Of a stretch of 64,000 nucleotides of DNA, positions 1 through 64,000 are shown piece by piece. The position numbers and the translations under genes were made by a program. The stretch lies in contig NZ_CP031217.1 of assembly GCF_003346815.1 (NCBI RefSeq), positions 2,356,001 through 2,420,000 on the forward strand, written 5' to 3'. The notes below the pieces were generated by a model. The model did no database searches, was not told the DNA's origin, and saw only the letters and a list, made by a program, of their open reading frames with translations. Within the stretch, counting starts at the first letter, position 1; the number at the start of each line of letters is the position of its first letter. Source of the DNA: Halarcobacter bivalviorum (GTDB lineage Bacteria; Campylobacterota; Campylobacteria; Campylobacterales; Arcobacteraceae).

Positions 1-2481
<2,481 letters not shown>

Positions 2482-2483
<2 letters not shown>

Positions 2484-2574
2484 ATGCGATAAAGTTTTTA
2501 ATTACAATATAAGAAAAAATCAATACTAAAACAATTAAAACAACTAGAGTTTTATCAATTGCTGCTCTTTTCAT
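2482..2574 (-). CDS. 30-residue pilin-like protein, last gene of the Tad operon
   Basis: Translation begins MKRAAIDKTLVVLIVLVLIF and ends in SYIVIKNFIA followed by TAA. It starts inside the end of the secretin gene (20-base overlap, different frame) and stops exactly at the operon's terminator hairpin. Its start, K-R-A then A-I-D-K-T-L and a hydrophobic helix, matches the N-termini of three other pilin-like proteins of this operon (KKAFIDQILL, KRAVVDQILL, KGAMDKILVT). I infer a minimal pseudopilin or membrane peptide processed by the same peptidase after A4. The ribosome binding site is weak (AAAAG next to the ATG), so translational coupling to rcpA is likely. It is very short, so translation is unproven. 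Confidence 0.55.
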
Positions 2575-4096
2575 CTTTTGATTTTTCATCTTCTTTTATC
2601 CCTTTTTCTTTTTTAATTTCATCTACTTCTGCATCAAATTTTTTGTCAATGATTTCAGTAAATGAAGTTTTATCTTTAAATTCATCTCCTTGATTATTTG
2701 ACCTTGGGTCTACAATCTCAGGAGTAATAAAAAATACTAATTCACTTTTACCCTCTTTAAAAGATTTACTTGTAAATAAAAATCCTAAGATAGGAATATC
2801 TCCAAGTAAGGGTATTTTCTCAATATCATCAGCACTTGTTCTATTAATTAAACCACCTAAAACAATTGTTGATCTATTTTCAACAACTACATTAGTTACA
2901 ATTGATTTCTCTGTAATATTTGGTATTCCATCAACTGTATTTGCAAAATCTGCATTACTAGATTTTGTAACTATATTCAAATTAATAAAATTATCATCTA
3001 CAATATTTTGAGCATTTATATCAAGTTGTAAACCATACTTAATCTCTTTTAATGCTGTTGTTGGTAGACCTTCTGCTGTTGTTGTTTGGGTCTTAATATT
3101 TAAAGTTCCTCCAGCTAAAAATGAAGCTTCTTTATTCTCTAAAGTTAATAAAGTTGTTTCATCTAAAACTTGTGCAACCCCTTTTGTAGATAGATAGTTT
3201 AAAGTAAGTCCTACATTAAAATATTTACCTAAATAGTTTGCAGCACCTGTTAATCCACCAGTTAATGATACTGCTTCTTTCATTAAATTATCAATGGCAT
3301 CATTTACTAATACATTTCTTTGATTATTTGCAAGACTTCTATCTTTTGAGCTGATTGTTGACCATGATTCAGGAACAATATAAGTGTTTCCATTTACATC
3401 AGTTACTTCTTTATATGATTGTGTTTTATAACCTGCTCCATAAGCATCTAAAGGTTCATTATAATATTTTCCAGCATCAGTTTCTACTTTCATATAGTTT
3501 TTACTTGAAACAAACCAATTATTTTTTAAGTCTAAACCTTTATCATTGTTAATCTCAACAGCATAAAGTTTTACCCTAATCATCTTATCTGGATTTTCAA
3601 GTTCTACTAAATCTACTAAATCCTCTTTTAGACTAACTCCTGCTTTTGAAAATAAATCAAGAATTTTCTCTTTTGTTTTTTGATTTTGAGTTTTCCCTTG
3701 TAAGATTATCTTTCCATTAGTCTGTTTTACAACTAAGTTAGGACTTATCTGTCTTGCAACCTCAACTATACTTTTTAAATTTTCTGTAATATTTATATCA
3801 ATATGTAAAGAACTTGCATCTGCAAAAGTGATTAAGATATTTCCATTACCTAGTTTTTTTGTAAAGACTTTAATTGCTTGAAGAGGTCTATTATAGTCAT
3901 TTATAAAATCAACTTCTAAAAAAGTTTCATCACTAACTTTTATACTTTGAATTCTTTTTTCAAACTCAAAAACCTTGAATGAACCTTTTGCTATTGAAAG
4001 ATTTTGGTCATACAACTCTTTTTGTAGCAGTTCATTTGAAAAAAGAATTGAACTTACTAAGATAACTGATAAAAAATATTTAATTAAACTTGACAT
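2555..4096 (-). CDS. rcpA: Tad pilus outer-membrane secretin (RcpA/CpaC-like)
   Basis: Forms the outer-membrane channel of the Tad/Flp pilus. The protein has 513 residues. A signal peptide covers about residues 1-20. A BON-like segment (NLVVKQTNGKIILQGKTQ) lies near residues 115-145. The secretin core occupies the second half and ends with GGLINRTSADDIEKIPLLGD, GFLFTSKSF and ELVFFITPEIV, the family signature. After it comes a charged tail rich in Lys and Glu (DEIKKEKGIKEDEKSKDEK) that is not part of the core. The gene lies near the 3' end of the operon, whereas rcpA or cpaC usually precedes the ATPase genes. It starts nine bases after the tadE-like stop. No RcpB or TadD partner is present in the operon. 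Confidence 0.9.
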   Translation of the reverse strand: MSSLIKYFLSVILVSSILFSNELLQKELYDQNLSIAKGSFKVFEFEKRIQSIKVSDETFLEVDFINDYNRPLQAIKVFTKKLGNGNILITFADASSLHIDINITENLKSIVEVARQISPNLVVKQTNGKIILQGKTQNQKTKEKILDLFSKAGVSLKEDLVDLVELENPDKMIRVKLYAVEINNDKGLDLKNNWFVSSKNYMKVETDAGKYYNEPLDAYGAGYKTQSYKEVTDVNGNTYIVPESWSTISSKDRSLANNQRNVLVNDAIDNLMKEAVSLTGGLTGAANYLGKYFNVGLTLNYLSTKGVAQVLDETTLLTLENKEASFLAGGTLNIKTQTTTAEGLPTTALKEIKYGLQLDINAQNIVDDNFINLNIVTKSSNADFANTVDGIPNITEKSIVTNVVVENRSTIVLGGLINRTSADDIEKIPLLGDIPILGFLFTSKSFKEGKSELVFFITPEIVDPRSNNQGDEFKDKTSFTEIIDKKFDAEVDEIKKEKGIKEDEKSKDEKSSN

Positions 4097-4105
4097 AATA
4101 AACTC

Positions 4106-4537
4106 CTAATTAAAAGTTAGTGTTAAAGAACACTCTTTTTGAACTTCACTTGCTTCATTAAAAACAACTGTTCGTGAATGTACATTGTTGTTTCCTGCTG
4201 AAATAAAACTATTATTTAAACTTGCATAGATATTTACAATTACTTGATAATTTGTAGAAGCTGCATCTTCTACGCAATTTAAATCATCTTCTGAAATTGT
4301 TGCAATATAATCCTCTTTAATATTATTTAAGCCCTCAACAACTTCACTATTTGTTTTTCCTAAAGCAACCATTCTCGCTGCATAATCTGCTAAAGCATCT
4401 CCATTGTCTTTAACTTTAATTGCATTAGAATAATCAATTACAAAAAATAAAAAACCTACAAATACAATAAATAGTACTATCCATAATAGTATTTGGTCTA
4501 CTACTGCTCGTTTTTTATTTTCTTCAAAAGTTCTCAT
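4106..4537 (-). CDS. TadE/TadF-like pseudopilin
   Basis: This 143-residue protein has a short basic N-terminus (ENKKRAVVDQILLW), one hydrophobic helix (about residues 15-36) and a periplasmic domain with two cysteines (NCVEDA and KECSLT) that may form a disulfide. The layout is that of TadE/TadF minor pilins, which are cut by TadV and help start pilus assembly. The presumed cleavage is after A11. The position +5 Glu typical of Flp/TadE processing is absent; an Asp stands at +3, as in its three paralogue-like neighbours. The start overlaps the end of rcpC by four bases (ATGA), implying coupled translation. Whether it is E- or F-type cannot be decided by eye. Confidence 0.75.
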   Translation of the reverse strand: MRTFEENKKRAVVDQILLWIVLFIVFVGFLFFVIDYSNAIKVKDNGDALADYAARMVALGKTNSEVVEGLNNIKEDYIATISEDDLNCVEDAASTNYQVIVNIYASLNNSFISAGNNNVHSRTVVFNEASEVQKECSLTLTFN

Positions 4538-5688
4538 TTAAGACCAACTTTCTCTTGTACAAATTTTGCATTCACTTGTTTTACAACATTTTTGTGAACA
4601 TAATTATTATCACAAAGTAAATACCAATCCTCAACCTCTTTGATAAAAGGGATAATTGTATTTTTTGATAAAACTCTTTTTACTTTTGCTTTTGTATTTG
4701 AATTTTCTCTAATATTAAAAGAGCTTACATTTCCAACTACAAATCTATCTTTTATCTCACTACATTGTTTTCGATAATCTACTGCGATATTTACACTTTT
4801 TGATTTTGATTTTTCACCTTTTTCATCATTTGCATATTGGATTACAGCACTTGTTTTTAACTCTTTAAATTCTGGAACAAAAAGTTTATACCTATAACTT
4901 TTTGTTTTATTTGTTTTTTCTTTTACTGCTTGTTTATCTTCATCTTTAAAAGCTTTTATCTCAGGAGCAAATTTAGTTTTTACCATCCAAAGTTGATTTC
5001 CTTTATTATAATCTTTGATAAGTTTTAAAAGAACTTTTAAATCCACATCTAAGATTAGCTCTTCTGCTTTTACATCAATTAACTCTTCAATCTCTTGCTT
5101 TTTTACAATCTTTTTAACTTTTTGTTTTGTAATAGTTTCAGACTCCCTAAAACCATTTCTTAAAAAGCCTAATATCTTAATATTTTTAGCAACATACTGA
5201 ACATCATAATCACTATATTTACCTTTTTTATCTATCTTACCTTTTGGTAAAACTGAGATAATATTTATATAATCACCTTGATTAATTGAAAAATTAGGGT
5301 TTTCAAAAAGGTCAAACTTTATGTTATAACTACTCTTTTCAAAAGGTATAACTTTTGCTTTTTCTTTCTCTACTTTTGTTGTTAGCTTCTGTTTTAAAAA
5401 GATTTCATGCTTATAAATATTCTCTTTTGTATATTTTCCTAATATCTCTTTTTTTAATAAAGGTTCATTTAAAATAAATTGTCTTGCTATTTGTGTTTGT
5501 GCAAGATGTTTTACTTGAAGTAAAGTTCCTTTTTCAATATTATCTTTAGCAATATATACTGTTACTAACTCATTTACACTTTTTTTCTCTTCAACACCTT
5601 TTTTATAAAAATAAAAAGCTGCTCCAAGAGCTGAAAGAAGCAAAGAGGCTAGTATTAAAATTACTATTAGTTGTCTATTTACTTGCAT
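4534..5688 (-). CDS. rcpC: Flp pilus assembly protein RcpC/CpaB with C-terminal SH3 domain
   Basis: A periplasmic, inner-membrane-anchored partner of the secretin. The chosen start (MQVNRQLIVILILASLLLSA, 384 residues) follows a strong AAAGGA at seven-base spacing; an ATG seven codons upstream has no such site and would overlap tadC. One N-terminal membrane helix is followed by a SAF-like segment (VTVYIAKDNIEKGTLLQVKH), which is diagnostic for CpaB/RcpC. A lysine-rich middle region follows. The C-terminus (about residues 325-375 of this start) is a bacterial SH3-like domain with NIRENSNTKAKVKRVL and DWYLLCDNNYVHKN, a wall- or glycan-binding type fold not usual in short RcpC proteins. It lies between tadC and the tadE-like gene. 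Confidence 0.85.
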   Translation of the reverse strand: MQVNRQLIVILILASLLLSALGAAFYFYKKGVEEKKSVNELVTVYIAKDNIEKGTLLQVKHLAQTQIARQFILNEPLLKKEILGKYTKENIYKHEIFLKQKLTTKVEKEKAKVIPFEKSSYNIKFDLFENPNFSINQGDYINIISVLPKGKIDKKGKYSDYDVQYVAKNIKILGFLRNGFRESETITKQKVKKIVKKQEIEELIDVKAEELILDVDLKVLLKLIKDYNKGNQLWMVKTKFAPEIKAFKDEDKQAVKEKTNKTKSYRYKLFVPEFKELKTSAVIQYANDEKGEKSKSKSVNIAVDYRKQCSEIKDRFVVGNVSSFNIRENSNTKAKVKRVLSKNTIIPFIKEVEDWYLLCDNNYVHKNVVKQVNAKFVQEKVGLK

Positions 5689-5694
5689 GTTGTA

Positions 5695-5700
5695 TCCTTT
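5695..5700 (-). promoter_or_regulatory. Ribosome binding site that fixes the rcpC start
   Basis: AAAGGA on the minus strand overlaps the tadC stop codon and lies seven bases before the ATG at 5688. It selects the internal Met as the rcpC start. Confidence 0.7.
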
Positions 5701-6541
5701 ATATTCCAATAGTTAATGTTCCCCCCATAATAGGGAAAACTATAAATGCTCCAAAAGCTGGTAAAACAAAAAGAAAAATAATAAGCATTAAATACATATT
5801 TAAAGTGTTTACCTTTCCTTTTATTTTGTAAAATTTCTCTTGTCTCATCTCATCTGATTGCATTGCAAAAATATTTTTTACACCAATTCCTGTCTCTTCA
5901 CTTAAAATTAAAAAATCAATAATTTTTGCTAACTCTTTACTATCAACTCTATTTTTTAGATTTTCATATGCTACTTTTGTAGAGTAGTTTGTCATCTCAT
6001 ACTCTAAAATTGATATCTCTTTTAATAACTCATTATCAATTATTCCTTGTGCCCTTCGTGAAACTTCAAAAAAGGCATTTTTTAAACTTCCTCCAGCTTC
6101 TAAAATAACATTTACTAAATCTAAAAATACACCTAAATCTCTATCTATCTTTTCTACTCTCTCTGCTTTTGCAATATTTATATAGATTTTTCCACCAAAA
6201 ACAATTGCTAAAACTCCAACAACAACACTGATTATTCCATACATTAAAGGAAGAAAAAATGGTAAAACTCCAAGGATTATTATTCCAATTAAAGAGAAAA
6301 GTAATTTTGCTTCCATATATTCTTTTTGAGTAATTCCAGCTTGAATTAATTTTAAATTAAAATCATTATCAACTCTCTTATTTTTATGTTGAGCATCAAT
6401 AATAGCTTTATTATCAAGTTGAGAAAGAAGAATAATATTTTTTTGTTGTTTTCTTCTTTGTAGAATTAAAAGTACTGAAATAATAAGTACTGCAAGTAAC
6501 AGTGGTGCTAATATAAATATTAAAGCTGTTTTATCCATCAT
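5699..6541 (-). CDS. tadC: Tad secretion inner-membrane platform protein TadC
   Basis: One of the two GspF-like inner-membrane proteins of the Tad machine, paired with TadB above the TadA ATPase. It has 280 residues with an N-terminal helix, a central helix pair (about 85-125), a cytoplasmic T2SF domain (RDLGVFLDLVNVILEAGGS, then ILSEETGIGVKNIFA) and a C-terminal helix pair. The T2SF phrase LDLVNVILEAGGSLKNAF is characteristic. Its ATG overlaps the tadB stop by four bases. Length and topology are normal for TadC. Confidence 0.9.
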   Translation of the reverse strand: MMDKTALIFILAPLLLAVLIISVLLILQRRKQQKNIILLSQLDNKAIIDAQHKNKRVDNDFNLKLIQAGITQKEYMEAKLLFSLIGIIILGVLPFFLPLMYGIISVVVGVLAIVFGGKIYINIAKAERVEKIDRDLGVFLDLVNVILEAGGSLKNAFFEVSRRAQGIIDNELLKEISILEYEMTNYSTKVAYENLKNRVDSKELAKIIDFLILSEETGIGVKNIFAMQSDEMRQEKFYKIKGKVNTLNMYLMLIIFLFVLPAFGAFIVFPIMGGTLTIGI

Positions 6542-7464
6542 TTTATCTTTGTTAATAAACTATTTATAAAAAGTCCAAGTGCAATCCAAGCTATAATAAA
6601 AAACATCTGCACTTTACCAATATCACTTCCAAAAAAGTGTGCACTTAAAGAATTGTTTAAAGCATTATCCATCATAATATAAGTAAAAACGATAAGCCCA
6701 ATAATCATATAAGTACCAACTCTAATCTCTTTTGTTGAAGAGGTTATCTCCTGTTTTATCTCCCCTTGGTCATGTAAAGTTTTTCTTAGTTTTTCTAAAG
6801 TATTTGAAAATTTACCTCCCGATTTTCTACCAATAGAAATTGTTAGATAAAAGATTCTAAGCTCTTTTGACTCTACTAATCTAAACATTTTTTCAAAACA
6901 TTTATCTTCACCAATTACTGATTTTTCATTCATATAAATATTAAATACTTTTCTTGTAAATTCTGATTTACAAGTGACAATTGATTTTTTCAAAGCTTGT
7001 TCAAAACCTACACCACTTTTCATCATACTTGTTACTTTGTCGATTATCTCTTTTAGATTAAAGTTAAACTCCTCTTCTCTAACTTTTATTAGTTTCACTA
7101 GAACTAAATAAGGTAAAAAAGAGAACACAATAAAAGTAAAGATAAAAACAATTTTTGATTGAACTATAAAAAAGACAAAAAAACTAAGTAAGAAAGAGAA
7201 AACTACAGAGATAAATACAAAAATATATTCTGCTCCTGAAGCTGTAAAACCTGCATAATAAAGTTTTTTTGTAAGCCAATTAACTTTTTGATTATCCTTA
7301 TTATTAGCTCTTTTTTTATCAAGAATTTTACTATTTGTATTAACTAAAATATTTATAATTTTTCTTTGATTATTTAATCTTAAATAAAATGAATATAAAT
7401 ATGTTAAAAAAGTTATTAGTAAAACTGGAATAGTAATGATAAAAAATAGAACTACTTCATTCAT
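6538..7464 (-). CDS. tadB: Tad secretion inner-membrane platform protein TadB
   Basis: A GspF-like protein of 308 residues with an N-terminal helix (about 5-27), a helix pair (about 80-125), a cytoplasmic T2SF domain (LKEIIDKVTSMMKSGVGFEQ, then SIGRKSGGKFSNTLEKLRKT) and C-terminal helices. It directly follows tadA with a one-base gap and overlaps tadC, the standard tadABC order. It is expected to form the inner-membrane base that transfers pilin subunits as TadA hydrolyses ATP. Confidence 0.9.
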   Translation of the reverse strand: MNEVVLFFIITIPVLLITFLTYLYSFYLRLNNQRKIINILVNTNSKILDKKRANNKDNQKVNWLTKKLYYAGFTASGAEYIFVFISVVFSFLLSFFVFFIVQSKIVFIFTFIVFSFLPYLVLVKLIKVREEEFNFNLKEIIDKVTSMMKSGVGFEQALKKSIVTCKSEFTRKVFNIYMNEKSVIGEDKCFEKMFRLVESKELRIFYLTISIGRKSGGKFSNTLEKLRKTLHDQGEIKQEITSSTKEIRVGTYMIIGLIVFTYIMMDNALNNSLSAHFFGSDIGKVQMFFIIAWIALGLFINSLLTKIK

Positions 7465-7465
7465 C

Positions 7466-9055
7466 TTAATATCCTGTTATCTTTTGAAAATGTGGCCACT
7501 TATGGAATAGTTGAGGGTCTTTTTCTAAAAAGGCATGAATAAACTCATCTCTCCAACCACACATAACTGAAGGTAAATCATTCTCTAAAGCTTCAATCAA
7601 CATCTGTTTTGGCATTTCAAAATTAGGGTCAAAAACTCTTTTATCAATATCAACCCCAAACATATTCATCTGGTCAACTGTTCTACTTGGAGTTGATAAT
7701 ACTTCAAAATCTCCTTTTGTCTTTTTTAAATCACTAGTGTCTCTTTTAAATTTGAAAATATCATTTAAAGCAATAACTCCATTATCTTCCATTCTTCTTT
7801 CTATTTCTGAGATGGCAATTAATTTTCTTGTTCCATCAGGGAATCTCACAAGTTGAATGATTAAATCCACTGCTGAAGCCATTTGTGTACGAATAAAATT
7901 GATATTTGCACTAGGTCTAGCCTCTAAATACATATTTTCAATTCTTACTAAAGCCTCTTTTGTATTATCTGCGTGAACTGTAGTCATCGAACCAGGGTGT
8001 CCTGTATTCATTGCATTTAGCATTACAACAATCTCTGGTCCTCTACACTCCCCAACAATAATTCTTCTTGGAGATGACCTTAAAGCTGATCTTAATAAAA
8101 AGTCTAAAGTTATAGCACCTTTTCCCTCTTCATTTGCCATTCTTGCTTCATATTGCCTAATTGAGTGACAAGGCATTTGAGGTTGCATCTCTCTTGTATC
8201 TTCAATAACCATAAGTTGCTCATTTTCATCTACAAATCTTGTCATTGCATTTAAAAATGTTGTTTTACCACTTGAAGTACCACCAGATACAATAATATTA
8301 CACTTACCTTTTGCTGCTTTCACAAGAAAGTAAGCCATCTTATAATCCATTTGCCCACCATCAATTAACATCTCAAGTAAAAGTGGTATCTCATTAAATT
8401 TTCTAATAGTTACACAACTTCCCCCATTTGCAGCAATTGGAGGAATTTGAACCTCAACCCTTGAACCATCATTTAATTTACTTGAAATAATAGGATGAGC
8501 TTCATCAATTTTTCTATTGTTTTCAGCAAGCATTTTGTCAATAATTTTTCTAAGTTCTTCTTCACTTCTAAAAGTAAAAGGGGTCTCTAAAGTCTTACCA
8601 TTATAAATAATATCTATGTAATCTTTTGTATTAACAATTACGTCATTTAAGCCATCTCTTGCAATTGAAAAAATTGTAGAGATATGTCCATAGCCTATGA
8701 TATTATTTGTAATCATCTGTTTTATATCATCTAAGATTTCTCTTTTTAAAGTTCTAGTTTCAGAAAAAGAAAGAATAAATTCAGGTAGAACTTCATCTAA
8801 ATTATCTTTTGTGATTTTTTGGTCTGATTTTAGATTCATCATAAAAGTATCATTGATTTTTTGGGCTAAATCATATAAATCTTTATTTGTATAGATTTCT
8901 GGAAAAACTAACTCATCATTTTTTATATTTCTCTTGATATTGTTGATTTTTGTTTTTGTAATCTCTACAGAATCTACAACTTCTTCAATATCTTTTATTT
9001 TGTCATAGCTTACTTTTTCTTCTTGTTCATCAATTAAATCTTTTAAATTTTTCAT
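7466..9055 (-). CDS. tadA: Tad pilus assembly ATPase TadA/CpaF
   Basis: The secretion ATPase that powers Flp pilus assembly, a hexamer on the cytoplasmic side of the membrane. In 529 residues the Walker A GGTSSGKTT is at 258-266, the Asp box VIEDTREM at about 283-290, the Walker B RIIVGECRGPE at 331-341 and the His box GHPGSMTTVHAD at 352-363. All catalytic residues are present. The N-terminal 100 residues are charged and helical, as in CpaF. Its ATG shares one base with the tadZ stop (TAATG), so the two are translationally coupled. The C-terminus has an extension of about 60 residues beyond the ATPase core. Confidence 0.96.
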   Translation of the reverse strand: MKNLKDLIDEQEEKVSYDKIKDIEEVVDSVEITKTKINNIKRNIKNDELVFPEIYTNKDLYDLAQKINDTFMMNLKSDQKITKDNLDEVLPEFILSFSETRTLKREILDDIKQMITNNIIGYGHISTIFSIARDGLNDVIVNTKDYIDIIYNGKTLETPFTFRSEEELRKIIDKMLAENNRKIDEAHPIISSKLNDGSRVEVQIPPIAANGGSCVTIRKFNEIPLLLEMLIDGGQMDYKMAYFLVKAAKGKCNIIVSGGTSSGKTTFLNAMTRFVDENEQLMVIEDTREMQPQMPCHSIRQYEARMANEEGKGAITLDFLLRSALRSSPRRIIVGECRGPEIVVMLNAMNTGHPGSMTTVHADNTKEALVRIENMYLEARPSANINFIRTQMASAVDLIIQLVRFPDGTRKLIAISEIERRMEDNGVIALNDIFKFKRDTSDLKKTKGDFEVLSTPSRTVDQMNMFGVDIDKRVFDPNFEMPKQMLIEALENDLPSVMCGWRDEFIHAFLEKDPQLFHKWPHFQKITGY

Positions 9056-10644
9056 TATTCACTCTTTTTAAAAAATGAAAATAAAGAGTTTTTTGTTTCT
9101 GATTTTTCCTCTTTTTTATAAAAACCTTTATTCTCTAAAATTGAATCTAGTTTTTTAACAAATAAAGAATTTTTAGCATACTCAGTAGCTAACTTACAGT
9201 AGTTCCAACATTGACCTAAATCTTGATAATCATTTGGTATTTTCATATCATTAAAAAGTTTTTTCTCATCATCATTCATATTTAAAATAGAAGTCGCATC
9301 TGAAATAGAGATTGCATTTTGTGAATCAAATCTATTTACTATAAAAGAGGTTTTATCTTTTAAACCTGCTCTTTTTAATAAAGAATAAAAAGTTTTTAAT
9401 TTTGAAATATGAGGTAAAGACATCTCTGTAACTATCCATAAATCATTAACTACATCATAAAGTGTTGATTTTAAATTTGAAGCATCTGCTTCTCCTAAAT
9501 CAATTACAATAAAATTAAAATAGTCACTAGAGCTTGAAATATATTCTAAAAGTTTTTCTATAAAAACATCTTTTTCTATATACTCTTTATCAATATGTTT
9601 TTGTATTCCCGTAATACAATAAAAGTTCTCTCGTTTTTTAATAAGCCCATTATCTAAATTACTTTCAATATTAAACTCACTACTATTTATTAAGTCAATT
9701 ATTGTTTTTTCAGGAAGAGGATTCTCTTCTAAAAATAGATTACTAATCGCTTTTGTATTAGTTAAATCAATATATAAAATATTTTTATCGGGAATATTTT
9801 TAGCTAATAAATCACAAGCATTCATAGAGATAGTTGTTGTTCCTATTCCCCCTGAAATACCTGTTAAACCTATAATTTTATTCCCATATCTATTTTTAGT
9901 TAAAAGTTGTTTTCTTGTATCTAAAACAATATTTTTAATATTTTCTGCTTTAAATTCATTTATTGAAATATAATTTTCAATACCTAATTTTCCGCAATAC
10001 ATAGATATTCTATGGTCATTAGGACCAATTACAATTATTAGCTCATTTAAATTTTTTATAATATCTTCATCTTGAACTATTTTTTCTTGTCCATCAACAA
10101 GATAGATAATAATATGTTTTTTATCTTTGCTTTTTAACTCTTTTGAATATAAAGTTATCTCTTTAGTACTAATTACATCTGTATTAAAAAGAACTTTTAG
10201 CCCAGATTTTAGGTTTTCACAAAAGTTTTTTAGATTTTCTTCATAAACTAAATAGATATTAAATGAAGAGTCTGCATCATATAAACTCTTTTCTATTTGT
10301 CTTTGTTTATGAAAATGATTTCTAATTTTATTAAGTAATCTTTTTAAAACTTTTTTTGATTTAATTCTTTTATTTAATAAAATATAACCATAGATAACTC
10401 TATTTTTTTTGATTTTTATCTTATATTTTTTATTTGTATTTTCAGGTTTTTCAATTATTTCTCCATGATTATTTATTGTATATTCATAATCAAAAACATT
10501 GTATTCATAATCAAATTTGTAAAAAGATATAAAATTAAGGTCAGCTAAATCAACAAATAACTCTAACAGCTCACTTATATGCTCATCTAATGATCTTTTT
10601 ATCTTTGAAGCTTCAATTTTTTCTTGATAATCATTTAAATTCAT
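9055..10644 (-). CDS. tadZ: TadZ/CpaE-like localisation ATPase with degenerate P-loop
   Basis: A ParA/MinD-family protein of 529 residues directly upstream of tadA; TadZ proteins place the Tad machine in the cell. The deviant Walker A is at residues 261-270, GISGGIGTTT, and lacks both the signature and the catalytic lysine of the usual KGGxGKT. Later MinD-like parts are present (VIDLGEADASNLKS, WIVTEMSLPHI, SFIVNRFD). The region before it (about 125-245) resembles an atypical receiver domain, as in other TadZ proteins. A further N-terminal segment (1-120, rich in Lys, Tyr and Asp) is not recognised. Loss of lysine is known in TadZ, so it may bind nucleotide without normal hydrolysis. The C-terminal tail is Lys- and Ser-rich. 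Confidence 0.85.
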   Translation of the reverse strand: MNLNDYQEKIEASKIKRSLDEHISELLELFVDLADLNFISFYKFDYEYNVFDYEYTINNHGEIIEKPENTNKKYKIKIKKNRVIYGYILLNKRIKSKKVLKRLLNKIRNHFHKQRQIEKSLYDADSSFNIYLVYEENLKNFCENLKSGLKVLFNTDVISTKEITLYSKELKSKDKKHIIIYLVDGQEKIVQDEDIIKNLNELIIVIGPNDHRISMYCGKLGIENYISINEFKAENIKNIVLDTRKQLLTKNRYGNKIIGLTGISGGIGTTTISMNACDLLAKNIPDKNILYIDLTNTKAISNLFLEENPLPEKTIIDLINSSEFNIESNLDNGLIKKRENFYCITGIQKHIDKEYIEKDVFIEKLLEYISSSSDYFNFIVIDLGEADASNLKSTLYDVVNDLWIVTEMSLPHISKLKTFYSLLKRAGLKDKTSFIVNRFDSQNAISISDATSILNMNDDEKKLFNDMKIPNDYQDLGQCWNYCKLATEYAKNSLFVKKLDSILENKGFYKKEEKSETKNSLFSFFKKSE

Positions 10645-10655
10645 AATATATCCTA

Positions 10656-11705
10656 TTAATAAACTAATTCAATCTCTGGTGTTTTTGCTGGAACAACTTC
10701 AGTAATTAATCTAATATATCTACTTGCAGGTGTACCATTATCAACAATATCATAACCAGTAACTCTCACTCTTACTATTCCATTTGCTATGGCACTATCA
10801 TTTAAAGTAATAATATCCATGTCTAAAGGTAAATTTGAACCTGAAGGTCCGATAATATCGAAAATTCCATCTGAAAGATGATTTATTTGAGTTGTCCAAG
10901 TTGAGTAATCATTTCCTAAATAAGTTCCTAATAAACAAAGTGGTGTTTCTGTTTTACCATTTTCAAAATTAATACTTTGGCTTGAGAGATATATATCATT
11001 TAAAAGATTACTATAATGAGAAAATTCACTTTGTCCACTTGTTGTACAGCCAGGCAAAGAGGCATTACAACTATCAACATCAAAACCTAAATCAGAGAAA
11101 TCAAACTTATTACTTAAAGCAAAAGAACAATCACAGTCACAATCTGTAATAACAGGATAAAAAGTGTCTTTATCAGAAAACTGCCAATCTGCAGTTAAAG
11201 AGTAATTCATTTCAATTGCATCACCAATATTAAAAACTCTATCATTGATTGCAAAAGGAGCTAAGCCTGAAGAGTAAGAAGTTGTAGGAGTTGGCAAATC
11301 AACACTTGTAATAGTTGCCCTTGATTCAACATTTAATGTTAAAAAATCTAAATCTAAAAACTTTAACCAAAAAGTCTCTTCTTGATAGTTATTAATTGTA
11401 GCCGTTACAGTATTTGGCTCAGAAATAAAATCCCAGCTATAAACAATTTTATCTTTTATTTCACTTCCTAATTTTGTTTCAAGAAGCATTTCATTATAGA
11501 TATTTTCTGCTGTAGTAGTATTTTCTTCAATTTTTACATAATATTTTGCAAGAGTTAAAACTGCATTGTCTGTTATTTTTTTAAGATTATAATATTTATC
11601 CCTTGCTTGCATATTATCACTTATAGTTGCACCTAAACCAATTAAAGCAACAAATAAAAAAAGTCCTAAAAGGATTTGGTCAATAAATGCTTTTTTCATT
11701 TTCAT
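10656..11705 (-). CDS. TadG-like large minor pilin, cysteine-rich
   Basis: A 349-residue protein with a short basic start and one N-terminal helix (MKMKKAFIDQILLGLFLFVA), then a long periplasmic part. The N-terminus matches the pilin-like motif of this operon (A, x-x-D-Q-I-L), so cleavage by TadV after A6 is inferred. The periplasmic part contains six cysteines in a tight cluster: DCDCDCSF, then DSCNASLPGC, then LCLLG. Three are spaced C-D-C-D-C, which could bind metal or form disulfides. The late part is beta-rich (VRVRVTGYDIV, RLITEVVPAKTPEIE). Size and place fit TadG-type proteins, but sequence identity to known TadG was not seen. It lies between the peptidase and tadZ. Confidence 0.6.
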   Translation of the reverse strand: MKMKKAFIDQILLGLFLFVALIGLGATISDNMQARDKYYNLKKITDNAVLTLAKYYVKIEENTTTAENIYNEMLLETKLGSEIKDKIVYSWDFISEPNTVTATINNYQEETFWLKFLDLDFLTLNVESRATITSVDLPTPTTSYSSGLAPFAINDRVFNIGDAIEMNYSLTADWQFSDKDTFYPVITDCDCDCSFALSNKFDFSDLGFDVDSCNASLPGCTTSGQSEFSHYSNLLNDIYLSSQSINFENGKTETPLCLLGTYLGNDYSTWTTQINHLSDGIFDIIGPSGSNLPLDMDIITLNDSAIANGIVRVRVTGYDIVDNGTPASRYIRLITEVVPAKTPEIELVY

Positions 11706-11708
11706 TCC

Positions 11709-12146
11709 TTAGAATAGATTGGGATATATTTTGAAATATATCATCAAATCAACTATGATTACAGAACAAAACATAGCTGGTGCCATAGGAGCAACTCTTC
11801 TTTTTAAAAATAGTTGTTTATAAACTAAACTCATTGTTTGTACTAAACCAGTAATCACCAAAAAGACTGCAAAAGGCTTTAAGCCAAGATATAAAGCGAT
11901 AACCATCATATACTTTATATCTCCACCACCTAGAATTTGAGTTCTATTTAAAAGTAATACTATGATAAAAAAAAGTAATACTAAAAGACTCAAAACTATA
12001 GAGCTTATATATATTTTCGATTCTAAAGTTCCAAATATTAATAGCATTAAAGTCATTGCTAATAAAATATTATTTGGGATTAAAAACTTTTTACAGTCTA
12101 AATAAGAAAGAAATGAGGAAAATATATAAAAGACTATAGTAAACAT
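11709..12146 (-). CDS. tadV: Prepilin peptidase TadV/CpaA-like
   Basis: An inner-membrane aspartic peptidase of type A24 that trims Flp and TadE/F-like prepilins. The 145 residues carry four to five helices. Both catalytic aspartates are visible: D17 in SYLDCKKFLIPN and D76 in ILGGGDIK, the GxGD box. Length matches the short non-methylating TadV class. It is the second gene of the operon after flp. Its substrates here share an unusual D at +3, so its specificity may differ from canonical TadV. Confidence 0.92.
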   Translation of the reverse strand: MFTIVFYIFSSFLSYLDCKKFLIPNNILLAMTLMLLIFGTLESKIYISSIVLSLLVLLFFIIVLLLNRTQILGGGDIKYMMVIALYLGLKPFAVFLVITGLVQTMSLVYKQLFLKRRVAPMAPAMFCSVIIVDLMIYFKIYPNLF

Positions 12147-12200
12147 AATTCAAGCCTTTTTATACAAAAGAGAAGAGAATCTCTTCTCTTATCACTAAAA

Positions 12201-12398
12201 TTAGTTACCTGCAGCGTCACCTGTAACTTCTGTAATTTTAGATGTTGCCGAAGTTTTAACTGTCTCAGTTTCAGTACCAATCCAGCTATTTAATCCAACT
12301 ACTGCACCTACACCAACGATAACAAGTAGTAAAGTTACAAGAATTTTATCCATTGCACCTTTTTCACTTTTTAATCTTCTTTTTAAAAACTCTAACAT
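12201..12398 (-). CDS. flp: Flp-type major pilin
   Basis: A 65-residue protein: a basic leader (MLEFLKRRLKSEKG), the likely cleavage after G14, then AMDKILVTLLLVIVGVGAVV and a small polar Ala/Thr/Gly tail ending TGDAAGN. Size, leader and helix fit Flp pilins of Tad systems. The usual Glu-Tyr pair at +5/+6 is missing and Asp is at +3 of the mature protein, a variation shared with three other operon proteins. It is the first gene of the operon, with a strong AAGGAG site, and lies downstream of the cyclic-di-GMP riboswitch leader. The gap before tadV (54 bases) could hold a partial terminator that would favour pilin excess; the TCTCTTCTCTT/AAGAGAAGAGA repeat near 12169-12190 may form it. Confidence 0.85.
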   Translation of the reverse strand: MLEFLKRRLKSEKGAMDKILVTLLLVIVGVGAVVGLNSWIGTETETVKTSATSKITEVTGDAAGN

Positions 12399-12470
12399 AA
12401 TAATCTCCTTACTTAAAAGTTTAATTTAATGTCAGATAGTGAAATTGCAACATATTAAATCTAATATTAT

Positions 12471-12552
12471 TTGCAACCCGGCTATCTTACTTACAACAAG
12501 ACCCGTAGCTTTCCGTCCTTACCTCACGATAAGTTTGGCTAGTTAATATAGT
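12471..12552 (-). promoter_or_regulatory. GEMM-I cyclic-di-GMP riboswitch in the Tad operon leader
   Basis: Read on the minus strand the leader contains CUAGCCAAAC, a stem CUUAUC / GGUAAG closed by the GNRA loop GUGA, the joining core GGACGGAAAGCU, then ACGGGUC, and finally GAUAGCCGGGUUGC. These match in order the GEMM-I (Rfam c-di-GMP-I) landmarks: CAAAC, GNRA-capped P2, GGACGCAAAGCC, the CGGG tetraloop-receptor side, and AGCCGGGUUGCC. The base aligned with ligand-contacting G20 is G, which favours cyclic-di-GMP over cyclic-GMP-AMP. An AGAUAG in the aptamer 3' part can pair with CUAUCU at 12434-12439, a possible switching stem. The rest of the 319-base gap (12399-12717) holds the flp RBS, a possible TACTAT -10 near 12575-12580 and the gatC promoter. 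Confidence 0.85.
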
Positions 12553-12683
12553 TTGTTAATTGAATTGTCACATAGTAAAACTTAATATTACATAAAGATA
12601 GTATCATAAAAGTAACATTTTTGGTGTTTATCTATATGAATATTATTTTTTATATTTTAAAGCTTTTAAAACAGTTTTTTAGG

Positions 12684-12689
12684 TATAAT
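12684..12689 (+). promoter_or_regulatory. -10 box of the gatC promoter
   Basis: TATAAT 29 bases before the gatC ATG, in the divergent gap with the Tad leader. AAGGAA before the start is the ribosome binding site. Confidence 0.55.
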
Positions 12690-12717
12690 CGAATAATTTT
12701 ACAAGCTAAGGAAAGTT

Positions 12718-13008
12718 ATGACTGTAGATGATAAACTAATTGATAAACTATCAAAGTTATCAAGCTTAGAGATTGAAGATTCAAGAAAAGAAAGTCTTAA
12801 ATCAGAACTAGCTGATATTATCAATTTTGTTGAAAATTTAAATGAGATTGATGTTTCAAATATTGAAGCTACTTTCAATACTGTTGAAGGTGGAACTCCA
12901 TTAAGAGAAGATGAAGCAAAACAAGATTTAGAACTATCAAAACATATCTTAGATAATGCTCCAAAAAGTGAAGATGGATATTTCATCGTACCAAAAATCA
13001 TTGAGTAA
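12718..13008 (+). CDS. gatC: Asp-tRNA(Asn)/Glu-tRNA(Gln) amidotransferase subunit C
   Basis: The small subunit of GatCAB, which amidates mischarged Asp-tRNA(Asn) or Glu-tRNA(Gln) and belts GatA to GatB. The 96 residues include the family phrase LSSLEIEDSRKESLKSELAD and the late motif GTPLREDEAKQ. Length is normal. It is followed after 15 bases by the ArsC-family gene; gatA and gatB are not in the window, so the complex is encoded at scattered sites, as is common in Campylobacterota. Confidence 0.93.
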   Translation: MTVDDKLIDKLSKLSSLEIEDSRKESLKSELADIINFVENLNEIDVSNIEATFNTVEGGTPLREDEAKQDLELSKHILDNAPKSEDGYFIVPKIIE

Positions 13009-13023
13009 AATAGGAATTAAGAT

Positions 13024-13365
13024 ATGATAAAAGTTTATGGAATAAAAACTTGTAATTCAGTAAGAAATGCATTAAAGTTTTTTAAAGATAATAATATTGA
13101 AGTAGAATTTTCTGACATAAGAAAAGAAGCTCCTTTAGCTGAATCAATCACAACTTGGGTTGAAAAAGCTGGAATAGATATAGCTTTTAACTCAAAGGGA
13201 ACTAAATATAGAACGCTTCAACTAAAAGAGTTAAACTTAGATGATAAGGGAAAACTTGAGTGGCTTATTAAAGAGCCTATGCTTTTAAAAAGACCTGTTA
13301 TTGAATATAATGATGATGTAATGATAGGTTTCAATGAAGAGATTTATAAAGAGACTTTTTTATAG
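13024..13365 (+). CDS. ArsC/Spx-family thioredoxin-fold protein (YffB-like)
   Basis: A 113-residue glutaredoxin-like ArsC-family protein: beta start MIKVYGIKTCNSVRNALKFF with the single active-site Cys10, then FNSKGTKYRTL and the C-terminal phrase EPMLLKRPVIEYNDDVMIGF. The arginine in KRPV is the one conserved in ArsC/YffB. It is closest in shape to YffB/Spx-like proteins rather than to true arsenate reductases, and an LMW-phosphatase type ArsC exists elsewhere in the window at 50910. Its substrate is unknown. It is probably co-transcribed with gatC. Confidence 0.85.
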   Translation: MIKVYGIKTCNSVRNALKFFKDNNIEVEFSDIRKEAPLAESITTWVEKAGIDIAFNSKGTKYRTLQLKELNLDDKGKLEWLIKEPMLLKRPVIEYNDDVMIGFNEEIYKETFL

Positions 13366-13372
13366 TCTCTTT
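13348..13372 (+). terminator. Terminator after gatC and the ArsC-family gene
   Basis: A 9-bp stem AAAGAGACT / AGTCTCTTT with a seven-base loop overlaps the end of the gene. It is followed by a T/A-rich run and can serve the convergent gene as well. Confidence 0.65.
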
Positions 13373-13378
13373 ATATAT

Positions 13379-14161
13379 TTAAACTTTTTTTTCTTCTTTT
13401 TTTTCAGCTTGATTATTAATTAGATATTCATAAGTAACAGATATAAAGGCTATTACAAGAACTGTTATAAAAATATTTAATAAAGAGTATAACATAGAAA
13501 GTTTTTGTGAAATTAATGCCATTAAAAATTCAATTACCAATCCATAAACAAAACCAAGTAAGGTAGCTAAAACTAAAGGTATTACTATTACGGTAAAAAA
13601 AACTAAAGTCTTATGATTCTTTGTTAAAGCTAAAGAATCATATAAGCCTATAGGCTTATCAACTGCAATTGTTGGAAAAGCTAAAGACATTCTTGAAAAT
13701 AGAACTAATACAGAAACTGCAATAACTACTACACTTATAATGGCAAAAATATTTGATACTAAAGAGCCGAATAATACTTCAATAATTGGCTTTGATAATA
13801 ATAGAACTCCATATAATATAAGAGCAAATACAATTAAAAAAACTGTCATATAAATTACTTTTAATATAAAAGAAAACTCTCTTTTTGATAAAGTTAAAAT
13901 TCCAAAAGTTGGTGTTTGATTTTCAGGTAATAAAAGTATTCTATGAACTGTAATTGAGACCAAAACACTAATTAAAAAAGAGATTACAATTAAAAAAAGA
14001 GATAAACCATTATTAATATTTAAATTAACAATTTGCATATCAGAAGGATAATAGTTTTCTATTATTGTTAGGATTATAAAAGGAATAAGTAGAGCTTTTA
14101 TTAAAATATTTTTTTTCTCTAATAATAAATCTAGTGCTCTTTTGAATATCTCTTTATACAT
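13379..14161 (-). CDS. Hypothetical inner-membrane protein with about six helices
   Basis: This 260-residue protein consists almost entirely of hydrophobic helices: about 22-38, 52-70, 110-130, 140-162, 190-215 and 225-245. The end is polar (NNQAEKKEEKKV). Between helices 4 and 5 lies a cytoplasmic stretch SLAFPTIAVDKPIGLYDSLA, a pattern seen in several uncharacterised integral membrane families that resemble glycerophosphoryl-diesterase membrane domains. AAAAGGA precedes the ATG. It stands alone, convergent with gatC and ahead of the DAHP synthase gene. I cannot assign a function. Confidence 0.75.
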   Translation of the reverse strand: MYKEIFKRALDLLLEKKNILIKALLIPFIILTIIENYYPSDMQIVNLNINNGLSLFLIVISFLISVLVSITVHRILLLPENQTPTFGILTLSKREFSFILKVIYMTVFLIVFALILYGVLLLSKPIIEVLFGSLVSNIFAIISVVVIAVSVLVLFSRMSLAFPTIAVDKPIGLYDSLALTKNHKTLVFFTVIVIPLVLATLLGFVYGLVIEFLMALISQKLSMLYSLLNIFITVLVIAFISVTYEYLINNQAEKKEEKKV

Positions 14162-14218
14162 ACAATATCCTTTTGAAAAGTAATTGAAATTATTATATGA
14201 TAAAGAGTATTAAAATAT

Positions 14219-14242
14219 AAAGAAGAGTTTTTACTCTCCTTT
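14219..14242 (-). terminator. Terminator of the class II DAHP synthase gene
   Basis: On the minus strand, AAAGGAGAGT / ACTCTTCTTT forms a 10-bp stem with one G-U pair and a tetraloop, ten bases beyond the stop codon and followed by a T-rich run. Confidence 0.65.
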
Positions 14243-14251
14243 ATAAAAATA

Positions 14252-15604
14252 TTAAGATCTCGCTTCTTTTAATGTTTCAGCAATCATAAATGATAATTCT
14301 AATGCTTGGTCAGCATTTAATCTTGGGTCACATTGAGTATGATATCTACTTGCTAGACCTTCAGCTGTAATTGCTGAACTTGAACTTCCTGTACACTCTG
14401 TTACATTTTGTCCTGTCATTTCAAGGTGAATACCACCTGCATAAGTTCCCTCTGCTTTATGAATTTGGAAGAATTGTTTTACTTCTCCTAAAATAGCTTC
14501 AAAATCTCTTGTTTTATAACCATTGTCCGTCTTGATTGTATTTCCATGCATTGGGTCAGATGACCATAATACATTTTTACCTTCACTTTTTACTTTTCTA
14601 AGTAAATTAGGGAAATTGTCTGCTATTTTTTCATTACCCATTCTAACAATAAGGTTTAATCTTCCAGCTTCATTTTCTGGATTTAGAGCATCGATTAATT
14701 TAATTAGTTCATCCTCTTTCATAGAAGGACCAACTTTACAACCAATAGGGTTTTTAATACCTCTAAAGTATTCAATATGAGCCCCATCAAGTTCTCTTGT
14801 TCTATCCCCTATCCATAACATATGTGCTGAACAGTTATACCAATCATTTGTTAGAGAATCTCTTCTTGTTAGAGCCTCTTCATAGTTTAATAATAGAGCT
14901 TCATGAGAAGTATATAAAACTGTTTCTCTTAATTGAGCTGTATTTCCAGCAGTAATTCCACATGCTTGCATAAAATCTAAAGTTTCAGAGATTTTATTAG
15001 CTAATTGCTCATACATTTCACCTAATCTATTATCTTTTACGAAATCAAGGTTCCATGAATGCACTTTACTTAAATCAGCCATTCCACCTCTTGCAAAAGC
15101 TCTTAAAAGATTTAGTGTTGCTGCACTTTGATTGTAAGCTTTTAAAAGTTTTTTTGCTTTTGGTATTCTATCTTTTTCTGTAAAATCAATATTATTAACA
15201 ATATCACCTCTATATGAAGGTAATGCTATTCCATTTATCTCTTCAAAATCTGCACTTCTTGGCTTTGCAAATTGACCTGCTACACGACCTACTTTAACAA
15301 CTGGACAACCACCAGAGAAAGTTAAAACTACAGCCATTTGCATCATTACTTTAAATAAATCTTTTATATTGTTTGCATTAAACGAAGTAAATGACTCAGC
15401 ACAATCTCCACCTTGTAAAAGAAAAGATTTTCCATTTACAACATCTGCTAATTGAGCTTTTAAATTTCTAGCCTCTTCCGCAAAAATTAAAGGGGGATAA
15501 GAAGCTAATTCAGTCTCAACTTTTTTTAATTTATCTAAATCATTGTAAGTTGGTTGCTGTTTGATTGGGAAATCTCTCCAGCTATTCGGATTCCAAGCTT
15601 TCAT
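14252..15604 (-). CDS. Class II 3-deoxy-7-phosphoheptulonate (DAHP) synthase
   Basis: Condenses phosphoenolpyruvate and erythrose 4-phosphate in the first step of the shikimate pathway. The 450 residues start [20 protein letters not shown], the typical plant-like class II opening. Further landmarks are [11 protein letters not shown] (about 80), [71 protein letters not shown] and the end [18 protein letters not shown]. The metal-binding Cys, His, Glu and Asp positions in these motifs are all present. Length is normal. It is a single-gene unit between two hairpins. No feedback domain separate from the core is seen. Confidence 0.96.
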
Positions 15605-15678
15605 TATATAACCTTTATTAATATTAAAATTGGAAAAATTTTATCCAAAATGAACTTAAGTAGAGTGGAAAATAGTAG

Positions 15679-15708
15679 AGATTAAAGTAGTTAAAACTAC
15701 TTTAATCT
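15679..15708 (-). terminator. Terminator of tal
   Basis: A long inverted repeat AGATTAAAGTAGTT / AACTACTTTAATCT overlaps the tal stop codon; TTTT follows on the minus strand. Stem about 12 bp once a usable loop is left. Confidence 0.65.
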
Positions 15709-16703
15709 GCTTTTTTTGCAAGTTTGTTTAATAAATCAGCGAAAGAGTCTTTAAATGATTCTAAGCCATCATTTAATAATTGTGTATAAACTTCATTTAC
15801 ATTAATATCTTTTGATTCTAATGTTTTGAAATACTTATTGCAATCTTCTTCACTAATAATTTTAGAAGGAGTTTTTTTACCATTTTCTAACCAATCTTCA
15901 ATAGTAGCTAAAGGTGCAGTATTTACAGAATTTGGATAGATTAAAGTATCAATATAATAACTTGCAGGTAACTCATCACCTTTTACACCTGTACTTGCAA
16001 ATAGTGTTCTTATATTTTTATTTTTAAATTTTTCAACTTCATGGTAACATTTAGTTGCATTGATAATTCCAAGTTTAGCAGTTTCTAAACCTTTTGAAAT
16101 CATTTTATTATCACACATTCTATCAAGTCTTGAAACAAAAACAGAGATTACTGCTTTAATATCTTTATTAGAAGCTTTAATACCCGCATCTAAAGCTTCT
16201 GCACATTTAATTGCTTGTTCAGGAGAAAAAATAAGAGTTGCATTTACATGAATACCAGCACTTGTAAGCTCTTTCATTGCTTCATATCCAGCTTGGGTTG
16301 CAGGAACTTTTATCATTACATTATCTGCGGCAATTAATGAATTTAATCTCATTCCCTCTTCAATAGTACCTTTTGCATCATCACAAAGTGTTGGGTCAAC
16401 TTCAATAGAGATAAACCCATCATTATTATCAGTTAAATATAAATCATTTAAAAGCTCAGCAGCTCTTCTAATATCAGAAACTGCTAATTCCTCATAAATT
16501 GTTTTTGGTTCATTTGCTTTTAACATTTGAAGTTGTTGGTCATAAGCAGCTGAATTTGTAATTGAAGATTCAAAAATTGCTGGATTAGAAGTTGCTCCAT
16601 GAATTACTTCATTTCTAATAATATCTTGAAATCTATTTTCTAAAAAATCTCTTTCTATAAAATCACACCATAAAGAGTAATTTATATCTTCTTTTAAACT
16701 CAT
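15702..16703 (-). CDS. tal: Transaldolase
   Basis: Moves a dihydroxyacetone unit between sugar phosphates in the non-oxidative pentose phosphate pathway, working with transketolase (gene at 57191-59101). The 333 residues include GATSNPAIFESSI (about 36-48), SIEVDPTLCDD, the Schiff-base lysine in NVMIKVPATQAGYEAM, GIHVNATLIFS and VFVSRLDRMCD. Length fits the transaldolase type of Campylobacterota. It lies downstream of serB, separated by the structured intergenic repeat at 16722-16822, and is probably on the same transcript. Confidence 0.95.
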   Translation of the reverse strand: MSLKEDINYSLWCDFIERDFLENRFQDIIRNEVIHGATSNPAIFESSITNSAAYDQQLQMLKANEPKTIYEELAVSDIRRAAELLNDLYLTDNNDGFISIEVDPTLCDDAKGTIEEGMRLNSLIAADNVMIKVPATQAGYEAMKELTSAGIHVNATLIFSPEQAIKCAEALDAGIKASNKDIKAVISVFVSRLDRMCDNKMISKGLETAKLGIINATKCYHEVEKFKNKNIRTLFASTGVKGDELPASYYIDTLIYPNSVNTAPLATIEDWLENGKKTPSKIISEEDCNKYFKTLESKDINVNEVYTQLLNDGLESFKDSFADLLNKLAKKAD

Positions 16704-16721
16704 ATTTTCTCCTAAAAAAGA

Positions 16722-16822
16722 TTCCCATTTTTTAGGGAACCATTAAATTTATTTCTTCTTTTTAGCCTAGGAAATAAATTCCTACTAAAAGAAGTAAAAA
16801 CTAAAGAGCGTTAGAAAACGCT
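16722..16822 (-). repeat. Structured intergenic repeat, copy A (between serB and tal)
   Basis: In plus-strand order this holds a hairpin TTCCC-ATTTTTTA-GGGAA (16722-16739), a nested hairpin with outer stem CTTCTTTTTAG / CTAAAAGAAG (16755-16765, 16785-16794) and inner stem TAGGAA / TTCCTA, a linker with ACTAAAGAG, and a hairpin AGCGTT-AGAA-AACGCT (16807-16822). The same order of parts occurs at 39381-39481 and 49878-49945 with different but still complementary stem sequences. All three lie in gaps between same-strand (minus) genes. Function unknown. Confidence 0.6.
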
Positions 16823-16832
16823 TTGTTACTTG

Positions 16833-17453
16833 TTATATATAATCTAATATTTTTGTTAAATCTTTCTCATCAACTATAATATTAGCTTCTTTTTTTAATA
16901 TATCTTTAGCACAAAATGCAACTTTTTTTGCTGCATAGGGGAACATAGAAACATCATTTGCTCCATCTCCTGCTACTAAAGTATCCTCTTGTGATACACC
17001 AAGCATTGATTGAACTCTTTGAATCATATCACCTTTACTAAAACCAAACATCATATCTCCACCAACAAGACCTGTCAAAACTCCATCTTTTTCATGTAAA
17101 ATATTTGAAAAATCTGCATCTAAGCCTAGTTTTTCTTTTGCTGGAGTTGTTCCAATTCTAAAACCACCAGAGAAGCAAATTACTTTATAATCTTGTTTTT
17201 TTAGCTCACTAATTAAATCAAAAGCTCCAGGCATAAGTGGTAAATCTTTACAGATCTCTACAGCTTTTGCATATTCTAAACCTTTAAGTAAAGATACTCT
17301 TTCCACTAAAGATTCAAAAAAGTCAAGCTCTCCAGCCATTGCTTTTTCAGTAATACTTGCAACTTTTTCTTCTAAGCCTAAAGGCTTAGCTAAAAAGTCT
17401 ATTGTCTCTCCATCCATTAAGGTTGAATCGAAATCAAATACAGCTAATTTCAT
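16833..17453 (-). CDS. serB: Phosphoserine phosphatase
   Basis: A haloacid-dehalogenase phosphatase for the last step of serine synthesis. The 206 residues show the catalytic DFDST with nucleophile D7 and acid D9, the second motif CFSGGFRIG, and motif IV VAGDGANDVSMF, all intact. The cap domain (about 15-75, AGELDFFESLVERVSLLKGL) is the SerB type. It lacks the N-terminal ACT region of some enterobacterial SerB proteins, as expected for this length. It is divergent from ruvX and upstream of tal. Confidence 0.93.
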   Translation of the reverse strand: MKLAVFDFDSTLMDGETIDFLAKPLGLEEKVASITEKAMAGELDFFESLVERVSLLKGLEYAKAVEICKDLPLMPGAFDLISELKKQDYKVICFSGGFRIGTTPAKEKLGLDADFSNILHEKDGVLTGLVGGDMMFGFSKGDMIQRVQSMLGVSQEDTLVAGDGANDVSMFPYAAKKVAFCAKDILKKEANIIVDEKDLTKILDYI

Positions 17454-17484
17454 ATATGTTTTCCTAGTTTTATTCTTTTAAGGT

Positions 17485-17490
17485 TATAAT
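17485..17490 (+). promoter_or_regulatory. -10 box of the ruvX promoter
   Basis: TATAAT 30 bases before the TTG start of ruvX. AAAGGAATCTGA places a good ribosome binding site before that TTG. Confidence 0.5.
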
Positions 17491-17519
17491 ATTATCCAAA
17501 TTTTACTAAAGGAATCTGA

Positions 17520-17900
17520 TTGAAACTAGCTTGCATTGATATTGGTTTAAAAAGAATTGGAGTTGCAATTTGTCTTCAAGGTGACATAGTTACGCCTCTT
17601 CCAGCTATTTTAAGAAAAAATAGAAACCAAGCTTCAAATGATGTTTTAAAGACTTTAAAAGAGTGGGAAATTGAGAAGCTAGTTGTAGGATTTCCAAGTG
17701 CAAGTGAAGATATGCAAAAAAGAGTAAAACATTTTGTAACACTACTTGATTTTGACAAAGAAATTACCTTTCAAGAAGAAAATATGAGTTCTATTGAAGC
17801 CCAAGATTTAATGAAAGGTAATATCAAATATAAAAGAGATGGAAGAGTAGATTCTCTTGCTGCAAAAATTATTTTAGAAAGATATTTAGTAAACACTTAG
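17520..17900 (+). CDS. ruvX: YqgF/RuvX-family nuclease (putative pre-16S rRNA processing)
   Basis: An RNase H-fold protein of 126 residues. Bacterial YqgF is implicated in 16S rRNA 5' maturation and was first called a Holliday junction resolvase. Family signs are the start MKLACIDIGLKRIGVAICL with the first catalytic Asp (D7), VVGFPSASEDMQKRVKHF with the conserved GxP turn, and the late ARVDSLAA-like phrase RVDSLAAKIILERYL with the last catalytic Asp. The start codon is TTG, supported by AAAGGA nine bases upstream. It is short compared with the usual 135-140 residues but complete in motifs. Confidence 0.9.
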   Translation: MKLACIDIGLKRIGVAICLQGDIVTPLPAILRKNRNQASNDVLKTLKEWEIEKLVVGFPSASEDMQKRVKHFVTLLDFDKEITFQEENMSSIEAQDLMKGNIKYKRDGRVDSLAAKIILERYLVNT

Positions 17901-17949
17901 TAAACACTTTTTTTGTTAGAATGCTTCTTAGTTTAAGTGAAGGAATATC

Positions 17950-18342
17950 TTGACAAGGCTAAGACTTATAAGCTCAATTGCATTCTCAGAATCTCTAATA
18001 AAAAAAGCTCTAAAAATTGCTTTTGTTGTTGGTATTATTTTAAATCTTATTAATCAAGGAGACAAAATAGTCTCTTTATTATTTAATGAAATCAACTATT
18101 TTAAATCTATTCTTACCTTTTGTGTTCCTTTTTGTGTCTCAATGTACACAGCAATTAGTATGAAGCTTAAGTTCCAAGTGGGAGAAAAAGCAGCAGAGCA
18201 TGTCCTTTTAAGATGTACTAATTGTAATGGCTGTCTTGAAGTAAAAAAAGACCAAATAGTTCCATTTTGTTATAAATGTGCAGAAAAAACAAATTGGAAG
18301 CTTACCTCTTTTAAGGATAAAAAATGTCAACACAAGAAATAG
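17950..18342 (+). CDS. Small membrane protein with C-terminal zinc-ribbon-like motif (NrtR/Z-type unknown)
   Basis: A 130-residue protein using a TTG start (AAGGA upstream). Two hydrophobic helices (about 22-42 and 52-72) precede a cytoplasmic tail with two CxxC pairs, RCTNCNGC and PFCYKCAEKTNW, spaced about 18 residues, which resembles a zinc ribbon. I do not recognise a named family. Its end overlaps the start of the chemoreceptor-like gene by 19 bases, so the two are translationally coupled and possibly work together, for example as a membrane anchor or sensor for the soluble chemoreceptor. That role is inferred from position only. Confidence 0.75.
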   Translation: MTRLRLISSIAFSESLIKKALKIAFVVGIILNLINQGDKIVSLLFNEINYFKSILTFCVPFCVSMYTAISMKLKFQVGEKAAEHVLLRCTNCNGCLEVKKDQIVPFCYKCAEKTNWKLTSFKDKKCQHKK

Positions 18343-19187
18343 ATTCGCAAGTATTACAAACCCTATTACAAAAAGCTAAACTTTTAGACGAATTAAAAAT
18401 TGAAGACTCTTTAAATATTGCTCAAAACATAACAAACAATGCAAAAAATGTAAATAATGCTTCTAAAACAAGATTAACTGAAATACAAAATATTGAATCT
18501 TTAGTAAATGAGTTTATAGAGCGTTCAAACCAAATCCAAATACTTTCTGAAAACTCACTAGAATCATCAAAAGTTACTTCAAATGAGAGTGAAAATGTAA
18601 TTATTTTAGTAGAGAAACTTTTCAATCTTATTAATGATATGTCTACTACAATTGATGAATTTTCATCTATAATTGAGCAACTTAATGAAAAAAATGAATC
18701 AATTACAGAGTTAGTACAAGTTAACAATAAAATCTCAATGCAAACAAACCTTTTATCTATAAATGCTGCAATAGAAGCTTCAAAAGCAAAAGAGTATGGA
18801 AGAGGTTTTTCTATTGTTGCAAGTGAGGTAAAGAAATTAGCTAACTCTTCAAAACAATCAACTTTAGATATTGGAAATGAAATAGATAAAATCACATCTA
18901 TGACAAAATTTGTTTTAACAAAAAAAGAAGCTGTAAAAGATTTAGTAAAAAATAGTGTAAATCTTTCAAAAGAGGCTATTGAAAAATTAAAATCTTTAAT
19001 TGAAGTAGCAAAAGAAAATAGTACAAACTCTGATACAATATCTTGTAATGTAAATGAACAATTACAAAGTTCTGATACTATAAAAGATAAAATAACTCAT
19101 CTTGTAGAGGATACAAAAAAAGCTATTGATGGTTCTCAAAATAATATAAATTTGGGAGAAAATTTAGTAGAGAACTTAAAAAAATAA
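18324..19187 (+). CDS. Cytosolic methyl-accepting chemotaxis-like protein
   Basis: A 287-residue protein without signal peptide or membrane helix. The centre carries the chemoreceptor signalling hairpin: QTNLLSINAAIEASKAKEYG then RGFSIVASEVKKLANSS, which contacts CheA and CheW. The remainder is heptad-rich coiled coil. No ligand-binding domain (PAS, PDC, CZB) is recognisable; the first 100 residues are also helical. The signalling tip has a shortened coiled coil compared with full-length receptors. Translation is coupled to the preceding zinc-ribbon membrane protein. It may sense a cytoplasmic signal through that partner. Confidence 0.88.
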   Translation: MSTQEIDSQVLQTLLQKAKLLDELKIEDSLNIAQNITNNAKNVNNASKTRLTEIQNIESLVNEFIERSNQIQILSENSLESSKVTSNESENVIILVEKLFNLINDMSTTIDEFSSIIEQLNEKNESITELVQVNNKISMQTNLLSINAAIEASKAKEYGRGFSIVASEVKKLANSSKQSTLDIGNEIDKITSMTKFVLTKKEAVKDLVKNSVNLSKEAIEKLKSLIEVAKENSTNSDTISCNVNEQLQSSDTIKDKITHLVEDTKKAIDGSQNNINLGENLVENLKK

Positions 19188-19215
19188 AAAGAAGAAAACT
19201 AACTTCTTTTTATTT
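19182..19215. terminator. Bidirectional terminator between the chemoreceptor and HD-GYP genes
   Basis: A 13-bp inverted repeat AAATAAAAAGAAG / CTTCTTTTTATTT with an eight-base loop spans both gene ends and gives a T-run in each direction. Confidence 0.7.
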
Positions 19216-20280
19216 GTCTTGATATTTTAATCTTACCTCATTTATTTCATCAAAATTCTCAAAAAAGATATCTACTAATTTAGGGTCAAAATGTTTACCT
19301 CTTTGCTCTTTGAAAAATTCAAAAATCTTTTCTAAAGGCCAAGCTTTTTTATAAACCCTATCACTACCTAAAGCATCAAATACATCAGCAATTGCAGTTA
19401 TTCGCCCAAAAATATGTATTTCATTCTCTTTTAATTTTCGAGGATACCCTGTACCATCCCATTTTTCATGATGTTCATGTGCAACAATTGCTGCCGCTTT
19501 TAAAATAGGCTTTTCTGAATTTTTAAGCATTTTGTAACCTAAACTTGCATGCCCTTTCATAATTTTAAATTCTTCATCAGTAAGTTTTCCTGGTTTATTT
19601 AAAATCTCATCTTTTATACCTACTTTTCCTATATCATGCATAGGAGAAGCTAATTTTAAAAGTTCTGTTTCTTCTTTTGATAAGCCATATTTTAAAGCAA
19701 GTATTTCAGAATATATTGCAACTCTTTTTACATGATTCCCTGTCTCTTTTGATCTAGTCTCACCTATAGCTCCCATAGTATAAACTACATCTTTTTGAAT
19801 ATCAATAATCTCTTTTTCAGCGTTTAAAACTTCTGTAATATCTGTAGCATAAGCTAAAATATATCCAATCTTTTTAACTCCTCTAAGATTTATTAAATAA
19901 ACTTTTTTATCACTACTTTCATACTGTATTGTAAAAGTTTTTTCTTCATTTATTATCTCTATTGGATTTTTTATTTGTTTTGAAAAGTTACTTATATTTA
20001 GATTTTTTTTAGCTGGTTCATTTTTAAAAATTATATTTGAAGTTTTATCCAAAATCATTACAGGTTCAGGATTATATTTAGGTAAGTACTTTAAATAAAT
20101 AGTCTCTAAAGCTATTTTTCTATTTATATCAAAAATCCTATAAATAGTACAATATCTAGTAACACCAGTATAACCTAAAATAACAGAGAAAATTGTTAGT
20201 AAAGTAAAATTACCAACTAAAGAGTAAGAAAATAAAAGTATTGCAATAGCGATTCTTAAGTAGCTCTCTTCGCTACTCAT
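19210..20280 (-). CDS. DUF2892-like membrane anchor, PAS and HD-GYP domain protein
   Basis: A probable cyclic-di-GMP phosphodiesterase. I take the ATG at 20280 (MSSEESYLRIAIAILLF, 356 residues) because an in-frame ATG at 20361 has no ribosome binding site and lies 47 bases inside acpS. The first 55 residues form two helices and end GYTGVTRYCTIYRIF, resembling the DUF2892/YgaP membrane domain. A PAS-like domain follows (VMILDKTSNIIFKNEPA). The HD-GYP domain has MHDIGK and HHEKWDGTGYP and the late IADVFDALGSDRVYK, so the metal ligands and the GYP motif are all present. Membrane-bound redox or small-ligand control is an inference from the domain order. Confidence 0.9.
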   Translation of the reverse strand: MSSEESYLRIAIAILLFSYSLVGNFTLLTIFSVILGYTGVTRYCTIYRIFDINRKIALETIYLKYLPKYNPEPVMILDKTSNIIFKNEPAKKNLNISNFSKQIKNPIEIINEEKTFTIQYESSDKKVYLINLRGVKKIGYILAYATDITEVLNAEKEIIDIQKDVVYTMGAIGETRSKETGNHVKRVAIYSEILALKYGLSKEETELLKLASPMHDIGKVGIKDEILNKPGKLTDEEFKIMKGHASLGYKMLKNSEKPILKAAAIVAHEHHEKWDGTGYPRKLKENEIHIFGRITAIADVFDALGSDRVYKKAWPLEKIFEFFKEQRGKHFDPKLVDIFFENFDEINEVRLKYQDK

Positions 20281-20314
20281 GTTACATACTCTTTTAGTGT
20301 TATACTCTTCTATT

Positions 20315-20665
20315 TTATTTTTTAATATTGTGAACAACTGCAATGGCAACTCCTTGATCATGCGTGATTGAAAGATATGTTTTTTTTATTTTATACTTTT
20401 TTTGTAAAGCCTTTGAGTACTTCAATTTAGGAGCCCCATTTTTTTTCTTTTTTATCTTTAAATCATGAAAAGAACACTCTTTTCCAATACCTGTACCAAT
20501 TGCTTTGCTTGCTGCTTCTTTTGCTGCCCAAAAACCAGCTGCTGTTTCTACTCTTTTAATTAACGCTATCTCTTCTTCATCTAAAAATCGTTCATATGCT
20601 TTTATACCAAACTTTTCATACATATTTTTAATTCTATCTATAGAAGCTATATCAATTCCAATCAT
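20315..20665 (-). CDS. acpS: Holo-[acyl-carrier-protein] synthase
   Basis: Transfers phosphopantetheine from CoA to acyl carrier protein. The 116 residues contain MIGIDIASIDRI (metal-binding D5 region), FWAAKEAASKAIGTG with the catalytic Glu, and YLSITHDQGVAIAVV near the end. Normal length. It is upstream of the HD-GYP gene on the same strand and divergent from the permease gene with a gap of only 30 bases. Confidence 0.95.
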   Translation of the reverse strand: MIGIDIASIDRIKNMYEKFGIKAYERFLDEEEIALIKRVETAAGFWAAKEAASKAIGTGIGKECSFHDLKIKKKKNGAPKLKYSKALQKKYKIKKTYLSITHDQGVAIAVVHNIKK

Positions 20666-20695
20666 TTTTAACCTATCTCTTTGTATAATTCTTTC

Positions 20696-21655
20696 ATGAA
20701 AATATTTTTACGTAAATTATTATATCTAATCATTATGCTATTTATTATAAGCCTAATCTCTTTTGTAGCAATAAATTTAGCACCAAACTCTTTTTTTGCA
20801 AGTGGAGAGTTGAACCCTAATATTACAGAAGAGTCAATTGCTCAACTTAAAGCTATTTATGGTTTAGACAAACCTCTTTATATACAATATTTTTCATGGG
20901 TAATGGCAATTTTACAACTTGATTTTGGAATCTCTTTTGCAAGTGGAGAGCTTGTAAAAAATGAAATTTTACAAAGAATTCCTGTAACTTTAACAATCAA
21001 TATTATCTCTATGTTTTTAATATTTGTAATCTCTTTATATTTAGGTATTAAAGCTGCTTTAAATAAAAACTCTTTTTTTGATAGATTTGTAAGTCAATTA
21101 TCCCTTATTAGCTTTTCAATGCCTTCATTTTATTTAGCTTTGATAGCTATAATGATTTTTTCAATATATTTAGAACTTTTACCTATAGCAGGACTTCACT
21201 CTGTGCCTGATGATGGAAGTTTAACTTACTATTTAGATTATGCTTGGCACTTAATTTTACCAATTTCAATTATTACTTTCGCAGGAATTGGTAGTTTAAC
21301 TTTATATGTTAGGTCACTTGTAATAGAGATATTAAAAGCAGACTATATTTTCTTTGCAAAAGCAAGAGGATTAAAAAAGAGTCAAATTTTAAGATACTAT
21401 ATCTTACCAAATCTATATCCACCAGTTATAACTCTACTTGGTTTATCTCTTCCTGGAATAATTGGTGGAAGTGTTATTTTAGAATCAATTTTTTCAATAA
21501 ATGGAATGGGTTTACTCTTTTTTCAAAGTGCTTTGAGCCATGACTACCCAGTAATTATGGGTATTTTAATCATTGGAGCACTACTTACTTTACTTGGAAA
21601 TATGATTGCTGATTTAATACTTTTAAAACTAAATCCAAACTATGATGCAAAATAA
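20696..21655 (+). CDS. Lone DppB/OppB-type ABC transporter permease
   Basis: A peptide- or nickel-type ABC importer permease with six helices. I prefer the ATG at 20696 (MKIFLRKLLYLIIMLFIISL, 319 residues) to a TTG 15 bases upstream, because this is the usual family start. The EAA loop is present as FAKARGLKKSQILRYYILPN (about residues 215-235). The fold matches DppB: KPLYIQYFSWV, then a final GIIGGSVILESIFSINGMG. No partner permease, ATPase or binding protein adjoins; panC follows after 19 bases. The partner genes must be elsewhere, or this is an isolated remnant. TGTATAAT lies only seven bases before the ATG. Confidence 0.88.
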   Translation: MKIFLRKLLYLIIMLFIISLISFVAINLAPNSFFASGELNPNITEESIAQLKAIYGLDKPLYIQYFSWVMAILQLDFGISFASGELVKNEILQRIPVTLTINIISMFLIFVISLYLGIKAALNKNSFFDRFVSQLSLISFSMPSFYLALIAIMIFSIYLELLPIAGLHSVPDDGSLTYYLDYAWHLILPISIITFAGIGSLTLYVRSLVIEILKADYIFFAKARGLKKSQILRYYILPNLYPPVITLLGLSLPGIIGGSVILESIFSINGMGLLFFQSALSHDYPVIMGILIIGALLTLLGNMIADLILLKLNPNYDAK

Positions 21656-21674
21656 TTAACCTTAAGGAAAAAAT

Positions 21675-22496
21675 TTGAATATTTTAAAAACTATTGAAGA
21701 ATTACAAGAAGTAACTGCTTCTAACAAAAATAAGACTATTGGTTTTGTTCCTACAATGGGAGCTCTTCATGATGGTCATATCTCTTTAATAAAACAAGCT
21801 AGAAATGAAAATGAAATTGTTGTAGTTTCAATCTTTGTAAATCCAACCCAATTTCTTCCAGGAGAAGATTTAGATGCCTATCCAAGAAAGGATGAAGCAG
21901 ATAAAAAAATTTGTCAAATATGTAAAGTTGATTATATTTTTATGCCAGAAATCTCTACTATGTATACAGACGAAGAGGTTTTAATCAAAGCTAATAATAA
22001 TAGTTATGTCTTAGAAGGAAAAACTAGACCAGGTCACTTTGATGGAGTTCTTCAAGTTGTATTAAAACTGTTTAATTTAGTTCAACCAACTCGTGCATAT
22101 TTTGGTAAAAAAGATGCTCAACAATTAACTCTTATTCAACAAATGGTAAAAAATCTATTTCTACCAATTGAAATTGTACCTTGTGAAATTGTAAGAGAAA
22201 AAGATGGTCTAGCTCTTAGTTCTAGAAATGTATATTTAAGCCAAACACAAAGACAAAAAGCCCTTTTAATTTCAAAATCACTATATTCTGCTGCATCACT
22301 AGTAGGGAAAGGTGAAAAGTCTTCTGAAGTAATTAAAAATAAAATGTATGATGTTATGCAAACTTTAGAAGTAGAATATGTGGCAATTGTTGATAGAAAC
22401 TTTAATGAAATAGAAGAGATTCAATTAAAAAACTCTATTATTCTTGTAGTTGCAAAATTTGGAAATACAAGATTACTTGATAATATTTGGCTTTAA
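21675..22496 (+). CDS. panC: Pantothenate synthetase
   Basis: Joins pantoate and beta-alanine with ATP in vitamin B5 synthesis. The 273 residues show [17 protein letters not shown] (ATP-binding HxGH type), [38 protein letters not shown] with the KMSKS-like lysine, and [11 protein letters not shown]. All are intact. The start is TTG, backed by AAGGAA. It closely follows the permease gene and ends at a strong hairpin. Confidence 0.96.
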
Positions 22497-22506
22497 GCTA
22501 TTTTAG

Positions 22507-22528
22507 GGTGTACTATTAAAAGTACACC
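22507..22528. terminator. Terminator between panC and the META lipoprotein gene
   Basis: An 8-bp stem GGTGTACT / AGTACACC with a six-base loop separates the two convergent genes and overlaps the lipoprotein stop codon. Confidence 0.65.
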
Positions 22529-22950
22529 GCTTTAAATTTTGCTATTTCTTCTTTATTTTCATTAAAAAAAGTCATAGTTTCACCACTAATTTTATAAGTT
22601 CTTGTTTCAAATAGTACTTTAGAAAAAGCATCTTCTGTTTTCATATTTGGACACATCATCTTTGTACTTGCTACGTTTATAAAACTTAATGAAGAGTCTT
22701 TTTGCTCAAACTTTCCAAAAAAGTTATTACAGCCTAAAGCTCCATTTACTTGATTATTATCTTTAAATTTTAAGTGTGCTTCTTTAACAAAAACTTCTAC
22801 TTCTTTACCATACAAACTATTTACTTTCCAATATGTATTTAGTAAAGAAACATTAGGCTTTATTTCTACTTTCTCAACAGTTGTATTACTACAAGCTGTA
22901 AAAAATATAGCCACAACAAAAAGTCCCAAAAAAATGATTTTATTTAACAT
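22516..22950 (-). CDS. META-domain (HslJ-like) lipoprotein
   Basis: A 144-residue lipoprotein: signal sequence with lipobox FFTAC and lipidated C20. The rest is a META/HslJ domain: LLNTYWKVNSLYGKEV, then GALGCNNFFGKFEQKDSSL, and ASTKMMCPNMKTEDAFSKVL. Conserved cysteines of the domain (GC, MC) are present. META proteins are linked to stress or antibiotic tolerance, but the molecular role is unknown. It is a single-gene unit with AAGGAGTA upstream of the start, divergent from rimO. Confidence 0.87.
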   Translation of the reverse strand: MLNKIIFLGLFVVAIFFTACSNTTVEKVEIKPNVSLLNTYWKVNSLYGKEVEVFVKEAHLKFKDNNQVNGALGCNNFFGKFEQKDSSLSFINVASTKMMCPNMKTEDAFSKVLFETRTYKISGETMTFFNENKEEIAKFKAVYF

Positions 22951-23106
22951 GATTACTCCTTTTTTAAATTTTGAATCATCTTTGAAAGAGTAACATAGAA
23001 AAATGATTTATAATATTAAATTAATATAAAATTTTCAGCAAATCTAATTTACAAAATTTTCATATTATGCTAAAATTCGCAAAAAACTTTATAAAGATAC
23101 AAAAGA

Positions 23107-24459
23107 ATGAAATTTACTGAAACAAAACCTACAAAAACTTTACATTTAGTAAGTCTTGGATGTACAAAAAACTTGGTAGACTCTGAGATTATGCTAGGAA
23201 AATTAAAAGAGTATGAAATTACAAATGACCCAACAATTGCTGATGTAATTATTGTAAATACTTGTGGATTTATTGATAGTGCAAAAGAAGAGAGTATAAA
23301 TACAATTTTAAATCTTCATGATGAAAGAAAAGAGGAATCAGTTCTTGTAATGGCTGGTTGTTTAACTCAAAGATATCAAGAAGAACTTCAAAAAGAGTTA
23401 CCAGAAATTGATATTTTTACAGGAGTTGGAGATTATGACAAAATAGATAAACTTGTAAATGAAAAAAGATCTGCTTTTACTGATGAAGTATTTTTATTAA
23501 ATGAGACAAATGACAGAGTAATTACTGGTTCTTCTTATCATGCTTATATCAAATTAAGTGAAGGATGTAATCAAACCTGTTCATTCTGTGCAATTCCAAG
23601 CTTTAAAGGTAAACTTCATTCTAGAACTTTAGAATCTTTAATAAAAGAGGTAAAAAATCTTGTATCAAATGGTTATAAAGATTTCTCTTTTGTTTCTCAA
23701 GACTCTTCTTCATATTTAAGAGATTTAGGAGAAAGAGATGGTTTAGAAAAACTTGTTGAAGAAGTTGAAAAAATTGAAGGAATTCAAAGTGCAAGAATTC
23801 TTTATCTTTATCCAAGTACAACTTCTCTTTCTCTAATTGAGAAGATCAAAAACTCAACAGTATTTGAAAACTATTTTGATATGCCTTTACAACATATCTC
23901 TTCAAATATTTTAAAAATCATGAAAAGAGGAAAAGGTGTAGAGAAGTTAAAAGAGCTTATGAACAGTATGAAAGCTGTGCCAAACTCTTTTGTAAGAACA
24001 ACTTTTATTGTAGGACATCCAGGAGAATCTCAAGAGGATTTTGAAGAGTTATGTAAATTTGTAAGAGATTATAAATTTGATCGTGCAAATGTTTTTTCAT
24101 ATTCTGATGAAGATGGAACTGCTGCTTATGAGATGTTAGATAAAGTTCCTCAAGAGATTATTGATGAAAGAGCTAACTTCTTAGGAGAGATAATTAAAGA
24201 GACTACAATTCAATCTTTAGAACAAGAGATTGGAAATGAAGTTGAAGTTTATGTTGATGGGGAAAGTGAAGAACATGAATATCTATTAAGTGCAAGAAAA
24301 GTATCTTGGGCACCTGATATTGATGGAGAAATTTATATCAATGATAATGAACTACTAAATGAAGCTGGAGAAGCAAAACAGATTGAATTTGGTGGGAAAT
24401 ATACTGTAAGAATCACTGAACTTGTGGGAGATAAACTTTTAGCAACAGTTATTAAATAA
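23107..24459 (+). CDS. rimO: Ribosomal protein S12 methylthiotransferase RimO
   Basis: A radical-SAM enzyme that methylthiolates the conserved Asp of ribosomal protein S12. The 450 residues show the N-terminal UPF0004 cluster cysteines C19, C53 and C85, the radical-SAM cluster C154, C158 and C161 (SEGCNQTCSFC) and the C-terminal TRAM domain. The phrases LGCTKNLVDSE and IPSFKGKLHSR separate RimO from MiaB. Length is normal. It is followed one base later by tilS. Confidence 0.95.
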   Translation: MKFTETKPTKTLHLVSLGCTKNLVDSEIMLGKLKEYEITNDPTIADVIIVNTCGFIDSAKEESINTILNLHDERKEESVLVMAGCLTQRYQEELQKELPEIDIFTGVGDYDKIDKLVNEKRSAFTDEVFLLNETNDRVITGSSYHAYIKLSEGCNQTCSFCAIPSFKGKLHSRTLESLIKEVKNLVSNGYKDFSFVSQDSSSYLRDLGERDGLEKLVEEVEKIEGIQSARILYLYPSTTSLSLIEKIKNSTVFENYFDMPLQHISSNILKIMKRGKGVEKLKELMNSMKAVPNSFVRTTFIVGHPGESQEDFEELCKFVRDYKFDRANVFSYSDEDGTAAYEMLDKVPQEIIDERANFLGEIIKETTIQSLEQEIGNEVEVYVDGESEEHEYLLSARKVSWAPDIDGEIYINDNELLNEAGEAKQIEFGGKYTVRITELVGDKLLATVIK

Positions 24460-24460
24460 A

Positions 24461-25450
24461 ATGCAACTTTCATTAAATCTAATCAACACTCAAAGAAATC
24501 TACTAGCTTTTTCTGCTGGTGTTGATTCTTCTGCTTTATTTTTTATTTTACTTGAAAACAATATTCCTTTTGACCTTGCTATTGTTGATTATAATTATAG
24601 AAAACAATCAAAAGAGGAAGTTGCATATGCAAAAGAATTAGCTTTAAAATATGATAAAAAGATTTATATAAAAGAGAGTTCTTTTGAAAAACTATCAAAC
24701 TTTGAAAAAAAAGCACGAGATATAAGATATAAATTTTTTGATGAAATAATTAATGACCACTCTTATGAAGCATTAATTACAGCTCATCAATTAAATGATA
24801 AATTAGAGTGGTTTTTAATGCAATTTACTAAGGGTGCTGGTTTAAATGAACTACTATCATTTGAAGAAGTATCAAAAAGAAAAAACTATAAAATTTTTAA
24901 ACCTTTAGTTAATATCTCAAGAGAGACTTTACTTAACTATTTAAATAAAAACAAAATCAAATATTTTATTGATGAATCAAATAATAATGAAATTTTTAAG
25001 AGAAACTATTTTAGAAGAAACTTTTCAAATAGACTACTTAAAGAGTTTGAAACTGGTATTAAAAATAGTCTTATTTATTTAAATGAAGATTTAAAATCCT
25101 TAGAAAAGAAAGAAGTTTTACTTTACAATAAAGAAGAACTAGAAATATTTGAAAATAGTAAAGATGATAATCTAAATATTAGAATAATTGATAAAAGTTT
25201 AAAAAAAAGAGGTCTTTTATTAAGTAAAAAACAAAGAGAAGAAATCATAAAAGAAAAAGAGCTTGTAGTTTCGCATAAAATAGCTATAAGTATAGAAAAA
25301 GAGTTTATATATATTTGCCCTTATCTTACAAATTTAACCCTAACAAAAGAGTTTAAAGAGCTTTGTAGAATAAATAAGATTCCTAAAAAATGCAGAGCTT
25401 ATATTTATAGGTTTGAGTTGCTTGATTCTATTTTAAAAAAGATTAAGTAA
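24461..25450 (+). CDS. tilS: tRNA(Ile)-lysidine synthase
   Basis: Converts C34 of tRNA(Ile2) to lysidine so that it reads AUA. The 329 residues carry the PP-loop as FSAGVDSSAL at residues 17-26, a change from the usual SGGxDS. Other landmarks are LITAHQLNDKLEWFLMQFTKGAG (N-type ATPase motif with HxxND) and FKPLVNISRETLLNYL. It is short and has no clear C-terminal tRNA-binding domain pair as in E. coli, matching the compact Campylobacterota form. One base separates it from rimO. Its end overlaps the convergent fliT-like gene by eight bases. Confidence 0.9.
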   Translation: MQLSLNLINTQRNLLAFSAGVDSSALFFILLENNIPFDLAIVDYNYRKQSKEEVAYAKELALKYDKKIYIKESSFEKLSNFEKKARDIRYKFFDEIINDHSYEALITAHQLNDKLEWFLMQFTKGAGLNELLSFEEVSKRKNYKIFKPLVNISRETLLNYLNKNKIKYFIDESNNNEIFKRNYFRRNFSNRLLKEFETGIKNSLIYLNEDLKSLEKKEVLLYNKEELEIFENSKDDNLNIRIIDKSLKKRGLLLSKKQREEIIKEKELVVSHKIAISIEKEFIYICPYLTNLTLTKEFKELCRINKIPKKCRAYIYRFELLDSILKKIK

Positions 25451-25706
25451 ATTTTCTAACTTTTCTATTTTCTATCATATCTTTTCTCGTTTGCTCTTTA
25501 TGTTCTTTTAAAAAGTTGATATTTTTATAAAAAAGTTCTTGTAGTTGCTGTAAATCAGAAAGCTCTAAATCGAAGTTACTAATATCTTCATTAGATAAGT
25601 ATTTATTATACCAGTTTACAAGAGCATCAGCTCTTTCATATGAGTCTAATGAGTCAATATAAATTAACTCATTTAGAGCAGTTAAAGACCTGTCTCTTCT
25701 TTCCAT
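25443..25706 (-). CDS. Small helical protein after fliS, possible FliT-like chaperone
   Basis: An 87-residue, fully helical, charged protein (LNELIYIDSLDSYERADALV, QQLQELFYKNINFLKEHKEQ). It begins inside fliS (25-base overlap) and is last in a flgK-fliD-fliS group. In other bacteria the small gene after fliS is fliT, chaperone of the cap protein FliD. Size, helicity and place agree, but no residue motif proves it. The 3' end overlaps tilS by eight bases on the opposite strand. Confidence 0.6.
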   Translation of the reverse strand: MERRDRSLTALNELIYIDSLDSYERADALVNWYNKYLSNEDISNFDLELSDLQQLQELFYKNINFLKEHKEQTRKDMIENRKVRKFT

Positions 25707-26041
25707 GCGTCAATCAAACCTTGAACAACTTTCATTACCTGTTCTACTGCAGTAATATTATCATCAATTCCTGCTGTGAAAAGTGTCTCAATCTGATATA
25801 AGTATAATCCATCTAGATAATAAGATACATCTCCTCCATTATCAAAATCAAGGACATTTCTTAATTCATCAAAAATTGCAACAGCCTTATTAATATTAGT
25901 GAATTTTAGTTCTATATCTCCAGTTTCCATTGCATGTTTCACAAAAGATAAATACTTCAAAGTTCCTTCATATAACTTTAATACAAGCATATATGGATCG
26001 TTAGATACTGCACCTTGTTGTTGATATGCTTCAATTCCCAT
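25682..26041 (-). CDS. fliS: Flagellin export chaperone FliS
   Basis: Binds newly made flagellin in the cytoplasm before export. The 119-residue protein shows the family opening YQQQGAVSNDPYMLVLKLYE and GTLKYLSFVKHAME, then NINKAVAIFDELRNVLDF and YYLDGLYLYQIETLF. Normal length. It follows fliD with a 71-base AT-rich gap and overlaps the next gene, so the two are probably coupled. Confidence 0.93.
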   Translation of the reverse strand: MGIEAYQQQGAVSNDPYMLVLKLYEGTLKYLSFVKHAMETGDIELKFTNINKAVAIFDELRNVLDFDNGGDVSYYLDGLYLYQIETLFTAGIDDNITAVEQVMKVVQGLIDAWKEETGL

Positions 26042-26112
26042 TAAATTCTCCAGTTAATATTAAAAAAGTATATTATAACTTTACTTAAGTAGAACTAATC
26101 TAAGCATAAAAA

Positions 26113-27744
26113 TTATGATGCTGTAGATTGTTGTATCATAAGTTTTAAACCAGAGAATTGTGCTTCAAATTGCGTAATAATTGCTGTATAAGAAGCAAAC
26201 TGTTGTGCTAAAAGAGAATATTTAGAATCTAAACTCTCTTGTGCTTTAGTCTTCTCTTCCTCTAAAGTATCTTTTCTTTTTAAAATATTTTCTTGATATT
26301 TTGATAATATTCCATCAAAAGAATCTAAAGCATCAACATACTCTTTTAATTGAGTCCCTAAACCTCTACTTTCTGCTGTTCCAACAAATAAAGATCTTAA
26401 ATCTTCTAAATTATTTTCTACTGCTTCATTAAAAGTTTCTGTATCTAACGTAAGGAAACCACTTTTATCAATATTTAGACCAAAGTTAAACATATTTAAC
26501 TCTTTGTTATCTCCATAAGAATCAAATAATTTACTTTTAATTCCTTCCATCATACTTCTTAAAGCAGATCTATCTTGAATTGGACTATCTGCTGAATATA
26601 GTTCGTTATCAACTAAACTAGCTAACTCATTATATTTTGTAACAATATTTTCCACTAAAGATGATAGGTTTACAGTATCACTTTGTATTGAAATAGTTGA
26701 AGATGAGTCTGCTGTATCAACTTCAACAGCAGTAATTTTTAATCCACCTACAACTAAAACATTTGATGATACATCATAATCAATCCCATCTACAGAAGCT
26801 TGTAAGTTTTGTGCTTTAACTGTATTATTTGCTGCATCATTTAATCCAAGGTCAAAACCTTGTTGAGTTATTGTAATTTTGTTATCTAACCCAGTATCAG
26901 CACTTTTAATAACTAATCTGTTAGTATCAGTTCCTACACTCTCAATTGAAGCACTGTAGTTAGAGTTTTTACTTATATCTTTTGCTAAATCTTCATAGCT
27001 TTTACCAACAGTTGAATATTTCTCCCCTAATGATAGACCTATTGAAGTAGTTAAACTTTCTGTAATAGTTAAAGGAGTTTTTTCATCTGCAGAAGTAATA
27101 GACAATCTACCTGATAATGTAATTTTTGCATTTAATTCACCATCAGCATTAATATCATTTATTAAGTCTTGATATGTAGTTGTTGCTGAAACATTAAATG
27201 TTTTATCAACTCCATTTAGATTAATAGTAATACTTCCACCATTTGCATCAACAATATCACCCACTGCGACTGTTGCATCACTTTGATAAACAGGTCTTCC
27301 AGCTTGAGTTAAAACAAGCATATCTCCTGCATCATTACCACCTGCAACTTGTTCTGTTTTATCTGCAAATGTATTTGTTTGATATACATCTTTTTGAGCA
27401 AGTTGGTTTATTTTAACAGTAGTTGTACCTTGGTCAATATTACTAACATCTACAGCATCAAATATTGCTGAAGAACCTGCAACACTTGCACTTTTTTGAT
27501 CAAATGCATTTACTCCAGTTGAAACAAATAAGTCAAAAGGTTTTAGTGTCTCTAGCAGTTCATTTACTTTTGCCATAATTTCAGCTAATTTTTCGCTTTC
27601 TCCACCCTCTTGAGTAATTTTCTCAAGTCTGCTTTCAATTAGTCCTACAGTAGACTTTCTTTCTGCTTCTTTTAATTTTTCAAGTAATTCTTGATTTAAT
27701 CCTGTTGAACCTGCGCTTCCTAATCCTAAAATACCTTCAGCCAT
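26113..27744 (-). CDS. fliD: Flagellar filament cap protein FliD
   Basis: Forms the cap on which flagellin is assembled. The 543 residues have the FliD_N start (GLGSAGSTGLNQELLEKLKE, then LETLKPFDLFVS and the DAVDVSNIDQGTTTVKINQL), a hypervariable middle and a FliD_C end with RSALRSMMEGIKSKLF, DKSGFLTLDTETFNEAV and a coiled-coil tail. Residues about 165-240 form a flagellar hook IN-type module (GVDKTFNV, TTYQDLINDINADGEL, TSIGLSLGEKYS) that closely resembles one in FlgK, including near-identical DNA. It is preceded by flgK with an 11-base gap. Confidence 0.93.
   Translation of the reverse strand: MAEGILGLGSAGSTGLNQELLEKLKEAERKSTVGLIESRLEKITQEGGESEKLAEIMAKVNELLETLKPFDLFVSTGVNAFDQKSASVAGSSAIFDAVDVSNIDQGTTTVKINQLAQKDVYQTNTFADKTEQVAGGNDAGDMLVLTQAGRPVYQSDATVAVGDIVDANGGSITINLNGVDKTFNVSATTTYQDLINDINADGELNAKITLSGRLSITSADEKTPLTITESLTTSIGLSLGEKYSTVGKSYEDLAKDISKNSNYSASIESVGTDTNRLVIKSADTGLDNKITITQQGFDLGLNDAANNTVKAQNLQASVDGIDYDVSSNVLVVGGLKITAVEVDTADSSSTISIQSDTVNLSSLVENIVTKYNELASLVDNELYSADSPIQDRSALRSMMEGIKSKLFDSYGDNKELNMFNFGLNIDKSGFLTLDTETFNEAVENNLEDLRSLFVGTAESRGLGTQLKEYVDALDSFDGILSKYQENILKRKDTLEEEKTKAQESLDSKYSLLAQQFASYTAIITQFEAQFSGLKLMIQQSTAS
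27143..27182 (-). repeat. fliD copy of a segment shared with flgK
   Basis: Forty bases match 28585-28624 with only two mismatches. It encodes TTYQDLINDINAD in the IN-type module. See the flgK copy. Confidence 0.7.
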
Positions 27745-27755
27745 GACTTCCTCCT

Positions 27756-29900
27756 TTACATTCCAAGAAGTGTTTGTATCATTTCATCAACAGCAGTAAC
27801 AATTTTTGCATTAGCTGTATATGCTGCTTGAAACTTCATAAGGTTTATCATCTCTTCATCTGGGTCAACTTTAGTTAATTGCTCAAACTTAAATTGTACA
27901 GCTTGAAAAACTGTAGCTTGAGTTTCAAATAAAAAGTCATTATTTTCTTTATCAGAAGAGATATTTACTCTAATTTCCTGAAAGAATTCAGAAAGTGATG
28001 TTGCATTTATACTAGATCCATCTTGTGCAAAACCATCAAATTCTATATCTTTTTTCCATTGCATTGTTGACATATAATCTAAATCTACTTGATCTAAATC
28101 ATTAACTGCATCTGCATTAAATTTTAAAGACATTACGTCCATACCACTAAATAAATTTAAATTTTTAATTTCTCTATCACCTGTATAATTATCAGATGCC
28201 ACGTGCCCATAAATATAATCACCATCAGCAGTTGTTTTAACAAACTTATCAAATAAATCACTAAGTGATCTTGCAAAATTATCTAATTTTTCTTTATAAT
28301 CAATAATCTTATTATTTGGAGAGCTTGTAGTTAAGTTCTCTGTTTGAGCTTTTAAAATTCCTGATTTAATATTAATTTCTTTATCATAAACTGCTAAATA
28401 TACTTTATCTTCACCATCTTTACTTGAATACTCATTTCTAAAAAGTGAATCATTATTTTTAGGAGTATCAACAAATCCAATTGATGTAGTTAGATTATCT
28501 GTTACAGTTATCCCTTCACTAGGATTACTTTTATTTCCTATAATTAAATTTCCACTACCATTTAATTCAGCACTTAAATCAGGGTCAGCATTAATACTAT
28601 TTATTAAGTCTTGATATGTAGTTGCTGGACCTACAGGGAATACTTTATTTCCAACACCTGGTACATTTATAGTTATGTCTCCACCTGCTGGGTCAACTAG
28701 ATCTGTTGGTAATACAGAGTTTGATGATTGAACCGTTGGATTTGATGCTTCTTCAACGACAATTCTACCTTGAAACTTTCCATCTTCACCATGATTTCTT
28801 GCTTCTAATAATAAGAACTCATCTCTTCCCATATTATCAACAATATTTCCATCTTTATCAACAGAATAGTCTCCATTATAAGCAATTACTTGCTCTGAAA
28901 TTTTAGGATGACTATTAACAGCAAAAGATAAAGCTCTAATATAGTTTGTTTCATCAACTGTATCGGCTACTCCATCTCCATCAAAGTCAATTTCATATTC
29001 ATTACCTTGACCATCTGTATATTTATTACTACCAATTTGAATTGAAACTTCATATTCATTATTAAATTTATATGAAATTTTATCTCCAATTCCAATATCA
29101 TGGTTTTCACCAATTAAGTCACCTGGTTTTCCTGTAGCTGGATTAGTTGAGAATCTATCTACTTGTGGACTAAACTCTTCTACAAGATTTATTTCACGAA
29201 TATTAGTATTATATCTAACTGCAACTTCACCACCAACTTTTAGCATATATTCATTATTACTTCTATCAACTTCAATATCTACGTATTGTGATAGTTCTCT
29301 TTCTAATTGATCCCTTTTATCTAATAAATCATTAGAAGCTTCGACATGTTGGCCTAACTGTTGATTTACTGCACCAATTTCATTAATTAGATTATTTACT
29401 TTTTTTACGTTTTCTTCTAATGAAATTTTTGTTAATTCTTCTTCTTTTTCTATTCCTTTATAAAGGTTTTGTAAAGAATCAACTAATACTTGTCCTTGAG
29501 TTTTATAAGTAGTTCTATAAATTTCTGAACTTGGGTTTGTTCTTAGATTTTCTATAGCTTGAAAATATCTATCTAAATCACTTGAGAAACCACTTTCGTC
29601 AGTTTCTGTAAACATTACTTCAATATTTCCAACTAATTTAGAAACTGCACCATAGTAATTTGATTTTGTATTTTCATTCATCATATTATCATACAGATAT
29701 TGTGAAGTAATTCTATAAGCGGTATCTGCTCTAACTCCACGACCCGTAAATCTTGAGTCAATTAATTCAAGTTCACTTAATTGTACAACTCTTTTTTTAT
29801 ACCCAGGAGTATTTTCATTAGCAATATTATTTGAAACATTCTCAATAGCTATTTTAGAGGCATTAAGACCACTTTGAGCCACATTTAATGACTTTAACAT
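27756..29900 (-). CDS. flgK: Flagellar hook-associated protein FlgK
   Basis: The first hook-filament junction protein. It has 714 residues. The N-terminus MLKSLNVAQSGLNASKIAIE with NVSNNIANENTPGYKKR is the rod/hook family domain, and the end DPDEEMINLMKFQAAYTANA with KIVTAVDEMIQTLLGM is the matching C-terminal helix. The middle has an inserted DFDGDGVADTVD stretch like a calcium-binding EF/dockerin motif (about residues 300-312) and an IN-type module (about 405-490: TTYQDLINSINADPDL, TSIGFVDTPKNND) shared with FliD. The protein is longer than typical FlgK because of these. A sigma-28-like promoter lies upstream. Confidence 0.93.
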   Translation of the reverse strand: MLKSLNVAQSGLNASKIAIENVSNNIANENTPGYKKRVVQLSELELIDSRFTGRGVRADTAYRITSQYLYDNMMNENTKSNYYGAVSKLVGNIEVMFTETDESGFSSDLDRYFQAIENLRTNPSSEIYRTTYKTQGQVLVDSLQNLYKGIEKEEELTKISLEENVKKVNNLINEIGAVNQQLGQHVEASNDLLDKRDQLERELSQYVDIEVDRSNNEYMLKVGGEVAVRYNTNIREINLVEEFSPQVDRFSTNPATGKPGDLIGENHDIGIGDKISYKFNNEYEVSIQIGSNKYTDGQGNEYEIDFDGDGVADTVDETNYIRALSFAVNSHPKISEQVIAYNGDYSVDKDGNIVDNMGRDEFLLLEARNHGEDGKFQGRIVVEEASNPTVQSSNSVLPTDLVDPAGGDITINVPGVGNKVFPVGPATTYQDLINSINADPDLSAELNGSGNLIIGNKSNPSEGITVTDNLTTSIGFVDTPKNNDSLFRNEYSSKDGEDKVYLAVYDKEINIKSGILKAQTENLTTSSPNNKIIDYKEKLDNFARSLSDLFDKFVKTTADGDYIYGHVASDNYTGDREIKNLNLFSGMDVMSLKFNADAVNDLDQVDLDYMSTMQWKKDIEFDGFAQDGSSINATSLSEFFQEIRVNISSDKENNDFLFETQATVFQAVQFKFEQLTKVDPDEEMINLMKFQAAYTANAKIVTAVDEMIQTLLGM
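28585..28624 (-). repeat. flgK copy of a segment shared with fliD
   Basis: Forty bases match 27143-27182 with two mismatches, far above the level expected from remote homology. It encodes TTYQDLINSINAD. Confidence 0.7.
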
Positions 29901-29930
29901 ATATACTCCTTTTGCAGATAATTTTACAAA

Positions 29931-29937
29931 TTATCGC
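29931..29937 (-). promoter_or_regulatory. Possible sigma-28 -10 element for the flgK-fliD-fliS operon
   Basis: GCGATAA on the minus strand resembles the FliA -10 (GCCGATAA) and lies 31 bases before the flgK ATG; a TAATTTTA stretch precedes it by about 11 bases. Fits late flagellar gene control but is a weak match. Confidence 0.4.
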
Positions 29938-29958
29938 ATTACATTTCTTAAAATTAGA

Positions 29959-30669
29959 TTAAAAAGGCCAAAATGTTTTAATAATTCTCATTCCCCAAGG
30001 AACTTTCATTACATCTTGTTCTTCACCATCTTTTATATAAAGAATCTTTAAATTAGCAACTTGTGAAGATGAAACAGAATTTTCAGGAGTTATATCATAA
30101 GGCCTAATTACTCCACTTAAAACTAAAGATTGTTTTTGACCATCAATAAGCATCTCTTTAGTTCCACGAATTAAATAATTACCATTTTGATAAGTCTCTT
30201 CTATAATAGCAGATACATTTGTAGAAAATGTTTCACTAAGATTTGTTTTAACTTCTCCCGTATTTGAGCTTGTACTCTCTGTTCCAAAATTAACTCCTGC
30301 ATAAGAGTTAAATTTATCAGCATACTTTTTAACAGAAGAAGCAAGAGGAACATTTGCATCCATTTGAGAAATTAATCCACCACCTAAGTTAGCATTTCTA
30401 TCAGAACTGATCTCTCTTTTATTTTTTGTATTAGAATTTAATGATTCACTAATTCTAACTTGAATGATATCACCAATTTGTAAATCTTTTTTATCAGCAA
30501 ATAAAGAAGGTCCTCTCATTGAGTATAAAGAACCTTTTTTCTTTTGAACAACTGGTTGTGTTTTAGGAACTTGTAAAGTTGGTTTCTCAAACTTAATTTC
30601 TGGTTGTTCTACACATCCAGTTAAAAAAATAGGTAAAATTATTAGTATTAGATATTTACTCTGCATCAT
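29959..30669 (-). CDS. flgH: Flagellar L-ring lipoprotein FlgH
   Basis: The outer-membrane ring of the flagellar basal body. About 236 residues starting at MMQSKYLILI: signal with lipobox FLTGC and a lipidated Cys near residue 19, then SLYSMRGPSLFADKKDLQIG and DIIQVRISESLN, the strongly conserved FlgH start, and later NGNYLIRGTKEMLIDGQKQ and GVIRPYDITPENSVSS. Normal length. A TTG three bases further upstream is possible but less likely. The start overlaps the preceding gene by 14 bases. Confidence 0.95.
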   Translation of the reverse strand: MMQSKYLILIILPIFLTGCVEQPEIKFEKPTLQVPKTQPVVQKKKGSLYSMRGPSLFADKKDLQIGDIIQVRISESLNSNTKNKREISSDRNANLGGGLISQMDANVPLASSVKKYADKFNSYAGVNFGTESTSSNTGEVKTNLSETFSTNVSAIIEETYQNGNYLIRGTKEMLIDGQKQSLVLSGVIRPYDITPENSVSSSQVANLKILYIKDGEEQDVMKVPWGMRIIKTFWPF

Positions 30670-31087
30670 CAAACTTACTCTCTACTACATATTTTAAATC
30701 TATAGCTATTTTTACATCTTTTAAATCATTTTTAATTAAAGCTGTACTTCCATATCTAACTTTTAAAGCATCAAGATTTGTTCCTACATCTGCTACTATT
30801 AATACCCTATCCGAAATAATTTTTACATCTTGAATATTTCTTTGACCAATTAAATCAACAGCAGTTTCAACTTCTCTATAAATTATTCTCTCTAATTTAT
30901 TTTGCATTGCTTTTTTATTGTCTATTTCAATAGCTTTTAATTTTTGTTCTTGCTCTTTTTGCTGTTGTATTGCAAACTCATTACTCATATGAAAGTAATA
31001 AGCAATAAACATAATTGCAACTGCTACAGCAGATGCTAATTTAATTAGAAGTCTTTTTTTATTATTTGTTTTAACTGCTACTATCAT
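30656..31087 (-). CDS. Unknown membrane-anchored protein of the flagellar operon
   Basis: A 143-residue protein with a basic start, one helix (LIKLASAVAVAIMFIAYYFH), a long coiled-coil linker rich in Gln, Glu and Lys, and a small globular end (QDVKIISDRVLIVADVGTNL, YGSTALIKNDLKDVKI). Topology suggests a periplasmic domain on a coiled-coil stalk. It lies between fliL and flgH and overlaps flgH, so it is likely to act in the flagellar basal body or stator region. I do not recognise the family. Confidence 0.75.
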   Translation of the reverse strand: MIVAVKTNNKKRLLIKLASAVAVAIMFIAYYFHMSNEFAIQQQKEQEQKLKAIEIDNKKAMQNKLERIIYREVETAVDLIGQRNIQDVKIISDRVLIVADVGTNLDALKVRYGSTALIKNDLKDVKIAIDLKYVVESKFDDAE

Positions 31088-31088
31088 T

Positions 31089-31613
31089 TTACTTGATTAC
31101 AAATGTTGTAAATAAAATATTTTGAACACTATTTCTTTTAATATCATCATTACTTGAAGTTACTTCATTAATAATGTTGTTAATATCTTCTAAAAGCTCT
31201 TCTTTTAAAAGTGCTTTACCACCAACTGTTAATAGCTCTTCTGAACTTCTAGAACTAATTTGTGCAATTACAGCATCTACTATTTCAGGTTTATACTCTT
31301 CAACAATTGATTCAATTGATGGTTCTGTACTTTTTAGATGAAAAGATAATTTCATTAGCTTCTCTCTACCTTTTGCATTCGTAATATTAAGAACTAAATC
31401 ATTTATTGCTGCTTTATAAGTAGCATTAGTATTACCTGACTCTTCTTTTTGCACTTGTTGTTGTGATTGCTGTCCATTTAGAACACCACTACTGAATATT
31501 AAATATCCACCAACACCTACTGCAAGTAGTAAAATAACCACTAGTGCGATAAGCACTACCATTAATCCTTTTCCACCACCAGGTTTTTTTACTTCGTTAT
31601 TTTCTTCTGCCAT
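31089..31613 (-). CDS. fliL: Flagellar basal body-associated protein FliL
   Basis: Surrounds the stators and supports torque. The 174 residues have a short cytoplasmic start, one membrane helix (GLMVVLIALVVILLLAVGVG), a Gln/Ser linker and the stomatin-like periplasmic domain (LVLNITNAKGREKLMKLSFH, AVIAQISSRSSEELLTVGGK, VQNILFTTFVIK). All are FliL landmarks. It is adjacent to the motE-like gene with a two-base gap. Confidence 0.93.
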   Translation of the reverse strand: MAEENNEVKKPGGGKGLMVVLIALVVILLLAVGVGGYLIFSSGVLNGQQSQQQVQKEESGNTNATYKAAINDLVLNITNAKGREKLMKLSFHLKSTEPSIESIVEEYKPEIVDAVIAQISSRSSEELLTVGGKALLKEELLEDINNIINEVTSSNDDIKRNSVQNILFTTFVIK

Positions 31614-31615
31614 AA

Positions 31616-32113
31616 TTACCCTTCGTCTTGATTTTTAGCCCTATATTCTTTTAACATTAATGTTAGTATTGCTGCATTTTTTGGGCTTAAAAACTTCATT
31701 AATGATGTTACATTATTTTCTTTTAGTCTTAAGATTATATCAAAAACATCTTCAACTTTTCCATTATTAATCATCTCATTAAAAATAGAAGCTGCAACCT
31801 TTGGTTTCATTTTATTATATATCTTTGATGTTTTAGCTTCAACTTCACCATTTATATCTTGAAGCAGTTGAAGATTCTCATTTCTTATTTTTTCTATTGC
31901 TTTTTTTTCTGTTTCAACTTTTTTTATTAAATCAAGAAGCTCTTTTTTTCTTTCTTGATACTCTTTTTCTTTTTTATTATAAAAAGTATTTAACTCTTTT
32001 TTTAACTCTTTTACTTCAATTTTTTGTTTAATTAAAGCTGCACTAGTTACTCTCTCTTCTTGTGCATTTAATACTATAAATGAAATTAAAAATAAAAATA
32101 CAACTCTTATCAC
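31616..32113 (-). CDS. MotE-like periplasmic chaperone of the flagellar motor
   Basis: A 165-residue secreted protein: signal peptide (about 1-17, ending VLNAQEE), coiled coil (about 25-95, rich in Lys and Glu), then an MgtE-N-like helical bundle: MKPKVAASIFNEMINNGKVE, ILRLKENNVTSLMKFLSPKN, ILTLMLKEYRAK. This is the MotE arrangement; MotE folds and stabilises MotC or similar stator partners in alpha- and epsilon-proteobacteria. It is between fliL and the fliJ-like gene. Confidence 0.8.
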   Translation of the reverse strand: MIRVVFLFLISFIVLNAQEERVTSAALIKQKIEVKELKKELNTFYNKKEKEYQERKKELLDLIKKVETEKKAIEKIRNENLQLLQDINGEVEAKTSKIYNKMKPKVAASIFNEMINNGKVEDVFDIILRLKENNVTSLMKFLSPKNAAILTLMLKEYRAKNQDEG

Positions 32114-32122
32114 CTTTACTCC

Positions 32123-32527
32123 TTATCCACTTATGTATTTACTTTGTATATATTCTTCTGAAGCTTCCATTTCAGCTTTTATAATTTTTAATTGTTTTTC
32201 TTGTTTTAATTCATCTAAAATGTATTCAAATTGTTCTGTCTCTTTTTGAAGTTGAATAATCTCTTCAATTATTACTTCCATCTGCCGTATAAGTCCAATT
32301 TTTTCATTTTCTAACTTTCTTATATGCTCTTTCATTGTATTTTTATGCATTGCCAAAACTGAAAAATCTGAGATTGCTCCAAATTTTTGAACACTTGCAG
32401 TATTTATTTGAGTTTGAGTAAGCATAATCTCGGCATCAATATGATTAATTTTTGCCTGAAGTTGAGCCCTTTGCATAAGTTTTTGATCAGTTTGAGTTTT
32501 TTTTAAATTATATAATTTATCAATCAT
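32123..32527 (-). CDS. FliJ-like coiled-coil protein of flagellar export
   Basis: A 134-residue entirely helical protein with heptads throughout (LYNLKKTQTDQKLMQRAQLQ, KLENEKIGLIRQMEVIIEEI, ELKQEKQLKIIKAEMEASEE). Length, composition and place between fliQ and motE match FliJ, the stalk of the flagellar export ATPase, although FliJ proteins are poorly conserved. There is a four-base gap to fliQ. Alternatives are other small coiled-coil flagellar proteins. Confidence 0.65.
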   Translation of the reverse strand: MIDKLYNLKKTQTDQKLMQRAQLQAKINHIDAEIMLTQTQINTASVQKFGAISDFSVLAMHKNTMKEHIRKLENEKIGLIRQMEVIIEEIIQLQKETEQFEYILDELKQEKQLKIIKAEMEASEEYIQSKYISG

Positions 32528-32530
32528 ACT

Positions 32531-32791
32531 TTACTCTCCAAAAACTAATATTAAATCCCAAAGATCCTTCGTATATGTTGTAATATGATCTCCTACCCAA
32601 GGTAAAGTTATTAAAACAAAAATAGATACAACAATAATCTTAGGAACAAAACTTAATGAAGCATCTGATACTTGTGTAACTGCTTGAAAAATTGAAATTA
32701 TAAGTCCAATTACCATACTTACAATTAATGACGGTAATCCTAAAATAAGAATAATTTTTACCGTATTTTCAGCAATCCCTATTAAATCCAT
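32531..32791 (-). CDS. fliQ: Flagellar export gate protein FliQ
   Basis: An 86-residue protein with two helices, part of the FliPQR export gate. Family phrases are LIGIAENTVKIILILGLPSL, IGLIISIFQAVTQVSDASLS, and FVPKIIVVSIFVLITLPWVG. Normal length. It directly follows the acidic gene with a one-base gap. Confidence 0.95.
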   Translation of the reverse strand: MDLIGIAENTVKIILILGLPSLIVSMVIGLIISIFQAVTQVSDASLSFVPKIIVVSIFVLITLPWVGDHITTYTKDLWDLILVFGE

Positions 32792-32792
32792 A

Positions 32793-34016
32793 CTAGTCTT
32801 TAACTTTAATTGTAATTTCTAGTGTTTTATTATTTAATAACTGAGTAATTAATTTTGCAATTTCATCTGCATTTGCACTATCTACACTTAAGTTATTTGA
32901 ATTATTTGAAGCTACTACAGAATTTTCTTTTTTCTCTTCACTCTCTTTAGTAATAGTTAAATTTTCAACACCATCAAGTGCAGCTAAAATCTCATTTTCA
33001 CTTAATGTATCAAATTCTGAAAACTGATCTGACATTTTTTCTCCTTGAGTACTAATATTAAAATCTTCATCAATACTCTTTTCATCATTAATTATATTAT
33101 CTAAATTATCATCAAAACTCAAATCTTTTAATGGGTCTACTTCATTTTCTTCAATCTTATTATCTACAGTTATTTCTGATTCTTCTATCTGATCCAACAC
33201 ATCCTGTAAATCACTTAAATCATCATTATCAATAGTTTTTTCATCACTTGTTAATATTTGTCCTTGATGACTCTCTTCTAATTGAACTAATAAATCATCT
33301 AAGTTAGAAGAAGGATTAAAATTTTCATTCTCTTCTTTTAGTTGATTCTCTTTATCTTGCTTTTCAGCAATTTCGATTTCTTCAACTTGGTTTAAAATAT
33401 CAGCTAAAGCTTCTTCATCACTTATTTGAGGTCCTTCTTCTTCAAAAAATGGATCATCATCTTTAGAAGAAGCTAATAATGCACTTAATTCATCATCCAG
33501 CTCAATATGTTCTTCTATTTCATCTGAAGAAAACTCTTCTGGCTCAGCATTTATTTCATATACTTGTTCAATTTTTAAATCTTCTGAAGCATTACTATTT
33601 GAATCTTCTTCATACGCACCTTCAACAATTTCTATAATAGAATCTTGAATATCTTCTATATTCTCTTCTTTACCAAGAACTGAATCTAGTCTTCTTATAA
33701 TATGTTTTGAAAGTTCTTCAATAGAATCAACTGATACATCTCCAATTCCATGGTCAAGTAAATATTCTTGTTCTATTCCGTCTTTTGGTTTTAAAAATTT
33801 TATTTTATCAGTTAATATACTCTTTTTTATTATTTTTGAATCATCAATTAAGTATATATTATTAGGGTTCTCTTCTATGGCATTTTTTAGTTCATTTAAA
33901 GTATTTAACTCTTTAATTTCACCTCTATCATCAAGTCTAAACTTTATATTAGAATGTCTTAAAACATCATTGATTTCATTTTTAAAACTATCACTACCGT
34001 AGATATATATAGTCAA
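32793..34016 (-). CDS. Very acidic flagellar-operon protein with repeated FliM-like motifs
   Basis: A 407-residue protein with no signal or membrane helix. The first 110 residues look globular (MTIYIYGSDSFKNEINDVLR). Residues about 115-370 are very rich in Glu and Asp and hold degenerate copies of a short helical motif: ELDDELSALLA (172-182), SDEEALADILNQVEEI (199-214), SNLDDLLVQLEE (237-248), DDLSDLQDVLDQIEES (265-280) and LSENEILAALDGVENL (338-353). These resemble the N-terminal LSQDEIDALLD of FliM from this window, which in other bacteria binds CheY-P. The last 25 residues (DEIAKLITQLLNNKTLEITI) are another conserved-looking block. It is first in the operon ahead of fliQ. Function unknown. 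Confidence 0.75.
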   Translation of the reverse strand: MTIYIYGSDSFKNEINDVLRHSNIKFRLDDRGEIKELNTLNELKNAIEENPNNIYLIDDSKIIKKSILTDKIKFLKPKDGIEQEYLLDHGIGDVSVDSIEELSKHIIRRLDSVLGKEENIEDIQDSIIEIVEGAYEEDSNSNASEDLKIEQVYEINAEPEEFSSDEIEEHIELDDELSALLASSKDDDPFFEEEGPQISDEEALADILNQVEEIEIAEKQDKENQLKEENENFNPSSNLDDLLVQLEESHQGQILTSDEKTIDNDDLSDLQDVLDQIEESEITVDNKIEENEVDPLKDLSFDDNLDNIINDEKSIDEDFNISTQGEKMSDQFSEFDTLSENEILAALDGVENLTITKESEEKKENSVVASNNSNNLSVDSANADEIAKLITQLLNNKTLEITIKVKD

Positions 34017-34108
34017 AAGATTGCCCTAAAATTATTTTTTATAAAAATTATACCTTGTTTTTATAAAATTTTAGATAAAATATTTCCAATTATGAAAGAG
34101 GTGTGGTA

Positions 34109-35161
34109 TTGAAATTTTTTATAGTTTTATTATTTTTTTTACAAACTATTTATGCAGTAACTATTAAAGACATTTCAAATGTTGTTGGAATTAGAGACAA
34201 CCAATTAATTGGATATGGTCTGGTTGTAGGACTTGCAGGCTCTGGTGATAAATCTCAATTTACAATGCAAAGTTTACAAAACCTACTTAGAAATTCATAT
34301 ATAAAAATTCCTGCTTCTTCAATTAAATCTAAAAATATTGCAGCAGTTATGGTAACTGCTGAACTTCCTCCTTTTGCAAGGCAAGGTGATAAAATAAAAG
34401 TAAAAATCTCTGCTATTGGTGATGCAAAATCAATTGATAACGGTGAATTATTATTAACTCAACTAAAAGCTGTTGATGGTCAAGTTTATGCTCTAGCACA
34501 AGGTTCAATTGTAGCAGAATCTGCAAATCCAACTACTGGTTTTATTTATGAAGGTGCTACAGTAGAAAACGAAGTAGATTATTCACTTAAAAATGAAGAT
34601 AGTATAAAACTAAGTCTTCTAAAAAATGATGCTAAACAAGCATACTTAGTAGAAAAAAAGATTAATGAATTTTTTAATAAACCTTTAGCAGTTGCAATTG
34701 ATACAAGAACAATATATGTAAAAAAGCCTCAAAATAGCTCTATTGTAAAATTTTTATCTGATATTCAAAGTATTCAATTAGATTCTACATTTAAAAAGAA
34801 AATTATAATTGATGTAGCTAGAGAGACTATTATTGCTGGACTTGATATTCCTATTGGTCCTGTAACTGTTGCAAAAAAAGATTTCACAATTAGAATAAAA
34901 AAATCTAACTTAAGTGAAACACAATGGGAAGATAACAAAGTAAATAAAGGCCAAGATATTGGAGATAACGTAAGACTTGAGAACAAACCCGTTGCAGTAA
35001 ATATCAATAATACATTGATGAATACAAAAGAAGTACCAACAGTATCTGATTTAGTAAGAGCTATGAAAGTTATGAAACTACCAATTACTGAAATCATTGA
35101 TACACTTAAAATGATAAAAGAACTTGGTGCTTTAGATGTTGAACTTGAGATAAGAGGATAA
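34109..35161 (+). CDS. flgI: Flagellar P-ring protein FlgI
   Basis: The periplasmic ring of the basal body. The TTG at 34109 gives MKFFIVLLFFLQTIYA, a proper signal peptide, and lies seven bases after AAAGAGG; a GTG at 34103 would have no room. The mature part shows IKDISNVVGIRDNQLIGYGL and VVGLAGSGDKSQFTMQSLQN, the strongest family signature, then KNIAAVMVTAELPPFARQGD and the end TVSDLVRAMKVMKLPITE. Normal length (350 residues). It is divergent from the acidic gene and followed one base later by fliM. Confidence 0.95.
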   Translation: MKFFIVLLFFLQTIYAVTIKDISNVVGIRDNQLIGYGLVVGLAGSGDKSQFTMQSLQNLLRNSYIKIPASSIKSKNIAAVMVTAELPPFARQGDKIKVKISAIGDAKSIDNGELLLTQLKAVDGQVYALAQGSIVAESANPTTGFIYEGATVENEVDYSLKNEDSIKLSLLKNDAKQAYLVEKKINEFFNKPLAVAIDTRTIYVKKPQNSSIVKFLSDIQSIQLDSTFKKKIIIDVARETIIAGLDIPIGPVTVAKKDFTIRIKKSNLSETQWEDNKVNKGQDIGDNVRLENKPVAVNINNTLMNTKEVPTVSDLVRAMKVMKLPITEIIDTLKMIKELGALDVELEIRG

Positions 35162-35162
35162 A

Positions 35163-36263
35163 ATGGCTGAATTTTTAAGTCAAGATGAAATTGATGCACT
35201 CTTAGATATAGCCGATGCCGGGGAAGAGATTGAAGCAGTTGGCGAAGACCAGATTGTATCAAAAGAAAAAAACTACTCTATTTATGATTTTAAAAAGCCT
35301 AATAGAATCTCTAATGAGCAATTTAAAGCTTTCTCTACACTTCATGATAAGATGTTAAGGGATTTAATTACAGACCTTTCAGCTATGCTTAGAAAAATTG
35401 TAGATATTAAATTATACTCAATTGAGCAGATGACTTATGGAGAGTTTATTCTTTCTATTCCTCAACTTACATCACTTAATACACTTTCAATTAAACCTTT
35501 AGAAGGAAGAATTGTAATTGAGTGTAACCCTGGAATTTCACACAAAATTATTGCAGAATTACTTGGAAGTGGTGCCGTTGCAGCAAGTGATAATTTAGAT
35601 AGAGAACTTACAGAAATTGAAGTTAATATTTTTGAACACTTCTATAAAATGTTTGTAAAACATCTTTATAGAGCTTGGGATGAAGTTACTACTTTAAACT
35701 TTAAAATTGAATCAAGAGATACAAATGCAAATGCTATTCAAATTATCTCAGACCACGAAATTGTTTTATTAGTTGTTCTTGAAATTACAATTGATGAAGA
35801 GTCTGGATTTTTATCTATTTGTTATCCTATTTCATATATTGAAACTCTTTTAAATAAAATTGTTGAAAGAATCTTTTCTGAAGGTAGAAATAAAAAAGCA
35901 AGTAGAAAAAAAGATATCACAACTTTAATTTCTGGTGCAAAAATGAGTATTGAAGCAATTATGGCTGAAACAGAAATGACTGTATCTGAGCTTTTAAGTT
36001 TGAAAGCTGATGATGTAATTGTATTTAGTAAAAATGCTACTTCTCCTTCATCTAAAGTTTATGTAAATAATACTGAAAAATTTGTTGCTGTATCTGGTAT
36101 TCAAAATAATAGAAAAGCTATTCAGATTCAAGCAAATATAGATCATGAAAAACAAGAGACTCTAGATACTCTAAGAGCAATGAGAGAAGATAGAATTAAA
36201 AAAGCTAAAGAGTCTAGCGATAATATAAGAAGACTACTTAAAGAAAGACATGGAAACATTTAA
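35163..36263 (+). CDS. fliM: Flagellar motor switch protein FliM
   Basis: Part of the C-ring, which takes the CheY-P signal. The 366 residues begin MAEFLSQDEIDALLDIADAG, the CheY-P-binding segment. Further landmarks are the middle CheC-like domain (YSIEQMTYGEFILSIPQLTS, IVIECNPGISHKIIAELLGS, LTEIEVNIFEHFY, IVLLVVLEITIDEESGFLSI) and the SpoA domain (MTVSELLSLKADDVIVFSKN). Length is slightly above average because of the Arg/Lys-rich tail. It follows flgI directly. Confidence 0.95.
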   Translation: MAEFLSQDEIDALLDIADAGEEIEAVGEDQIVSKEKNYSIYDFKKPNRISNEQFKAFSTLHDKMLRDLITDLSAMLRKIVDIKLYSIEQMTYGEFILSIPQLTSLNTLSIKPLEGRIVIECNPGISHKIIAELLGSGAVAASDNLDRELTEIEVNIFEHFYKMFVKHLYRAWDEVTTLNFKIESRDTNANAIQIISDHEIVLLVVLEITIDEESGFLSICYPISYIETLLNKIVERIFSEGRNKKASRKKDITTLISGAKMSIEAIMAETEMTVSELLSLKADDVIVFSKNATSPSSKVYVNNTEKFVAVSGIQNNRKAIQIQANIDHEKQETLDTLRAMREDRIKKAKESSDNIRRLLKERHGNI

Positions 36264-36277
36264 GTTTCCTAGTCTTC
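36246..36277. terminator. Hairpin between convergent fliM and pyrC
   Basis: AAGAC / GTCTT outer and GGAAAC / GTTTCC inner stems with loop ATTTAA. No T-run on either side, so a weak or Rho-assisted terminator at best. Confidence 0.4.
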
Positions 36278-37297
36278 AATAGCTTGAATAGTCCAATTTA
36301 ATACTTCACCAGCATACATTGGAACTACACTTTCCCCTTTAAAATTATAAGTTGTTGGAACAATAAAATCTTTTTTAACTAATTTTACTTTTTTTGATAC
36401 AGGATTTAAATTATAAATTCTTCTTGCATTTAAACTTACAAAAGCATTTAAATTCTCTAAAGAATCATTCTCTTCAAAAAGTTGAGTTAAAGCTTGTAAA
36501 GCAATAGGAGAAGTAAATACTCCTGCTGCACAACCACAACACTCTTTTTTATGTTTTGGATGAGGAGCTGAGTCACTTCCAAACATTAACTTAGGGTGAG
36601 CCTTAAGTGCTGCATTTAAAAGAGCATCTCTATCTTCTGGTCTTTTTGCAATTGGTTTACAAAATAAATGAGGTTTTAACATTCCACCTGCCATATCATC
36701 TAAAGTTATAAGAAGGTGATGTAAAGTTACTGTTGCATAAAGATTATCATATTTATCAAGTAACTCTACTGCATCTTTTGTTGTAATATGCTCCATTATG
36801 ATTTTTAAATCAGGAAATGCCTGAGCAATTGATTCATATATAGGCATAAACTCTTTTTCTCTATCCATTACAAATCCATTTGTCTCTCCATGGATACAAA
36901 GAGGAATACCTAACTTACTCATAGATTCTAATGTGGGTCTTAAAACTTCCACATCCATAGAAGCTACACCTGTTTCAGAGTTAGTTGTAATTCCTGCTGG
37001 ATATAGTTTTATACCAATAATTTCATCTTTGATATCTTCTAGAAATTCATATGAATAGTTATTTTGAAAAAATAGTGTTAAATGTGGCGTAAATTTATCT
37101 TCACTACATGCTTCTTGAATTCTTTGTTTATAAGAAAGCATTGCCTCTTTAGTTGTTACAGGAGGAACTAAATTTGGCATAATTAATGCACCACTAAAAG
37201 TTTCTGAAGTTAAAGGACCAACAAGTTTTAACATATCACCATCACGTAAATGAAGGTGCATATCTAAAGCAGAATCTATTTCAAATATTGTTTGCAT
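36269..37297 (-). CDS. pyrC: Dihydroorotase
   Basis: Closes carbamoyl-aspartate to dihydroorotate in pyrimidine synthesis. I prefer the Met at 37297 ([20 protein letters not shown], 342 residues), which begins two bases after glnK; an in-frame ATG at 37324 would overlap glnK by 26 bases. Metal-binding residues are visible: [12 protein letters not shown] (HxH), the lysine in [41 protein letters not shown] and FGSDSAPH. This is the type II PyrC as in E. coli, of normal length. It may share the amt-glnK transcript. Confidence 0.94.
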
Positions 37298-37298
37298 A

Positions 37299-37652
<354 letters not shown>

Positions 37653-37698
37653 TTAATCTATATATTTTAACAAAATAATTTTAAAATCAAATTATACC

Positions 37699-38886
37699 CT
37701 AAAATGCTCTCTTAAACTCTGGATATGCTTCTAAACCACACTCTTCTACATCTAGCCCTTGCATCTCTTCATCATTGTGAGCTCTTAATGGTGCTATTTT
37801 ATTAATTAGGAATAAAACAACATATGAAACAACAAAAGCAAATACTGCTACAACCGCTACACCTTTTAATTGTCCCAGAAAAGTAATTGTATCCCCATTG
37901 CTTGCAAAAATACCAACTGCTAATGTTCCCCAAATACCATTTAATAAATGAACTGATAAAGCACCCACTGGATCATCAAGCTTTAATTTATCAAAAAATG
38001 ATACACCAAATACAACTAATGTTCCACCAATTGCACCAATTAAAATTGGAGTATAAATATCATAAAGATCTGGTCCAGCTGTAATTGCAACTAATCCGCC
38101 TAAAGCACCATTTAATACCATTGTAATATCAAGCTTTTTATATCTAAAATACATAAATGCACCAACAATAATTGCACCCGATAAACCAGCTGTATTTGTA
38201 TTCATAATAGTTAAAGCAACTGCATCTGCACTCTCTTTAGAAGCAATTGAACCAACTGAACCACCATTAAATCCAAACCAACCAATCCATAAAAGGAAAG
38301 CACCTAAAGTTACAAGAGGAATATTTGAAGCAGGAATTACTCTAACCCCACCCTCTTTTGGATATCTTCCTCGTCTTGCTCCAATAATTAAAATAGCAGC
38401 AAGTAAAGCCCATCCCCCAGTTGAGTGAATAACTGTAGAACCAGCTAAATCATACATAGAGATATCTAAAAATGTTCCAGCTAACATATCACTTCCCCAT
38501 GACCAGTTAACTACTGTTGGATAAATAAATCCACCCATAATAATTGTAAATAAAGCTAAAGGTAAAACTTTTGCTCTTTCACTTACACCACCAGACATAA
38601 TATTAATAACTTTTCCAACAAATGCCATTTGGAATAAAAATGCTGCCCATTTTGACATTGTGTCACTGCCAAAATCTCCAAAAGCAATTGAATAACCAAC
38701 AAGTAAAAATGCCAATGAAGCTACTGCATAAATCATTGTGTTTACCATTAATACTGCTGTAACATTTTTTGTTCTTACAAGTCCTGCTTCAAGCATAGCA
38801 AAACCTGGAACCATAAAAATAATTAGTGTCATTGCAAAGATTGCAAAAAATGTATCTATTACATAGCTAACTGATTGTAAGTCCAT
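37699..38886 (-). CDS. amt: Ammonium channel Amt, copy 1
   Basis: An ammonia/ammonium channel of 395 residues with eleven helices. Landmarks: VPGFAMLEAGLVRTKNVTAV, GGVSERAK, DLAGSTVIHSTGGWALLAAI with the pore histidine, WFGFNGGS, and DDPVGALSVHLLNGIWGTLA with the second pore histidine. The C-terminal tail GLDVEECGLEAYPEF is the PII contact region. It is followed by glnK. A promoter with a 17-bp palindrome precedes it. It has clear sequence similarity to copy 2 but is not a recent duplicate. Confidence 0.95.
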   Translation of the reverse strand: MDLQSVSYVIDTFFAIFAMTLIIFMVPGFAMLEAGLVRTKNVTAVLMVNTMIYAVASLAFLLVGYSIAFGDFGSDTMSKWAAFLFQMAFVGKVINIMSGGVSERAKVLPLALFTIIMGGFIYPTVVNWSWGSDMLAGTFLDISMYDLAGSTVIHSTGGWALLAAILIIGARRGRYPKEGGVRVIPASNIPLVTLGAFLLWIGWFGFNGGSVGSIASKESADAVALTIMNTNTAGLSGAIIVGAFMYFRYKKLDITMVLNGALGGLVAITAGPDLYDIYTPILIGAIGGTLVVFGVSFFDKLKLDDPVGALSVHLLNGIWGTLAVGIFASNGDTITFLGQLKGVAVVAVFAFVVSYVVLFLINKIAPLRAHNDEEMQGLDVEECGLEAYPEFKRAF

Positions 38887-38955
38887 ATTTAACCCTTCCT
38901 AAGTTTTCTTAAGAAACATTATATATTTTTTTTGTGAGTTTATATAGAGAATATA

Positions 38956-38972
38956 TGTATAAAAAATATACA
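38956..38972 (-). promoter_or_regulatory. Palindromic operator candidate upstream of amt copy 1
   Basis: TGTATA-AAAAA-TATACA. Its centre is 43.5 bases upstream of the centre of TATAAT (38918-38923, minus strand). The same motif stands before amt copy 2 at an identical distance and before the glnD operon ten bases closer. Confidence 0.6.
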
Positions 38973-39022
38973 GGTGTTAAGCTTTAAATCAAGGAAGAAA
39001 AAATCCTCCTTAATTTAAATTT

Positions 39023-39370
<348 letters not shown>

Positions 39371-39380
39371 TTAAAAAATG

Positions 39381-39481
39381 TCCCATTTTTTTAGGGAACT
39401 TATTTTTATAATAACTTCTTTTTACACTGGAGTAAAACTCCAGTTAAAGAAGCAAACTCTAAAGTAAGCAACGAGTTGCTT
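39381..39481 (-). repeat. Structured intergenic repeat, copy B (between amt copy 2 and glnK copy 2)
   Basis: Plus-strand order: TCCC-ATTTTTTTA-GGGA hairpin (39381-39397), outer stem CTTCTTTTTA / TAAAGAAG (39415-39424, 39445-39452) enclosing CTGGAGT-AAA-ACTCCAG, linker CAAACTCTAAAG (39453-39464), then AAGCAA-CGAG-TTGCTT (39467-39481 region). The linker is identical to copy C. Copy A has the same parts in looser form. Confidence 0.65.
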
Positions 39482-39493
39482 GTTCTTAATATA

Positions 39494-40708
39494 TTAAGCT
39501 TTTTTGAATTCAGGATAACACTCTAAACCTGTTTCATGAATATCTAATCCTGTAATCTCTGTCTCTTCATCTACTCTTAGTCCAACAACTAAATCTAAGA
39601 TTTTCCAAACAATAAATGAAACAACAAAAACAAATGCTCCAATTACAACGATACCTTTTATTTGTGCTAGAAGAGTAACTTCTGGATTGAAAATACCAAC
39701 AGCTAATGTTCCCCAGATACCTGCAACTAAGTGAACAGATAATGCACCTACTGGATCATCAATTCTTAACTTGTCAAAGAAAGGAACTGCAAATACAACT
39801 AAAGCTCCACCAACAATACCTTCAATAAAGGAAACTAACATACCTAAATCTGGACCAGCAGTTACAGATACAAGTCCTGCTAAAGCACCATTTAATACCA
39901 TTGTTAAATCAACTTTTTTGTATAGTAATTGAGTTAAAAGTGCTGCCATAATAGCTCCCGCACAAGCTGCCATATTTGTATCTGCAACTACTAATGCAAT
40001 ACCATCAATATCAGCTTTTGAACCTAATGCTAATTGACTTCCTCCATTAAATCCAAACCATCCCATCCATAAAATGAATGTACCTAAAGTTGCAAGTGTA
40101 AGATTAGAACCAGGGATTGGTCTTACTTTACCATCTTTAGTATATTTTCCTTTTCTAGCTCCAAGTATTAATACTCCAGCTAAAGCAGCCCATCCACCAA
40201 CAGAGTGAACAATAGTTGAACCAGCAAAATCAGAGAACCCAGCAATTAGACCACCAAGTTCAGACCCACCCCATGACCAGTGTCCTTGAATTGGATAAAT
40301 TAGACCACTTAAAACTACAACAAAGATTAAGAAAGGCCATAATTTCATTCTTTCAGCTACTGTACCAGAGATAACTGATGCAGCTGTTGCTACGAACATA
40401 ACTTGAAAAAAGAAATCTGCAGCTGCTGGATATGAAGCATCAGCAGCATTTTCCATACTTATTGTTGAAAAGCTTCCCATAAATGAAGAACCCTCACCAT
40501 ACATTAAGTTATAACCAATAAAGTAATACATAATACAAGAGATTGCAAATAATGCAATATTCTTAGTTAACACTGTTGCATTATTTTTTGATCTAGTTAA
40601 ACCAGATTCTAGCATTGCAAAACCTGCAGCCATCCACATTACTAATACACCTGAAAATACAAAAAGAAATCCATCTAATATGTACTTTAAGTCGTTAAAA
40701 TTTTCCAT
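39494..40708 (-). CDS. amt: Ammonium channel Amt, copy 2
   Basis: The ATG at 40708 (MENFNDLKYILDGFLFVFSG, 404 residues) follows AAAAGGAAG; an ATG five codons upstream would sit within that site. Landmarks are AAGFAMLESGLTRSKNNATV, GTVAERMK, FSDFAGSTIVHSVGGWAALA (first pore histidine region), WFGFNGGSQLA, and DDPVGALSVHLVAGIWGTLA. The tail GLDIHETGLECYPEFKKA is the PII-binding end. Eleven helices, normal length. It is preceded by an extended -10 promoter and a 17-bp palindrome and is the first gene of the amt-glnK tandem. Confidence 0.95.
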   Translation of the reverse strand: MENFNDLKYILDGFLFVFSGVLVMWMAAGFAMLESGLTRSKNNATVLTKNIALFAISCIMYYFIGYNLMYGEGSSFMGSFSTISMENAADASYPAAADFFFQVMFVATAASVISGTVAERMKLWPFLIFVVVLSGLIYPIQGHWSWGGSELGGLIAGFSDFAGSTIVHSVGGWAALAGVLILGARKGKYTKDGKVRPIPGSNLTLATLGTFILWMGWFGFNGGSQLALGSKADIDGIALVVADTNMAACAGAIMAALLTQLLYKKVDLTMVLNGALAGLVSVTAGPDLGMLVSFIEGIVGGALVVFAVPFFDKLRIDDPVGALSVHLVAGIWGTLAVGIFNPEVTLLAQIKGIVVIGAFVFVVSFIVWKILDLVVGLRVDEETEITGLDIHETGLECYPEFKKA

Positions 40709-40776
40709 ATTCTTCCTTTTCAAAGTAATTATGGAAAAATTGTAACAGATTAAGAAAAGAAGATAAACACTTTTTA

Positions 40777-40793
40777 TGTATATATTTTATACA
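40777..40793 (-). promoter_or_regulatory. Palindromic operator candidate upstream of amt copy 2
   Basis: TGTATA-TATTT-TATACA, centred 43.5 bases upstream of the centre of the extended -10 TGTTACAAT (40739-40747, minus strand). Position and spacing equal those at amt copy 1. Confidence 0.6.
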
Positions 40794-40912
40794 ATAACTC
40801 TTATCATTTTATATTTTTTATCTTCTAAATTCCTAAATATTGGCAAGTTTAAAATATATAAAAAAATTACAAAAAATTAATATTTTTTACAAATATTTAG
40901 TTTTTAGATAAT

Positions 40913-40929
40913 TGTCTATTTTTTATACA
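40913..40929 (+). promoter_or_regulatory. Palindromic operator candidate upstream of the glnD operon
   Basis: TGTCTA-TTTTT-TATACA, 11 of 12 positions of the amt palindrome. It is centred 33.5 bases before the centre of TATAAT (40952-40957), which is part of an extended -10 TGTTATAAT. The distance is exactly ten bases shorter than at both amt promoters, so it faces the same side of the DNA helix. Confidence 0.55.
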
Positions 40930-40987
40930 TAGCTGCTTTTTCTTTATATGTTATAATTAATAGGACACAGGCTTATAGGAGGGATTT

Positions 40988-41851
40988 ATGAAAGAGTATT
41001 TTGAAGTCTATTTGCAAAATCAAGAGAGGATTGAAGAGTTTATAGAAGAGAGTTTAAATAAATTTGGAGAAGTTAAAAAACATGAAGCAGATAAATTTAG
41101 AACTCTATTTAAAATTTTTCCTTCATTAGAACTTGTTTATATAGTAAACAAAGATACAAAAAAACAAAGCTCTCCAAACTTCTATAGATTTAAAGAAGAT
41201 ATTAAAGAACAAAATATTTCAAGAGAATATCTAATCTCTAAACTTCATTTCAAAGAAGCATGTAAAATTGCTTTTAGTTCTCCTTATATAAGTAGTGCAA
41301 CTAAACATAACTGTATTACTGTTTCAATAAAAGAAGGAGAAGATATTATCTTTTTTGATTTTAGAATTGAAACTTTACTTGAAAGATTAGACTTAATTGA
41401 ATTAAACAAACCCTTCCATACTCTAACAAAAACTTTTTATTTAATTGCTGGGTACTCAATGTTCTTTCTAGCTCTTTTTATTGTATGTTATTCAATATAT
41501 GACTTTGCCCACTCATTCTTAGTAAAGGGTATTTTTGACTTAGATGCTATTTTTAAACCTGTTATTGCACTTACTCTAGGAATTGCTATTTTTGACCTTG
41601 CAAAAACTATCTTAGAGCAAGAAGTATATTTTAAAAGCTATTCAAAAAACTCTAAAGTAGAAACAAAAATTATTACAAAATTTCTTATTGCTATTATTAT
41701 TGCTTTATCTATTGAAGCACTTATGGTTGTATTTAAAATTGCACTTACAGACTATGATAAAATGATTAATGCCCTATATTTAATAACAGGGATTTCACTA
41801 ATTTTAATTGCTTTATCTATATTTATATTTTTAACGAAGAAAAAGAACTAG
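40988..41851 (+). CDS. Membrane protein with PDC-like sensor domain, glnD operon
   Basis: A 287-residue protein. The first 145 residues resemble a PDC/Cache-like sensory fold (KIFPSLELVYIVNKDTKKQS, YLISKLHFKEACKIAFSSPY, HNCITVSIKEGEDIIFFDFR), although no signal or leading helix precedes it, so the sensor may be cytoplasmic. Four helices follow (about 155-175, 190-212, 230-250, 262-282) with a Lys-rich end. Strong site GGAGGG lies before the ATG. It is first in an operon with an NtrC-like protein and glnD, so I infer nitrogen-related sensing or a membrane anchor for these. Confidence 0.7.
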   Translation: MKEYFEVYLQNQERIEEFIEESLNKFGEVKKHEADKFRTLFKIFPSLELVYIVNKDTKKQSSPNFYRFKEDIKEQNISREYLISKLHFKEACKIAFSSPYISSATKHNCITVSIKEGEDIIFFDFRIETLLERLDLIELNKPFHTLTKTFYLIAGYSMFFLALFIVCYSIYDFAHSFLVKGIFDLDAIFKPVIALTLGIAIFDLAKTILEQEVYFKSYSKNSKVETKIITKFLIAIIIALSIEALMVVFKIALTDYDKMINALYLITGISLILIALSIFIFLTKKKN

Positions 41852-41860
41852 GACTAAAAG

Positions 41861-42619
41861 ATGGAAGAATATATTGCAAAATCTAAAAACTCAAAAGAGA
41901 TACTAAACTCAGCTCAACTTTTACAAAGTGTTGAAATTAATGCACTTATTATGGGAGAGACAGGTGTAGGAAAAAAGTCATTAGCAAAATACATCTTACC
42001 AAATGTAAAGATATATAAAGCAAAAAATCTACAGCAAGATATTAGTGATAATCTAATTTCTATTCAAAATGAATCAATAATTATAGATAAGATAGAAAAT
42101 CTTACAAATATTGATTTAGTAGTTAATTGGATAAATCATAACAATATTAGAATCATAGCCACTAGCTTAAAATCTGAATTAAACTCAAAGCTAAATGATC
42201 TTTTTTCAATTACAATAGAACTTCCCCCTTTAAAAGAGAGAGAAGAAGATGTAAAACTTCTTATCTCCAAATTCTCTAAAGAAGCTAGTAGCACTTTAGA
42301 TTTAGAACCAATCCTTCCATCAAAACTTATGATAAACTTATCAAATAATGCCCATAGCCTTAGAAAGTCTATCTACTTTTCATATCTCTTTGAAACAATT
42401 GGAGAAGATGAGATTTTAATGTTTATGGAAAACTATATGTTTGCAAATTTAAAAGGTGAGAATTCATATAAAGATTTTTCATATTTATTTGAAGTACCTC
42501 TATTAAAAGCAGCAAAAAAGAGATATAAGTCACAAGTTCAAATGGCTAAACATTTAGGTTTAAATAGAATTACTCTTAGAAAAAAACTTGATATACATAA
42601 AGGTTTTTTAGATGACTGA
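41861..42619 (+). CDS. NtrC-like AAA+ protein lacking the sigma-54 contact loop, with Fis-type HTH
   Basis: A 252-residue protein. A Walker A (MGETGVGKKSLAKY, about 31-44) and a degenerate Walker B (ESIIIDKIENL) are followed by ELPPLKEREEDVKLLISKFS, the block that in NtrC-family activators reads LPPLRERxEDI. The region between Walker A and B is far too short and has no GAFTGA loop, so sigma-54 activation is unlikely. The Fis-type helix-turn-helix is intact at the C-terminus (KSQVQMAKHLGLNRITLRKK). Hence it may act as a DNA-binding regulator of sigma-70 promoters. It sits between the sensor-like gene and glnD, overlapping glnD by eight bases. Confidence 0.8.
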   Translation: MEEYIAKSKNSKEILNSAQLLQSVEINALIMGETGVGKKSLAKYILPNVKIYKAKNLQQDISDNLISIQNESIIIDKIENLTNIDLVVNWINHNNIRIIATSLKSELNSKLNDLFSITIELPPLKEREEDVKLLISKFSKEASSTLDLEPILPSKLMINLSNNAHSLRKSIYFSYLFETIGEDEILMFMENYMFANLKGENSYKDFSYLFEVPLLKAAKKRYKSQVQMAKHLGLNRITLRKKLDIHKGFLDD

Positions 42620-45149
42620 ATTAAATATTGAGATTGAAGAACTAATTACTAAAGGGGCTGAAGACTTTGAGATTTCTAAAGTATTTAGAACTTACTTTAA
42701 GTCTTATGTAAACTCAATAGATGAAGTTCTTGAAACGACTGGTGGAAAAGACTTTTTCGTAAAACATACAAAACATACTGATAAATTTATTATCCTTTTA
42801 TACAAATATATCTTACGAAAACATTTTGGTGATTATCAGCCAATGAGTACCTCAATTCCCATTACATTAATTGCCTTAGGAAGTTATGGAAGAGAACAAT
42901 TATGTATCTACTCAGATGTTGATTTAATGATTCTTTATGAAGATATAAAAGGTTATAACCTAAAAGCCATTATGGAAGAGCTTGTAACTTTAGCTTGGGA
43001 TTGTGGTTTAAAACTAGGTTCAAGGGTTCATGAAGTAAAGGATATTGAATTTTCTGTACAAGAAGATATTACTATTAAATCTTCAATCTTAGAATCAAGA
43101 ATGATTTATGGTTCAAAACATCTTTGGTATGGTTATCAAAATATTTTAAAGAAAATTAGAAAAACAAATCAAAAAGAGTTTGTATTAGACAAACTTGATG
43201 AGCATAAAAAAAGATTATTAAAATATCCTCTAAAAATGGAACCTAATATTAAAGATGGGTATGGAGGGATGAGAGAATCAAATATGATTTTCTGGATGGC
43301 AACTATTGCTTATGGAGTAAGTGATATAAAACAACTTATGGGAAAAGAGTTTTCAGAAGAAGAGTATAAAAGATATCGAAGCTCTTTAGAATTTATCTTT
43401 AGAGTAAGAAACTATTTACATAGTATTTCAAAAAAGAAATTAGATATTGTAAATTTTGATATTCTTCCTGAACTAAGTACAAAATTAGGCTTTAAAAATA
43501 AACCTAGATTAAATAAAGATAGACAATGTATGGCAAAACTTGTGGAATCTCTTCATAATGTTCACTTCTTCTCTACAATTATGGTAAAAAAGTTTACTAG
43601 AAAGGTTTTATTTGACCCTAAAAATATTTCAAGATTAAGGGAATATAGATTAAAGCAGAATCTATATATTTATGAAAATAAACTTTATACTTCTTTTAAT
43701 GCAAAACCAAAAACTCTAAACAATCTTCTAAAAGAGTTAATCTCTTTACCAAGAGAGGTTAAACACTTTGATAGATCATATGTGGAGTATGCAAGTAGAA
43801 CTAAGTTGCCAAATAAACAAACAAAAGAGTTAAAAAAGACAATCAAACAACTACTTTATAAAAGTAATCTTTATCCAATAATCAAACTTTTATATAATGC
43901 AAGATTGTTTCAAACAGTACTTCCTGTAACTAAAAAAATCATAAATCAACCACAATTTGATGGTTATCATCAACATCCAGTTGATATTCATTCAATTAAA
44001 ACTTTAAAAAAATTAACAAATATAAAAGATGATTATGTAAAAAATATTTTTGATTCCTTTGATGCAAAAGAGAAGACTCTTGTTAGATTAGTTTGTCTTT
44101 TCCATGATGTAGGAAAAGGAAGAATTACAGACCATCATCTTGCAGGAGAAAAACTTTTTAAAAATATGATGAACTCTTTTGAATTAGAAAAAGAGCATAT
44201 TCAATTGGGTTCTTTATTAATTAGACACCATAATATGATGAGTAAAGTTGCTTCAAGTGAAGATATCTATTCTGAAAAAGTTATTCTAGCTTTTACTGCT
44301 TTACTACAAACTCAATTAGCTCTTAAAATGTTATATGTGGTAACTTATGCAGATATCTCAGCTGTGGGAGAATCTGTTTATAAAAGTTCAACTGCTTCAC
44401 TTCTAAAGCAGTTATACTTACAATCTTTGCCTGCATTTAATAATACTTCATTATTAAGTGAAAATGCAAGAAGAATTGCAAAACAAAATAGAATAAAACA
44501 ATCTTCAAGGTATAATGACTTATCAAATATCATGAAGAAAAAAATCACTTATATCTCTTCAAATCAAATGTTTTTAAAATGTAAATCTGATGAAATTATT
44601 GATATTGCAATAAGAGCTTATGAAGTAAAAGATTTCACTTATAAAATTATAAATAAAGACCATTTATCAATAAAAATTATTAGAGCTATTCCCTTAAATT
44701 TAGGTTTTTTATTAGGTAAATTGGAGTTTCTAAATATCTCTACAATGAATATTTTCAAACTATATGATGAAAAGAAATTCTTTGAAATAAACTTTTCTGA
44801 AAAAGTTGATGATGAGGATATTCCATATATTGAACAGATTATTGAAAGCTCTTTTGATATGAGCAAAAAGACTAAACTTCTAATTCCAGAGATTGAAGAA
44901 AAAGGTATTGAAATAAATTGTAATCACACAACTTATTTAGCCTCTATGCAAGTAACTGCAAAAGACCAAAAAGGTCTTTTTGCTTATATTGCTAATATCT
45001 TTGATGAATTTGGAATAGAGATAGAAACTGCTAAACTTAGTTCAATAAAAGGGATGGCAAAAGATCTATTTTTAATTGAAAAAAATGGAAACTTTTGTGG
45101 ACAACAAGAAGAGATAATAAAACACCTATGCAATAGACAAGATAAATAA
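42612..45149 (+). CDS. glnD: PII uridylyltransferase / uridylyl-removing enzyme GlnD
   Basis: Senses glutamine and adds or removes UMP on Y51 of PII proteins. The 845 residues contain the nucleotidyltransferase motif GSYGRE at 90-95 with SDVD at 101-104, the PII-UTase helical part (EPNIKDGYGGMRE), an HD domain (QHPVDIHSIK, then LVCLFHDVGKGRITDHH) for UMP removal, and a C-terminal ACT domain (MQVTAKDQKGLFAYIANIFD, EIETAKLSSIKGMAKDLF). The preceding ACT copy (about 700-760) is divergent. Length fits GlnD. Both PII genes of the window keep Y51, so the system is complete. Co-translated with the NtrC-like gene. Confidence 0.95.
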   Translation: MTELNIEIEELITKGAEDFEISKVFRTYFKSYVNSIDEVLETTGGKDFFVKHTKHTDKFIILLYKYILRKHFGDYQPMSTSIPITLIALGSYGREQLCIYSDVDLMILYEDIKGYNLKAIMEELVTLAWDCGLKLGSRVHEVKDIEFSVQEDITIKSSILESRMIYGSKHLWYGYQNILKKIRKTNQKEFVLDKLDEHKKRLLKYPLKMEPNIKDGYGGMRESNMIFWMATIAYGVSDIKQLMGKEFSEEEYKRYRSSLEFIFRVRNYLHSISKKKLDIVNFDILPELSTKLGFKNKPRLNKDRQCMAKLVESLHNVHFFSTIMVKKFTRKVLFDPKNISRLREYRLKQNLYIYENKLYTSFNAKPKTLNNLLKELISLPREVKHFDRSYVEYASRTKLPNKQTKELKKTIKQLLYKSNLYPIIKLLYNARLFQTVLPVTKKIINQPQFDGYHQHPVDIHSIKTLKKLTNIKDDYVKNIFDSFDAKEKTLVRLVCLFHDVGKGRITDHHLAGEKLFKNMMNSFELEKEHIQLGSLLIRHHNMMSKVASSEDIYSEKVILAFTALLQTQLALKMLYVVTYADISAVGESVYKSSTASLLKQLYLQSLPAFNNTSLLSENARRIAKQNRIKQSSRYNDLSNIMKKKITYISSNQMFLKCKSDEIIDIAIRAYEVKDFTYKIINKDHLSIKIIRAIPLNLGFLLGKLEFLNISTMNIFKLYDEKKFFEINFSEKVDDEDIPYIEQIIESSFDMSKKTKLLIPEIEEKGIEINCNHTTYLASMQVTAKDQKGLFAYIANIFDEFGIEIETAKLSSIKGMAKDLFLIEKNGNFCGQQEEIIKHLCNRQDK

Positions 45150-45163
45150 AATCTTATCTATTG
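45131..45163. terminator. Bidirectional terminator between glnD and the acyltransferase fusion gene
   Basis: Outer stem CAATAGA / TCTATTG and inner AGAT / ATCT with loop AAATAAA, spanning both convergent gene ends. Confidence 0.5.
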
Positions 45164-48100
45164 CTCTGCTGCTAACATTTTTGCTTTTTTAAAATCTATT
45201 TTTCCACTACCAAGTTTAGGAACCTCGTCAACTATTTTATATAAAGAAGGAATCATTAACTTATTATCAAACTCTTTTTTAATACTTTTTTCTAACTCTT
45301 CTACTTCTTCTTCACTTATATTAGAAAGTAATAAAACTATTTGTTCCCCTTTTTTTTCATCAGGTCTTGAAGTAGCTACAAACTCTATGTCATCCCTTGA
45401 AATAAGCTTTTCTACTTTTTGTTCAACTTCTCCCATACTTATCATCTCCCCAGCTAGTTTAGCAAATCTTGAATACCTATCAATTAAAAATAAAAAACCA
45501 TCTTTATCTAAGTAACCTTTATCCCCTGTGATATAATATTTTCGCCCTTGAAGTTTTACTAAGGCTTCTTTTGTTTTCTTTTTATTTTTTAGATAACCTT
45601 TCATAACTTGAACCCCAGAAATAAGAACCATTCCTGCTTTCTCTACTGGTAATTCTTCAAAGGTTTCAGGGTCTACAATCTTAATTTTTGTACCAGGAAT
45701 TGGCATACCTACACTAGAAATTTTATTTCCTATTTGTGTTTCACCTTTTACTTTAATATTTGGAAGATTACAACAAGCAACTGGTGTAGTTTCAGTTGTC
45801 CCATAACCTTCTAAAATCTCTTTTTCAAATTTTTCTTCAAACTCTTCTCGAACTTTAGAAGATAATTTTTCTGCACCTGCAACAACTAATCTTAAAGATT
45901 CAAACATCTGTTTTTTTAACTTCTTATTTTTTGTATATAATCTAAAAAAAGTTGATGTTCCAAGCATTACTGTTGCTCTATATTTTGAAATAAGCTTTCC
46001 TATTTCATAACCATCTGTTGGGTCAGGATGAGCAACACATTTAATTCCTTCAATTAATGGTAAGAAATTTGTTACAACTATTCCAAATGCATGAAACAGA
46101 GGTAAAGAACCTACAATAATATCATCATCATTTACATTCAAAATAGAAGCTATTTGTTGAGAATTTCCTAAAATATTTTTGTGAGTTAATTCTACTCCTT
46201 TAGGAATTCCTTCACTTCCACTACTAAACATAATAAGTGCTGTCTGCTTTTTAGAAACCTTTTTAATATGAATTGCTTTTAAAATAAAACTTGGAAGAAA
46301 AATAACACTTAATAAAGTAGTTAAACCTGTAGATTTAGTGATAAGTTCTTTTAAATCTTCTAAATATACAATATCGCAAATACTTAGAACTTCATTTATT
46401 TTTATGCCCTTCTCTTGTAACTTATTTACAAACTTTCTTGAAGTGACTATTGTTTTAATTTCTGCATTATCTACTGCTACTTTTAAAGAGTCAACAGAAG
46501 CTGTAAAATTTAAATTTACAGCAGTTTTTCCTAACATTAAAATAGAATTATTTATAAAAGCACCTGCACAGCTAGAAGGTAAAAGTAATCCAATATTTTT
46601 ATTTTTAATTCTATACTTCAAAAGATTTTTAAATAAAATAGAAGCTGTTAAAAACTTATATCCAGAAAGTTCAACTCCTGTAGAATCTGCAAATATTATA
46701 TTTCTTTTTACTTGTTTTAATCTATCAAAAATAACTTCAGGAATAGAGTCTAGCTCTTCTATATGTTTCTTCCAAGACTTAGCAGAGAGTAACTTAATCT
46801 CATTTTTTATATTTATCGCCGTTGCATTATGTTTTTTAATTACTTCTGAAAAAGAGATAGTGATAGTATTTGTTCGATAAGACTTTTTATACTTTTCATT
46901 TGCTCTACTAAACATACTTTGCCATAAACCTCTAATATAAAAAGCAACAACGGGAATATCACTATTTGTCTTCTCTAAAATCTTTTCAAAACCCTTTTTA
47001 AACTCTCCAAGATGACCATTTCTAGTAATACTTCCTTCTGGAAATAAAACTATGACATTTCCAGCATCAAGCTCTTTTGCAATTTGTTTAATACTCTCTT
47101 TACTTGATTTAGTACTAATTGGAATAATTTTAAAAAATTTCATTAACCAATTTAAATACCATTTTGAATAGATTGTCTTATCCATTACAAACTTTATCTC
47201 TCTTGGTGTTGCCAAATAAATAACAGCCCAATCTAACCATGAAACATGATTTCCTAAAAGTAAAGCTCCATTTGAAGAAGGAATATTCTTAAGCCCTTGT
47301 ATTTCAAGTTTATATTTTAAACCAACTAAACACTTCAAAAAGAAAATAATCATTGATTGAGGAAGAGAAATCACTACAAAAAAACTTCCTATGCACATTA
47401 AAGTAAGAATTAAATAAATTGTATAAAGTGGATTTAGATTATATAAAGAGACTAAAGTTGTAAGAGCTAAAATAGCAAACATAAATAAAGAGTGAAACCA
47501 ATTATTTCCAGCTAAAATAGTTCCTAATCTTCTTTTAGGAGAGTTAAACTGAATTAATGCATTCAAAGGAACAATAAATAGACCCCCAAAAAAACCAAAT
47601 AATAAAAAAGTAAAAGCTAAAGCATTTGGGTTAACTACTAAAGTAGAGATGAAAATCATCATACTCATACCAAGAGCAGATAAAGGGATTGTCCCTACTT
47701 CTATATAATGTTTTGAATATCTTGAGTAAACATAACTTCCTAAAGCAATACCAATACCAGATGCAGCAATAACCAGGTTAATAACAAAAACATCTGTTAT
47801 CCCTAAATACATCTTCGCATATGCAGGGAAAGTGGCTATCATTCCTTGAGAAATTCCCCAAAATAATCCAAGTCCTAACACACAAAACAAAATAAGTTTT
47901 CTATTTAAAATATCACTAAAATTTTCTTTAAAAAGTTTTCCACAAAACAGAGCTTTCATCTCAAGTTTTAAAGTTTTATCTCTTTTTACCTTTGTTTTTA
48001 TATTATTTAAAACGGCAAATGAAACAAACATCTCTAAAATTGCAATTGGTAAAACATATAAAGCTAATGGTAATAAAGCTTTTAAAAGCTGTTCTTTAGT

Positions 48101-48586
48101 GCTTAAATTATGCAAATTATTAAATTGAAAGAAGTTTTCAAAAATGAAAGAAAAAGTAGCCATTGAGACTAAAATAGCGATAATTGAAATAGCTTGAAGA
48201 CTCGCATTTCCCTTTGAGAGTTCACTTTTCCCATAGATATCAATTATAATACCAAACTTTGCAGGAGAGTATATGGCACTTTGAATTGCAAGTAAAAAAA
48301 GAACAAACATTGCAAAATAAAAAGAACCTATAAAATAAGCAATTAGCATTAAAGCAGATAAAGAAAAAGAGGATAAAGCCCCATAAATTAGAATATTTTT
48401 TTTATGAAATTTATCACTTAGAAAACCACTAATAGAAAAAAGAAGAAGAAAAGGAACTATTATTAGAAGATTAATAATTGAAACCCAAACAACTTGTTCA
48501 CTTCCATCAAATACTTTAAATGCTATATTTTGTAAAAGTATTTTATGGGAAATATCAACTGCTACATTACAAAAAACAACTAACAA
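45158..48586 (-). CDS. Fusion of LplT-like MFS transporter, PlsC-type acyltransferase and acyl-ACP synthetase (Aas-like)
   Basis: A 1142-residue three-part membrane enzyme for lysophospholipid uptake and re-acylation. Residues about 1-400 form an LplT-like MFS transporter (LSGFLSDKFHKKNILIYGAL type loops). Residues about 415-620 are a PlsC acyltransferase with GNHVSWLDW and LFPEGSITRNG. Residues about 640-1140 are an AMP-forming ligase with ALIMFSSGSEGIPKGVELTH, GYGTTETTP and ITGDKGYLDKDGFLFLIDR. In E. coli LplT and Aas are separate. The TTG at 48586 lies inside helix 1 and has no ribosome binding site; the frame stays open upstream, and AAAAGGA-AATAAA precedes an ATA codon at 48619, so the true start may be there. 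Confidence 0.88.
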   Translation of the reverse strand: MLVVFCNVAVDISHKILLQNIAFKVFDGSEQVVWVSIINLLIIVPFLLLFSISGFLSDKFHKKNILIYGALSSFSLSALMLIAYFIGSFYFAMFVLFLLAIQSAIYSPAKFGIIIDIYGKSELSKGNASLQAISIIAILVSMATFSFIFENFFQFNNLHNLSTKEQLLKALLPLALYVLPIAILEMFVSFAVLNNIKTKVKRDKTLKLEMKALFCGKLFKENFSDILNRKLILFCVLGLGLFWGISQGMIATFPAYAKMYLGITDVFVINLVIAASGIGIALGSYVYSRYSKHYIEVGTIPLSALGMSMMIFISTLVVNPNALAFTFLLFGFFGGLFIVPLNALIQFNSPKRRLGTILAGNNWFHSLFMFAILALTTLVSLYNLNPLYTIYLILTLMCIGSFFVVISLPQSMIIFFLKCLVGLKYKLEIQGLKNIPSSNGALLLGNHVSWLDWAVIYLATPREIKFVMDKTIYSKWYLNWLMKFFKIIPISTKSSKESIKQIAKELDAGNVIVLFPEGSITRNGHLGEFKKGFEKILEKTNSDIPVVAFYIRGLWQSMFSRANEKYKKSYRTNTITISFSEVIKKHNATAINIKNEIKLLSAKSWKKHIEELDSIPEVIFDRLKQVKRNIIFADSTGVELSGYKFLTASILFKNLLKYRIKNKNIGLLLPSSCAGAFINNSILMLGKTAVNLNFTASVDSLKVAVDNAEIKTIVTSRKFVNKLQEKGIKINEVLSICDIVYLEDLKELITKSTGLTTLLSVIFLPSFILKAIHIKKVSKKQTALIMFSSGSEGIPKGVELTHKNILGNSQQIASILNVNDDDIIVGSLPLFHAFGIVVTNFLPLIEGIKCVAHPDPTDGYEIGKLISKYRATVMLGTSTFFRLYTKNKKLKKQMFESLRLVVAGAEKLSSKVREEFEEKFEKEILEGYGTTETTPVACCNLPNIKVKGETQIGNKISSVGMPIPGTKIKIVDPETFEELPVEKAGMVLISGVQVMKGYLKNKKKTKEALVKLQGRKYYITGDKGYLDKDGFLFLIDRYSRFAKLAGEMISMGEVEQKVEKLISRDDIEFVATSRPDEKKGEQIVLLLSNISEEEVEELEKSIKKEFDNKLMIPSLYKIVDEVPKLGSGKIDFKKAKMLAAEQ

Positions 48587-48674
48587 AAATGCTAGCTTTA
48601 TAACCCTTAAATCAGCTATTTTATTTCCTTTTATTTTTTGTGATAATACAAAAATTAAGAAACAACTTGGTTAC

Positions 48675-49568
48675 TTATCTATTTACACCTTTTCTTAATT
48701 TATTTATTGTACCTAAAGAGAACACAAAAAGAGCAATCCAAATAAGTATAAAGGTTACTAGTTTATCAAAGTTAAACTCTTCCTTATAAATAAAAATTGC
48801 CACAAAAAAAGCTACTGTAGGTCCTATATATTGGAAAAAGCCTATTGTAGTAAGTTTCATTCTTGTAGTAGCTCCATTAAAAAGTAAAAGAGGAATAACG
48901 GTAACTAACCCACTAAGAGCAAGCATAAAAGAAGTATAAAAAGAGCTTGATTCAAAAAAGGCTACCACTTCATATTGGTATAGATAAAATAAATAAGCTA
49001 AAGCAAAAGGCAATAAGATGATAACTTCAATAAAAAGCCCCACAATAGAGCCTACATTTACCTTTTTTCTAAGCATTCCGTAAAAACCAAAAGAGAAAGC
49101 CAATATCAAAGATACAAGAGGTAAATAACCTAAAGCAAAAAGTTGATATGCAACTGCAAGTAATCCAATAAAAATTGCAAGATATTGATTTCTTGTCATT
49201 CTTTCATTAAAAATTAAAAAACCTAAGCCTACATTTACCAAAGGATTTATGTAATATCCTAAAGAGGCTTCTAATATTCTATCATTTGCAATTGCCCAAA
49301 TAAAAGTTAACCAGTTTATAGAGATTACAAAAGTTGAGAAAAAGAGATATTTTATTGTCCTAAAATCTTTAATTGCCACAATTAAAGCTTGTAACTCTTT
49401 TCTAAAAAGAAAAAAAGGAAGTAATGTCAAACAAGAAAAAAGTACCCTATAAATAAGTACTTCGAAAGCATCTACATTTGCCACTTGTTTAAAATAGATA
49501 GGAGCTATTCCACCCCAAAATAAAAATGCTAAAATGGCATAAATCTGCCCTAATCGACTCTCACTCAA
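48675..49568 (-). CDS. rarD: RarD-like EamA transporter
   Basis: A ten-helix exporter of 297 residues in the drug/metabolite family. RarD-type phrases are GQIYAILAFLFWGGIAPIYF, VLIYRVLFSCLTLLPFFLFR, FVISINWLTFIWAIANDRIL, EASLGYYINPLVNVGLGFLI, and FFQYIGPTVAFFVAIFIYKE. The C-terminus is typical. Its substrate is unknown. It lies upstream of the acyltransferase fusion with an intergenic stretch that may carry the fusion's translation start. Confidence 0.88.
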   Translation of the reverse strand: MSESRLGQIYAILAFLFWGGIAPIYFKQVANVDAFEVLIYRVLFSCLTLLPFFLFRKELQALIVAIKDFRTIKYLFFSTFVISINWLTFIWAIANDRILEASLGYYINPLVNVGLGFLIFNERMTRNQYLAIFIGLLAVAYQLFALGYLPLVSLILAFSFGFYGMLRKKVNVGSIVGLFIEVIILLPFALAYLFYLYQYEVVAFFESSSFYTSFMLALSGLVTVIPLLLFNGATTRMKLTTIGFFQYIGPTVAFFVAIFIYKEEFNFDKLVTFILIWIALFVFSLGTINKLRKGVNR

Positions 49569-49626
49569 TATATAATCTTTTTAATTTTTTGAAACTATAT
49601 CTAAATTTGAGTGAAAGTTACAATTA

Positions 49627-49857
49627 CTATTTTAAAAACTCTTTTACTTCTTCTTTATTTAGTAGTTTCCCACTGCTTTTTACAACTTTATTTACAACTA
49701 ATGCTGGTGTTGATAAAACTTGGTATTCCATAATTTTAATTGGGTCATCTACTTTTTCTATTTGTGCAAATATTTTTTCATCTGCAACTGCTTGTTTTAC
49801 ATTTTGAAGTAATGCTTCACACTTTGTACAACCTGTACCTAAAATTTCAATTTTCAT
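49627..49857 (-). CDS. Small thioredoxin-like redox-active disulfide protein
   Basis: A 76-residue protein starting MKIEILGTGCTKCEALLQNV, with ATG at 49857 preceded by AAGAAGGA; an ATG 33 bases upstream lies inside the structured repeat and lacks a site. The redox pair is CTKC (about residues 10-13), and STPALVVNKVVKSSGK carries the cis-proline loop of the thioredoxin fold. This is the MTH895/redox-active disulfide type. In many bacteria it follows an ArsP or COG0701 permease gene, as here. It may reduce or deliver arsenic or heavy-metal substrates to the permease. Confidence 0.87.
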   Translation of the reverse strand: MKIEILGTGCTKCEALLQNVKQAVADEKIFAQIEKVDDPIKIMEYQVLSTPALVVNKVVKSSGKLLNKEEVKEFLK

Positions 49858-49877
49858 ATTTTTCCTTCTTATAATAT

Positions 49878-49945
49878 CTACTTTTAACACGGTTTATAAA
49901 AAACCACTAAAGTAGCAAACTCTAAAGAGAACAATGAGTTGTTCT
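49878..49945 (-). repeat. Structured intergenic repeat, copy C (between permease and thioredoxin-like genes)
   Basis: Plus-strand order: outer stem CTACTTT / AAAGTAG (49878-49884, 49909-49915) enclosing GGTTT-ATAAA-AAACC, linker CAAACTCTAAAG (49916-49927), hairpin AGAACAA-TGAG-TTGTTCT (49928-49945). Compared with copy B the outer stem has CTAC..GTAG instead of CTTC..GAAG and the second stem is different but paired, while the linker is identical. The TCCC/GGGA hairpin of copies A and B is absent. Confidence 0.65.
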
Positions 49946-50908
49946 TTATAAAATAGAGTTAAAGACAACTCCAACTATAAATATTGCCACACCTACTGTT
50001 CCAAAAAATATTGAAATAAGCTTCATTGACAATACTCTTTTTAAAATCAATGCTTCTGGAAGACTAAGTGCAACAACTGCCATCATAAATGAAAGAGCAG
50101 TTCCAAGTAACATTCCCTTTGAAGTAAGAACTTCAATAAGAGGTAACATTCCAGCAGCACTTGAATACATAGGTATTCCCATGATTACACCCATAAGTGG
50201 AGCCCACCAAGCATCTCCACCTGCATACTTCACAATAGTTTCAGCTGGAACATATCCATGGATAAACGCTCCAATTCCTATACCTATTATTACATAAATA
50301 TAAATTTTTTTAAAGATATCCATACTAGCAGCCCAAGCATCTTTTGCTCTATTTTGTAAACTTTGACTCTGTATATTTTCATTTCCACAACAAGAAGCAA
50401 CTGGTTTTACTTCTATTAAAACCTCTTTTTCTAAATTTAAACTTCCTATTACAAGTCCAGCTATTATTGCTAAAAGAATTACTGTACCGATATAAAGAAG
50501 AGTAATTTTAACTCCAAAAAGAGAAAACAAAAGTGCAATAACAACCGCATCACTAAGTGGTGCTGAAATTAAATATGAGAAAGTTACCCCAAGAGGAATT
50601 CTTGCTTGTAAGAATCCTAAAAAAAGTGGGATTGCACTACAAGAACAAAAAGGAGTTAACATTCCAAAAAATGAAGCGAAGACATGACCTATTAGTTTGT
50701 GTTTTCCACTTAGATAATCTCTTATTTTTTCAACAGGAAAATAACTTCTTAAAAAACTAACTATATAGATAATAGTCACTAAAAGAATAAATATTTTAAT
50801 TGTATCATAAATAAAAAAATGAAGTGCATCTGCTAAATGCTCACCTTTTGTAAGACCTAATGAATCATAAACTAAAAAGTCTACGAACTTTTCCCAATAG
50901 AAAAACAT
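49946..50908 (-). CDS. ArsP/COG0701-type permease
   Basis: A 320-residue permease of the DUF318 family with eight or more helices. Family phrases are FASFFGMLTPFCSCSAIPLF with the CxC metal-binding motif, LGVTFSYLISAPLSDAVVIA, GVIMGIPMYSSAAGMLPLIE, and VALSLPEALILKRVLSMKLI. Between helices lies a cytoplasmic loop with VASCCGNE, a further Cys pair. ArsP exports methylated or aromatic arsenicals; some family members act on other metals. Context in the ars operon favours arsenic. It follows arsC with one base gap and precedes the thioredoxin-like gene. Confidence 0.87.
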   Translation of the reverse strand: MFFYWEKFVDFLVYDSLGLTKGEHLADALHFFIYDTIKIFILLVTIIYIVSFLRSYFPVEKIRDYLSGKHKLIGHVFASFFGMLTPFCSCSAIPLFLGFLQARIPLGVTFSYLISAPLSDAVVIALLFSLFGVKITLLYIGTVILLAIIAGLVIGSLNLEKEVLIEVKPVASCCGNENIQSQSLQNRAKDAWAASMDIFKKIYIYVIIGIGIGAFIHGYVPAETIVKYAGGDAWWAPLMGVIMGIPMYSSAAGMLPLIEVLTSKGMLLGTALSFMMAVVALSLPEALILKRVLSMKLISIFFGTVGVAIFIVGVVFNSIL

Positions 50909-50909
50909 C

Positions 50910-51311
50910 TTATAAACCTAAAGTCTCTTTAACTTTTGGTAATAACACAGTCTCAATCTCTTCATATGTATTAAGAAATGCAGAAAAATCTTTTCCATCT
51001 GGATCTTCAAAACCAATATGAATAACTTTAGTTGCATAAGGAAACATTGGACAAGTTTCATTTGCATGATCACAAACAGTTACTACTAAGTCATACTCAT
51101 TGTCTAAAACTTTATCAATAGTTTTTGAATGATACTCCTCCTTCCAAATGCCTTTTTGCTCTAATAGTTTTTGTGCATTTGGATTAACTCTTCCACTTGC
51201 TTTTACACCAGATGAATCAGAACTTACACCATCTAATTTTGCATTTATAAGTGCTTCAGCGATAATACTTCTACAAGAATTTCCTGTACATAAAATTAAT
51301 ACTTTTTTCAT
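50910..51311 (-). CDS. arsC: Arsenate reductase ArsC, LMW-phosphatase type
   Basis: Reduces arsenate to arsenite with thioredoxin as electron donor. Start is ATG at 51311 with AGGAG six bases before it; a TTG three bases upstream is not needed. The protein has 133 residues. The P-loop CTGNSCRS gives C8-x5-R14; VTVCDHANETCPMFP carries the other redox cysteines, and GFEDPDGKD holds the general acid Asp. All catalytic residues of the Staphylococcus-type ArsC are seen. It lies after arsB, separated by the large inverted structured elements. Confidence 0.95.
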   Translation of the reverse strand: MKKVLILCTGNSCRSIIAEALINAKLDGVSSDSSGVKASGRVNPNAQKLLEQKGIWKEEYHSKTIDKVLDNEYDLVVTVCDHANETCPMFPYATKVIHIGFEDPDGKDFSAFLNTYEEIETVLLPKVKETLGL

Positions 51312-51329
51312 CAAAACTCCTAATTAATA

Positions 51330-51427
51330 ATTTACACTAGTTGTTTTCATTAGGGCTTCACCATTGGTACCCAAAACTAAAGTTTTGACCTAATGGTTGC
51401 AGAAGCATTCTAACAACTAGTGTAAAT
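51330..51427 (+). repeat. Large structured element D1 (inverted partner of D2) between arsB and arsC
   Basis: A perfect 16-bp terminal stem, ATTTACACTAGTTGTT / AACAACTAGTGTAAAT (51330-51345, 51412-51427), encloses a core with CATTAGGGCTTCA, a stem CCATTGGT / ACC(T)AATGG, GGTACCC (51366-51372), a small hairpin CAAAAC-TAAA-GTTTTG, and TTGCAGAAGC (51397-51406). The unpaired core is shared with D2 on the opposite strand, whereas stem sequences are unrelated yet paired. Function unknown; no coding potential seen. Confidence 0.7.
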
Positions 51428-51440
51428 CATTTTGGATTAG

Positions 51441-51545
51441 AGTTTTATATATTTTGTTTAAACGATTCTGCAATGGAAGGGTAGAAATCTTTGATTTCTG
51501 GGTACCCACCATGAAGCCTTAGTGCAAACAAAATAATATAAAACT
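51441..51545 (-). repeat. Large structured element D2 (inverted partner of D1) between arsB and arsC
   Basis: Terminal stem AGTTTTATATATTTTGTTT (51441-51459) pairs with 51526-51545 over 19 bp with one bulge. Read on the minus strand the core has CACTAAGGCTTCA, stem TGGTGGGT / ACCCTTCCA, GGGTACCC (51500-51507), hairpin AGAAATC-AAA-GATTTCT and TTGCAGAATC. Core identity to D1 with unrelated stems indicates selection for shape. Confidence 0.7.
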
Positions 51546-51553
51546 AAACTACC

Positions 51554-52807
51554 CTATACTAATGTTAATAACACCACAAATAAAATAGGTGGAGTTACTA
51601 TTAAACCAAATTTACTATATTGCCAAAAACCAATTTTAACACCCTTTTGTGATAAAACATGAAGCCATAGTAAAGTTGCTAAAGAACCAAATGGTGTCAT
51701 CTTAGGTCCTAAATTACATCCAATAATATTTGCATAAGCTAATGTCTCATTTGGAATATCAGTTAAAGCAATATCCATAATCATAACTGTTGGCATATTA
51801 TTCATAATTGCACTTAAAAATGCCGATATAAAACCTGTTCCTAAAATAGCAATCACATCACCTCTTTGAACTAAATCTTGTAAAATAGATGCTAAATAAT
51901 CAGTAAGACCTGCATTTTTTAAACCATAAACTACAATATAAAGACCAATACTAAACCATACAACTTGCCAAGGTGCTGTTTTAATAGTAAGCCAAGCTCT
52001 TGCACTTTTTGTATAACTTGCAATAGCTAAGAAAATCAAACCACCACCTAAAGCAAATACAGAAACTGGTAAGTCATAGTTATCACCAATAAAATAACCT
52101 ACTAATAAAAGTATTAAAAAAAGCCATGAAAATTTAAAAAGAGTTTTATTTTTTAACACTTCATCTGGATTTTTAAGTAAACTTACATCAATTTCTCTTG
52201 GAATATCTTTCCGTAAAAAAGCCCATAAAAAAGAGATAGTAACTACTGTACTTACAACATATGGAACAAACATACGTGATAAATACTCTAAGAAACCTAT
52301 ATCAAAATAGTTAGCTGTAACTATATTTGTAAGATTTGAAAAAACAAATGGTAAAGAAGCAGAATCACTAATAAAACCACCAGCAAGTAAAAAGGCTAAA
52401 ATTGTTTTTGCATTTAATTTTAGTATTCTCATTTTTGCTAAAAGAATTGGTGTTAGAATTAATGCTGCACCATCATTTGCAAAAAGTGCTGAAACAAAAC
52501 TTCCAAGAAGTAAGGCATATACAAACATTAAATGCCCATTTCCCCTTGAAAGTTTTGCCATTTTAATAGCACACCACTCAAAGAAACCAATTTCATCTAA
52601 AACCATCGAAAGAATTATTATTCCTATAAAAGCTAAAGTTGCATCCCAAACTATATCACTTACAACTAACACATCCTCAAAACTAACAACTCCAGCAAGT
52701 AAAGCTACTATTGCACCAAGAACAGCTGTTGTTCCTATTTGAAGACCTTTTGGTTGCCAAATAACAAATATTAAAGTAATCAAAAAAATTGAACTTGCTA
52801 ATATCAT
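51554..52807 (-). CDS. arsB: Arsenite efflux transporter ArsB
   Basis: An inner-membrane arsenite exporter of 417 residues with about ten to twelve helices. ArsB/NhaD landmarks are FVIWQPKGLQIGTTAVLGAI, SMVLDEIGFFEWCAIKMAKL, ALLLGSFVSALFANDGAALI, LAGGFISDSASLPFVFSNLT and NNMPTVMIMDIALTD, then IGCNLGPKMTPFGSLATLLW. Normal length. It has its own ArsR-type operator at 52831-52854, so it can be controlled apart from the upstream arsR gene. Confidence 0.95.
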   Translation of the reverse strand: MILASSIFLITLIFVIWQPKGLQIGTTAVLGAIVALLAGVVSFEDVLVVSDIVWDATLAFIGIIILSMVLDEIGFFEWCAIKMAKLSRGNGHLMFVYALLLGSFVSALFANDGAALILTPILLAKMRILKLNAKTILAFLLAGGFISDSASLPFVFSNLTNIVTANYFDIGFLEYLSRMFVPYVVSTVVTISFLWAFLRKDIPREIDVSLLKNPDEVLKNKTLFKFSWLFLILLLVGYFIGDNYDLPVSVFALGGGLIFLAIASYTKSARAWLTIKTAPWQVVWFSIGLYIVVYGLKNAGLTDYLASILQDLVQRGDVIAILGTGFISAFLSAIMNNMPTVMIMDIALTDIPNETLAYANIIGCNLGPKMTPFGSLATLLWLHVLSQKGVKIGFWQYSKFGLIVTPPILFVVLLTLV

Positions 52808-52830
52808 ATTTTTTCCCTAATTTAAATTCA

Positions 52831-52854
52831 ATATATCAAGATGTCTTGATATAT
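52831..52854 (-). promoter_or_regulatory. ArsR operator upstream of arsB
   Basis: ATATATCAA-GATGTC-TTGATATAT, a perfect 9-bp inverted repeat, 23 bases before the arsB ATG. Half-sites are identical to the operator before arsR, and an AT-rich -10 overlaps it, which fits repression. Confidence 0.75.
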
Positions 52855-52875
52855 TTTTAAAAAAAAAGAGTACTC

Positions 52876-53232
52876 TTATGAGTCCTCTTCCATATCTAAT
52901 ACTTCTTGTTTTAAAGTATAAATAAAAGTATCCACATCTAACTCGTCATACCTTTCTGCTATAACAGGTGTTCTTTCAAATTCTTCACCCTCAAATTCAT
53001 CTAAATAGTCCCAGTGATTGATTAAATTTGACGAGTAAAAAAGAAAACCATGAATAGTATCATCCCCTGCATCAAGCCTAATACCTGGGTATCCCATTGA
53101 AGCAGACCAACCTGCATCAATTAATCTTCCTTTTACTGTCGCAGGTACAAATTTACCTACAATATTTTCTAAAACATGACCATTTGGACAATTTGGCATT
53201 AGTGTTCCATAAACAAATAATGTTTCTGTCAT
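52876..53232 (-). CDS. Gamma-glutamylcyclotransferase-like (AIG2-type) protein
   Basis: A 118-residue protein with the opening TLFVYGTLMPNCPNGHVLEN, the YGTL substrate loop of the gamma-glutamylcyclotransferase fold. Further phrases are KGRLIDAGWSASMGYPGIRL, HGFLFYSSN and DEFEGEEFERTPV with the catalytic Glu region. Such enzymes release 5-oxoproline from gamma-glutamyl compounds or glutathione. It lies between arsR and arsB with three bases after arsR, so a link of arsenic stress to thiol turnover is inferred from context. A similar ars-operon neighbour is reported only as a general pattern in my memory; I claim no specific case. Confidence 0.8.
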   Translation of the reverse strand: MTETLFVYGTLMPNCPNGHVLENIVGKFVPATVKGRLIDAGWSASMGYPGIRLDAGDDTIHGFLFYSSNLINHWDYLDEFEGEEFERTPVIAERYDELDVDTFIYTLKQEVLDMEEDS

Positions 53233-53235
53233 TTT

Positions 53236-53538
53236 CTAACAAACCTTTTTTAAATCTGGTAATTCTATATCTAAAGTCATAATTTCTTTTATACTTGCTT
53301 GTCTAAATTCATCAAGGGGTATTCTAACTGAGTAATAAGCCCAACGACCTTCTCTATCTACTCTTAAAAAACCTGCTTCTTTTAATATTTTTAAATGCCT
53401 TGATAATCTTGATTGAATCATTTTAAAAGAATTCTCTAAATCACATACACAACATTTTCCATGAATATTTATAAATTTTAATAATTTAACTCTTGTCTCA
53501 TCATTCAATGCAGATGCAGATTTTAAAAAAATATCCAT
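53236..53538 (-). CDS. arsR: ArsR/SmtB-family repressor
   Basis: A winged-helix repressor of 100 residues that leaves DNA on binding arsenite. The metal-binding motif is GKCCVCDLE (Cys 29, 30 and 32), which corresponds to the ELCVCDL motif of ArsR. The recognition helix is MIQSRLSRHLKILKEAGFLR and the wing VDREGRWAYYSV. The start has AGGAG seven bases before it. A 9-6-9 palindrome lies upstream and another before arsB, so it probably represses both. Confidence 0.95.
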   Translation of the reverse strand: MDIFLKSASALNDETRVKLLKFINIHGKCCVCDLENSFKMIQSRLSRHLKILKEAGFLRVDREGRWAYYSVRIPLDEFRQASIKEIMTLDIELPDLKKVC

Positions 53539-53580
53539 AAAATGCTCCTAAATTTTTAGAATATTATCAAAATTATCTTT

Positions 53581-53604
53581 ATATATCAATATATCTTGAT
53601 ATAT
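53581..53604 (-). promoter_or_regulatory. ArsR operator upstream of arsR
   Basis: ATATATCAA-TATATC-TTGATATAT, a perfect 9-bp inverted repeat 43 bases before the arsR ATG; possible -10 boxes (GATAAT) lie just downstream. Same half-sites as at arsB. Confidence 0.75.
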
Positions 53605-53650
53605 AAGATTGTATTTCTAAAAGATTTATTACAAATGTTTATTTAGAAAG

Positions 53651-54484
53651 CTAGTCTAAAGGAATATAAATTTCTTTAATAATCTCTTCATCACTAATTT
53701 CAGGAGACCAATTTAAGTACTTTTCAAAAGGTGGAATATTTTTACATTGATTTGATAAATTATTTTCTACTATCCAAGAGAACAAATCCATCCAAACTCT
53801 ATTTGTCTCATCCTTCCCAAAATAAGATAAAGTAGCAAACTTTCCACCTTCTATTTTTTTAACATAAAACCCTTTCTCAATAAAAGTATCAACTTCTTCT
53901 TTTTTACAAGAAATTGCGGCATCATATCGTATCTCATTTTCAGGTGTTGTTTCAGGATCACTATAACAAATACCAAATAGTTCACTATTACTTAGAATAT
54001 TTATTCTATTTTGAGAATCAAGTTTCCAAATTAATTCATCCCAAGCTGTACATACACTATTCTCATAAGCTCCATATTTTGTATTATATATTACATATAC
54101 TGTTTCTCTATACTTAATTTCTGGTTGTTTCATTCTATTCTCCTTATATTTACATAGTAATTCAACATGTTTACTTCTATATTCTGTGGGAGTCATATTA
54201 AAAACTTTTTTAAATGCTTTATTAAAACCATTAGGGGTTTCAAATCCTATATCAAAAGCAATCTCAATAATTGAGTTTTTTGTATTGATAATATTTGTTG
54301 AGGCTTTGTTTATTTTTAATCTTAAAGCATATGACATTACTGACTCTCCAACACTTGCTTTAAAAATTTTACAAAAATAAAAAGGAGAATATCCTGCAAT
54401 TTTTGCCAAAGTATTTATACTAAGTTCATCATCTAAATGAGTCTCTATATAGTGTAATACTTTCAAAATCTGTTTATTCATCAT
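53651..54484 (-). CDS. AraC-family regulator with GyrI-like effector domain
   Basis: A 277-residue protein. The N-terminal 105 residues are an AraC double helix-turn-helix (INTLAKIAGYSPFYFCKIFK, SIIEIAFDIGFETPNGFNKA, FNMTPTEYRS). After residue about 115 a GyrI-like ligand domain follows (VYVIYNTKYGAYENSVCTAW, RYDAAISCKKEEVDTFIEKG, GGKFATLSYFGKDETNRVWM). This is the Rob/SoxS-related type with effector binding at the C-terminus, often for drugs. It is separate from arsR by 112 bases and is probably its own unit. Target genes unknown. Confidence 0.9.
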   Translation of the reverse strand: MMNKQILKVLHYIETHLDDELSINTLAKIAGYSPFYFCKIFKASVGESVMSYALRLKINKASTNIINTKNSIIEIAFDIGFETPNGFNKAFKKVFNMTPTEYRSKHVELLCKYKENRMKQPEIKYRETVYVIYNTKYGAYENSVCTAWDELIWKLDSQNRINILSNSELFGICYSDPETTPENEIRYDAAISCKKEEVDTFIEKGFYVKKIEGGKFATLSYFGKDETNRVWMDLFSWIVENNLSNQCKNIPPFEKYLNWSPEISDEEIIKEIYIPLD

Positions 54485-54658
54485 TTCTCTTTTATTTTTA
54501 ATAGAAGTAGTATAAAATATTTGAAGAAAATTATCTTGTCCTATCTTGTCTTATTTAAAAATCTACACAAAATCAGAATATTATAACTTAATCTCAAAAT
54601 ATTAATTTACATCTACTTTTTTTTATTATATACTTCTAAAAAAAACGAAAGAAAATTT

Positions 54659-57100
54659 ATGCAAAATAGTATCTTGAAGATTATCTTTATTTCTATGATT
54701 TTATTTAATTTTGTCATTGCAAACACTTCTTTAAAACTATCAAACAATATTAAGTCAAATATCGATATTCTCGCCAACCAAGTAGAATTATTTTTTCAAA
54801 CCAATACAGCTAAAAGAGATATTTATATTTCAAATCTATTTAAAGTTTATTATGAAAATTATGAAAAAATTTCTGCAATTGAGATTATAAATAATAACAA
54901 TAAAGTAATCTATAGTTCTTTTAGAAATGATGAGATTATGACTTTAGAAAAAGATAAAGAATTACCTCAAGATTTTAATGAAAGAAAAGAGTTATATAAA
55001 AAAGATATTCATAATATTCAAGGGAAAAAAATAGCTACATTAATAGTTTATTTTCAAAACACAATAAACTTTACTCAACAAGAATTAAATTATCTTCAAA
55101 ATAAAAAAGTGTTAAGAGTACAAAATGATGCTAGTTTACCTCCCTACAACTTTAATGAAAATGGTGTTCCAACAGGATATGCAATTGACTATTTAGAATT
55201 AATCGCAAATGAATTAGCTATAGAAATTGAGTATGTTCCTGGAAAATGGAATGATTTTATGAATATGTTAGAAAATGAAGAATTAGACTTAATGATAAAT
55301 GTTTTAAAATCAAAAAAGAGAGAAGAAAGATTTTTATTTTCAAACAAAGCTTTTGTAACATCTCCCCTTGCCATGCTTACTAGAATTGAACATAAAGATG
55401 TTCATACTTTTAAAGAAATGGAAGGAGAAACTATGGCACTTGTAGAAGGGTACCATAGTTATGATAGAGTAAAAAGAGATTATCCTCATATAAATATATA
55501 CCCTACTGCAGATACTTTATCTATGATGAAAGCTGTAGCACAAGGAAAAGCAGATGGAGCCTATGGACTTAAGTCTGTTCTTGACTACAATATAAATAAA
55601 CACTTTTTATCAAACCTAAAGACTATGAAAAATATAGATGATGATGAATTTGGTTTTTATTTTGCATACAATAAAGAGAATCTTATTTTAAAAAGTATTA
55701 TCCAAAAAGCAGAAAAATTAATTTCAAAAAAAGATATTGATGATTTAAATAAAAAATGGTTTAAAAAATTTAAAGAAACAAAAAAAAGAAGTAAAGATTA
55801 TCTATTCACAAAAAAAGAAATTGAGTATTTAAATACTAAAGGTGCTATTACTATGTGTGTAACACCTAACTTCTCACCTTTTGAATTTATAACAAAAAAA
55901 GGTGAATATACAGGAATTATTGCAAATTATATTGAAGTATTATCAAAAAATTCAGGAATAAAATTTGAAGTATTAGGAAAAGAATCATGGAGTGATTCTC
56001 TTAATGCTGTAAAAAATAAACTATGTGATATCTTACCTTTTGCTATACAAACTACAAGTAGAAATGATTATCTGATTTTTACAAAAGAGTATTATACTTT
56101 TTCAAATGTAATTGCTACAAGAGACAATGAAATATTTATCAACTCATTAGATGAGCTAAAAGATAAAAAAATTGCTGTTGTAAGAGATCATGCTTCAAAA
56201 GAGTTAATTTTAAGAAAATATCCAGATATTAATATGATTGAAGTAAATAGTGCTCTTGATGGTTTAAGAAAAGTAAGTAAAGGAGAAATATTTGCTTTTA
56301 TTGGACTATTCCCTACTATTGCACAAATACTCCAAAAACAAAATATTGAAAATGTGAAAATCACAGGTAAAACTTCTATTGAGATGAATGCAAGAATTGC
56401 AATTAGAGATGATGAATATATTCTACAAAGTATTTTAAATAAAGCAATAAATAGTGTAAAAGAAGAAGATAAAGAACAAGTATTAGATAAATGGTTAACC
56501 GTTATAAAAGAAGAAAAATTAAACACAAAACTATTTATTCAAATAATCTCTTTAGTGTTAATATTATCTGCCATTATCATTATATATACAATTTATAACT
56601 CAAATAGAATATTAAAAAAACTTTCACAAACAGATAAACTTACTAATATCTATAATAGATTTAAACTAGACTCATTAATTGAAGAAGAAATAAATAGAAA
56701 AAAAAGATATGGTCAAGACCTTAGTATTATATTACTTGATATAGATTTTTTCAAAAAAATAAATGATGGATATGGACATCTACATGGGGATAAAATACTT
56801 CAAGAATTTGCAAATATAATTAGTAAAAATATAAGAGAAACAGACCATTTTGGTAGATGGGGAGGAGAAGAGTTTCTACTTATTCTTCCTAATACAAATG
56901 GAATAAATGCTTACAATTTAGCAGAAAAGCTTAGAAAAATCATAGAAACACATATCTTCTATGATAATATAAGAATAACTTCAAGTTTTGGTGTTGCTGA
57001 GTGTACAAATGAAGAGAGTAATATATGCTTAAAAAATGTAGATAAAGCTTTATATGAAGCAAAAAATAGCAATAGAAACTGTGTGAAAATGCACAAATAA
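54659..57100 (+). CDS. Periplasmic two-SBP sensor with GGDEF diguanylate cyclase
   Basis: An 813-residue sensor. Signal peptide about 1-21. A helical periplasmic region precedes two tandem type 3 solute-binding domains (about 150-370, VLRVQNDASLPPYNF; about 390-610, ITMCVTPNFSPFEF). One membrane helix (about 625-645, FIQIISLVLILSAIIIIYTI) follows. The GGDEF domain (about 655-810) has the intact motif GRWGGEEFLLIL and DIDFFKKINDGYGHLHGD, so it is likely an active cyclase. No RxxD inhibitory site is seen before GGEEF in the usual position. Amino-acid or similar ligand sensing is inferred. It is alone and transcribed from an AT-rich 174-base gap. Confidence 0.93.
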   Translation: MQNSILKIIFISMILFNFVIANTSLKLSNNIKSNIDILANQVELFFQTNTAKRDIYISNLFKVYYENYEKISAIEIINNNNKVIYSSFRNDEIMTLEKDKELPQDFNERKELYKKDIHNIQGKKIATLIVYFQNTINFTQQELNYLQNKKVLRVQNDASLPPYNFNENGVPTGYAIDYLELIANELAIEIEYVPGKWNDFMNMLENEELDLMINVLKSKKREERFLFSNKAFVTSPLAMLTRIEHKDVHTFKEMEGETMALVEGYHSYDRVKRDYPHINIYPTADTLSMMKAVAQGKADGAYGLKSVLDYNINKHFLSNLKTMKNIDDDEFGFYFAYNKENLILKSIIQKAEKLISKKDIDDLNKKWFKKFKETKKRSKDYLFTKKEIEYLNTKGAITMCVTPNFSPFEFITKKGEYTGIIANYIEVLSKNSGIKFEVLGKESWSDSLNAVKNKLCDILPFAIQTTSRNDYLIFTKEYYTFSNVIATRDNEIFINSLDELKDKKIAVVRDHASKELILRKYPDINMIEVNSALDGLRKVSKGEIFAFIGLFPTIAQILQKQNIENVKITGKTSIEMNARIAIRDDEYILQSILNKAINSVKEEDKEQVLDKWLTVIKEEKLNTKLFIQIISLVLILSAIIIIYTIYNSNRILKKLSQTDKLTNIYNRFKLDSLIEEEINRKKRYGQDLSIILLDIDFFKKINDGYGHLHGDKILQEFANIISKNIRETDHFGRWGGEEFLLILPNTNGINAYNLAEKLRKIIETHIFYDNIRITSSFGVAECTNEESNICLKNVDKALYEAKNSNRNCVKMHK

Positions 57101-57164
57101 TGTTTTATGAAAAAGAAAAATCAGTTTAGTTTTGATGGAAAACCAACAAAACTTTTTGAGGATT

Positions 57165-57189
57165 AAAAAGTAGGAAATTCCTACTTTTT
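57165..57189. terminator. Bidirectional terminator between the GGDEF gene and tkt
   Basis: AAAAAGTAGG / CCTACTTTTT with loop AAATT; T-runs on both strands. It lies next to the tkt stop. Confidence 0.75.
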
Positions 57190-57190
57190 A

Positions 57191-59101
57191 TTATAATTCG
57201 TTTTTAATTCTTTCTACTAAAGATTCTACTGTAAATCCAAACTCTTTGAATAAGTCTCCAGCAGGTCCTGAAGCACCAAAAGTATCCATACCAAATACTA
57301 CATCAGCAAACTTATAATACTCCATACCTCTAGCTGCTTCTACTGCAAATACTTTTGTATTTGAGTCAATAATTTTTGAGATATACTCTTTATCCTGCTC
57401 AACAAGTAAATCAAAACAAGGAACTGAAACAATATTTGCTTTAATACCTTCTTTATCTAATTCACAAGCAGTTTTAAGTGCTAAAGTAACTTCTGAACCA
57501 GAAGCCATGATTGTAACTGTTGCACCCTCTCTTTGTTTTAATAAATATCCACCATTTGATACATTACCATATGCTCTTTCATCTTTAAGAACTTCTAAAT
57601 CTTGTCTTGAACATACAAATGCAGTTGGAGCATTCATTTTAAAAGCAACTTTCCAAGACTCAACATTTTCACTTGCATCAGCAGGTCTAAATGTATAAAA
57701 ATTTGGTAATGCTCTAAATTGAGATAAATGTTCAATTGGTTGGTGAGTTGGACCATCTTCTCCAACACCAATAGAATCATGTGTCCATACAAAATGTTGT
57801 GGAATTGAAGCTAATGCTGCAATTCTTGCACTTGGTTTTAAATAATCTGAGAATACAAAGAATGTAGCAGAGAATACTCTAAATAATCCGTAAAGATTCA
57901 TTGCATTTGTCATTGCTGCCATAGCATGCTCTTTAATCCCAAAGTGGATATTTTTTCCATTTGGGAAATCACCAGTATTTGCTAATTCTGTTTTATTTGA
58001 TGGAGCAAGGTCAGCTGAACCACCTAAGAATCCTGGAATTGCATCTGCAATTGCATTTAAGATTTTATGATTTGAACTTCTTGTTGCAACTTTACTTCCT
58101 ACTTCAAACTCTGGATATTTAATTGCATCAAAATTAGGATTTTGTAACTCTTCAATTTTAGCTTTTGCTTCATCAGATAAAGACTCCGTCCAAGCATTTT
58201 CAGCCTCTACACCTTTAATTAATTTATCAAAAGCACCTTTAATATCATAAGGAACAACAAAAGTCTCTTCTGGATCAAATCCAGCTTTGATTTTAGATGC
58301 TTTAATCTCATCTTCACCTAATGGAGCACCATGTGTATGATGACTTCCTTCCATTGTAGCTGCACCTTTTCCAATTGCAGTATTTGCAATAATAAGTGCT
58401 GGTTTATCTGAAGCTTTTGCAGCAATAATAGCTTTATCAATTTGCTCAAAATTATGTCCATCTACTTCAAATACTTCAAAGTTAATTGCTTGGAATCTTT
58501 TCTTAACATTTTCAGACCATGCAATTGATGTATCACCTTCAATTGTGATTTCATTTGAATCATAAATAATTACAAGATTATCTAAGTTTAAATGTCCTGC
58601 TGTTGCACATGCCTCATAAGAGATACCTTCTTGTAAATCTCCATCTCCACAAAGACAATATACATTATGGTTAATAACTTCTTTTCCTAAAATATTTTGT
58701 GCATATTTAGAAGCCATTGCAAAACCAACTGTATTTGCAATACCTTGACCTAAAGGACCAGTTGTAATTTCAACCCCATGTGTATGACCATATTCTGGAT
58801 GACCTGGTGTTTTTGAGTTTAATTGTCTAAACTCTTTCATATCTGATAAGCTTACATCAAATCCCCAAAGGTGTAATAAAGAGTAAACTAAACCTGTTGC
58901 ATGTCCACCTGAAAATACTAATCTATCTCTATTTAACCATTTATCATTTGATGGATTTAAATTTAAATGTGCACTTAATACAGTTGCAATATCAGCCATA
59001 CCCATTGGTGCACCTGGGTGCCCTGAGTTAGCTTTTTGTACCATATCAGCCGCTAAAAACCTGATTGTATCTGCTTGTTTTTGAAGTAGTTGTTTTGACA
59101 T
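57191..59101 (-). CDS. tkt: Transketolase
   Basis: Thiamine-dependent transfer of two-carbon units in the pentose phosphate pathway. The 636 residues show ADMVQKANSGHPGAPMGMAD, CLCGDGDLQEGISYEACATA with the GDG cofactor motif, IIYDSNEITIEGDTSIAW, IGKGAATMEGSHHTHGAPLG, FGIKEHAMAAMTNAMNLYGL, and SIGVGEDGPTHQPIEHLSQF. All cofactor and substrate residues are intact. Normal length. Single-gene unit with its own promoter; tal lies 40 kb away. Confidence 0.97.
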   Translation of the reverse strand: MSKQLLQKQADTIRFLAADMVQKANSGHPGAPMGMADIATVLSAHLNLNPSNDKWLNRDRLVFSGGHATGLVYSLLHLWGFDVSLSDMKEFRQLNSKTPGHPEYGHTHGVEITTGPLGQGIANTVGFAMASKYAQNILGKEVINHNVYCLCGDGDLQEGISYEACATAGHLNLDNLVIIYDSNEITIEGDTSIAWSENVKKRFQAINFEVFEVDGHNFEQIDKAIIAAKASDKPALIIANTAIGKGAATMEGSHHTHGAPLGEDEIKASKIKAGFDPEETFVVPYDIKGAFDKLIKGVEAENAWTESLSDEAKAKIEELQNPNFDAIKYPEFEVGSKVATRSSNHKILNAIADAIPGFLGGSADLAPSNKTELANTGDFPNGKNIHFGIKEHAMAAMTNAMNLYGLFRVFSATFFVFSDYLKPSARIAALASIPQHFVWTHDSIGVGEDGPTHQPIEHLSQFRALPNFYTFRPADASENVESWKVAFKMNAPTAFVCSRQDLEVLKDERAYGNVSNGGYLLKQREGATVTIMASGSEVTLALKTACELDKEGIKANIVSVPCFDLLVEQDKEYISKIIDSNTKVFAVEAARGMEYYKFADVVFGMDTFGASGPAGDLFKEFGFTVESLVERIKNEL

Positions 59102-59144
59102 AATTATCCTAATTATTGTGTTTTGTTGTGATTAATTTTGTGCG

Positions 59145-59150
59145 ATTATA
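59145..59150 (-). promoter_or_regulatory. -10 box of the tkt promoter
   Basis: TATAAT on the minus strand, 44 bases before the tkt ATG; no -35 is visible. Confidence 0.5.
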
Positions 59151-59181
59151 TCTAAAAATAGTTAAATGGTATTTGAAGTAA

Positions 59182-59212
59182 AAAAACCATAAAGATAAAC
59201 TCTATGGTTTTT
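59182..59212 (-). terminator. Terminator of the type I secretion operon
   Basis: AAAAACCATA / TATGGTTTTT with an 11-base loop, followed by seven T on the minus strand, immediately after the WG-repeat gene. Confidence 0.8.
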
Positions 59213-59217
59213 AAAAA

Positions 59218-59973
59218 TTAAAAGTTATCTGCGTCAGTAAAAGATTTAGGAGTTATCTCATCTCCATTTAAATCAACATAAGACCATAAATTATCTATTT
59301 TAACCCTTGCAATTCCTCTTGAATAGTCATCAACAAAGCTATATTTAGGTTCTACAGTAACTTTACAATCAGTATTCATAAATCCCCATTTATCATCTTT
59401 TACAATTCTCATTCTCTCTTCATTTGATAAATAAATCATATCATAATCAAAAGAAGCTACCATATCCATATCTGTGTCTAAACAAGCATATTTTGCTTGT
59501 CCATTTTTAGTATAGTTTTTAACAATAATTGAACCATCAATTACATTTCTTACTTCATCATAAATAGGTTTTAAAACTACTTCAAAATCTTCATTGATTA
59601 AGCCATATTTACCTGCTATTTCAACTTTTGCATAACCATTAAAAAATTGTCCAATTGAATCAAAAATAGCTTTTAATTTTAAATCACCATCTTTATCAAT
59701 TATTCCTAATTTATTATCAATATTTTTAACAACAGCATACTCTTTATCATCAATATGTAACCAATGTAGATTTATATAGTGAGGATGACTATAGTTATTA
59801 TCTTCAACAGTAGTAAAGTTATATACTTTTTTATATATAGGTTTAACTATAACTTCACCATCCTTATTAATAACTCCATCCTTATTTGATTCTGAAACTA
59901 CAGTTGTATTATCCTTAAAACTACAGCCACTAATAACTAAAATTGTAGCTATTAAAATAAATATTTGTCTCAT
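59218..59973 (-). CDS. WG-repeat lipoprotein
   Basis: A 251-residue lipoprotein with lipobox VISGC (C17). The mature part is a chain of WG-type repeats: DGVINKDGEVIVKPIYKKVY, KLGIIDKDGDLKLKAIFDSI, YGLINEDFEVVLKPIYDEVR, WGFMNTDCKVTVEPKYSFVD and a last WSYVDLNGDEI. Such repeats are thought to mediate protein contacts at the envelope. It is last in the secretion operon, ten bases after the ankyrin-OmpA gene, so a role in the outer-membrane end of the export system or adhesin anchoring is inferred. Confidence 0.85.
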   Translation of the reverse strand: MRQIFILIATILVISGCSFKDNTTVVSESNKDGVINKDGEVIVKPIYKKVYNFTTVEDNNYSHPHYINLHWLHIDDKEYAVVKNIDNKLGIIDKDGDLKLKAIFDSIGQFFNGYAKVEIAGKYGLINEDFEVVLKPIYDEVRNVIDGSIIVKNYTKNGQAKYACLDTDMDMVASFDYDMIYLSNEERMRIVKDDKWGFMNTDCKVTVEPKYSFVDDYSRGIARVKIDNLWSYVDLNGDEITPKSFTDADNF

Positions 59974-59983
59974 GTTAGTTCCC

Positions 59984-61318
59984 TTAATTTATTTTTTTAT
60001 TAATTCTAAACTCTACTCTTCTTGATTGAACTTCATCTTCTTCACCTAATTCATTAAGAATTAAATCATCATAAGACATCCCATGATAAGAGTATATTTT
60101 ATTTAGCCATTCTTTGTCTATTTCTTCCTGTGAATTTACTATATTATTAACTGTATAGTCATAAACTTTTTTTGCTCTATTTTCAGATAATTCTTTATTT
60201 TTATTATATTTAACTTGCTCATCTTTTATAACACCATATGATGAAGAAGTATGTCCTTCAACTCTGATATCAAGAATTTCATCTTTATATTTTTCTATAA
60301 CTTTAATATATCTTGGAAAAAATTCATCAAGAATATCTTTGAAAGCTTGTTTTACCTCACTACTTCCATTAGCAAAAAGAACTTCTTGTTTTTTAAATCT
60401 AAAAACAAGTCCTTGTTTATCTAATTCTGCATTCCACGTATCAAAATCATTTTGAAATTCTTTTACTAAGTCTTCATATAAACCTTCAATAAAAACCTCT
60501 TGCTTTACTTCTTTAATTTTTATTTTTTCTAAACTTGAACTTTCAATATCTTTATCAATTGAATTTGTACCTATAACTGTTACAATATAAGGATTGTTTT
60601 CAGAAATTTCTTTTGAAAGTTGTGCACAGTATGTATCTAAAATAATTTGTGCCTCTACTTCTTCATGTGGTTTTAAAGACTCAGAATTTTCATCAGTAAT
60701 TGTTACTTTAATATTTTTTGCAATTCCTTTTTCTATTTTTCCACAAATTTTATTATCTTTTTGAGAATATGAATCTAAAGTAATATCTAATTTCTCACAC
60801 ATATTAATTATAGATTTATTTTGAATCATTTCTACAATGTATAAATCATTATTTTTAGAAGCATTATGAATAGGTTTCATATCATGTTTATCCATAACAT
60901 TACTATTTGCTCCATTACATAATAAAAGTCTTGAAATGTCATTTGTACTATTTCTAGTTGAATCTAAAAGTGGTGTATCTTCATAATCATCTACGTTATT
61001 AACATTAGCACCTTTTGAAATTAATAAATCTACAATATCATATAAACCAAATCTAACTGCTAAATGTAGAGGTGTATATCCATATAAATCTTTTTTATCA
61101 ATTTCTACTCCATGAGAAATTAAATCTTTAACAATCTCTATATCTTTTGCTCTAATTGCATCATGTAAAGCTAATTCACTAATAAAATCTGAATCACTAT
61201 TAGATACTTTTTCTTCATTGTTTTTATTATCTATTTTTGTAATATCACTATCTTGTTTACTAGAACATCCTGTAAATACTAATAGTAAAACTACTAAACT
61301 ACTTAATAAACTTTTCAT
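59984..61318 (-). CDS. Lipoprotein with ankyrin repeats and OmpA-like domain
   Basis: A 444-residue lipoprotein with lipobox FTGC (C18). Residues about 48-165 form four ankyrin repeats (DLYGYTPLHLAVRFGLYDIV, ANVNNVDDYEDTPLLDSTRN, DKHDMKPIHNASKNNDLYIV). A middle region with KITVTIDENS-like beta strands and several cysteines follows. The end (about 315-444) is an OmpA-like peptidoglycan-binding domain (VLFANGSSEVKQAFKDILDE, VEGHTSSSYG, NRAKKVYDYTV, DEVQSRRVEFRINK). An ankyrin-OmpA fusion in the periplasm is unusual. Position next to a type I secretion pair suggests a peptidoglycan-anchored part of it. Confidence 0.85.
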   Translation of the reverse strand: MKSLLSSLVVLLLVFTGCSSKQDSDITKIDNKNNEEKVSNSDSDFISELALHDAIRAKDIEIVKDLISHGVEIDKKDLYGYTPLHLAVRFGLYDIVDLLISKGANVNNVDDYEDTPLLDSTRNSTNDISRLLLCNGANSNVMDKHDMKPIHNASKNNDLYIVEMIQNKSIINMCEKLDITLDSYSQKDNKICGKIEKGIAKNIKVTITDENSESLKPHEEVEAQIILDTYCAQLSKEISENNPYIVTVIGTNSIDKDIESSSLEKIKIKEVKQEVFIEGLYEDLVKEFQNDFDTWNAELDKQGLVFRFKKQEVLFANGSSEVKQAFKDILDEFFPRYIKVIEKYKDEILDIRVEGHTSSSYGVIKDEQVKYNKNKELSENRAKKVYDYTVNNIVNSQEEIDKEWLNKIYSYHGMSYDDLILNELGEEDEVQSRRVEFRINKKIN

Positions 61319-61328
61319 TTCTTATCCT

Positions 61329-62672
61329 TTACTTTTCATGTAATGAGTTTTGTTTTATTTTTAAAATTGGTTTTAAAATATAATCCATAATTGTTTTTTT
61401 ACCTGTAATAATGTCTACTGTTGCTATCATCCCTGGAATAATTGGTAGCTTAACTCCATTTTTCTCAAGATAATTTTTCTCAGTTTTAATTATTACTTTA
61501 TAATAACTCTTAGCATCTTTACTATCTTTATCAATAATACTATCTGCTGAAATCTCTACAATTTGTCCCTCAAGTCCACCATAAATTGTAAAGTCATATG
61601 CTGATACTTTAACAATCGCTTTTTGTAAAGGGTTAATAAAAGCGATATCTTTAGGATCAATTTTTGCTTCAATTAATAAGTTATCACTACTAGGGATAAT
61701 ATCAAGTAAATTCATACCTGATTGAACAACTCCGCCTAAAGTATTCATATAAATTTCTTTTACAATTCCATCTACACTAGATTTAATTACAGTTTTATCA
61801 ACTTTATCTGTTTCCGAGACTAATCTAGCTTGTGCTTTGTTTATTTCAACTTCAATTCTTTGTAACTCTTTTGAGGCAGCTGTTTTAAACTGAGTGATTT
61901 TTTCTTCTCTTTTATTTTCGATTTCAGTAATAGCATAATTTGTTCTTGGAATTGATAATTCTGCTGCTTTTAAATCTCCAATAAATTGTTGATACTCTTT
62001 TTCAATAGTAATCAAATCAACTTTTGATTTAATACCAGTTTGAACAAGTTTTTTAATTGTATTTCTCTGAATTTTTACAAGTTTTATTTTTGTATCTAAT
62101 TGTCTAATTTCTTCTTCAATCTCTTTTAACTCTTGCTTTTTTTGTCTTTTTTGAGAATCAAGAACATTTACTGAACTTTTAAGCTCTTTTATTCTATTTT
62201 TAAATAATACATTTTCTGATTCAATATAATCTTTTGCTATTTTTTTTACTTCATCAGAAAACTTAAGTTCAGGAACTTCTTTATCAAGATTAATATTTGA
62301 TTCTACTTGTAATCTTTCTCGCATAGCTAACCATTGATTATAGCTTTCTTGGCTCTCTTCTAACGAGGCTTGAAATCTTGTTGTATCAATTTTTATTAGA
62401 GCTTGTCCTTTCTTAACTTCTTCTCCAGACTTTACTAATATCTCTTCAATCAATCCTCCATCTAAAGATTGAATTGTTTGTATTTTAGAAGAAGGGATAA
62501 CCTTTCCTTCTCCTTTTGCTAATTCATCAATTTCTGCAAAACTTGCCCAAATTATAAGAACTATTAAAAATACTACTATAAACATAAATAAAAAATCTAC
62601 ACTAAATTTAGGTCTTTCATTTGATTGACCATAAAGATTATGGACAAATCTTACATCATTATTACTATTCAT
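61329..62672 (-). CDS. HlyD-family type I secretion adaptor
   Basis: A periplasmic adaptor of 447 residues that joins the ABC exporter to a TolC-like channel. One helix at about 27-47, the lipoyl half-motifs (GEGKVIPSSKIQTIQSLDGG, VKSGEEVKKGQALIKIDTTR), a long coiled coil (about 110-290) and the second lipoyl part (IKSSVDGIVKEIYMNTLGGV) with the beta-barrel (DPKDIAFINPLQKAIVKVSA). The end TVDIITGKKTIMDYILKPIL is the family signature. It overlaps the ABC gene by eight bases. Confidence 0.92.
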   Translation of the reverse strand: MNSNNDVRFVHNLYGQSNERPKFSVDFLFMFIVVFLIVLIIWASFAEIDELAKGEGKVIPSSKIQTIQSLDGGLIEEILVKSGEEVKKGQALIKIDTTRFQASLEESQESYNQWLAMRERLQVESNINLDKEVPELKFSDEVKKIAKDYIESENVLFKNRIKELKSSVNVLDSQKRQKKQELKEIEEEIRQLDTKIKLVKIQRNTIKKLVQTGIKSKVDLITIEKEYQQFIGDLKAAELSIPRTNYAITEIENKREEKITQFKTAASKELQRIEVEINKAQARLVSETDKVDKTVIKSSVDGIVKEIYMNTLGGVVQSGMNLLDIIPSSDNLLIEAKIDPKDIAFINPLQKAIVKVSAYDFTIYGGLEGQIVEISADSIIDKDSKDAKSYYKVIIKTEKNYLEKNGVKLPIIPGMIATVDIITGKKTIMDYILKPILKIKQNSLHEK

Positions 62673-64000
62673 CTTGACTCTTTACAGCTTTATTATTTCC
62701 AAAAACTTTATCTTTTGGTCCATCTGCAATAATTTTTCCATCATCTAAAACTATTACTCTATCAACAATTGAAAGTAATGAGAATTTATGTGTTACTACA
62801 ATTACTGTTTGATTTGACAAAATACTATTCAATCTTTTTATAAAAGCTTTTTCAGTTTGTTTATCCATTGAGTTTGTTGGCTCATCTAAAATCATAAAGT
62901 GTGGATTTCCAACTAAAGCTCTAGCTAAAGTAATAGCTTGTCTTTCTCCTCCACTTAAACCTTCACCTCTTTCACCAACAATAAAGTCATATCCTGATTC
63001 GTGCTTTCCTAAAAAATCATGAACACCACTAATTTTTGAAGCATTTAAAATCTCTTCATCTGTTGCAAAAGGATCTCCAATTGTTATATTATCTTTAACA
63101 CTTCCCATAAATAAAAATGGCTCTTGAGGAACAACACCAATTGCTTTTCTTAAATCAACTGGATCAATTTGTCTTACATCTGTATTATCAATTAGAACTG
63201 ATCCTTTTGTAGGCACATATAGATTTTGAATAAGTTTAATAAGTGTAGATTTTCCAGAACCAATTTTTCCTAAAATTGCTACTTTTTCACCTTGCTTAAT
63301 TTTTAAATTTATACTTTTTAATACTTCATAATTATGATTTTTATAAGAAAAAGATACATCTTTAAATTCTATATCACCTTTTAATTCAGGTCTACTTAAA
63401 TATACTTTATTCTCTTTTTCTACATCCATTTGCATTATTTCATCAAGATTCTTTAATGCAACAACTGTTCTATCATATTTGATTACCAAAGTAACTATTT
63501 TTGATGCAGGAGCTACAGCTCTTCTATTTAACATCATAGCAGCTACTATAGCTCCCATTGTCATATCTCCTGATGTTGCTATATATACACCAAAAACAAT
63601 AATTGCAACATTAGAAAACTTTGATAAAAAGTCTGTAAAGTTACTTGCAACTTGAGTTAAAAGCTGTGCTTTTTCTCCAAAATATGCAGTTTGACCTAAC
63701 GATTTATCAAAATGAGTTTTCATTCTATTTTGACCACGAACACTTTTTATAATCTCTAATCCTGTTACTGTTTCATTTAAAGATGTTTGCTTAAGTTGTT
63801 CTTCTTTAATAGTACTTGCAACAAGATTTTTTGTTTTTGTTTGCATAAAATATGAAAAAAGTAAAGATAGAATAATTGTAAGTACAGGAATCCAACCTAA
63901 CGGTCCACCTATATAAAAAATTATTGCTACAAATATAAAAACAAAAGGAACATCTACTAAAGCTGTAATTGTTGCTGTAGTAAAAAATTCTCTAATGGCT
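62665..64000 (-). CDS. Type I secretion ABC transporter (LapB/LssB-like), cut by the right edge
   Basis: The reading frame is open to the window end, so the N-terminal part (probably a C39-like domain and the first helices) is missing; about 445 residues are seen. The visible part starts IREFFTTATITALVDVPFVF and the last four helices of the permease. The nucleotide-binding domain shows Walker A ILGKIGSGKSTLIKL, the signature LSGGERQAITLARAL, Walker B FMILDEPTNSMD and the switch His VVTHKFSLL. The permease text matches exporters of large RTX adhesins (LapB type) rather than HlyB. The exported protein is not in the window. Confidence 0.92.
   Translation of the reverse strand, partial: AIREFFTTATITALVDVPFVFIFVAIIFYIGGPLGWIPVLTIILSLLFSYFMQTKTKNLVASTIKEEQLKQTSLNETVTGLEIIKSVRGQNRMKTHFDKSLGQTAYFGEKAQLLTQVASNFTDFLSKFSNVAIIVFGVYIATSGDMTMGAIVAAMMLNRRAVAPASKIVTLVIKYDRTVVALKNLDEIMQMDVEKENKVYLSRPELKGDIEFKDVSFSYKNHNYEVLKSINLKIKQGEKVAILGKIGSGKSTLIKLIQNLYVPTKGSVLIDNTDVRQIDPVDLRKAIGVVPQEPFLFMGSVKDNITIGDPFATDEEILNASKISGVHDFLGKHESGYDFIVGERGEGLSGGERQAITLARALVGNPHFMILDEPTNSMDKQTEKAFIKRLNSILSNQTVIVVTHKFSLLSIVDRVIVLDDGKIIADGPKDKVFGNNKAVKSQDE

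Follow-up and report, generated by a model that had tools for sequence, protein, structure and literature searches.

A predicted nitrogen regulator derived from NtrC that lacks the receiver domain and the sigma-54 contact loop in Campylobacterota

We describe a gene of Halarcobacter bivalviorum whose product is predicted, from sequence comparisons, to be a nitrogen-responsive activator of sigma-70 promoters derived from NtrC. We estimate the probability of this reading, which includes both the predicted binding to DNA and its positive sign, at roughly 0.7. The gene is located at positions 41861 to 42619 on the forward strand of a 64,000-nucleotide stretch of the genome (hereafter the window), and it codes for a protein of 252 amino acids composed of a degenerate AAA+ domain and a Fis-type helix-turn-helix (HTH). 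Palindromes of 17 bp precede its own operon and a small set of nitrogen assimilation genes, and each of these palindromes in the window is followed at a fixed distance by a −10 box. Related proteins are found widely among the Campylobacterota, where the presence and type of the palindrome vary with the presence and type of the protein.

Anatomy of the regulator and its operon

The protein had been described in an initial annotation as NtrC-like, with a Walker A motif, an LPPLKEREEDV block, and a Fis-type HTH but without GAFTGA, and this description is confirmed by the open reading frame (ORF), Pfam matches, and alignments. Pfam scans match the protein to Sigma54_activ_2 (E = 1.3e-6) and, over residues 5–54 only, to Sigma54_activat (E = 3.1e-5). 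The nearest NCBIfam profile is NtrC / NR(I) (TIGR01818), which is matched over two partial stretches with 41 bits against a cut-off of 559. The HTH_8 score is 19.9 bits (E = 6e-4) in a single-protein Pfam scan, which is below the cut-off of 22, and 22.8 bits in a search of the genome, which is slightly above it.

The Walker A sequence GETGVGKK is retained at residues 32–39. Its G32, G37, and K38 are invariant in an alignment of 11 diverse sequences, and the lysine is changed to arginine in one of 49 orthologues (L094). The LPPLKEREEDV block occupies residues 121–131. The presumed Walker B strand, SIIIDKIE, spans residues 72–79 and is separated from Walker A by 32 residues, in keeping with the earlier remark that little sequence lies between the two motifs. 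Its glutamate is replaced by lysine (IIIDK), and the aspartate is also missing in many relatives, as judged by eye from the 49-row alignment. The arginine finger and sensor residues have presumably been lost as well, according to our reading of the alignments against the features of NtrC.

No receiver domain was detected by Pfam in the regulator, which begins at the AAA+ domain. GAFTGA is absent from the window protein and also from the 49-row alignment as printed, which shows only columns filled in at least 30% of the rows. Because the listed orthologues align over almost the entire 252 amino acids, loss of this loop is general among them; the initial annotation had asked whether the loss of GAFTGA is conserved. 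The regulator carries the L1 deletion seen in the GAFTGA-less kind of NtrC.

Five structure models of the regulator disagree with each other (mean pLDDT of 72, 69, 52, 48, and 46). In the best of these models, block means of pLDDT are 85–95 over residues 11–120 and fall below 50 in parts of the HTH. The best structural matches of this model are FlrC, NTRC4, and NtrC1 (Z of about 16 and rmsd of 2.5–2.9 Å, with 177–183 residues aligned), and VpsR is also among the matches. The modeling indicates that the regulator has the AAA+ fold of enhancer-binding proteins.

The HTH aligns with that of Fis, and its N235 and R236 match the Fis Asn-Arg pair at the start of the recognition helix. The N-R-x-T feature of this helix is likewise present in the HTH_8 and Fis alignments. 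Residues 232–243 of the protein read LGLNRITLRKKL, and the codons of LGLNRITLRKKLD (residues 232–244) occupy positions 42554 to 42592 of the forward strand. In the genome search, the regulator is the only HTH_8 match of the host above the cut-off.

The regulator ORF begins 9 bp past an ORF for a membrane protein of 287 amino acids (40988 to 41851, forward strand) and overlaps by 8 bp with glnD, the gene for PII uridylyltransferase (42612 to 45149, forward strand; ORF list, Pfam, and NCBIfam). The membrane protein, which matches no Pfam family, is predicted to consist of an N-terminal alpha/beta domain followed by four long helices, and its structure model yields only weak PAS/Cache-like matches (YkuI and Cache chemoreceptors). 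A membrane protein of this type also adjoins the regulator in genome G393 (locus L086). Two ammonium transporter genes are carried on the reverse strand: amt1 (39494 to 40723; Pfam), whose true start may lie downstream of the listed codon, and amt2 (37699 to 38886; ORF list and Pfam). Each is followed by a PII gene (39023 to 39361 after amt1, 37299 to 37637 after amt2; both reverse strand, ORF list and Pfam), and both transporter genes are predicted targets of the regulator. On the other side of glnD, a reverse-strand ORF of 1142 amino acids (45158 to 48586) reads as a putative transporter, an acyltransferase, and an acyl-activating enzyme in one chain.

Palindromic sites and promoter geometry

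The exact pattern TGTATAN5TATACA occurs three times in the 2,684,688-base host genome and zero times in the reversed control, and the three sites precede amt2, amt1, and glnA. The predicted operators of amt2-glnK2 (TGTATATTTTTTATACA, 38956 to 38972) and amt1 (TGTATAAAATATATACA, 40777 to 40793) lie on the reverse strand of the window, each centered near −53. The third exact site (L001) is found 67 bp upstream of glnA, which extends the predicted regulon beyond the window. The predicted operator of the regulator operon (TGTCTATTTTTTATACA, 40913 to 40929, forward strand, centered near −43) carries one mismatch (TGTCTA). The palindromes previously noted before this operon and both amt genes are therefore real, with the operon copy being imperfect.

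Sites with one mismatch are at background levels genome-wide (26 versus 41 in the control), and the window count of six at three mismatches is ordinary, as it was reached by 9 of 100 shuffles. For this reason, the assignment of the own-operon site rests on its conservation in relatives. Given that 17 of the 22 one-mismatch sites examined (L206–L227) fall inside ORFs and that this class as a whole is at background, we rejected such sites as regulon members. Three of them are retained as weak candidates, and as candidates only because of that background: L211 (G000:C1:293693; before an amino-acid-type ABC transporter ATPase gene), L218 (G000:C1:2251565; before a porin gene), and L221 (G000:C1:1235495; before gdhA).

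Nine named relatives (L034–L042) carry regulators with 64–89% protein identity. Sites with no more than one mismatch are located 67–71 bp before amt2 (129 bp in L042), 65–69 bp before amt1 in genomes with a reliable start call (L042 lacks this site), and 44–60 bp before the membrane-protein gene. The distances in L034 (amt1) and L041 (amt1 and the membrane-protein gene) are distorted by over-long start calls.

The host genome, a single contig with 99.98% completeness, has no match to PF04552, the DNA-binding domain of sigma-54 that was used to search for rpoN. It also has no full-strength enhancer-binding protein, as its six PF00158 matches, which include the regulator, score at most 30.5 bits. 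Because rpoN is lacking, the regulator cannot act through sigma-54 in this organism, and sigma-54 dependence in the host was rejected. When 69 genomes were surveyed in the same way, PF04552 was absent from 14 of the 29 genomes of the window's family that carry the regulator (carriers) and from all 13 non-carriers, and it was present in the other 15 carriers and in 23 of 27 sampled genomes of other families.

Each palindrome in the window is followed by a plausible −10 box. The regulator operon has TATAAT, preceded by TGT, 22 bp after the operator (40952 to 40957, forward strand), and on the reverse strand amt1 has TACAAT (40739 to 40744) and amt2 has TATAAT (38918 to 38923), both 32 bp after the operator. 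These spacings hold more widely: a −10-like hexamer is found 31–32 bp after the operator at 14 of 15 glnA, 9 of 9 amt1, and 9 of 10 amt2 promoters, and 21–22 bp after it at 8 of 10 promoters of the regulator's own operon, compared to a rate of 3–5% in shuffled sequences. These counts leave out the glnA promoter of L123, where the site picked was spurious and a two-mismatch site exists.

If the hexamer is taken as −12 to −7, the operators are centered at about −52/−53 and −42/−43, one helical turn apart. Activators of sigma-70 promoters typically sit near −52 and −42, and the operator positions therefore argue against simple repression. The absence of rpoN and the fixed −10 spacing also lend support to the earlier proposal that the protein does not remodel sigma-54 and acts at sigma-70 promoters.

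The palindromes are consistent with recognition by a Fis-type HTH. Good Fis sites have been described as 15-bp sequences with G/C at position 7, a pyrimidine-purine step at ±(3–4), an A/T center, and T at ±8 (PMC4784862). TGTATAN5TATACA satisfies all of these rules, as does a second palindrome discussed below, TGATTAN5TAATCA (T-A at ±(3–4)). Among 45 aligned sites, which include the spurious row of L123 glnA and whose consensus arises partly by construction because the rows were picked by motif, G at −7 is present in 44, C at +7 in 45, T-A steps at ±(3,4) in at least 44, and an all-A/T center in 41.

Distribution and covariation of protein and site

Relatives of the regulator were found with E ≤1e-3 in 171 of 397 Campylobacterota genomes, and orthologues occur in many families of this phylum. 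Five hits in f3/g24, with E values between 1e-4 and 1e-3, were left out of the carriers; we would guess that these may be FlgR-like proteins.

Exact TGTATA sites are present in all 29 carriers of the window's family (1–21 each, mean 5.6) and number 0–2 (mean 0.4) in its 13 non-carriers, a contrast that does not represent 42 independent points because few loss events underlie it: on a glnA tree, the carrier label needs two changes, of which the well-supported branches force only one. The background is about one exact site per genome, as the reversed control totals 29 sites in the 29 carriers. Within genus g2 alone, seven carriers have 3–8 exact sites, and of ten non-carriers nine have none and one has a single site.

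The same distinction is evident at individual promoters. The glnA gene is present in each of 30 sampled genomes, which comprise 17 of the 29 carriers and the full set of 13 non-carriers, and an operator with at most two mismatches is situated 60–71 nt before the aligned start in 16 of the 17 sampled carriers (12 exact; the exception is G134) and in none of the 13 non-carriers. Likewise, no operator precedes amt in any of the nine non-carriers that have this gene. A two-mismatch TGTATA site does occur 128–155 nt before a PII gene in non-carriers G008, G276, and G334. In non-carriers G381 and G218, exact sites located within the glnA coding stretch were rejected as regulatory elements.

Some carriers have additional exact sites. 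For G337, G370, and G297, we examined ten of sixteen exact sites, having set aside sites upstream of glnA and sites closer than ~7 kb to the regulator, and all ten are intergenic. The neighboring genes include those for glutamate dehydrogenase, glutamate synthase, a Gcw_chp protein, an SMR transporter, a dCache protein, a circularly permuted ATP-grasp protein, and quinohemoprotein amine dehydrogenase. The last of these lies beside an operator in three relatives (L228, by Pfam; L234 and L236, by a similar protein start), which suggests that amine use may be part of the nitrogen response.

Across 49 orthologue loci (the nine named relatives and 40 others that were fetched), the regulator gene occurs mostly in three settings. 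It is found beside glnD, usually with the membrane protein (f1); beside a gene for a PAS-domain protein, often with amt, glnK, or aspC (f4, f6, f8/g25, f9, and some f1); or between slyD and fabD (f7, f10, the other f8, f11–f13, and single f2 and some f3 genomes). The last arrangement accounts for 18 loci (L078–L080, L082–L085, L087, L091–L095, L098, L101–L103, and L117), in which the regulator is located away from nitrogen genes.

Many lineages that depart from the main glnD operon arrangement encode the PAS protein, which is about 230 amino acids long, next to the regulator. Examples are located at L088:6223-6903, L086:6995-7684, and L090:7599-8330, and 18 more are included in our alignment. 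A PAS fold is supported in 10 of these 21 members at E ≤0.1 (best 8e-7). We rejected the notion that the partner is a degenerate NtrB histidine kinase, as a search for a kinase domain returned none and only the PAS fold was recovered; the protein may be a relic of NtrB or a partner resembling NifL. Some lineages have neither the membrane protein nor the PAS protein beside the regulator.

In a tree of the 49 proteins, the f4/f6 sequences form clade 1 (12 rows, support 97/94), 17 of the 18 slyD rows group together (98/93), and clade 3 unites the glnD type with nine PAS-neighbor forms (93/82). Outside the window's family, a second palindrome is prominent. TGATTAN5TAATCA averages 3.1 sites per genome in f7 (51 carriers), 2.8 in f10 (21 carriers), and 2.0 in f4 (28), compared to 0.76 among f1 carriers and 0.19 among 215 f2/f3 genomes that lack the gene; the reversed control yields 9 sites in all 51 f7 carriers.

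TGATTA sites precede amt and glnA in most of the slyD-type genomes checked. With at most one mismatch allowed, 11 of 16 slyD-type genomes have such a site upstream of amt or a PII gene, whereas two other-family genomes that lack the regulator have none there. With at most two mismatches, it precedes glnA in 15 of 16 slyD-type and 4 of 6 clade-1 genomes and in none of four genomes without the regulator; the carriers without the expected glnA site are G074, G234, and G388. Some of these genomes were assigned to the slyD type by family (G133, G165, G319, G362, and G379) or to clade 1 by genus (G225 and G388). The promoter geometry is also retained, since a −10 hexamer is located at 31–32 bp in 21 of the 22 other-family glnA promoters with a TGATTA-like site and at 21 bp in one, and at 31–32 bp in 29 of all 42 sites in that comparison, which also covered amt and the regulator gene.

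The correspondence has exceptions. Near the gene itself, a TGATTA-type site precedes amt or the regulator gene at 4 of 12 clade-1 loci, TGATGAN5TCATCA occurs at one, and seven have none. Four of the nine clade-3 PAS-neighbor loci (L089, L096, L107, and L108) have no TGTATA-type site in the stretches scanned. An exact TGTATA site lies 14 nt before an amt gene in G378, which is of the slyD type, and a one-mismatch TGATTA match that lacks the −7 G is found 188 nt before amt in G008, a non-carrier. Of five exact TGTATA matches in G319 (f7), four contain a common core, TGTATATGTTATATACA or its complement, and resemble repeat copies more than operators.

The recognition-helix residue 237, which is isoleucine in the window protein, is asparagine without exception in the 18 slyD rows and the 12 clade-1 rows. 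In clade 3, 18 of 19 rows have Ile, Val, Ala, or Thr at this position, the exception being L096 (G249), which has asparagine; genome-wide, G249 has two exact TGATTA sites and zero TGTATA sites. The evidence that site type covaries with the regulator clade and with residue 237 is strong but, because few evolutionary changes underlie the pattern, not conclusive. The co-occurrence of protein and site, the dependence of site type on clade, and the Fis-type rules support the earlier suggestion of this regulator as the best candidate for binding the palindromes, and its standing as the sole HTH_8 match over the cut-off adds to this support. On these sequence-based grounds, we consider it very probable that it does bind them.

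Proposed mechanism and relationship to known systems

We propose that an NtrC-type enhancer-binding ancestor lost its receiver, L1 loop, and ATPase residues. The two Fis-type HTHs of a dimer would read the 17-bp palindrome through T−8, G−7, the pyrimidine-purine step at 4/3, and the A/T center. Positioned upstream of sigma-70 core promoters, at about −52 for glnA, amt1, and amt2 and about −42 for its own operon, the dimer would recruit or help the housekeeping RNA polymerase, neither contacting nor remodeling sigma-54. The AAA+ part retains its nucleotide-binding loop and has lost its hydrolysis machinery, so that nucleotide would serve at most as a ligand. Because the receiver is gone, the signal would have to come via a ligand or a partner. 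We infer that nitrogen status probably arrives through PII/GlnD and a partner, which would be the membrane protein in this operon and the PAS protein elsewhere. Control by the membrane protein had been suggested tentatively in the initial annotation.

It is unlikely that the regulator binds these sites as a repressor under nitrogen excess. An operator centered near −42 could block polymerase, and Caulobacter NtrC, which lacks GAFTGA, is reported both to activate and to repress (PMC10274813). However, an operator at −52, the most frequent position, does not cover the −10 region, and two positions one helical turn apart with otherwise fixed spacing are what an activator requires. In addition, glnA and amt are usually induced targets, which also counts against repression. 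Quite unlikely, too, is the possibility that the palindromes are nitrogen-regulon operators of another factor for which the NtrC-like protein is a mere target or accessory. The site at the regulator's own operon is what a simple target would bear, a second regulator with the same distribution could have been lost along with it, and CemR (Cj1608) influences the levels of GlnA and GltBD in C. jejuni (PMC11334517). However, the rules that the sites follow fit a Fis-type dimer, the genome offers only one HTH_8 match over the cut-off, and the prevailing palindrome varies with the regulator clade even when the gene lies in the slyD-fabD context.

We see almost no likelihood that the regulator still works with sigma-54 in some form. 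The rpoN gene is indeed present in many carriers in the counts given above, but the idea is already contradicted in genomes that lack it, which include the host and nearly half of the family carriers; moreover, the protein has neither the L1 loop nor the Walker B glutamate, and −10 boxes stand at a constant distance from the operators in its target promoters. An origin of the palindromes as chance AT-rich matches or RNA hairpins is similarly far-fetched, even though the one-mismatch count in the genome is at background and the three-mismatch count in the window is ordinary. The sites keep their positions across the nine named relatives, apart from gaps in one or two of them, and they lie upstream of the −10 box and are therefore not transcribed from that promoter. 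Chance palindromes and hairpins were rejected on the basis of exact-site counts versus the control, conservation, and position.

The activator reading can be broadened to state that most Campylobacterota families control nitrogen by an NtrC that lacks the receiver, the sigma-54 loop, and ATPase activity; that this protein outlives sigma-54 in some genomes; that its specificity switched between TGATTA and TGTATA half-sites with residue 237; and that it is a pseudo-ATPase governed by nucleotide and partner proteins rather than by phosphorylation. We lean only slightly toward this wider formulation.

Such a control system in the Campylobacterota seems to have been previously unrecognized. A survey of Proteobacteria regulons that included NtrC omitted the Epsilonproteobacteria because they lacked orthologues of the factors it targeted (PMC5343134), and the genome paper for A. 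butzleri lists NtrB/NtrC family genes, RpoN, and FliA as absent (PMC2147049). Aside from the effects of CemR (PMC11334517), we found no dedicated nitrogen-assimilation regulator of Campylobacterota in our searches of the open-access literature, and we found no description of this regulator or its operator among the top-ranked open-access papers on nitrogen control, rpoN, GAFTGA, or the Fis precedents. With the gene, operator sequence, regulon, and promoter geometry in hand, the question of nitrogen control is now directly testable. The regulator also provides a case of an NtrC relative outliving sigma-54, and its clades and site types offer a natural series for the study of protein-DNA coevolution.

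Compared to Fis, with which its HTH aligns and whose Asn-Arg pair and core operator rules it shares, the regulator has its HTH joined to an AAA+ domain, and its sites are few, palindromic, and promoter-specific. TyrR, DhaR, and VpsR carry other N-terminal domains and control regulons other than nitrogen. These proteins resemble the regulator in being relatives of enhancer-binding proteins that have lost the sigma-54 contact (PMC3162934). The core targets glnA, amt, and glnK are shared with NtrC / NR(I) (TIGR01818), whose core regulon is given in PMC5343134, whereas the window regulator lacks the receiver and GAFTGA and its host lacks sigma-54.

The closest precedents are two GAFTGA-less NtrC proteins that act at sigma-70 promoters. 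Rhodobacter capsulatus NtrC requires the binding of ATP but not its hydrolysis (PMC10274813), and HupR is another GAFTGA-less protein of the NtrC type that acts at sigma-70 promoters (PMC3162934). Caulobacter NtrC likewise serves nitrogen assimilation, there with glnBA as a target, but its GAFTGA deletion removes only eight residues, its receiver is present, and its Walker A and B residues are needed (PMC10274813). Full activation by both proteins depends on aspartyl phosphorylation (PMC10274813; also PMC3162934). The window regulator differs from R. capsulatus NtrC in having no receiver, no recognized kinase beside it, and more ATPase residues lost, and from Caulobacter NtrC in being receiver-less, ATPase-degenerate, and spread through another phylum. 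The kind of protein is known from R. capsulatus and Caulobacter NtrC, and the widespread receiver-less form that persists without sigma-54 appears to be new.
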